From contig PITV01000003.1 of assembly GCA_017577285.1 (NCBI GenBank), forward strand, positions 1-34,915: a DNA stretch of 34,915 nucleotides, given 5' to 3'. A program made the position numbers and the translations under genes. The DNA is from Clostridiales bacterium (lineage in GTDB: Bacteria; Bacillota; Clostridia; Christensenellales; Aristaeellaceae). Below are positions 1 through 34,915 of this stretch, piece by piece. Within the stretch, counting starts at the first letter, position 1. Every line of letters starts with the position of its first letter. A model generated the notes under the pieces. That model worked only from the letters and a program-made list of their open reading frames with translations, was not told where the DNA came from and ran no database searches.

Positions 1-454
1 CCTTGGTGACGTCCATGGTAACGGTACCGGACTTGGGGTTGGGCATCAAGCCCTTGGGGCCCAGCAGACGGGCGATCTTACCGATCACACCCATCATATC
101 AGGGGTAGCAACGCAAGCATCGAAGCCAAACCAGTTTTCGCTCTGGATCTTGGCGACCAGATCGGCATCACCGACGAAATCGGCGCCGGCAGCTTCAGCT
201 TCCTTAGCCTTATCGCCCTTGGCAAACACCAGCACGCGGACAGTTTTACCGGTACCATGGGGCAGCACCACGGTGCCGCGTACCTGCTGATCAGCGTGAC
301 GGGGGTCTACGCCCAGACGGATGGACAGTTCGATGGTCTCATCAAACTTGGCTTTAGCGGTCTGCTTCACGAGCGCGATCGCTTCCTCAGGATCATAAGC
401 CTTGAGGTTGTCAATCAGCTTTTTGCTGTCAACATACTTTTTTCCGTGCTTCAT
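1..454 (-). CDS. rplA: 50S ribosomal protein L1, partial (C-terminus beyond window start)
   Basis: Minus-strand frame from ATG at 454 reads [80 protein letters not shown]...; no stop before the window edge, so it is absent from the ORF track. Confidence 0.95.
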
Positions 455-508
455 ATCATTATCCTTCCTGTGGTATTAACGGCGCAATGTCCTCCCACAA
501 CAAATGAT

Positions 509-937
509 TTAGTCGTCGGCAACCGTGATGCCCATGCTGCGGGCGGTGCCCTTGATCATGCTCATGGCGGCTTCGATGGAAGCAGCGTTGAGGTCCGGCA
601 TCTTGGTGGTGGCGATCTCGCGTACCTGCGCCTGAGTCAGCTGGCCAACCTTGTCCTTGTTGGGGCGGCCGGAAGCGCTCGACAGGTTCAGTGCCTTTTT
701 GATCAGCACGGGAGCCGGAGGAGTCTTCGTGATGAAGGTGAAGGAACGGTCGGAATACACGGTAATGACAACAGGAATAATCAAGCCTTCCTGCTTCTGG
801 GTGCGGGCGTTGAAATCCTTGCAGAAGCCGGGAATGTTAACACCGTGCTGGCCCAGAGCGGGTCCGATGGGGGGCGCGGGAGTCGCCTTGGCGGCGGGCA
901 CCTGCAGCTTGATCTGTGCAGTAACTTTCTTTGCCAT
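509..937 (-). CDS. rplK: 50S ribosomal protein L11
   Basis: [46 protein letters not shown]...; start set at MAKK (937) rather than the upstream in-frame ATG. Confidence 0.97.
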
Positions 938-1028
938 AGTGAATGGCACCTCCTAACAATAGTGGTATTGGCGGCAGAAACACGGTTCCTGCCTCCCACG
1001 GAAACGGGAGAATGACCTTACTCAGCGG

Positions 1029-1571
1029 TCATTTTTCGGTCTTTTCGACCTGATCCAGATCCACTTCGATCTGGACTTCACGGCCCATGAACATACGTAC
1101 TCTTACCTTCAGCTTCTGGCGGATGGTATCGACCTCTTCCACCATGCCGGTGAAGTTCTCCAGCGCGCCGGAGAGCATACGTACATCATCCCCCACATTG
1201 ATGGCGAGGGACAGGTTCTGGGACGGATTGTTGAGCATCCTGTCCAGCTCTTCCTGCGAAAGCGGAATGGGCTTGCTTTCAGGGCCGACAAAACCGGTGA
1301 CGCCGCGCGTGTTGCGCACTACATACCAGCTCTCGTTGGTGATGATCATGCGCACCAGCACATAGCCCGGAAAAGTCTTCCTGGTGCTGGTGGTACGCTT
1401 GCCGTTTTTGATTTCGACAACTTCTTCAGTAGGCACAACGACTTCCTGGATCAGATTGCTCATGCCGTTGTTCTCAACAGCTTTCTCCAGGGTGTCTTTG
1501 ACCTTGTTTTCATAACCGGAATAGGTATGTACAACATACCATTCCAGCGTGCCGGGTCTGTCTTCGGACAT
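1029..1571 (-). CDS. nusG: Transcription termination/antitermination protein NusG
   Basis: WYVVHTYSGYENKVKDTLEKAVENNGM...FPGYVLVRMIITNESWYVVRNTRGVTGFVG, with a KOW-like C-terminus. Confidence 0.97.
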   Translation of the reverse strand: MSEDRPGTLEWYVVHTYSGYENKVKDTLEKAVENNGMSNLIQEVVVPTEEVVEIKNGKRTTSTRKTFPGYVLVRMIITNESWYVVRNTRGVTGFVGPESKPIPLSQEELDRMLNNPSQNLSLAINVGDDVRMLSGALENFTGMVEEVDTIRQKLKVRVRMFMGREVQIEVDLDQVEKTEK

Positions 1572-1603
1572 ATGGATTCTCCTTTAATTCAGCCTTGTCA
1601 AGA

Positions 1604-1876
1604 TTATTTGCCAATGCTTCCGAGCAGATTGACCAGCGCAGTGCTTCCCATATCCAGCAGACCGATGACCACAGCCATGAATACCATGAAAATGATAACC
1701 ACGACAGAGTAGGTGATCAGATCTTTCCTGGACGGCCAGGTAACCTTGCGCAGTTCATGCCACATGTTCTTGAAAGGCTTTGCGATCTTACCGGGAAGAT
1801 TCTTGAAGAAATTCACGACCTTCTGGAAGAAGTTCGGTTTCTTGTCTCCCTTCGCATTGGTCTTTTCATCAGCCAT
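1604..1876 (-). CDS. secE: Preprotein translocase subunit SecE
   Basis: MADEKTNAKGDKKPNFFQKVVNFFKNLPGKIAKPFKNMWHELRKVTWPSRKDLITYSVVVIIFMVFMAVVIGLLD; position between rpmG and nusG. Confidence 0.95.
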   Translation of the reverse strand: MADEKTNAKGDKKPNFFQKVVNFFKNLPGKIAKPFKNMWHELRKVTWPSRKDLITYSVVVIIFMVFMAVVIGLLDMGSTALVNLLGSIGK

Positions 1877-1890
1877 GGTTGACTCCTCCG

Positions 1891-2055
1891 TTACCTGGTT
1901 TCGCGATGGGTGGTGTGCTTCTTGCAGAAGCGGCAATACTTGCTCAGTTCAACACGGTCAGGCGTGTTTTTCTTGTTCTTCTTGGTATTGTAGTTGCGCT
2001 GTTTGCATTCGGTACAGGCAAGAACAATATTCTGGCGGGCTTCCTTTGCTGCCAT
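1891..2055 (-). CDS. rpmG: 50S ribosomal protein L33, zinc-ribbon (four-cysteine) type
   Basis: Minus strand reads [54 protein letters not shown]; 54 aa, below the ORF-track cutoff; CxxC...CxxC present. Confidence 0.95.
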
Positions 2056-2122
2056 ATTGGAAACACCTCTTTCTTGTCAGTGGCGTCCGGGGGCTTTCGC
2101 CCCCGAACGGAATGATTTGGAA

Positions 2123-3337
2123 TTATTCCACAGTGCGCACAACGGCACCGGCGCCTACGGTGTGGCCGCCCTCACGGATGGCGAAACGCAGACCGGCTTC
2201 GATGGCGATGGGGGTGATCAGTTCGACTTCCATTTCCACGTTGTCGCCGGGCATGACCATCTCAACGCCCTCGGGCAGCTTGATGGATCCGGTAACGTCA
2301 GTGGTGCGGAAGAAGAACTGGGGACGATAGCCGTTGAAGAAGGGGGTATGACGGCCGCCCTCTTCCTTCTTCAGTACGTAAACCTGGCCGAAGAAGTGGA
2401 CATGGGGCTTGATGGAACCGGGCTTCGCCAGAACCTGGCCGCGCTCGATCTCATTGCGCTGCACGCCGCGCAGCAGAGCACCGATGTTGTCGCCGCTCTG
2501 GGCGTCATCCAACAGCTTGTGGAACATTTCAACGCCGGTCACGACCACAGCACGGGGCTTGTCCATCAGACCAACGATTTCCACGGTGTCGGATACGTGC
2601 ACTGTTCCGCGTTCGATTCTGCCGGTGGCGACGGTGCCGCGGCCGGTGATGGAGAACACGTCTTCAACAGGCATCAGGAAAGGCTTGTCATTGGCACGTT
2701 CGGGAGTGGGGATGTAGCTGTCAACAGCATCCATCAGTTCATAGATGCACTGGCACTCGGGAGCGTTCTTGGGATCGGTGCCGCCATTCTGCATGTATTC
2801 AAGAGCCTTCAGAGCGGAGCCCTTGATCAGGGGAATGTCATCACCGGGGAAATCGTAGCTGCTCAGCAGATCGCGTACTTCCATTTCGACCAGTTCGAGG
2901 AGTTCTTCGTCGTCCATCAGGTCGGTCTTGTTCAGGAACACTACGATGTAGGGCACGCCTACCTGACGGGCGAGCAGGATGTGCTCACGGGTCTGGGGCA
3001 TGGGGCCGTCGGGAGCGGATACCAGCAGGATAGCACCGTCCATCTGAGCGGCGCCGGTGATCATGTTCTTAACATAGTCAGCGTGGCCCGGGCAGTCGAC
3101 GTGAGCATAGTGACGGGCATCGGTCTCATACTCAACGTGAGCGGTGTTGATCGTGATTCCACGGGCCTTCTCTTCGGGGGCCTTGTCGATTTCATCGTAC
3201 TTCATGGCCTGGGCATGTCCGCCGGCGGAAAGTACCATGGTGATAGCCGCGGTCAGGGTGGTCTTGCCGTGGTCAACGTGTCCGATGGTGCCGATGTTTA
3301 CATGCGGCTTGGTGCGTTCGAATTTCTGCTTTGCCAT
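2123..3337 (-). CDS. tuf: Elongation factor Tu
   Basis: [47 protein letters not shown] and full EF-Tu domains II/III. Confidence 0.99.
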
Positions 3338-3365
3338 AGTTATGTCCTCCGTTAATCAATTGTGA

Positions 3366-5441
3366 TCAGTATCTTTGTCCCACTATTTTCTCGGAGATGC
3401 TCCTGGGCACTTCCTCATAGTGGTCAAACTGCATGGTATACATTCCGCGTCCCTGTGTGCGGCTGCGCAGATCAGTGGCATAGCCGAACATCTCACTGAG
3501 GGGAACATAGGAATGGACGGATTGCTCGCCCTGACGGGGATCGATGGATTCGATCCTGCCGCGGCGGGAATTGAGATCGCCCACCACATCGCCCAGATAC
3601 TGATCGGGCACGATGGTCTCCACCTTCATGCAGGGCTCGAGCAGCCTTTCTTCGGCGGTCCTGAGCGCATCCTTGAACGCCATGGAACCGGCGATCTTGA
3701 ATGCCATTTCGGAAGAGTCCACTTCGTGGTAGGAACCATCGAGCAATGTAGCCTTGAAATCCACCACCTCGTAGCCGCCCAGAGAGCCGGCCTGAGCCGC
3801 TTCCCTGATACCGGTATCGATGGGTGCGATGAATTCCTTGGGCACGACACCGCCGATGATCTTGTTTTCAAACTGGTAACCCGAGCCGGGCTCCAGAGGC
3901 TCGATCTCGATCACACAGTGACCATACTGGCCGTGTCCGCCGGTCTGACGCACGAAACGTCCTTCGCCTTTGCACTTGCGGGTGACGGTCTCCTTGTAGG
4001 CGACCTGGGGCTTGCCCACGGTGGCCTCCACTTTGAACTCGCGCATCAGTCGGTCAACAATGATCTCCAGATGCAGTTCACCCATACCGGCAATGATGGT
4101 CTGGCCTGTTTCCTGATCGGTGTATGTCTTGAAGGTGGGGTCTTCCTCCGCGAGGCGCTGGAGCGCAAGCGCCATCTTGTCCTGACCGGCTTTGGTCTTG
4201 GGCTCGATAGCTACCTGGATCACAGGTTCGGGGAACACCATGTTCTCCAATACAACGGGAGCCTTGTCGTCGCACAGCGTATCACCGGTGGTAGTCTCTT
4301 TCAAGCCCACCGCCGCGCCGATCTCGCCCGCGTAGACCTGATCTACGTCTTCACGGTGATTGGCATGCATCATGACGATGCGGCTGAAACGCTCGCGCTT
4401 TCCTTTGGTTGAATTGTACACATAGCTGCCGGTCTGGATGGTTCCGGAATAAACGCGGAAGAATGCCAGCTTGCCCACAAAGGGGTCCACAGCGATCTTG
4501 AAGGCCAGAGCCGAGAAGGGCTCTTCGTCAGAGGAGTGACGGATGACCTGCTTTTCGCTGTCTCCGGGATCCGTACCCGTTACCGGGGGGATGTCCAGAG
4601 GAGAGGGCAGATATGCGATAACGGCATCCAGCAGGGGCTGTACGCCCTTGTTGCGGTAGGAAGTTCCGCACAGAACGGGAGTCAGCGTGCAGGAAATGGT
4701 GGCGGCGCGCAGAGAGGCAATGATCTCTTCCTCGGTGATCTCCTCACCGGAGAAGTACTTTTCAGTCAGTTCATCGCTCTGCTCGGCAGCGACCTCGACC
4801 ATCCTGTCGTGTGCTTCCTGAGCTTCTGCAAGCAGTTCTTCGGGGATCTCTTCCTCGCGGATGTCGACTCCGTCATCATCGTAGTAAACCTCGGCCTTCA
4901 TCCGCACCAGGTCGATGATGCCGCGGAAGGAAGCTTCCTTGCCGATAGGCAGCTGGACCGGGATGGGATTGGCGTTCAGACGGCTCTTCATCATGTCAAC
5001 AACGCGGTGGAAGTTGGCACCGGTGATATCCATCTTGTTCACATACGCGATGCGGGGAACGTTGTACTTGTTGGCCTGACGCCATACGGTCTCGCTCTGG
5101 GGCTCAACGCCGCCTTTCGCGCAGAACACGGCGACAGCACCGTCCAGTACACGCAGAGAACGTTCTACTTCCACAGTGAAATCCACATGGCCCGGGGTAT
5201 CGATCAGATTGATGCGGTAGCCCTTCCACTGGCAGGTGGTGGCGGCGGAAGTAATGGTGATGCCGCGTTCCTGTTCCTCCTCCATCCAGTCCATCACGGC
5301 AGCGCCTTCGTGCACCTCGCCCATGCGGTGCGTTCTGCCCGTGTAGAACAGGATACGCTCGCTGGTGGTCGTTTTGCCGGCATCGATATGCGCCATGATA
5401 CCGATATTGCGGACCTTTTCAAGGGGATGACTTCTTGGCAT
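3366..5441 (-). CDS. fusA: Elongation factor G
   Basis: [42 protein letters not shown], full-length 691 aa. Confidence 0.99.
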
Positions 5442-5480
5442 GCGGTTGTTCTCCTGATATACTAATTTATATAGGAAGAA

Positions 5481-5951
5481 TTACCAGCGATAGTGGGCGA
5501 AAGCCTTGTTGGCTTCGGCCATACGGTGCATTTCTTCCTTGCGCTTCACAGCGTTGCCGGTGTTGTTGGCGGCATCCATCAGTTCGGCGGCCAGGCGTTC
5601 AGCCATGGTCTTCTCACCGCGGGTGCGGCTGAAGTCAACGATCCAGCGCAGGGCCAGAGTCTGACGTCTTTCGGGACGGATCTCGATAGGCACCTGGTAG
5701 GTGGCGCCGCCGACGCGGCGGGCCTTGACTTCCAGCTGGGGCATCACATTGTTCAGCGCTTCCTGGAAGACTTCATTGCCTTCCTTACCGGTCTTTTCCT
5801 TGATCATGTCAAATGCGCTGTAGCAAACCTGCTGAGCAACGCCGCGCTTGCCGTCGAGCATGATCTGGTTGATAAGCTTGGTAACTACCACGGTTCCGTG
5901 AACAGGATCGGGCAGCACTTCACGCTTGGGGATAAATCCACGACGGGACAT
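5481..5951 (-). CDS. rpsG: 30S ribosomal protein S7
   Basis: [40 protein letters not shown]...; 156 aa. Confidence 0.98.
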
Positions 5952-6140
5952 ACATTAGCCTCCTTCAATGATCTCCTTCGCATCTTCTTTTCCGTCGGGA
6001 GCATGTCAGCATCATGCTCTTCCAGCTATGGCGTGCGGTACCGGGGACCAGCGGCGATGCAGGGGGTTCCAGCCCTGACGATCGTCCGTCATGCTTGTCC
6101 GGGACACCGGGCGGCGTAATGGGAAAATGCTTTCAGATCC

Positions 6141-6515
6141 TTATTTCTTGGGACGCTTGGCGCCGTACAGAGATCTCGCCTGCATACGCTTGGCAACACC
6201 GGCAGTATCGAGCGCGCCGCGGATGATGTGATAGCGTACACCGGGCAGGTCACGTACACGACCGCCGCGGATGAGCACCACGGAGTGTTCCTGCAGATTG
6301 TGGCCGATTCCGGGAATGTAGCAAGTACCTTCGATGGAATTGGTCAGACGGATTCTCGCGATCTTGCGAAGAGCGGAGTTGGGCTTCTTGGGCGTCATCG
6401 TCTTGACGCTGAGGCACACGCCGCGCTTCTGCGGGCAACCCTGCAGGATGGGTGCTGTTGATTTCTTTTCTACCTTTTCCCTTCCCTTGCGGATCAACTG
6501 ATTGATCGTAGGCAT
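6141..6515 (-). CDS. rpsL: 30S ribosomal protein S12
   Basis: [34 protein letters not shown]...[11 protein letters not shown]...[30 protein letters not shown]. Confidence 0.99.
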
Positions 6516-6710
6516 GGAAGCACCTCCTGATAATTGTTCGGAGCCTGCCTGAACAGGTCCTCCTCCTATAACATCCCCGCAACCCTCGGGAATATATAGT
6601 CATCATGATCGTTGTCCTATCCGGCAACTTTTTTACCGTTTTGAACGAAAACGGTCCCTCTGAAAAAGTGCACAAAAGGATAGTTGTCGCATAGTAATGA
6701 CAACTTTATA

Positions 6711-6739
6711 ATAGTAGCACAGCGTTTTTCAATTGTCAA
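6711..6739 (-). promoter_or_regulatory. Sigma70-type promoter of the rpsL operon (TTGACA-N17-TACTAT)
   Basis: Minus strand TTGACA (6734-6739), 17-nt spacer, TACTAT (6711-6716); about 190 nt upstream of rpsL. Confidence 0.8.
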
Positions 6740-6798
6740 CAAAAAAAATATGGATTTTTCAGGGGGATTTGCGCGCTGTTTCAGGCTCATATTCGCTG

Positions 6799-6827
6799 TT
6801 GCATAAAATTTTTCCGGATGATATAAT
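6799..6827 (+). promoter_or_regulatory. Sigma70-type promoter of the SH3-repeat gene (TTGCAT-N17-TATAAT)
   Basis: TTGCAT 6799-6804, TATAAT 6822-6827, divergent from the rpsL promoter. Confidence 0.7.
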
Positions 6828-6998
6828 AAATGCCGGGAAGAGAATCGATGTTATCCGCGTTATATGGGTGAAGGGGCCGCAAGAGCGGTAAACCGGCAGC
6901 GGACAGTATGTCCGGCGAGCCCCGGAGGAAATGTACAGCGGCGGAAAGACCGGTGCTGATACATTATCATCATGATTCTCATAAGGGGGAAAACAGTA

Positions 6999-7793
6999 AT
7001 GAAGAAACTGATCCTGAGTGTAACCGCTGTAATGATCCTTTGCCTGACAGTCACCTCCTGCGCGCTGGCCGACGGAAAATGGTGGAACGGCAACTATTAT
7101 GACGGCAGTGACTACAACAGCGACTGGTACGATATGTACATCGTGAGCAGCACCAGCCCCAACGGCTACTGCTACCTGTACTCCGAGCCCTCGGACAGCG
7201 ATTCCAGCCGCAACCTGGGACGGCACAACAACGGCGAGAAAGTGCGCGTGCTGGTATACAACGCGAAGAACGGCTACAGCCTGTGCGCGTGCTCCAACGG
7301 CAAGGTGGGATTCATCCGGTCCTCCTCTCTGCGGGAAGACTCCGAGCCCGAGTACCTGTATGTGTACTCCACCAATCCCTACGGTTACGCCTACCTTTAC
7401 AGCAAGCCCACCGACAGCGACTGGGAGAGCCGGAATCTGGGGCAGTATGTGAACGGCTCCGAAATGCAGATCATCGAGTGGAACGGCTACAGCGAATACA
7501 TCTACGTGCGCTCAACCGAGACCAATGACTACGGCTACATGAAGGCCTCTGTCCTCTACACCCTTGAGGACTATCACTGGGAAGTGGATTACACCGCCAC
7601 CATCTGGCATCAGCGCGGATATGTGTATCTGTACTCCAAGCCCTCCAGCGATGACTATGTGAGCCGGAATCTGGGCAAGCTCGTCAACGGCGAGACTGTA
7701 TATGTGCTGAACTGGAACGCCGGAAACGGATATTCCTATGTGAAAACGATGAGCGGCAAGGACGGATACGTCCAGACGAACTGCCTGAACTGA
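6999..7793 (+). CDS. Secreted protein with three bacterial SH3-like repeats
   Basis: Signal-like N-terminus MKKLILSVTAVMILCLTVTSCALA; three repeats of the form GYxYLYSxPxxxDxxSRNLGxxxNGExxxxxxWN; AAGGGGG SD upstream of ATG 6999. Confidence 0.75.
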   Translation: MKKLILSVTAVMILCLTVTSCALADGKWWNGNYYDGSDYNSDWYDMYIVSSTSPNGYCYLYSEPSDSDSSRNLGRHNNGEKVRVLVYNAKNGYSLCACSNGKVGFIRSSSLREDSEPEYLYVYSTNPYGYAYLYSKPTDSDWESRNLGQYVNGSEMQIIEWNGYSEYIYVRSTETNDYGYMKASVLYTLEDYHWEVDYTATIWHQRGYVYLYSKPSSDDYVSRNLGKLVNGETVYVLNWNAGNGYSYVKTMSGKDGYVQTNCLN

Positions 7794-7806
7794 GATGAAA
7801 AACGGA

Positions 7807-7834
7807 GCGCGGGCCGGAAGGTCCGCGCTTTTTT
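7807..7834 (+). terminator. Rho-independent terminator
   Basis: GCGCGGGCC-GGAA-GGTCCGCGC followed by TTTTTT. Confidence 0.85.
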
Positions 7835-7943
7835 GCTGTCTGCGGGCAGAAGCGCATATCGCAGGCTCCGCTCATTGTCTTTGTTTCCGGAATGTGATAT
7901 GATATGGCTGGTACCGGAATAAAGAGGAAGGATGCGAGCCAGT

Positions 7944-9587
7944 ATGAAAAAGAGAAAGGTGACCGTGCTGTTCCTGCTCGGTCTGGCCCTGTGCCTGATC
8001 GCGGTGCAGGCCGCGGCAGCGTCCGAGCTTACGGAAGCCTCCATCACCTTCACCGTCCGGGACAGCGAGTACACGGTGGTCAGCTATAAGCACAATGATA
8101 CTTTTTATTTTCTTCTCCCCTCCTTCGCTGAAGAGACAGACGCGGCGGTCTCCCTCACCTTTTCCTCCGGCGCTGCGGAAAATGTGCAGGCGCGGCTGAT
8201 CCCGGGTGAAGACCTGATCTGCACCTGCAAGGGACGGGATCTGCGCTTCAGAACAGTCAGGAGCGGGAACATCCCCGCCCTGTTCATCGATGTATCCGCC
8301 GCCGGCGGTCTGAACAGGCTCAACAAATCAAAAAGCAATGTGCTGCCGGGTTCCGCGGTCCTGACCGCGCCCTCCGGGGAGATCCTTTACAGCGGCGAGC
8401 TCACCTCCGTCAAGGGGCGCGGGAACAAGAGCTGGGATATGCCCAAGAAGGGATACGGCATAAAGCTGGCGGAAAAAGCCGATCTGCTGGGCATGGGCAA
8501 GGACAGGAACTGGGTCCTGATCCCCACCTACCGGGACAATTCTCTGCTCAATTTCCGCATCATCAACGATCTGGCGTTCTACGGCGGCATGCCCTTTGCC
8601 CAGCAGAGCAGGTATGTCGACCTTTACATCGACGGCGATTACCGGGGCGTCTATCTGCTGACGGAAAAAATGGAGACCGGCAAAAACCGCATCGATATCA
8701 GGGATCTGGAGGAGGCCACAGAGCAGGTCAACACGGAACCGCTGAATTCCTTCCGCCGCAGGAAGCTCTCCAATATCGAAAGATCGGGAGCGGCCGGGTT
8801 CTGCTGGACCATTCCAAACGATCCGGAGGACATCACCGGCGGCTATCTGCTGGAATTCGACACCGCCGAGAAGGCCGAAAATGAAGCCTCCCGTTTCGGC
8901 ACCGACAACGGCCTCACCCTCTCCGTAAAGAGCCCCAAGTACATCACAGAGGCGCAGCTGACCTACATCGCCGTGCTGTGGCAGGATTTTGAGAACGCGC
9001 TCTATTCCAGAACGGGCTATAATCGCAAGGGCATCCACTATTCCGAGTATATCGACATGGAAAGCTTCGCCATGCTCTGGCTGCTGGATGAATTCGGGAT
9101 GGAGATCGACATCTCCTCCAGCCACTATTTCTGGAAGGATTCCGATCTGACGGGAGACGGAAAGATCCATGCCTGCGCCCCCTGGGATGTGGAGCACTGC
9201 TTCAAGCGCGAGAAATACGCCTTTGATTATCTGCCGGCCAACGGCGCCTGCAGGCATTTCTGGCGGGATCTGTACAATCTGCATGAGGATTTCAGACAGA
9301 CAGTCAGGGAGGTATGGCAGAATTCCCTGTACCCCGCGCTGTGCCTCCTGCTGGATGAAGACAATACAGCGCAGCCCTACACCGGCATGTGTTCCTATGA
9401 TACCTATGTTTCCTTTGTTGAACCGGCGGCCCGGATGAATTTCATCCGCTGGCCCAGAGCCCTGTCCACCCAGGTGGATGACCGTTCCTGCAAAACCTGG
9501 GAGGAATGCGTGGAATACGTGAGAAAGTATCTGACCGGCAGGACAGCGTACATGAACACGGTCTACGGAGCGGATGCCGCGCAGTGA
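7944..9587 (+). CDS. CotH-like family secreted protein (divergent)
   Basis: LTSVKGRGNKSWDMPKKGYGIKLAEKADLLGMGKDRNWVLIPTYRDNSLLNFRI...YVDLYIDGDYRGVYLLTEKMETGKNRIDI...IPNDPEDITGGYLLEFD...APWDVEHCF: CotH pattern; signal-like N-terminus. Confidence 0.8.
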   Translation: MKKRKVTVLFLLGLALCLIAVQAAAASELTEASITFTVRDSEYTVVSYKHNDTFYFLLPSFAEETDAAVSLTFSSGAAENVQARLIPGEDLICTCKGRDLRFRTVRSGNIPALFIDVSAAGGLNRLNKSKSNVLPGSAVLTAPSGEILYSGELTSVKGRGNKSWDMPKKGYGIKLAEKADLLGMGKDRNWVLIPTYRDNSLLNFRIINDLAFYGGMPFAQQSRYVDLYIDGDYRGVYLLTEKMETGKNRIDIRDLEEATEQVNTEPLNSFRRRKLSNIERSGAAGFCWTIPNDPEDITGGYLLEFDTAEKAENEASRFGTDNGLTLSVKSPKYITEAQLTYIAVLWQDFENALYSRTGYNRKGIHYSEYIDMESFAMLWLLDEFGMEIDISSSHYFWKDSDLTGDGKIHACAPWDVEHCFKREKYAFDYLPANGACRHFWRDLYNLHEDFRQTVREVWQNSLYPALCLLLDEDNTAQPYTGMCSYDTYVSFVEPAARMNFIRWPRALSTQVDDRSCKTWEECVEYVRKYLTGRTAYMNTVYGADAAQ

Positions 9588-9641
9588 CAGGCCGTGTATC
9601 ATGGCTCCCGGGCATACAGACCGGAAATATAAAAGATATAC

Positions 9642-9692
9642 AAAAACACCGGAGCGCGTACTGAAGCAGTCAGCGCGCGTCCGGTGTTTTTA
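9642..9692. terminator. Bidirectional intrinsic terminator between convergent CotH genes
   Basis: aaaaacaccggagcgcg...cgcgcgtccggtgttttt inverted repeat with A/T tracts on both sides. Confidence 0.8.
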
Positions 9693-9700
9693 TAATTTAT

Positions 9701-11428
9701 TTATTCGCCCTCATCCAGCCAGATGGAATCCAGATACGCCATCCTGACCGTCAGGAAATCCCGGATATACTCGATGTTATCGTGATAGGTCTTTCCGGTA
9801 TTGACAGGAAAATCCCTGTCGTGCTTTCCGAGGGTCGGCCTGAGCAGGAAGTTCATCCGCGTGCTGGGAGCGAGCAGAGCCTCATACTCATCCAGGCTCC
9901 TGAGGTTTCCGGTGGCCCCAGACGGCTCCCTCTGCCCCAGCAGCACCTCGATCATCGGCCGGAAGACCGTGCGGTAGGCTTCCTTCACGGCAGCCCTGAA
10001 ATCCTCATGCGCGTACAGCTTCGGGAAGAAATAATACTCCTCAATGGATCTTTCGGCACCCGGCTTTTCGCCTACCAGAAGCCCTTCGGGCACGTTGGTC
10101 TTTCCGGCGTATTTGTCATCGGAATACACGCCCAGGCTGTTGTCAAAATCCCACACCGGGCCGAAAAACAGCTTGGTGCTCACGCTGTCCGGATACTTGT
10201 ACATATAGAAGCTGGTCTTGTTGCCGTCCAGGTTCTTCATGATCTCCTCGATCAGGTATTTCTGCACCATGGAGGTCATATCCGCGATCTCGGTGTAGTG
10301 GCGCCCAGTCACGGGGTCGATGCCGTCCTCAGCGGAAATGGCGTTTTCAAAGGACTGGACCAGTGATCTGATATACTGCATCTGGGCCTTCGAGGCGAAT
10401 TCGGGAGACTTGACCAGTATGCACTGGCCGCAGTCGGTGACAAATCCGCACATGGAGCCCACATACCGCTTGCTCAGCTCGATCTGGATCAGATATCCGC
10501 CGGTGATATCCTCCGGGTCGTTGGGGATGTTGTAATACTTGTACGACCCGTTCCTCACCTTGTCTGTTCCCATCTGTCCGTAAGAGGAAAGGGGCCTGGA
10601 ATTGAGCGCCTCCGTCGCCTCCTCCAGATCAAAGATCTCCACGCGGTTCTTCCCCACCTGCACCTTTTCCGTCAGCATGAAGGTGCCGTAATAGCTGTTG
10701 TTGACATAGACATCCACGAACCGGTAATGCATGGAAAATGTCATGCCGGCCGCATCCGCCATATCCAGCGCGATGGCGTCCCTGATCTGGGAGTTGTCGC
10801 AGTAGTTGGCCAGCAGCAGCCAGGTCTTAGCCTTCTTCATGCCCAGGATCTTCGCTTTCACAGGCAGTTTCAGGTGAAAGGATTTCTTCACGACCTGGAA
10901 GGAATAATTGCCGCGCAGGCGCACATAGTCCAGTTCTCCCTCATAGGAGATCTCCCCGTTCACATCAACGATCTTTACGGAGCCGCCCTCGTGATGCCGC
11001 TTGCTTTCCGACAGATAGTTCAGGCTGCCCGATTCGGTCCTCAGATAGACCGCTCCGGCGTTGGCGGACTGGTACACCGTCACCTCATACCGGTTCTTCC
11101 CGTTGGAGACCGTCACCGTGGTCCCGGGCACAAAGGCCCCGGTCAGTTCCCGGTTGGCGACCGTCTCCCCGTTCACCTCGAAATCAGAGGCGTCCCCCGT
11201 CAGATAAACGCGAAGGGAGGATGTGTCCATACAGGCGGGCAGATACAGATCATACTTTCCGCTGTCCGTCTTTTTCCAGCGTATCGCCTCCACAGGAACG
11301 GTCTTTCCTTCAGCCACCGCTGTATCCGCATCGCACACATACAGCACCTTGATCTCCCTGGCCTGGGCGCACAGGGGCAGCAGGAGCGCGGCGAGCACGA
11401 TCAGCAGGAATACGGTATATCTTCGCAT
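9701..11428 (-). CDS. CotH-like family secreted protein
   Basis: Signal peptide MRRYTVFLLIVLAALLLPLCAQA; YVRLRGNYSFQVVKKSFHLKL, TWLLLANYCDNSQIRDAIALDMA, FVDVYVNNSYYGTFMLTEKVQVGKNRVEI, GPVWDFDNSLG. Confidence 0.85.
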   Translation of the reverse strand: MRRYTVFLLIVLAALLLPLCAQAREIKVLYVCDADTAVAEGKTVPVEAIRWKKTDSGKYDLYLPACMDTSSLRVYLTGDASDFEVNGETVANRELTGAFVPGTTVTVSNGKNRYEVTVYQSANAGAVYLRTESGSLNYLSESKRHHEGGSVKIVDVNGEISYEGELDYVRLRGNYSFQVVKKSFHLKLPVKAKILGMKKAKTWLLLANYCDNSQIRDAIALDMADAAGMTFSMHYRFVDVYVNNSYYGTFMLTEKVQVGKNRVEIFDLEEATEALNSRPLSSYGQMGTDKVRNGSYKYYNIPNDPEDITGGYLIQIELSKRYVGSMCGFVTDCGQCILVKSPEFASKAQMQYIRSLVQSFENAISAEDGIDPVTGRHYTEIADMTSMVQKYLIEEIMKNLDGNKTSFYMYKYPDSVSTKLFFGPVWDFDNSLGVYSDDKYAGKTNVPEGLLVGEKPGAERSIEEYYFFPKLYAHEDFRAAVKEAYRTVFRPMIEVLLGQREPSGATGNLRSLDEYEALLAPSTRMNFLLRPTLGKHDRDFPVNTGKTYHDNIEYIRDFLTVRMAYLDSIWLDEGE

Positions 11429-11513
11429 AAAGTGTCCTTTCGCTTACAGAACTTTCATCCGCCGGTTTCGGTCACGGATCCGTCTCATTCCCGAAAAACA
11501 ATATGACCGGCTC

Positions 11514-13343
11514 TCACTCCAGATTCTCGAAGAAATCGTTGTTCAGCACATCATCCCCCACCAGGGAACGGTACAGTCCGAAGCAGGTGTTGTCATTTTC
11601 CTTTCCCGCCACATCCAGGGAATAGAACTCGCTGTGATGGGCCTCGGTGGTGTGTTTCTCAAAGGCGATATACGCCACCGCCATGGGAGAAAGATTCATC
11701 AGGTTTTCATCCGGCTCGTACCAGTCGATCCCGATGCGGTGATCCGGATCATACAGGTGCATATAGAACTTCGGCACATCCCACACGCCGTATTTTTCCG
11801 CGCTTTCGGGATAGTTCGACGGATCCCCCGCCAGCAGCACGCCGTTCAGGGTGGCATCCGCCGTCAGGCGGTGATTGAAGTGGCCGAACTCGCCCCCCAG
11901 GTCATGACCGATGAGCACATCCGGTTTGTACCGGCGGATGACCTCCACCGTTTTCATGTACATGTTGTCATAGCCGCCCCAGTCCTCGATATTCTGCTCC
12001 CAGGTGGCGCGCTCATCCACCATGCCCAGGTAAACGGGGTAATATCTCTCCCCCAGCACCCACAGGGCGTTCAGGGTTTCGGTGCGGGCGGGCCGACCCA
12101 GCATGGGATCGGTCATATATACGATGGCGACCGTCTTTCCCCGGCTGACGCACCAGGGCACGATGCCGGAGAAGAACAGGCATTCATCATCCCGGTGGGC
12201 GATGATCAGCATCACATCCACCTTGTCCGGCAGCTGCTGCCAGTTCTGGGCGACCACGGGGACCTCCCCCTGCCGGTACACATACAGTTCCGTCAGCATG
12301 GTGTCCCTGCCCTCCGCGCTGATCTCCGCCTTCACAGCGCCCGCGGGCACCCCGTAATAGGTGATATAGAAACCGCCCTCATTGGCATCGGTGACATCCC
12401 CGATCACATTTCCGCCTGCATCCGTATAGATGACTCTGATATCATGGGTGACATCCAGCCATTCGGTCTGGATCGCCTCCATCTGCTCCCCCGCCGGGAA
12501 GGTGATGATCAGGCTCTTGCCGTTCATCTTCCATCCGTCGATGCAGCTGCCGTCTGTCAGCCGTTCCAGATCGCGCTGTGAAATGTTATAGGTGCAGTCC
12601 TCCACAGCGCTGTACTGCCGGGCAAAGTGGCCGTTCACGCAGAACACGCTGTTATAAAGCACCGCTTCCTGATCCCCGGATCTGACGCTGACGGTCAGGT
12701 AGCGGTCCCCGGGCCGCATCTTTTTGAAGAGGATCTGTCTGCTGAGTTTTGAAAGGTCGATCTCGGTCACGTTCTCACTTGCGGAATAGAACAGACACAC
12801 GCCGCACTCCTCCCGGATGTTCCGGAAGTTGTAGAACATCACCCGCACTTCCGTCACAGGCCTGTTCGCGCGGATCTTTCCCTTCAGAGCGGTGCCCTCG
12901 CCGAACATCATCAGGTACGGGATATCCGCGTCCTCCAGCACCGCTTCCAGAGGATCGCCCGGAATGTCTTCCGGCAGCATTTCATCGCCGGGCACCACCT
13001 TGCTCTTCAGCACATAGCCGGCGGCGCCCTTCCTGTTCGCGATCAGGTATTCCTCGCCGCTCTCTCCCAGGATGTAGCATTCCTCGCCGCCGCTCATCTC
13101 CTCGATGGTGGTCCCCTTGTATGTGGTGAGGCCCATTACGGCATAGGATTTCATTTTCGCGCGGACGGGATGCTCATAGCGCGTCAGCCTTGACCCGGCC
13201 AGCACCTCCTCCGCCTGTTCCTCGCGGGTGGCGGCCAGCGCCGTGCAGCCTGTCAGAAGCAGAAGGCACAGCAGCAGAGCGCACCCCTTTCTCAGCAGAT
13301 CATGTCGCGCTGATATATTCAGCTTTTTTCTCATTTCCGGCAT
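11514..13343 (-). CDS. Lipoprotein with N-terminal SH3-like region and C-terminal PIG-L (LmbE-type) deacetylase domain
   Basis: Lipobox-like LLLLTGC; IIAHRDDECLFFSG (PIG-L AHxDDE motif) and GGEFGHFNHRLTADA (HxxH-type motif). Confidence 0.85.
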   Translation of the reverse strand: MPEMRKKLNISARHDLLRKGCALLLCLLLLTGCTALAATREEQAEEVLAGSRLTRYEHPVRAKMKSYAVMGLTTYKGTTIEEMSGGEECYILGESGEEYLIANRKGAAGYVLKSKVVPGDEMLPEDIPGDPLEAVLEDADIPYLMMFGEGTALKGKIRANRPVTEVRVMFYNFRNIREECGVCLFYSASENVTEIDLSKLSRQILFKKMRPGDRYLTVSVRSGDQEAVLYNSVFCVNGHFARQYSAVEDCTYNISQRDLERLTDGSCIDGWKMNGKSLIITFPAGEQMEAIQTEWLDVTHDIRVIYTDAGGNVIGDVTDANEGGFYITYYGVPAGAVKAEISAEGRDTMLTELYVYRQGEVPVVAQNWQQLPDKVDVMLIIAHRDDECLFFSGIVPWCVSRGKTVAIVYMTDPMLGRPARTETLNALWVLGERYYPVYLGMVDERATWEQNIEDWGGYDNMYMKTVEVIRRYKPDVLIGHDLGGEFGHFNHRLTADATLNGVLLAGDPSNYPESAEKYGVWDVPKFYMHLYDPDHRIGIDWYEPDENLMNLSPMAVAYIAFEKHTTEAHHSEFYSLDVAGKENDNTCFGLYRSLVGDDVLNNDFFENLE

Positions 13344-13417
13344 ATATCAGTTTCCCTTTCCGGGCACAGCCGTGAAGCAGGCGGCGCCCGATCCTCAGTT
13401 TCCGTCATTTCACGGAT

Positions 13418-13446
13418 ATTCTATCACACCGGAGCGCCGTTTTCAA
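13418..13446 (-). promoter_or_regulatory. Sigma70-type promoter for the PIG-L/CotH unit (TTGAAA-N17-TAGAAT)
   Basis: Minus strand TTGAAA (13441-13446), 17-nt spacer, TAGAAT (13418-13423). Confidence 0.7.
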
Positions 13447-13600
13447 GGAATGCCCCTCTCACAAATATCGTTGCGCCCTCCTCCGTCAGGAAATGCCCGG
13501 AGGCCGGGCCCGCATCCCGGATGCGGCCGTAAGGAGAGGAGGAGAAAGAGACGGTAAGGATATTCTTTTTCTTTATCGTTTTTTTTTCTTTATCGTTTTA

Positions 13601-13632
13601 TTTTTCTTTCTCTTTTTCCTTTTCTTTTTCTT
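13601..13632. repeat. 32-nt uninterrupted polypyrimidine (polypurine on minus) tract
   Basis: tttttctttctctttttccttttctttttctt, preceded by a 12-nt direct repeat ctttatcgtttt at 13571 and 13588. Confidence 0.9.
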
Positions 13633-13640
13633 GTATGCGT

Positions 13641-13720
13641 ACGCATGCAGCCGCATGTTCCCGCACGGTTTCGCATCATTCCGCATATGTCCGCATCATC
13701 CCGCATGCGTCCGCATATCC
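13641..13720. repeat. Eight contiguous 10-nt degenerate direct repeats with invariant CGCA core
   Basis: acgcatgcag/ccgcatgttc/ccgcacggtt/tcgcatcatt/ccgcatatgt/ccgcatcatc/ccgcatgcgt/ccgcatatcc. Confidence 0.85.
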
Positions 13721-13876
13721 CGTCCGTACAGGGGCATATCCTCACGCCGGCGCCCGTCCGGGCGGATCGCCGCCGCATCCTCCCTCCGCGCTTTATACGA
13801 AATGGGAGGAAAACGCCCAGATATTCGGGAGAGAGCGCCTCTTCGGGACAAATTTCGCCCAGTGGGATAAAAATAC

Positions 13877-13905
13877 TTGAAAAAGACAGTTTCATCATAT
13901 ATAAT
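13877..13905 (+). promoter_or_regulatory. gapA promoter (TTGAAA-N17-TATAAT)
   Basis: TTGAAA 13877-13882, TATAAT 13900-13905; AGGAGG SD before ATG 13965. Confidence 0.85.
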
Positions 13906-13964
13906 AGCGGAGGTCTCGGTGAGAGACATCCAAACCGCTATACTTTTTTAGGAGGATTGACAAT

Positions 13965-14990
13965 ATGGTTAAGGTTGCTATCAATGGTTTCGGTCGTATC
14001 GGTCGTCTCGCTTTCCGTCAGATGTTTGACGCCGAAGGTTATGAAGTAGTTGCCATCAACGATCTGACCAGCCCCGCTATGCTGGCTCATCTGCTGAAGT
14101 ATGATACCGCCCAGCGCGGCTTCTGCGGCGTGATCGGCGAAGAAAAGCACACCGTTTCCGCTACCGAAGATTCCATCATCGTAGACGGCAAGGAAATCAA
14201 GATCTACGCTGAAAAAGACGCCAACAACTGCCCCTGGGGCAAGCTGGATGTGGATGTCGTTCTCGAGTGCACCGGTTTCTACTGCAGCAAGGACAAGTCC
14301 ATGGCTCACATCAACGCCGGCGCCAAGAAGGTCGTTATTTCCGCTCCTGCCGGCAACGATCTGAAGACCATCGTCTTCTCCGTCAACAATGACACCCTGA
14401 CCGCTGAAGATCAGATCATCTCCGCCGCTTCCTGCACCACCAACTGCCTGGCCCCCATGGCCAAGGCCCTGAATGATAACTTCCCCATCCAGAGCGGCAT
14501 CATGACCACCGTGCACGCTTACACCGGTGACCAGATGATCCTGGACGGCCCCCATCGCAAGGGCGATCTGCGTCGTGCCCGTGCCGGCGCTCAGAACATC
14601 GTTCCCAACTCCACCGGCGCTGCCAAGGCCATCGGCCTGGTCATCCCCGAGCTGAACGGCAAGCTGATCGGCTCCGCCCAGCGCGTTCCCGTATGCACCG
14701 GTTCCACCACCATCCTGGTAGCCGTCGTCAAGGGTCAGAACGTGACCAAGGACGCCATCAACGCCGCCATGAAGGCTCAGGCTTCCGCTTCCTTCGGCTA
14801 CACCGAGGAGCCCATCGTTTCCTCCGACGTCATCGGCATGAAGTTCGGTTCTCTGTTCGATGCCACCCAGACCATGGTCGCCAAGCTGGACGATGACACC
14901 TATCAGGTGCAGGTCGTATCCTGGTACGACAACGAGAACTCCTACACCAGCCAGATGGTCCGCACCATCAAGTACTTCGCCGAGCTGTAA
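13965..14990 (+). CDS. gapA: Type I glyceraldehyde-3-phosphate dehydrogenase
   Basis: [60 protein letters not shown]. Confidence 0.98.
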
Positions 14991-15078
14991 TTTCCCGGAA
15001 AGTACGGTGTGCCGGATCCCGGCATAAGGCAAAAACAATAAACAGCCGGATATATCAAAAATTTCTCCGGCGCATTTC

Positions 15079-15109
15079 CCTCCCCGCGGTCACCGCGGGG
15101 AGGTTTTTT
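15079..15109 (+). terminator. Rho-independent terminator downstream of gapA
   Basis: CCTCCCCGCGG-TCA-CCGCGGGGAGG followed by TTTTTT (11-bp perfect stem). Confidence 0.92.
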
Positions 15110-15251
15110 ATACGCCGCGCGGCTCAGCGCCGGAAACGGCGCACACCGTTTGACAGAAGAGGCCCGCGATGATATGATAACAGCGTCAGCCGGCAGTGTT
15201 TCCATATCATACTGTAACCTATTCCTTTTCAACAGAGAAAGGCAGGTACGG

Positions 15252-15602
15252 ATGCAGCAGGCTTTTGACGCTCGGGCATCACAGCACAGTATTTTACGGA
15301 ACAGCAAACGTTATGGCATCCACGGTAAGAACCGCAGCAGAATCCAGTTACAGACAGACCTGAAAAACGCGCGTCCTTATACTGATTACATCGGTAAAGA
15401 AAGGCGTTATTTGGAAGAAAAACGGGATCGCGGCTGTGATCCGTATGTCTGCAAAAACAAACTCATCCTGGTCTCAACAGCTGATCATGTGATCGTGACC
15501 ACCTATTTGCTCCCGGATTGGTTCAAATGGAATCCTGTCAGGAAAAACAGGCACGGATGTGAAAGCACCCGTGCGGAATACCTCGAATACCTCTACGCGT
15601 GA
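15252..15602 (+). CDS. Small uncharacterised protein
   Basis: MQQAFDARASQHSILRNSKRYGIHGKNRSRIQLQTDLKNARPYTDYIGKERRYLEEKRDRGCDPYVCKNKLILVSTADHVIVTTYLLPDWFKW...; possible SD AGGCAGG; protein-like composition; no family recognised. Confidence 0.5.
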   Translation: MQQAFDARASQHSILRNSKRYGIHGKNRSRIQLQTDLKNARPYTDYIGKERRYLEEKRDRGCDPYVCKNKLILVSTADHVIVTTYLLPDWFKWNPVRKNRHGCESTRAEYLEYLYA

Positions 15603-15657
15603 TCTGTAGATAGGGTGCGCTGCCGGCTGATATTTCTATGAAAGCAGGAAAAAAAAG

Positions 15658-16968
15658 ATGAATGAGATCAAATGTCCCCGCTGCGGCGAGGTTTTTCAGG
15701 TGGATGAAGCGGGTTATGCCGCCATCGTGAAACAGGTGCGGGACGACCAGTTCAACAGGGAGATCACCGTGCGGGAGCAGGCGTTCGCCGCGGATAAGAA
15801 AAGCGCCGTCAGTCTGGCTGTCTCCGAGACCAGGGAGGACATGAACAAAACGATATACGACCTTCGCGCGCAGGTAAAGGAGCTGGAGCAGAAGCTCTCC
15901 CTGCAGAAGACCTCCATGGACGCCCAGAGAGAATCCGCCCTGGCGGAAGCGGAGAACCGCCGCCAGCAGGAGATCAGCAGCCGCGAGCAGACGATCACCC
16001 GGCTTCAGGCCGATGTGCAGTCCGCCTCCACGGAAAAGCAGCTGGCCATCGCCACCGCCCTGCAGGAAAAGGACGCGGAGATCACACGGCTGACAATCCA
16101 GATCGAATCGGATAAGCGGGCGGCCGAGGACAGGGAACACAGCATCGCGGAGCAGCACAGGAATGAACTCGCCCTGCGGGATGACACCATCCAGCAGCTG
16201 CGGGATTTCAAGGCGCGCCTGTCCACAAAGATGGTGGGCGAATCGCTGGAGCAGCACTGCCTGACCGAGTTCAATCGGATCCGGATGACAGCCTTCCCCC
16301 GGGCGGAATTCGGCAAGGATAATGACGCGTCCAGCGGCAGCAAGGGCGATTTCATCTTCCGTGAATCCACAGAGGACGGGATCGAGTTCATCTCCATCAT
16401 GTTCGAAATGAAGAACGAGATGGACACCACCGCCTCCAAGCACCGGAACGAGGACTTTTTCAAAGAGCTGAACAGGGATCGCACGGAGAAGGGCTGCGAG
16501 TATGCCGTTCTGGTCTCCATGCTGGAATCCGACAGCGAGCTGTACAATTCGGGCATCGTGGATGTATCCTACGCCTATCCGAAAATGTTCGTCATCCGCC
16601 CCCAGTTCTTTATCCCCATGATCTCCCTCCTGCGCAACGCCGCGCTGGATTCCGTGCAGTACCGCAAGGAGCTGGCGGTGGTCCGGGCTCAGAATATCGA
16701 TGTGACCAATTTTGAGGCCGCCATGAACGATTTCAAAAAGGGCTTCACCTACAATTACGAGCAGGCCAGCAAGCGGTTCGAAGAGGCCGTAAAGGAAATC
16801 GACAAGGCCATCAGGCAGCTGCAGGACGTACGCGAAACGCTGATGAAATCCGACCGTCAGCTGCGTCTGGCCAATGACAAGGTGGAGGAGCTTTCCATCA
16901 AAAAGCTGACAAAGGGGAATCCCACCATGCAGGCGAAATTCATAGAGGCAGGCGCCGATCTTTCCTGA
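15658..16968 (+). CDS. DUF2130-type protein: CPRC motif, coiled coil, PD-(D/E)XK-like C-terminal region
   Basis: [14 protein letters not shown], long coiled-coil, [62 protein letters not shown]. Confidence 0.8.
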
Positions 16969-16990
16969 TATCCGGCGCCCGGAAAACAGC

Positions 16991-17026
16991 GCGCCCCCCG
17001 GCCAGACAGCCGGAGGGCGTGTTTTT
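16991..17026 (+). terminator. Rho-independent terminator
   Basis: CGCCCCCCGGC-cagaca-GCCGGAGGGCG then GTGTTTTT (one internal mismatch). Confidence 0.75.
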
Positions 17027-17065
17027 GCATATGGAATTTTCTGTCCTGTCAGGAAGCGGAGCAGA

Positions 17066-19345
17066 TCATTTGATCGTCCAGTAGTAGTAGATCAGATCAC
17101 TGTCATCCGTAATGATCCGCGTTCCGTCTGTGTAATTCGTCTGTTTGACGGCGACATTCACCTCATGGATACGGGCCCTGTCCGGGATGTCAAAGTAGTC
17201 CGAATACATCTCGCTCAGCGGCTCTACCTGCCGGTAGATGACGTAGGTGTAGCTGCTGCTCCTCGTTCCGTTCTGATCCACGGTGTACACACTGATCACA
17301 TAGGATTTGACCGTTTTCTCCGCGGAAGGATTGACGACCTCGAAATGGAAGCTCAGCTTGTCCCCGTTAGCGTTCCACTCACCGTAGCCCGGGCTCTTCA
17401 CTTCCAGTCCCCCGTCAGATCTTCCTGAAATGATCTTTCCGTAGGAAGCGGAAACATAATTTTCCGTTCCGCTGTACATGATCTTGTACCAGGTGCTCCC
17501 GTTCGTCCCCTGGACGGTATCCAGATAGATGTACATATCGCCGTCATTGGCGTATCCCACTTTTTCATAATTTGTACCGGGGCCCTTGCGCACATTGCAG
17601 CCGTTGGAAATGAGCACATACTGGCCGGAGGACCGCGGCGCGGGAGTGGCGGTACGCTTCGGGGTTGCCGTGCGCTTCGGGGTGGGTGTAGCCGTGCGTT
17701 TCGGTGTCGCCGTGCGCTTCGGGGTGGGTGTAGCCGTGCGTTTCGGTGTCGCCGTGCGCTTCGGGGTAGGTGTAGCCGTGCGTCTCGGCGTGGCCGTAGC
17801 GGTGCGTTTGGGTGCGGCTGTAACGGAATATCCGGACTTCGCCCTGCATTCGTCCGCGTAGTCCTTATATTCGGCATCTCCCGAGATCTCATACGCCTTC
17901 ATGTAGTATTCAGCGGCTCTTCCGTAATCAAGACTCACGCCGTAGCCCTCTTCATACACCATGCCCAGAAGATAGAAGGCAATATAGTCCGTATCGTCCA
18001 TCGCCACCGCTTTTTCCAGATTGTCCTTTGCCAGGTGCTTGTCTTTTTCCTTCACATCGGGGCAGAAATAATAGTACACGCCCAGGCCGTAATATCCGTT
18101 CTGGTTGTTCTTGTCCGCCAGCTTGCTGAAGATCTCAAAGGCTTTCTGATAGTCGGTATACCGGTCATCCAGCATATAGATGCAGCCCAGCCGGAAGTAG
18201 GCGAATTCATCGCCCTCCGCCGATGCGCGCTCATACCATACGATCGCCTGGCGGATGTTCTCCTCCGTGCCGATCCCGTCCTCGTAGCAGTAGGCCAGAT
18301 ACTTCATGCCCCGGACATTGCCGGCATTCGCGGATCTCTCCGCCCACATGAAGGCCTCCGCCGCGGTGAGCTTCGATGTATATTCACTGTAGTACATCCA
18401 GAACACATCGGCCATGCCGTCCGGATCGCCCATCTGGGCGGCTTTATAGTAATTCTCATAGGCCTTCTGCATATCCTGATCCACATACAGGCCGAAGTAG
18501 TACATATCCCCCAGCCTGTCATAGGCCAGCGCGCTGCCGAGGCCCGCTGCCGTCATGTAGTTGTCATAGGCGCGCCTGTAATCCTCAGTCCTGTAATAAT
18601 CATCGCCCCTTGAGCAGTAGGAATCCGCCTCGGCGGAGGAACCTGCGGCGGGCTTCACTGTCGCTGTCGGCCGGGCGGTGGGACCCGCGTTCAGCTTCCG
18701 GTACAGATCGGTGACCTCGGTGATATTGACCGCCAGGTTGACATTCTGCGTATCAACGATGTACGCGCTGGTGATCCCGATGACCTCGCCGTCATCGTTG
18801 AACAGGGCGCCGCCGCTGCTGCCGTGGCTGATGGGCGCGGTGAACTGGATCCATTTCACGCCGTCCTCGGAATAAATGGCGCTGATATTGCCGATGGACA
18901 CAGTGTTCGTGATGCCCTTCGGGCTGCCGATGGCCACAACGTTCTGAGCACGCATCAGGCCGGTATTGGAGGAGAGCGGAAGGGGCTCCAGCCCGGTGGG
19001 GGAACCGAAGCTGACGATGGCGATATCCTTGATCTCATCGGTGATCAGCACCCGGCCCATCTTGTACCGCACGCCGTCATCGCTGTTGGCCACGATGGAG
19101 ACCGCGTCCTCCACCACATGATAATTGGTCACCAGGGTCATGTTGTCGAACGCCACAAAGCCGCTGCCGGTGGCGGTCAGATTTCCGTACTTGTCATATA
19201 TTTCCAGCATCAGCACAGAATCCGCCGCTTTATCGATGGCGACAGGATCATTACTGAAGCCTTCAGCCAGAGCGACGGACATGAGGATGACCGCGCTCAG
19301 AGCGATGAGGATGAGAGGTTTTATGATCTTTCCGGATCTGTTCAT
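17066..19345 (-). CDS. Secreted trypsin-like serine protease with Sel1/TPR repeats, Thr/Pro/Lys-rich repeat linker, SH3-like domain and C-terminal domain
   Basis: Catalytic triad context VTNYHVVEDAV...KDIAIVSFG...SHGSSGGALFNDDGEVIGI; several YxxGxxxxxDxxKAxExYxKAA repeats; (KRTATPTPKRTATP)n; VLISNGCNVRKGPGTNYEKVGYANDGD. Confidence 0.87.
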   Translation of the reverse strand: MNRSGKIIKPLILIALSAVILMSVALAEGFSNDPVAIDKAADSVLMLEIYDKYGNLTATGSGFVAFDNMTLVTNYHVVEDAVSIVANSDDGVRYKMGRVLITDEIKDIAIVSFGSPTGLEPLPLSSNTGLMRAQNVVAIGSPKGITNTVSIGNISAIYSEDGVKWIQFTAPISHGSSGGALFNDDGEVIGITSAYIVDTQNVNLAVNITEVTDLYRKLNAGPTARPTATVKPAAGSSAEADSYCSRGDDYYRTEDYRRAYDNYMTAAGLGSALAYDRLGDMYYFGLYVDQDMQKAYENYYKAAQMGDPDGMADVFWMYYSEYTSKLTAAEAFMWAERSANAGNVRGMKYLAYCYEDGIGTEENIRQAIVWYERASAEGDEFAYFRLGCIYMLDDRYTDYQKAFEIFSKLADKNNQNGYYGLGVYYYFCPDVKEKDKHLAKDNLEKAVAMDDTDYIAFYLLGMVYEEGYGVSLDYGRAAEYYMKAYEISGDAEYKDYADECRAKSGYSVTAAPKRTATATPRRTATPTPKRTATPKRTATPTPKRTATPKRTATPTPKRTATPKRTATPAPRSSGQYVLISNGCNVRKGPGTNYEKVGYANDGDMYIYLDTVQGTNGSTWYKIMYSGTENYVSASYGKIISGRSDGGLEVKSPGYGEWNANGDKLSFHFEVVNPSAEKTVKSYVISVYTVDQNGTRSSSYTYVIYRQVEPLSEMYSDYFDIPDRARIHEVNVAVKQTNYTDGTRIITDDSDLIYYYWTIK
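17638..17815 (-). repeat. In-frame tandem repeat (18/24-nt units forming a 42-nt higher-order unit) encoding KRTATP / KRTATPTP
   Basis: gtgcgcttcggggtgggtgtagccgtgcgtttcggtgtcgcc is repeated almost identically on the plus strand. Confidence 0.85.
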
Positions 19346-19504
19346 TTCTCTATGCTCCATTTCATTATTCGGTGAACGGACATGCTGTTATCTGCACAGA
19401 TTATACCACCGTTTCAGCTCTGTATGCAAGCATTTTCACACATCCGGCGGAATGCGCGTCCGCCGCCGGGAAAGGCGGTATCCCCCGCGGATCTCTGCCT
19501 GTAT

Positions 19505-19544
19505 GAAAAAAAGAGCGCCCAGGACGGGCCTGTTTGCGCTCTTT
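19505..19544 (-). terminator. Rho-independent terminator downstream of thiT
   Basis: Minus strand AAAGAGCGC...GCGCTCTTT followed by TTTT, with nested CAGG/CCTG. Confidence 0.8.
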
Positions 19545-19598
19545 ACAAAACGGCAGTTTGGGGATAAACTGTAGGGGATCTTCCGGCAGGGGGAAATA

Positions 19599-20240
19599 TC
19601 AGCCCTGCGCCCTCTCCCCGCTGCGCATCATCCGGATGAGCCGGGGCGCCAGAGGATAGGCCAGAAGCAGACAGATGGCTCCGTCCGGCCCCAGATAGGT
19701 GATGTTGTACACAAAGCTGGCCCACAGCTCGCTGCCCCAGACGAAGTAGCCTGCCAGCGTGGCGCACAGGCAGCGTCCCAGGATACCGCAGAGCATGGCG
19801 CAGAGGATGCCCCAGGTCTTCCACTTTTTCGGAAAGCGGATACCGGCCAGGCCCAGAAACGCGAAGGCCAGCAGAAAGTCCAGGATGAACTCCACCGGAT
19901 GGAACATCTCGCCTCCCTGAATGAACTGCAGCACGCCGTAAGCCACGCCGCAGACAACGCCGGGGCGGGTGCCGAAGGCCGCGGCATAGATCAGAAGGGG
20001 CAGCATGCTGGCCGGCGTGATCGAACCGCCGTTGGGCATGCGGAACAGACGGATGAAGCTGAGCACGAAGCTCAGGGCGATGCTGATGGCGCCGTAGGCT
20101 ATGCTCCGGGCGGAAAAGGAATTTTTCTTTCCCGTGATGATCATCAGCACAGCGGCCAGGGCGATCAGGGAAAACACCGTGATCAGCGCACCTGTGCCGA
20201 ATTCGGAAAACCTGGCAAAAATATCAGAGAACCATTCCAT
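19599..20240 (-). CDS. thiT: ThiT-type energy-coupled thiamine transporter (ECF S component)
   Basis: RMPNGGSITPASMLPLLIYAAAFGTRPGVVCGVAYGVLQFIQGGEMFHPVEFILDFLLAF; multi-TM; downstream of a TPP riboswitch; start reassigned to MEWFSDI at 20240 with a GGGAGG SD. Confidence 0.9.
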   Translation of the reverse strand: MEWFSDIFARFSEFGTGALITVFSLIALAAVLMIITGKKNSFSARSIAYGAISIALSFVLSFIRLFRMPNGGSITPASMLPLLIYAAAFGTRPGVVCGVAYGVLQFIQGGEMFHPVEFILDFLLAFAFLGLAGIRFPKKWKTWGILCAMLCGILGRCLCATLAGYFVWGSELWASFVYNITYLGPDGAICLLLAYPLAPRLIRMMRSGERAQG

Positions 20241-20282
20241 AATGAGCCTCCCACACTGATTTGATATGCGGGTTCCGGCATA

Positions 20283-20310
20283 TAAAAAGCCCGCATGCAT
20301 CACATGCGGG
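20283..20310 (-). terminator. Intrinsic terminator of the TPP riboswitch expression platform
   Basis: Minus strand CCCGCATGTGATGCATGCGGG followed by CTTTTTATA, between the aptamer and thiT. Confidence 0.85.
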
Positions 20311-20342
20311 AAACGGATGAGCGCGATGTTTCATAGCGCGCG

Positions 20343-20417
20343 CCGCTTCCCTCCGGTAGGATAACCTACACAGGTTCCAAGGGACTCTCTCAGCCGCGTT
20401 CGCGGCACCCCCAGCGG
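20343..20417 (-). ncRNA. TPP (THI-box) riboswitch aptamer
   Basis: Minus strand CCGCTGGGGGTGCCGCGAACGCGGCTGAGAGAGTCCCTTGGAACCTGTGTAGGTTATCCTACCGGAGGGAAGCGG; GGGGTGCC, GGCTGAGA, AACCTG and GGAGGGAAG signatures; P1 CCGCT/AGCGG. Confidence 0.95.
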
Positions 20418-20427
20418 ATACGCTGTC

Positions 20428-20455
20428 ATTATAACACAGACGCGCATCCTGTCAA
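20428..20455 (-). promoter_or_regulatory. Consensus sigma70 promoter for TPP riboswitch-thiT (TTGACA-N16-TATAAT)
   Basis: Minus strand TTGACA (20450-20455), TATAAT (20428-20433). Confidence 0.88.
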
Positions 20456-20497
20456 GGACGCCGGCATGAAAAGATCAGAAAGAACAAGGAGAACACA

Positions 20498-21082
20498 ATG
20501 GAGCATCATTTTTTCGCCTACGTCAGCCGCATGCGCTATATCCAGCGCTGGGGACTGATGCGCAACACCCGGGACGAGAACGACATGGAGCATGCCCTGC
20601 AGACCGCCATGGTGGCGCACGGCATCGCGCTGATCGGAAACAGCCGCTACAGCAGGGATTATGACGCCGAGCACGTGATGGCGCTGGGGCTGTATCACGA
20701 TGCCTGCGAGGTGATCACCGGCGATCTGCCCACCCCCATCAAGCACAACAACCCCGCCATCCGCTCCGAGTACAACAAGCTGGAGGAGGAGGCGGCGGAC
20801 AGGCTGCTGGCGATGCTGCCCGCTGACGTGCGCGATAACTACCGTCCGCTGATCGCGCAGGATGAATCCGCCCCCGAGTGGCGGGTGGTGAAGGCGGCGG
20901 ACAAGATCTGCGCCTACATCAAGTGTCTGGAAGAGAAGAAAGCGGGCAACATGGAATTTGAGAGCGCCCGCAAGGCCACGAAGAAGGCCATCGACGCCAT
21001 CGATCTGCCCGAAGTGCAGGATTTCATGGCGGAGTGCGTGCCCGGCTTCTCCATGACGCTGGACGAGATATCAGAGGTCTGA
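20498..21082 (+). CDS. yfbR: HD-domain 5'-deoxynucleotidase, YfbR family
   Basis: HHFFAYVSRMRYIQRWGLMRNTRDENDMEHALQTAMVAHGIALIGN...LGLYHDACEVITGDLPTPIKHNNPAIRSEYNKLEE. Confidence 0.9.
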   Translation: MEHHFFAYVSRMRYIQRWGLMRNTRDENDMEHALQTAMVAHGIALIGNSRYSRDYDAEHVMALGLYHDACEVITGDLPTPIKHNNPAIRSEYNKLEEEAADRLLAMLPADVRDNYRPLIAQDESAPEWRVVKAADKICAYIKCLEEKKAGNMEFESARKATKKAIDAIDLPEVQDFMAECVPGFSMTLDEISEV

Positions 21083-21128
21083 TCCCGCAGCGCGGGATCT
21101 GTCAGACAGAAGAAAGAAGGGATATTCA

Positions 21129-21581
21129 ATGAGCGGAGAAAAGAAAAACACGGGAAACATCATTATCATCATCCTGCTGGCGCTGTGCATCGGCTTCTGC
21201 GCGTTTCTCGGCGTAGTGGTGCTGGGAAACTGTCAGCAGGAGCAAAAAGCCGGGAATGAGACCTCCACCCAGTATGTGCTTTACATCGGTACCAACGACA
21301 AGGATACCTATAAGCAGGAGATCCCCATCGAAGAGGCGATCAGCATCGTGGACAACATCTGCCTGTCCCATCTGGACGGATACACCCTGGCGCAGGCCGA
21401 GGGCCGCTGGTTCGATGAATCCCACACCGTCACGGTCGAGCAGACCATCGTCTGCTATATCGACGGCGCGGATGCCGGCACCGTATATCAGATCTGCGAT
21501 GAGGTGATCGCCGCCCTGAACCAGAACACCGTCCTGGTGGAGACCAACGAAGTCACTATGGATTATTACAGCGGAAAGTGA
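21129..21581 (+). CDS. Membrane-anchored or secreted protein, possibly DUF3574-like
   Basis: N-terminal TM IIIIILLALCIGFCAFLGVVVLG; YVLYIGTNDKDTYKQEIPIEEA...GYTLAQAEGRWFDES. Confidence 0.6.
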   Translation: MSGEKKNTGNIIIIILLALCIGFCAFLGVVVLGNCQQEQKAGNETSTQYVLYIGTNDKDTYKQEIPIEEAISIVDNICLSHLDGYTLAQAEGRWFDESHTVTVEQTIVCYIDGADAGTVYQICDEVIAALNQNTVLVETNEVTMDYYSGK

Positions 21582-21624
21582 TATACTGTCCGTGAGGAAC
21601 ACATCAGAAAAGGAGATGCCTGTC

Positions 21625-22365
21625 ATGCCTGAACGCGTTGCTTTGAAAGATATTGCCAAGATGCTGGATCATTCCACCCTCCAGCCCTACCTCACCGAAG
21701 AAGACATCCGCAAGGGATGCGATATCGCCCTGCGCTACGGCAGCGCCACCGTGTGCGCCCGTCCCGGGGATATGCCCCTCGTGGCGAAGCTCCTGTCCGG
21801 CAGCGATGTGCTGCCCTGCACCGTGATCGGTTTCCCCCACGGGAACCACCGCACCGATGTGAAGGTGTTCGAGGCGCAGCGCGCCCTGGATGACGGCTGC
21901 AAGGAGCTGGACATGGTGCTGAACATCGGCAGAATGCTGGCGGGGGATGAAGCCTTCGTACAAGATGAGATCGCTCAGCTGGCCGCCTGCGCCCACGGCC
22001 GTGACGCCATCCTGAAGGTCATTCTGGAGACCTGCTATCTTTCCGATGAACAGATCGTCGCCGCCTGCCGCCTCAGCGAGGCCGCCGGTGCCGATTTTGT
22101 CAAGACCTCCACTGGCTACGGCAGCGCCGGAGCCAAGGTCCACCATGTGAAGCTGATGCGCGAGTCCGTTTCTGAGAAGGTGCGCGTCAAGGCCTCCGGC
22201 GGGATCCGCACCCTGGATGCCATTCTGGCCTGCCGTCTGGCCGGTGCTGCCCGCTGCGGCGTCAGCGCCACCAAAGCGATCATGGAGGAAGCCGAAAAGC
22301 GGAATGCCGAAGGCGGCATCTTTCTGCCCGAAAGCCTGGACGCGGTCCTCGGCGGAGGATATTGA
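21625..22365 (+). CDS. deoC: Deoxyribose-phosphate aldolase
   Basis: LDHSTLQPYLTEEDI, GCKELDMVLNIG, GADFVKTSTGYG, VRVKASGGIRTLDAI; AGGAG SD before MPERVALKD. Confidence 0.95.
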   Translation: MPERVALKDIAKMLDHSTLQPYLTEEDIRKGCDIALRYGSATVCARPGDMPLVAKLLSGSDVLPCTVIGFPHGNHRTDVKVFEAQRALDDGCKELDMVLNIGRMLAGDEAFVQDEIAQLAACAHGRDAILKVILETCYLSDEQIVAACRLSEAAGADFVKTSTGYGSAGAKVHHVKLMRESVSEKVRVKASGGIRTLDAILACRLAGAARCGVSATKAIMEEAEKRNAEGGIFLPESLDAVLGGGY

Positions 22366-22401
22366 GTTTTCCGTTTCTGAACAGAAAGCGAATGTGATAT
22401 G

Positions 22402-22442
22402 AAAAAGCTCCGTGCCGGTCATTCCGGTACGGAGTTATTTTT
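22402..22442. terminator. Bidirectional intrinsic terminator between convergent deoC and DAHP synthase genes
   Basis: CTCCGTGCCGG-TCATT-CCGGTACGGAG with flanking A-run and T-run. Confidence 0.85.
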
Positions 22443-22469
22443 GCGCCGGCAGTCCGGAATCATTTCCGG

Positions 22470-23540
22470 TCACACGCGGTCGGCGATATCCATGATCAGT
22501 TTTTCCGTCTTTTCCCAGCCCAGACAGGGATCGGTGATGCTGCAGCCGAAGCGGTCGCCGCCCACCTCCTGACAGCCGTCCTCCAGATAGCTTTCGATCA
22601 TCAGTCCGCGCACCATGCCGCGCAGGTCGGGATTTTTCGCCCGGCTTTTCAGCACATCCAGAGAGATATCGATCTGCCTGAAGGGATCCTTTCCCGAATT
22701 GGAATGGTTCACATCCACAATGACGCTCCTGCAGGCGATGCCGCTTTCGCCGATCGTTTCCCGGATGCGGCACAGCTCGTCATAGGTGCAGTTGCTGGCA
22801 TCCTGTCCGCCCGGCTTCTTGTATCCCCGCAGCACCGCATGTGTCAGAGGATTCCCGCTGGTCATTACCTCCCATCCCCTGTACAGGAACGCGTGCTTGC
22901 TGTTGGCCGCCAGGATGGAATTGAGCATCACGCCGATGCTGCCGGAAATGGGGTTCTTCATGCCCACCGGGATATCCAGCCCGCTGGCGGTGAGCCGGTG
23001 GTACTGATCCTCCACCGAGCGCGCGCCTACGGTGGTATAGCTGAGCAGGTCGGAAAGATAGCGGAAGTTATCGGGATAAAGCAGTTCGTCCGCGCAGGTG
23101 AAGCCGTAATCCTTCAGCGCGTTCAGATGCAGAGTGCGGATGGCGATGAGCCCCCTGAGCAGATCCGGGCTGGATGCCGGATCTGGCTGATGCAGCATGC
23201 CCATGTAGCCGGTGCCCTCGCTGCGGGGCTTGTTGGTGAACACCCGGGGGACGATCACCAGTTTGTCCCCCGTCTGTTCCGCCGCCCCTTTCAGTTTTTC
23301 CAGATAGGCGAGGATGGCGTCAGAACGGTCGGCCGAGCAGGGGCCGATGATCAGCAGGAACTTATCGCTCTTTCCGGTCAGGATGTCGCGGATCTGCGCG
23401 TCACGCTCCTTTTTCACGGCCGCCTGGGCGAGCGTCACGGGAAAAAGCTCCTTGATTTCTTTCGGGATCGGGAGCTTGCGGATAAAATTCATATTTTCGC
23501 AGGGCGCGTCCTGCACTTTCATAAACAGATCTGTATACAT
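22470..23540 (-). CDS. 3-deoxy-7-phosphoheptulonate (DAHP) synthase, AroFGH class I
   Basis: FLLIIGPCSADRSDAILAYLEKLKG, VPRVFTNKPRSEGTGYMGMLHQPD, VGARSVEDQYHRLTASGLDIPVGMKNPISG, VIVDVNHSNSGK. Confidence 0.95.
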   Translation of the reverse strand: MYTDLFMKVQDAPCENMNFIRKLPIPKEIKELFPVTLAQAAVKKERDAQIRDILTGKSDKFLLIIGPCSADRSDAILAYLEKLKGAAEQTGDKLVIVPRVFTNKPRSEGTGYMGMLHQPDPASSPDLLRGLIAIRTLHLNALKDYGFTCADELLYPDNFRYLSDLLSYTTVGARSVEDQYHRLTASGLDIPVGMKNPISGSIGVMLNSILAANSKHAFLYRGWEVMTSGNPLTHAVLRGYKKPGGQDASNCTYDELCRIRETIGESGIACRSVIVDVNHSNSGKDPFRQIDISLDVLKSRAKNPDLRGMVRGLMIESYLEDGCQEVGGDRFGCSITDPCLGWEKTEKLIMDIADRV

Positions 23541-23579
23541 GTATCCTTCAGGTGGGAGATGCTTTGGCGGGCTCTCTTT

Positions 23580-24713
23580 TTATTTCACTGTGATCAGTTC
23601 ATACTCTCTGGTGCCGATGCCGATCTTTTCAGCATGCTCCAGACAGGCCTTCCATTCGTTGTTGGGGCGGGTGTTCATGAAATGATCATGCTTGTCCACA
23701 AAGCCGGGCTTGCTCATCTCATCGGTCAGCCAGGTATTGGGGAGCGGCTTGTTGGCGAGACAGGCGTCCACGCAGGCCCGATCCAGCGCCACCGGGTCAA
23801 AGGAGGCGAACATGCCCACATCGGGCAGGATGGGCGCGTCATTCTCGCTGTGGCAGTCGCAGAAGGGAGAGATATCGCACACCAGCGTGATGTGGAAATT
23901 GGGCCGTCCGTCCAGCACCGCCATGCTGTACTCGGCAATGCGGCGGTTCAGTTCGGTGTTGGCATTGTAGTTGGTAAAGGCAATGGCGTCAAAGTTGCAG
24001 GCGCCCACGCAGCGGCCGCAGCCTACGCACTTTTCGGTATTCACGGACATCTTGCGGGTCTCCTCATTGAAGACCAGACCCTCGTTGGCGCACTCCCGCA
24101 TGCAGCGCCTGCAGCCGCGGCAGAGCTTTTCATCCACGCTGGGCTTTCCGCAGGCATGCTGATCCTTCTTGCCGGCACGGCTTCCGCAGCCCATGCCGAT
24201 GTTCTTCAGGGCGCCGCCGAAGCCGGCTTCCTCATGACCCTTGAAATGATTCAGGCTGATGAACACATCGGCATCCATCACGGCGCGGCCGATCTTGGCC
24301 TCCTGCAGGCTTTCACCGTTCCGGATCGGCACAGTGATGTCATCCGTTCCCTTCAGTCCGTCCGCGATGATCACGGGACAGCCCACTGTATAGGGAGTGA
24401 AGCCGTTGCGCCAGGCACAGTCCAGATGCTCCAGCGCGTTCTTGCGGCTGCCGGGATACAGGGTATTGCAATCCGTCAGGAAGGGCTTTCCGCCCTGCTC
24501 CTTCACCATGTCCGCCAGGGTGCGGGCCCAGTTGGGACGCAGGAAGGCGAGATTTCCCAGCTCGCCGAAATGCATCTTGATCGCCACGAACCGTCCGTCC
24601 ATATCGATCTCACCGATGCCGGCGGCCTTCAGCAGCTTCCTGAATTTGGCGGTCAGCCCGGCGCTGTTGAAATCCACCCGGAAATCAGAGAAATATACTT
24701 TGCTTTTGCTCAT
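23580..24713 (-). CDS. DUF362 domain-containing protein with 4Fe-4S ferredoxin motifs
   Basis: VAIKMHFGELGNLAFLRP..., LNHFKGHEEAGFGGALKNIGMGC, two CxxCxxCxxxC clusters (CRGCRRCMREC; CVGCGRCVGAC). Confidence 0.9.
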   Translation of the reverse strand: MSKSKVYFSDFRVDFNSAGLTAKFRKLLKAAGIGEIDMDGRFVAIKMHFGELGNLAFLRPNWARTLADMVKEQGGKPFLTDCNTLYPGSRKNALEHLDCAWRNGFTPYTVGCPVIIADGLKGTDDITVPIRNGESLQEAKIGRAVMDADVFISLNHFKGHEEAGFGGALKNIGMGCGSRAGKKDQHACGKPSVDEKLCRGCRRCMRECANEGLVFNEETRKMSVNTEKCVGCGRCVGACNFDAIAFTNYNANTELNRRIAEYSMAVLDGRPNFHITLVCDISPFCDCHSENDAPILPDVGMFASFDPVALDRACVDACLANKPLPNTWLTDEMSKPGFVDKHDHFMNTRPNNEWKACLEHAEKIGIGTREYELITVK

Positions 24714-24974
24714 ACGGATTATTCCTTTCATTTCGTCTGTATTCAGATGATATATTTATTATAGCCGAAACCGGGTGTTACGTCAAAACAAAATAATCGT
24801 ATAAATCAGCAAAACGGTCCGGAATGCTCCGGATCCGTGCTTTTCATCACCGGAAAGAGGAGGAAAATGACCCGTCATGCCCGGAAAATACAGCCCCGGT
24901 ATGGAAAAACGCGGGAAAGTATGCTATACTTTTAATTTAGTGCGTCTGCACAGAAGCGAATGGAAGGCAAAGCA

Positions 24975-26201
24975 ATGGATAAGATACAAAGTGCTGAAAG
25001 GATGGACCTGATCCACTCGGACATCCGTGGGAAACTGTATCACGAGGCCCTGAAGCTGGAGCAGCAGGGCGAAAAAATACTGCGGCTGAACACGGGAAAC
25101 CCCGCCGCGTTCGGTTTCGGCATGCCGGAGAGCGTGCGTGAAGCGCTGCTGGCGGGCATGGACCGGGCGGTGGCCTACTGCGACAGCCGGGGAATGAAGG
25201 ATGCCCGGGAGGCCATCTGCGGATATGAGACCGGCAAGGGCATCCGGGATATCACGCCCGATGACGTCTTCATCTGCAACGGCGTGAGCGAGGCGGCGCA
25301 GATGCTGTGTCTGACGATGCTCGACCCGGGAGACGAGGTGCTGATGCCGTGTCCCTGCTATTCCCTGTGGAGCAACGGCGCGCGGCTGGCGGGCGCTGTT
25401 CCCGTGCTGTACACCTGCGACGAGCAGCAGGACTGGTACCCCGATGAAAAGGATATAGAACAGAAGATCACCCCCCGCACAAGGGCGCTGCTGATCATCA
25501 ATCCCAACAACCCCACCGGCGCCGTATACGATAAGGAAGCGCTCCTGAGGCTGCTGGATATTGCCCGCAGGCATCATCTGATCATCATTTCGGATGAGAT
25601 CTACGACCGGCTGGTGCTGGATGATATCCCCCATTACTCCTGTGCCGCTCTGGCGCCCGATCTGCCCGTCATCACCTGCAACGGCCTGAGCAAGAGCCAC
25701 ATCATCTGCGGCTTCCGCTGCGGCTGGTGCGTGCTGAGCGGAAAGGATGACATCCTGTCGGATATCCGGGACGCCATGGAGCGCCTCAGCAGCATGCGGC
25801 TGTGCGGGAATACCCTGACCCAGCTGGTGATCCCCGCCGCCCTGAAGGACGAGGCCAGCACAAAAGCCATGCTGGTGCCCGGGGGCAGGCTGTGGGAACA
25901 GCGCAGGGCGGTCATGGAAGTGATCAGCCGCACGGAAGGCATCACCGCTGTGGAGAACAGGGCGGCCTTCTACCTCTTCCCCAAACTGGATATCAAGTCC
26001 TTCGGCATTGAGGACGATCACGCGTTCGGGCTGGGACTGCTCCGTGAAAAGCACATCCTGATCGTGCCCGGCACCGGTTTCGGGTATCCGCAGCAGGATC
26101 ATTTCCGCATCGTGATGCTGCCCGAGCCGGATCAGCTGAGGACGGCCATGGAGGATATCGGCGATTACCTGAACACGCTCCGCGAAAGAAACATGAAATA
26201 A
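24975..26201 (+). CDS. Class I/II PLP-dependent aminotransferase (alanine aminotransferase-like)
   Basis: LRLNTGNPAAFGF, NNPTGAVYDKEALLRLLDIARRHHLIIISDEIYDRLV, GLSKSHIICGFRCGW. Confidence 0.88.
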   Translation: MDKIQSAERMDLIHSDIRGKLYHEALKLEQQGEKILRLNTGNPAAFGFGMPESVREALLAGMDRAVAYCDSRGMKDAREAICGYETGKGIRDITPDDVFICNGVSEAAQMLCLTMLDPGDEVLMPCPCYSLWSNGARLAGAVPVLYTCDEQQDWYPDEKDIEQKITPRTRALLIINPNNPTGAVYDKEALLRLLDIARRHHLIIISDEIYDRLVLDDIPHYSCAALAPDLPVITCNGLSKSHIICGFRCGWCVLSGKDDILSDIRDAMERLSSMRLCGNTLTQLVIPAALKDEASTKAMLVPGGRLWEQRRAVMEVISRTEGITAVENRAAFYLFPKLDIKSFGIEDDHAFGLGLLREKHILIVPGTGFGYPQQDHFRIVMLPEPDQLRTAMEDIGDYLNTLRERNMK

Positions 26202-26213
26202 CATACTGTACGG

Positions 26214-27392
26214 GTGAAAAAAATGGATGTACGTCAAGAATCCCTGAAATGCCACTATGACTGGCAGGGAAAAATAGAGGTCATCAGCCGCGTGAAGGTC
26301 GGGAACGCCGGGGATCTGTCCCTGGCCTACACCCCCGGTGTGGCGGAGCCCTGCCTCGCCATCGAAAAGGATCCGGATCTTTCCTACTCCCTCACGCGCC
26401 GGAGCAATCTGGTGGCGGTCATCACTGACGGCAGCGCGGTGCTGGGGCTGGGCAATATCGGTCCGGAGGCCGGCATGCCCGTAATGGAGGGCAAATGCTG
26501 CCTGTTCAAGGAGTTTGCCGGTGTGGACGCCTTCCCCATCTGCCTGAAGACCCAGGATACCGATGAGCTGGTGCGCACCATTTACCTGCTCAGCGGCAGT
26601 TTCGGCGGCATCAATCTGGAAGACATTTCCGCTCCCCGCTGCTTCGAGGTGGAAAGGCGCCTGCGGGAAATGTGCGATATCCCCGTGTTCCATGATGATC
26701 AGCACGGCACCGCCATCGTGGTGGGCGCCGCGGTCCGCAACGCCCTGCGCCTGGCAAAGAAGGAGATCGCATCCGCCCGCATCGTCATCAACGGGGCAGG
26801 CGCGGCCGGCATCTCCATCGCGAAGCATCTGATGCTGCTGGGCGCGGAGGATGTAACGCTGTGCGACCGCTTCGGCATCATCTGCGAGGGCATGGAGCTT
26901 TCCCCCGCCCATGCCGAAATGGCGAAAGTCACCAACCGCCGGCATCTGACCGGCACCCTCGCGGACGCCATGAAGGGCGCCGATGTGTTCGTGGGCGTTT
27001 CCGCCCCCGGTGTCGTGACTCCAGAAATGGTAAAGAGCATGAATGAAAGATCCTGCGTCTTCCCCATGGCCAACCCCACCCCTGAAATCATGCCCGATCT
27101 GGCCCTCGCGGCGGGCGCCTTCATCGTGGGCACGGGGCGCAGCGATTTTCCCAATCAGATCAACAATGTGCTGGCCTTCCCCGGCATCTTCCGCGGCGCG
27201 CTGGATGTGCGTGCCCGGGATATCAACGAGGCGATGCAGCTGGCCGCCACCCGCGCCATCGCGGATCTGGTGAGCGATGAAGAGCTTTCGCCCGGCAATA
27301 TCATGCCCAGGGCCTTCGACCCCCGGGTGGGAAAGGCCGTCGCCGCGGCTGTGGCTCAGGCGGCGAGAGACAGCGGCGTCGCAAGGCTGTAA
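26214..27392 (+). CDS. NAD(P)-dependent malic enzyme
   Basis: [69 protein letters not shown]; start may be GTG 26214 or ATG 26223. Confidence 0.95.
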
Positions 27393-27417
27393 ACCGGCAT
27401 GAGATAAACTCCATACA

Positions 27418-27459
27418 TAAAACAGGAACCCCGGACCGGTGCCCGGAGCTCCTGTTTTT
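27418..27459. terminator. Bidirectional intrinsic terminator between convergent malic enzyme and foldase genes
   Basis: aaaacaggaaccccgg...cccggagctcctgttttt. Confidence 0.8.
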
Positions 27460-27489
27460 CTGTATCCTGTTTTCAGACGCCGGAGATGT

Positions 27490-28734
27490 TCACTCTTCGG
27501 GAATGTAGACATAAGAGGCAAGCGCTTCCTCGCTGTAGACGATATCAGCGGTCTCGGTCCAGACGTTCAGCAGGGCGTTCAGCGTATCATCCTGCCTGTC
27601 TTCCAGGATCATTTCAACGATCTCGGCGCGCACATCATCCGTCATATCCACAGCGCCGGCGGGGATATCCCGCAGATAGTACACGATGTAGATGCCGTAA
27701 TCGCCCACGAAGGGAGCGCTCATCTGACCGACCTCATCCACGGAGAAGGCGGCCTGCACGAAGGCGGGATCCCACACGAAGCTTTCCTGATGCACCTGAT
27801 AGCCGTTGGCCAGCGTATCCGCATCGGTCATGCCGGGGTCGATATTGTATTCCGCGATCAGGTCCGTAAAGGGGGTGCCGGCGGCAAACCGGGCATTGAT
27901 ATCATCGATGGCGGGCTGCACGGAGGCGACGACGGCCAGACGGGCTTCCTCCACCATTTCGGGCGTTACGCTCTCATCAGTGGAAGCGGCCAGCTGCTGA
28001 TAGGTGTTCAGCAGTCCCTCATCCACAGCCAGCAGGATCTGGATCACACCGCGGTATCCCTCTGGGACAAAGTGGAGTTCATATCCGTAATAGGAATAAT
28101 ATTCATACATCATCACGCTGCCCTGAATGGCGTCCATTTCCTGAGCGACCAGTTCGGCATAGGTGGCAGCCACATCCTCATCACTTACAGAGAGGTCGGT
28201 GCATACGGCCTTGACGACCTTGGAATAACGGAGGTTCTCCACCGCCTCGGCCGCCAGGGTCTCACGCGTATAACCGGTGTTCTCCGTCAGGAAGGCTTCC
28301 GCCTGCGCGATGGCGGCCGCTCTGTCCTCCTCGCCGGCATCGGCGGTCAGGCCGAACTGTTCCTGCGCGACAGAAAGCGCCGTCTCATCCCACATCTGCT
28401 CCATTTGAGCGGCAGCCTGCGCGATCTCCTCATCCGAAGGCACGGCGTCCAGTTCGGGCGCGTGCTGGATGAGCAGCTCATTCTGGATGCAGGCATCCAG
28501 GCAGAAGGAACGGATGATATGCATCTCGGTCTCGCCGCTCACATCATAGCCGTTTTCAGTATAGTAGGCGACATAGACGGGAACTCTTCCGTCCACATCT
28601 CCGCGGGTGACGGGAACGCCGTTCACAGTGGCAAGAACATCATCCGGGGAAGCCTGTGTGCTCTCACACAGACCGCAGCAGGAAATCATCAGCGCAGCCA
28701 GCAGGCAAAGCAGGGTGATCAGGGTCTTTTTCAT
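27490..28734 (-). CDS. PrsA/SurA-like peptidyl-prolyl isomerase (parvulin-type) lipoprotein or exported foldase
   Basis: MKKTLITLLCLLAALMISCCG; ATVNGVPVTRGDVD (SurA N-like); FTDLIAEYNIDPGM...FVGDYGIYIVYYL (PPIC-like). Confidence 0.75.
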   Translation of the reverse strand: MKKTLITLLCLLAALMISCCGLCESTQASPDDVLATVNGVPVTRGDVDGRVPVYVAYYTENGYDVSGETEMHIIRSFCLDACIQNELLIQHAPELDAVPSDEEIAQAAAQMEQMWDETALSVAQEQFGLTADAGEEDRAAAIAQAEAFLTENTGYTRETLAAEAVENLRYSKVVKAVCTDLSVSDEDVAATYAELVAQEMDAIQGSVMMYEYYSYYGYELHFVPEGYRGVIQILLAVDEGLLNTYQQLAASTDESVTPEMVEEARLAVVASVQPAIDDINARFAAGTPFTDLIAEYNIDPGMTDADTLANGYQVHQESFVWDPAFVQAAFSVDEVGQMSAPFVGDYGIYIVYYLRDIPAGAVDMTDDVRAEIVEMILEDRQDDTLNALLNVWTETADIVYSEEALASYVYIPEE

Positions 28735-28787
28735 ACGTCATATCTCCTTGTTATCGTTTCCCGGGTGCAGGATCGCTGCCCCGGGGA

Positions 28788-29279
28788 TCAGTTGATGGGG
28801 CTCAGGGTGACCCAGCTGTTTCCGGCGTAAAGGAACAGATAGCCGCTCTGGGTGGCATAGGGGAAAGTGCCCAGTTTTTCGATCGTGATATCTGTATCTG
28901 ACAGGGTGTAGCTTCCGTATACCGCGTTCTGTCTCGCCTGGGGCGCCGTGATATTGATCAGCGCCATATAGGTGCCGTCAGCATAGAAGCCGTACTGCAC
29001 CTCACCGCTCAGCCCGCCTGTCAGCGGCTCGCCCGTCAGCGCCGCGTAATCCGAAAGGCCCAGTTTCCAGGTGGTGTTCACCAGGCTCTGCACCTTGTCG
29101 GGAGCGGCTGTGACAACGGGATTGGGAACAGCGGTCACATTGGCGTTCACAGTGGGAACGGAGCCTACCGGGGTGGCAAAGCTCTGCTTGCTCGTATCAT
29201 CGACTCCCACACAGGCGCACAGGCCGAACACGCATACCAGGAGCAGCAAAAACAGCACATATGCTTTTGTGGATCTCAT
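28788..29279 (-). CDS. Putative lipoprotein of unknown function
   Basis: MRSTKAYVLFLLLLVCVFGLCAC lipobox; TWKLGLSDYAALTGEPLTGGLSGEVQYGFYADGTYMALINI. Confidence 0.7.
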   Translation of the reverse strand: MRSTKAYVLFLLLLVCVFGLCACVGVDDTSKQSFATPVGSVPTVNANVTAVPNPVVTAAPDKVQSLVNTTWKLGLSDYAALTGEPLTGGLSGEVQYGFYADGTYMALINITAPQARQNAVYGSYTLSDTDITIEKLGTFPYATQSGYLFLYAGNSWVTLSPIN

Positions 29280-29330
29280 TCCTGTTTCTCCTCCCGAAGA
29301 GATATCCTTCTCTCGCTTCTCTTCCTTTAC

Positions 29331-29359
29331 ATATTAGCACAACCCATACAGCAAATCAA
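29331..29359 (-). promoter_or_regulatory. Promoter for lipoprotein/foldase unit (TTGATT-N17-TAATAT)
   Basis: Minus strand -35 at 29354-29359 and -10 at 29331-29336. Confidence 0.6.
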
Positions 29360-29431
29360 TCCGGCTTTATTTACGGATTGTAAACAATTTGAAAACATGG
29401 AGCCTCCCCTGCCTCCGGAACGGATTTGCAC

Positions 29432-29460
29432 TTGCAAGACGGGCACGATTATGGGATAAT
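29432..29460 (+). promoter_or_regulatory. Promoter for the CotH/O-acylation cluster (TTGCAA-N17-GATAAT)
   Basis: TTGCAA 29432-29437, GATAAT 29455-29460, followed by AAGGAGG SD and ATG 29489. Confidence 0.65.
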
Positions 29461-29488
29461 AGGGAAAGAATGTCAAGGAGGCGCGGGC

Positions 29489-29776
29489 ATGGCAGACACG
29501 GGGATCTGGGTAAGGCTCATGAAAAGGAACCGCATAGAGAAGGATATCACGCAGCCCTGCGCCCGCGATGAATGGGAAGGCGCCCTCGAAGAGGCCTGCC
29601 ACCGTCTTGACGTGCCCCGTCCGCTGGTGATCGACAAGCACAGGCGGGACTGGGAGGCCTTTTCCCAGACAAGGTTCCTGCCCGATCATTTTATCGAGTC
29701 TGTCTCTTTCGACCGGATGGAAGTGGAATACATCAATCCGGAGGAGAAAAAGAAGTTCAATGAAAAGTACCTGTAA
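29489..29776 (+). CDS. Small uncharacterised cytoplasmic-type protein (95 aa), overlaps downstream CotH-like gene
   Basis: Strong SD AAGGAGG; MADTGIWVRLMKRNRIEKDITQPCARDEWEGALEEACHRLDVPRPLVIDKHRRDWEAFSQTRFLPDHFIESVSFDRMEVEYINPEEKKKFNEKYL. Confidence 0.75.
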   Translation: MADTGIWVRLMKRNRIEKDITQPCARDEWEGALEEACHRLDVPRPLVIDKHRRDWEAFSQTRFLPDHFIESVSFDRMEVEYINPEEKKKFNEKYL

Positions 29777-31826
29777 GGCGTTCTCCCTGCTGCTGGCGCT
29801 CTTTCTGATCCTGCCGGTGCTGTGTCCCCTGTTCCCGGCGGTCTCCGCCCTTGCCGCAGGGGACAGCGTGATCATCAATGAGGTCATGGCCTCCAACGGC
29901 ACCTATACGAACGGTCACGCCTATGACTGGCTGGAGCTGTACAACCCCGGAAAAAAGGCGGTGGACCTGAGCGGCTGCTGGCTTTCCAACGATCCGGACA
30001 AGCCCCTGAAATGGCAGTTCCCCTCCGGCAGCAAGCTGGGCGCCGGCAAGTATTTCACCGTTTACTGCACCGGTGAGGAGCATGACAAGGGGAAGAACTC
30101 CGTCTACTACACAACATTCAAAATTTCCGCGAAGGGCGCCACCCTGATCCTGACGGCTGCTGACGGCGAAACGGTCATCACGCGGCTGTATGTGCCCCGG
30201 CAGTACGGCACCGTCAGCTGGGGCCTGCCCAAGGGCGGCGACGCCTGCATGTTCCTCGCCTCGGCCACGCCCGGCAGGGAAAACCCGAAGAAGGGCTATG
30301 CATACCGCTGCGAAACGCCCGTTCTGTCCATGGAGGGCGGTTTCTATGACGGAAAGATCACCGTGACCGCCTCCGGCGCCCCGGGCGACACCCTCCGCTA
30401 CACCACCGACGGCTCCACCCCCACGGAAAAGAGCAAAAAGCTGCCGGGAAGCGGCGTGACCTTTTCCGCCACAGGCTGTCTCAGAGTGCGCGCTTTCAAT
30501 GATAACGCCGTGCCCAGCGCCACAGCCGGCGCCACCTATCTGATCAAGGAGGAGCATCCGGTCCCCGTGGTGTGCCTTATCAGCGATGAGAAATACCTGT
30601 TCAATGAAAAGACCGGCGCGCTGGTAAAGGGCACCGGCAGCACGCCCAACTACGAAAAGGAATTTGAGTACCCGGCCAACATCGAGTACTTCGATGAAAA
30701 CGGCGAATGCCTGATCAATCAGGTGGGCACCTTCACGGCGGCGGGACATTCCGCGAGGCAGAACACCCAGAAATCCATCGCCCTGTATGCCCGGAACGCC
30801 TACGGGGATAACCTTTTCCGTTTCAACCCGTTCCCCAAGCGGAACTATGCGGAGTACAAGAGCCTGCTGCTGAGGAGCGCCAACAGCGATGCCTTCTCCA
30901 CCCGTCTGCGGGACTGCGTCTTCTCCTCTCTGGCTGAAGGGCTGGATCTGCTGTATCAGGACGGCATCGCCGTGGAAGTGTACATCAACGGCAGATACTG
31001 GGGCCATTACAACCTGCGGGAAAAGATCAACAAGTATTTCGTGGCCGCCTGGGAGGGCGTGACGGATGAGGATGACATCGATTCCATCGATATCCTGGCC
31101 CGTTCCGGGTCCGATCAGTTCACGCAGAACGGCAGCAACGCCGACTGGCTGGAACTGGTGCAGTTCTGCAAGACAAAGGATCTGAACATCCCCGAAAATC
31201 TCGCCTGGGTGGAGGAGCGGCTGGATATCGACAGTCTTTTCACCCACGCCGCCTTCGAAATGATCATCGGCAACGGCGATTTCACCAACGTGCGCATGTA
31301 CCGCGTGCCGGGCGGAAAATGGAAATACCTGCTGTTCGATGTGGAGGCCGGGTTCAACAATGACGAGTGGAACCCCGATCCCATCGGATACTATATCCGC
31401 CCTGTCAGCGGCAAGTATCAGGGCTTCCGCCACGAGCCGCTGAACGCGCTGCTGGCGGTGCCGGAAATGAAGGCAAGGTTTCTGAACCGGTACGCGCAGA
31501 TCCTGGAGCACAGCTTCCTGTGGCCGTACATGAATGAAAGGTTCACGGCCTGGGAGGATACCCTGCGTCTCCTGCTCCCCCGGCACATCGCCAGATGGAA
31601 GAATCTGAAGATGACCGCGTGGGAACAGAATGTGAACGCTGTCAAAAACCACGCCCGGCGGCGTCCCGCCGTATCCGTCCTGCTGCTGCAGAAGGCCATG
31701 AAGCTGACGGATGCCGAGATGAGGACATATTTCGGGCCCGTCATGAAACAGCTGATCGACACCAACTTTACCGAGAAGGAAAAAAAGAACTTTTTCGGCA
31801 GGTATACCCCCTGGTGGGAGGAATAA
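29760..31826 (+). CDS. Secreted lamin-tail-domain, chitobiase/FN3-like, CotH-like protein
   Basis: Signal peptide; VIINEVMASNGTYTNGHAYDWLELYNPGKKAVDLSGCWLSNDPDKPLKWQFP (LTD); DTLRYTTDGSTPTEKSK (chitobiase C-like); VEVYINGRYWGHYNLREKINKYFV and LLFDVEAGFN (CotH-like). Confidence 0.88.
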   Translation: MKSTCKAFSLLLALFLILPVLCPLFPAVSALAAGDSVIINEVMASNGTYTNGHAYDWLELYNPGKKAVDLSGCWLSNDPDKPLKWQFPSGSKLGAGKYFTVYCTGEEHDKGKNSVYYTTFKISAKGATLILTAADGETVITRLYVPRQYGTVSWGLPKGGDACMFLASATPGRENPKKGYAYRCETPVLSMEGGFYDGKITVTASGAPGDTLRYTTDGSTPTEKSKKLPGSGVTFSATGCLRVRAFNDNAVPSATAGATYLIKEEHPVPVVCLISDEKYLFNEKTGALVKGTGSTPNYEKEFEYPANIEYFDENGECLINQVGTFTAAGHSARQNTQKSIALYARNAYGDNLFRFNPFPKRNYAEYKSLLLRSANSDAFSTRLRDCVFSSLAEGLDLLYQDGIAVEVYINGRYWGHYNLREKINKYFVAAWEGVTDEDDIDSIDILARSGSDQFTQNGSNADWLELVQFCKTKDLNIPENLAWVEERLDIDSLFTHAAFEMIIGNGDFTNVRMYRVPGGKWKYLLFDVEAGFNNDEWNPDPIGYYIRPVSGKYQGFRHEPLNALLAVPEMKARFLNRYAQILEHSFLWPYMNERFTAWEDTLRLLLPRHIARWKNLKMTAWEQNVNAVKNHARRRPAVSVLLLQKAMKLTDAEMRTYFGPVMKQLIDTNFTEKEKKNFFGRYTPWWEE

Positions 31827-31880
31827 AAGGCAATATGCGCGCGGCGGATAAAAATGACGCGCCGCGGCGGAGGTGATCCT

Positions 31881-32666
31881 GTGAAAGACATTCTGAAAAA
31901 AATGCTGATCCTGCTGCTGGTAATGGCAGTGCTGCCCGTATGCGCGCCGGCGGAGGAGACCGCCGTTCCCCCGCAGGAGGCGGCGTCAGCCCCCGCGGAG
32001 GAGATCGAGGTGACCGATGAGGAAGTCAACGCGTTTTTCAGCAGAGCGCTGTTCATCGGCGATTCGGTCACATCACAGCTGCGGGTGCGCATCAAAGAGA
32101 TCCAGAAGAAGGACAAATCCTTCATGAAGGGGTGCCGCTATTCCACCGCCCAGAGCTACATGCTGTACAACGGCTCCCGGAAGAACGCCAGCAGCAATAA
32201 TGTGAACCTGACCCTCGGCGGTGAGGAGCTTCCCCTGTGGAAGTGCGTGAAAAAGGCGGGGGCGGATTATGTTTTCATCCTGCTCGGCCTGAATGACTAT
32301 GTGGGCGAAAAGATCGAAAAGGGCATCGGCTGGGTGGACCGCATCATCGATCTGTGCCTGGAGGGAAGCCCCGACACGAAACTGGTGTTCATGTCCCTCA
32401 CGCCCGTCACCCGCTCCTTCTGCCGCAAGAAGGACTACCGCACCATGTGGGATAACTACAACGCCGCCCTGAAAGCAAAGTGCGAGGAACGGGGCGTATA
32501 CTATCTGGATATCGCCACCTCCCTCAAGGATGAGGACGGCTATCTGCCCAAGAAATATACCTCGGACGGGCGCTGCCATCTGAGCAGCGACGGGCTGGAT
32601 ATCTGGCTGGGCGTGCTTCAGGACTTTGCCAGAGACCGCATCCGCGAAGAGCGGGCGGCGCAGTGA
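31881..32666 (+). CDS. Secreted SGNH/GDSL-type hydrolase (candidate O-acetylesterase/acetyltransferase partner)
   Basis: GTG start with GGAGGTGATCCT SD; ALFIGDSVTSQL block I, FILLGLNDYVG, CHLSSDGLDIW. Confidence 0.8.
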   Translation: MKDILKKMLILLLVMAVLPVCAPAEETAVPPQEAASAPAEEIEVTDEEVNAFFSRALFIGDSVTSQLRVRIKEIQKKDKSFMKGCRYSTAQSYMLYNGSRKNASSNNVNLTLGGEELPLWKCVKKAGADYVFILLGLNDYVGEKIEKGIGWVDRIIDLCLEGSPDTKLVFMSLTPVTRSFCRKKDYRTMWDNYNAALKAKCEERGVYYLDIATSLKDEDGYLPKKYTSDGRCHLSSDGLDIWLGVLQDFARDRIREERAAQ

Positions 32667-32692
32667 ACATTCATGAACGGAGGATCTGTCAT

Positions 32693-33178
32693 ATGAAAAA
32701 CACGAACCGACTCATCGCCCTGATCCTGGCGTGCGTGCTGCTGTGCACCGTAACGGCAGCCTGCGCGGAGGAAGCGGCCCCCGCCGGTGAAGCTGTGCAG
32801 GCCCTTTCCCTGGAAGAGCTCGCCGCCGTCATCCTGCCCGATTTTGAGGATCTGGTCCCCTGGTATGAGGAGGATCTGCTGGATATCATGGGCATCGAGG
32901 GGGATGACTACACCGATTTTGTCTACCTCACCGATGACAGCGGCATGGAAGGCCGCGAGGTGATCGTGCTTTACTGTCCCTCCCCCGAAGCCGCTGAAAG
33001 AGTGCTGGCTTCCGTCACCGCCTATCTGGCCCGCCGCGTAAAGGAAACGCAGAACTATCTGCCGGACGCGTGGGAACTGCTGGATAAAGCCGTGCTCGCG
33101 CAGGACGGGGCGACCGTTCTGATGATCTCCGGCCCGGACGCCGCGGCTGAAGCGGAGGCCTTCCTGGCCGCCGAGTGA
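32693..33178 (+). CDS. DUF4358-type exported protein
   Basis: Signal peptide MKNTNRLIALILACVLLCTVTAACA; DDYTDFVYLTDDSGMEGREVIVLYCPSPEAAERV; located between SGNH and MBOAT genes. Confidence 0.65.
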   Translation: MKNTNRLIALILACVLLCTVTAACAEEAAPAGEAVQALSLEELAAVILPDFEDLVPWYEEDLLDIMGIEGDDYTDFVYLTDDSGMEGREVIVLYCPSPEAAERVLASVTAYLARRVKETQNYLPDAWELLDKAVLAQDGATVLMISGPDAAAEAEAFLAAE

Positions 33179-33242
33179 TCCCGGCGCAATTCACGCGCGG
33201 CGCTGCTGCCGCGCTTCATTCATTTCCGAAAGGATCTCCCCC

Positions 33243-34616
33243 ATGACCTTCTGCTCCTTTACTTTCCTGCTGCTTTTCCTTCCGGCGGTGCTCCTGCTGC
33301 ACAGGCTGCTGCCGGAGAAGGCCAAACGGCCCTTCCTGCTGCTGGCGTCCCTCGTCTTTTACGGCTGGGGCGGTCCGGTATATTTGCTGCTGCTGTTTTT
33401 CATCATGCTGACGGACTGGCTGGGCGCGCTCATCATGGAAAAGACGGGCAGGGCAAGAAAGCTGACCTTCATTATCATCATTATCCTGAATCTGCTGCCC
33501 CTTTTCTTTTTCAAGTATATCGGCCTTCTGCGGGATACCGTCAACGCGCTGCTGGGGCTGGAATGGTCCTTCGCCGATCCCCTGCTGCCGGCGGGCATCT
33601 CCTTTTTCACCTTCCAGGGCATGAGCTATGTGATCGATGTGTACCGCAGGAAGGTGGGGCTGCAGAAGAACCTGATGGTCTTCGGCGTGTACCTCTCCCT
33701 GTTCCCCCAGCTGGTGGCGGGCCCCATCGTCCGCTACAGCGATATTGAGGAGCAGCTGCTGCATCCCGTTCCCGTTTCCGACCGGCAGGTGCTTTCCGGC
33801 ATGAAGCGGTTCTGCACCGGCCTTGCCAAAAAGATCCTTCTGGCGGACAGCTGCGGGCGTCTGGTATCCATGGTGCAGGCCGATTACGCCGCCGCGGGCA
33901 CCGTGGGCACCTGGCTGGCGCTGATCGCCTTCTCCTTTGAGATCTTCTTTGATTTCGCCGGCTATTCCGATATGGCGCTGGGCATCGGCAAGGCTCTGGG
34001 ATTCACCTTCAACGAGAACTTCGACCGCCCCTACCGCGCGGTATCCCTCACGGATTTCTGGCGCCGGTGGCACATGTCCCTGACCACCTGGTTCAAGGAA
34101 TATGTGTACATCCCCCTGGGCGGCAGTCATAAGGGTACGGCGCGCCGGGATCTGAACATCATGATCGTGTGGGCGCTGACGGGCCTGTGGCACGGCGCCG
34201 GCTGGAATTTTGTGCTGTGGGGCGTGTGGTTCGGCGTGCTGCTGATCCTTGAAAAGCGCCTCCTGCTGAACCGGAAATGGTATGAGCGGATCCCCTCCGT
34301 CATCCGCCGTCTGCTGACCTACCTGTTCGTGCTGGCGGGCTGGAGCATTTTCATGGGCGGGGACAAGGGCATGTATATCTCTCTCGCCGGCATGAACGGC
34401 GCGGGATCTCCCGATGTGCTGCGTCAGGCGCTTTGCATGCTGCCGCTGCTGATCCTGTGCGGATGCATCAGTTTCCTGCCCGCGCCGAAGAAGGAATGGC
34501 TGCAGAAGCCGGCCGTGATCCGCGCCGGGGCTGTCTGCGCGGCGGTGCTCTTCGCGCTGTCCCTCTGTTTCCTGTGCGCCAAGGGATACTCCCCCTTCGT
34601 GTATTTCAAGTTTTAA
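33243..34616 (+). CDS. MBOAT-family O-acyltransferase (AlgI-like)
   Basis: FISFFTFQGMSYVIDVYR-type motif (GISFFTFQGMSYVIDVYRRKV), QLVAGPIVRYSDIEEQL, SLTDFWRRWHMSLTTWFKEYVYIPLGG, LTGLWHGAGWNFVLWG. Confidence 0.95.
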   Translation: MTFCSFTFLLLFLPAVLLLHRLLPEKAKRPFLLLASLVFYGWGGPVYLLLLFFIMLTDWLGALIMEKTGRARKLTFIIIIILNLLPLFFFKYIGLLRDTVNALLGLEWSFADPLLPAGISFFTFQGMSYVIDVYRRKVGLQKNLMVFGVYLSLFPQLVAGPIVRYSDIEEQLLHPVPVSDRQVLSGMKRFCTGLAKKILLADSCGRLVSMVQADYAAAGTVGTWLALIAFSFEIFFDFAGYSDMALGIGKALGFTFNENFDRPYRAVSLTDFWRRWHMSLTTWFKEYVYIPLGGSHKGTARRDLNIMIVWALTGLWHGAGWNFVLWGVWFGVLLILEKRLLLNRKWYERIPSVIRRLLTYLFVLAGWSIFMGGDKGMYISLAGMNGAGSPDVLRQALCMLPLLILCGCISFLPAPKKEWLQKPAVIRAGAVCAAVLFALSLCFLCAKGYSPFVYFKF

Positions 34617-34628
34617 GGGGGATGTGAT

Positions 34629-34915
34629 ATGAGCGAACGGACAAACAGAAAGAATATCCCCGAAAAGATCCTGCTGTACGGCGTCCTGCTCCTGCTGCTG
34701 GCGGGCGGCGTCTATGCCCTCGCGAGCAATGTGACGTTCTCGGGTGCCGAGCGCCGGAACCTGAGCCGGATGCCCGACAGCGTTTCGCTGACAGAATGGT
34801 CCTTCGACAGCGAACTGGAGACCTTCCTCTCAGATCATGTGCCTCACCGCAGACTGCTGGTGGGCGTGAGCAGCACGGTTCAGGCCCTTGCCGGGCAGGG
34901 CATCCTGCTGGGCTC
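34629..34915 (+). CDS. DHHW-family / AlgX-DltD-like membrane-anchored protein, partial (runs off window end)
   Basis: MSERTNRKNIPEKILLYGVLLLLLAGGVYALASNVTFSGAERRNLSRMPDSVSLTEWSFDSELETFLSDHVPHRRLLV...; follows MBOAT by 12 nt. Confidence 0.8.
   Translation, partial: MSERTNRKNIPEKILLYGVLLLLLAGGVYALASNVTFSGAERRNLSRMPDSVSLTEWSFDSELETFLSDHVPHRRLLVGVSSTVQALAGQGILLG

Follow-up and report, generated by a model that had tools for sequence, protein, structure and literature searches.

What purpose could a phased array of 10-nt repeats between a PIG-L gene and gapA serve, and where does it come from? The array lies in a stretch of 34,915 nucleotides that was analyzed at its full length and is called the window here. 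It consists of eight decamers at positions 13641–13720 (NCGCANNNNN on the plus strand), which keep CGCA at positions 2 to 5 in 8/8 units, exactly as a preliminary description of this sequence had stated. In the window, the most units over which any 4-mer recurs with a period of 10 is 8, whereas the maximum in 100 dinucleotide-preserving shuffles was 3 (mean 2.5); at the other periods from 5 to 25, no 4-mer run in the window exceeded 4. Runs of at least 5 NCGCAN5 units were found at 2 places in the 2.6-Mb genome, the window and a contig referred to as C319, and runs of at least 5 units of the reversed control pattern at none. Two features had been missed by the preliminary description, however: a T-rich tract (TTCTTTATCGTTTT...) at approximately 13563–13636 directly abuts the array and is part of the same feature, and the array is to be read on the minus strand, where its core is ATGCGG. 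On this strand the strand-asymmetric tract is A-rich (13563–13636, about 73% A, 79% A+T, and 89% purine). An Rfam search of the window gave no match, and hence no structured-RNA identity, at the array.

The sole Rfam match in the window was a TPP riboswitch at 20331–20422 on the minus strand (RF00059, 62.8 bits), and the minus-strand ORF just downstream of it (19599–20303) encodes a probable ThiT-like thiamine transporter, as judged from its position and hydrophobic sequence. The 35-kb window also encodes 3 proteins with CotH-kinase domains by Pfam, at 7932–9587 (plus strand), 9701–11428 (minus strand), and 29760–31826 (plus strand), one of which has lamin-tail and chitobiase-type domains in addition. 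A 42-nt tandem repeat at 17655–17806 encodes a (TPKRTATPTPKRTA)n-type stretch within a large protein that is encoded on the minus strand and has a protease-like start.

The position of the array suits an operator or nucleoid-protein array, in which a host regulator would bind cooperatively to the phased sites and control gapA and/or the PIG-L gene. The left neighbor is a PIG-L deacetylase-domain protein (11514–13343, minus strand; Pfam PF02585, E 4e-11) and the right neighbor is gapA, encoding glyceraldehyde-3-phosphate dehydrogenase (13965–14990, plus strand; Pfam), both outside the feature. The array sits between two divergent promoter-like sites (gapA, 13877–13905 on the plus strand; PIG-L, 13446–13418 on the minus strand), its units are helically phased and the core is kept in all 8 of them, but it overlaps neither site and is far from both −35 boxes (approximately 160 bp from that of gapA and 195 bp from that of PIG-L). 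The comparison of gapA upstream regions proposed in the preliminary description also spoke against this explanation: in the 700 bp upstream of 23 gapA orthologues there was no array and no period-10 run longer than 3, even at 93% protein identity. A gapA/PIG-L operator is not supported by this comparison (0/23 orthologues with the array upstream). Moreover, the sole homologue of the array and tract in the genome is located within a coding gene on another contig. Regulation of the neighboring genes by the array is thus very improbable.

This homologue emerged from the array search that had also been proposed at the outset. The window segment 13563–13720 (minus strand) is homologous to positions 25438–25583 of C319 (positions 5439–5584 of locus L014), with 80% identity and an E value of 4e-37 by blastn (79% and 3e-34 in the genome search) over approximately 150 nt, and no other homologue of the array and tract occurs in the genome. 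The layout is that of the window, with a T-rich tract (TTTTCTTTATCGTTTT...) followed by CTTGTATGCGT and then by NCCGCATNNN decamers. The C319 segment is on the coding strand of an intact open gene of 257 amino acids that carries the DUF6291 domain (Pfam PF19808, E 1e-15), the only DUF6291 in this genome. There, the array codes for ...GRIREDADACETMRDDAGACGRIQ and the tract for EKEKEKDKENDKEKENKND, and the tract of the window is homologous to this KEKEKDKEN-coding tract. A unit of 10 nt does not comprise a whole number of codons, so that successive units fall into each of the three codon phases in turn, and the protein shows a 10-residue pattern. The last array units of the window and C319 align one-to-one without gaps and with GCGAAAC in register, which favors common descent over independent slippage. 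The two copies differ at 4 of 32 core positions and at 23 of 48 other positions (P = 0.0015), indicating that the core was constrained at least until the reading frame was lost. That the window array descends from part of a DUF6291 gene is well supported and highly probable.

A neutral degenerate minisatellite, produced by slippage and linked to no gene, would account for a tandem array with seemingly unconstrained spacers, and generic CCGCAT decamer satellites do occur in other bacteria. Searching our whole collection for four CCGCAT decamers gave 93 loci, 0 of which were in a DUF6291 gene by profile search. Because exact satellites are among them, what is diagnostic is the position in the gene and not the CGCA motif; several of the 93 loci are satellites of this kind. 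The ancestry that array and tract share with the C319 gene over approximately 150 nt, the one-to-one alignment of the last units, and the recurrence of unrelated decamers at this position of the gene in dozens of relatives (see below) argue against a plain minisatellite, which we consider as improbable as the operator. Among the arrays of other bacteria, those of the Bacteroidales MAG SRR10912534_bin.42 (contigs CAMZFW01...; loci L080, L082, L086, L087, L097, L104, L105, L107, L111, L113, and L143) are many, dispersed, and degenerate, with TACCGCATYT, TACCGATTCT, and TACCGAAACT decamers; most of them terminate in a shared cap, GGGGGGTCGTTTGCCGTCGC...GACGGCAAACGA, which has an inverted repeat. 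They are a different dispersed element with the same 10-nt spacing as in the window. A Bacteroidales contig from horse faeces (L078:5800–5900) contains CGCATACGAC decamers beside an AT-rich TCATATC-type tract in a window-like layout, but it gave no match to DUF6291 and shows no clear gene there.

The window copy is no longer a gene. A profile search detected no DUF6291 domain in any frame of the window, and on the minus strand the frame of the C319 gene is interrupted by a TGA in the array (13676–13678; ...CETVREHAAACVRIQEKEKEK in the window, ...DACETMRDDAGACGRIQEKEKEK in the C319 gene) and by a TAA in the tract (13598–13600), followed by a 7-nt deletion with respect to C319 at approximately 13580–13590, so that it reads ...TYAE*CETVREHAAACVRIQEKEKEKEKEK*NDKEK.... 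The gap of 245 nt between the array and gapA is too short for a DUF6291 domain, a linker, and the gapA promoter, and homology with C319 beyond the ends of the array and tract was not significant (flank P 0.2–0.56). With no N-terminal domain in an open frame and two in-frame stops, the window copy is a relic of the middle segment of a DUF6291 gene and not a member of the family: the array is present and the gene is absent. The C319 gene may be defective too, because it has no phage neighbors and seemingly lacks the usual C-terminal domain, both of which count against the explanation that we favor below.

To what use a DUF6291 gene may put such an array is suggested by the other DUF6291 genes, the domain being present in 50 of 301 genomes of this bacterial family. 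With local codon shuffles as the reference (threshold p ≤ 0.01), self-identity at a lag of 10 nt was measured downstream of the domain in a host set of 37 genes, 36 from the family and more distant host genomes and 1 from Dulem virus 33. Lag 10 was significant in 16/37 genes (mean z 2.5) and lag 20 in 12/37; the counts at lags 8, 9, 11, 13, and 14 were 0, 0, 1, 0, and 2, respectively, while lags 6, 12, 18, and 24 were raised by the dipeptide tract. As a control, 104 neighboring ORFs were analyzed, and 1 of them was significant at lag 10 (mean z −0.01; Fisher P 4e-10 versus DUF6291, with the reservation that the DUF6291 genes are interrelated and their counts not fully independent). In a phage set of 21 further genes (17 with the DUF6291 domain and 4 C-terminal relatives with another N-terminus), mean z was 1.7 at lag 10 and 1.3 at lag 20, as opposed to approximately −1.1 to 0.3 at the remaining lags not divisible by 6; individually, 2/21 and 3/21 genes were significant at lags 10 and 20 (p ≤ 0.01). 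More than half of the DUF6291 genes have no significant lag-10 signal, some having inverted or irregular repeats and some none, which, like the low number of individually significant phage genes, counts against our favored explanation. The iteron sequences vary from gene to gene (ATACGAAACG in L043, TCCGACCGCA in L051, GCAAATGCTA in L182, and also GAGCAAACGC); AACCCA iterons, both direct and inverted, occur in Vibrio phages and in Dulem virus 33, and the array unit of L046 is 11 nt long. What is conserved across the DUF6291 genes is the spacing of about one helical turn and the place just after the domain, not the sequence. Downstream of the array, 43 of 53 DUF6291 genes have a 48-nt AT-rich, A-skewed stretch (AT 0.69 versus 0.50 for the gene; AT skew 0.43 versus 0.25), and in most of the genes a C-terminal domain follows array and tract.

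The repeats could also serve the protein and not the DNA, as a flexible linker of 10-amino acid repeats (e.g., MRxDAxACxx), and the window copy would then be a plain pseudogene fragment. The array segment is indeed a low-complexity linker, and the hexamer tract (KDKDKD, SDSDSD, NVNVNV) suits a peptide linker. However, selection at the protein level predicts multiples of 3 nt, whereas lags of 10 and 20 nt are enriched, and the resulting peptide differs per gene. In addition, the iterons are found in both orientations. The repeats disregard the reading frame, and since a period of 10 crosses all three codon phases, selection on the DNA and not on the peptide is the simplest reason for it. This makes a purely peptide-level role unlikely, although it is the least improbable of the alternatives.

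Residues at the end of the domain covary with the iteron DNA and not with DNA further downstream, which also argues against a peptide linker. In 49 genes, similarity of the 17 to 20 residues after a conserved Tyr correlated with the 6-mer similarity of the next 80 to 90 nt (r 0.56–0.66). The correlation was 0.52 to 0.62 when the core domain was partialled out (Mantel p ≤ 0.001), 0.53 to 0.59 for pairs with less than 30% core identity, and 0.43 without the marine phages, and control DNA 160 or 250 nt further down gave r values of 0.11 and 0.06. As an example, a bacterial relative (L045) and a Vibrio phage (L226) have RNKxNGxKGGRP tails and AACCCA iterons in common at 23% core identity. Domains ending in NGxKGGRPK (e.g., L045, L049, L186, L221–L227, and L235) were followed by AACCCA/GGGTT iterons in 14/24 genes, versus 5/32 without the motif (P = 0.0014, uncorrected for relatedness). 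These data fit a role of the tail as the segment that would read the iteron sequence, and co-inheritance of adjacent DNA could produce the same correlation.

A search of a literature collection for DUF6291 (PF19808) found no mention of it, and its gene neighborhood points to replication. In tailed phages, DUF6291 genes often adjoin genes for a DnaB-type replicative helicase, a primase or primase/helicase, a DnaC-type loader, or replication protein P, and others lie among Erf, NinB, SSB, and RusA genes. Neither the C319 gene nor the window has a helicase, loader, or primase gene adjacent. The annotation of Vibrio phage 199E37-1 gives an overlap of approximately 68 nt between the DUF6291 gene and the gene for replication protein P (L235:3273–3340), and that of 1.013.O a similar overlap of 35 nt with the next gene. 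The C-terminal part of L179 matches PHROGs annotated as replication initiation protein and primosomal protein (1e-18 to 3e-25). In the AlphaFold model of a DUF6291 protein (pLDDT 83), the N-terminal domain is helical, with a helix of 45 residues at its end, the linker, which is the part encoded by array and tract, is poorly ordered, and the C-terminal domain is small. The structural neighbors of this model in a viral library were DUF6291 proteins and some replisome organizers. A fold search of the PDB with the model gave nothing significant (best E 0.41) and thus no known initiator fold, which counts against our favored explanation; an NCBIfam search and BLAST of the array against phages gave no match.

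Altogether, we consider it probable that the array and the T-rich tract are the orphaned middle of a DUF6291 gene whose DNA holds a phage-type origin. On the sequence evidence, the array probably represents origin iterons that lie within the gene of an initiator, and origin-like iterons phased for oligomeric protein binding, one of the options in the preliminary description, are the best-supported ancestry for it. We infer that DUF6291 proteins are lambda O-like replication initiators that bind these iterons and that DUF6291 genes act as origins. The residues ending the domain would read the iterons, initiator oligomers on one face of the DNA would open the A-rich tract and load the neighboring helicase or primase, the gene thus containing its own origin. 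In the window, only the origin segment would be left; it has lost its gene, is marked by stops and a deletion, and would persist in the chromosome as a relic between the PIG-L gene and gapA. DUF6291 is a widespread phage family previously without a function, and a lambda O-like initiator is the function now suggested for it. If the tail does recognize the iterons, sequence data would suffice to infer which origin many gut and marine phages use specifically. The low-complexity linkers of DUF6291 proteins (MRxDAxAC..., KDKDKD, NVNVNV, SDSDSD) may largely be translated origin.

The window copy itself is probably an inert relic with no evident host function. It may still be able to bind the initiator, and it could be a working non-coding site, either a second origin or a decoy that titrates a phage initiator. 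The core is intact in 8/8 units despite the broken frame, slightly better than simple decay predicts, which counts against our favored explanation; core positions also differ from C319 less often than other positions, and the origin parts survive while the gene flanks do not. In SPP1, this layout recurs in a second origin that is located away from the initiator gene (PMC6316719), and multicopy ectopic lambda origins stopped lambda growth (PMC4488673). However, a single chromosomal copy would be a weak titrant, lambda origin sites alone were insufficient for inhibition in another study (PMC3349717), phage genes are near neither the window copy nor the C319 copy, and the relic is seen in one genome. 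A working site is therefore quite unlikely, and slightly more so its retention by the bacterium as a decoy origin against related DUF6291 phages, or by a satellite element as a second origin. If this were true, the orphan origins that lost prophages leave behind would act as a phage defence that is passive and encoded in the sequence.

In iteron plasmid origins (F and RK2 type), an AT-rich unwinding element likewise adjoins the iterons, which are usually outside the rep gene and about 17 to 22 bp long. Unlike in these plasmids, no plasmid Rep gene is nearby. The lambda origin, of 164 bp, is inside gene O and comprises four iterons of 18 to 19 bp beside an A-T-rich, strand-asymmetric region of 49 bp, with O binding the iterons through its N-terminal half (PMC4488673, PMC7466680), and SPP1 has oriL inside gene 38 and a second origin, oriR, elsewhere (PMC6316719). 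Tandem direct repeats after the N-terminal domain are found in the C319 gene and many DUF6291 genes, and an adjacent AT-rich strand-asymmetric tract in the window (73% A, 89% purine) and family-wide; by analogy, the tract would correspond to the half of a phage origin that is AT-rich. By Pfam, the C319 copy is a member of the family of DUF6291 phage proteins (PF19808; phrog_15768, 16304, and 19415), with array and tract at the same place as in other members, whereas in the window copy the domain is missing and no gene is left. Unlike lambda, with its spacers between iterons, the arrays described here are made of 7 to 8 abutting 10-bp units, our searches matched DUF6291 to no N-terminal domain of a known initiator, and the window copy lacks the gene. 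Unlike SPP1, the putative initiator family is another one, and both copies are on bacterial chromosome contigs without other phage genes. Like SPP1 oriL and oriR, the DUF6291 system combines direct repeats and a putative AT-rich unwinding element within a putative initiator gene, and the layout recurs at a second place. Like lambda, it has direct-repeat iterons and an A+T-rich strand-asymmetric tract within a gene, between the N- and C-terminal parts, it is next to a helicase-loading gene in phages, and it is of the same size class (about 155 bp). By this analogy, the DUF6291 layout is in kind the origin-in-gene layout of lambda and SPP1.
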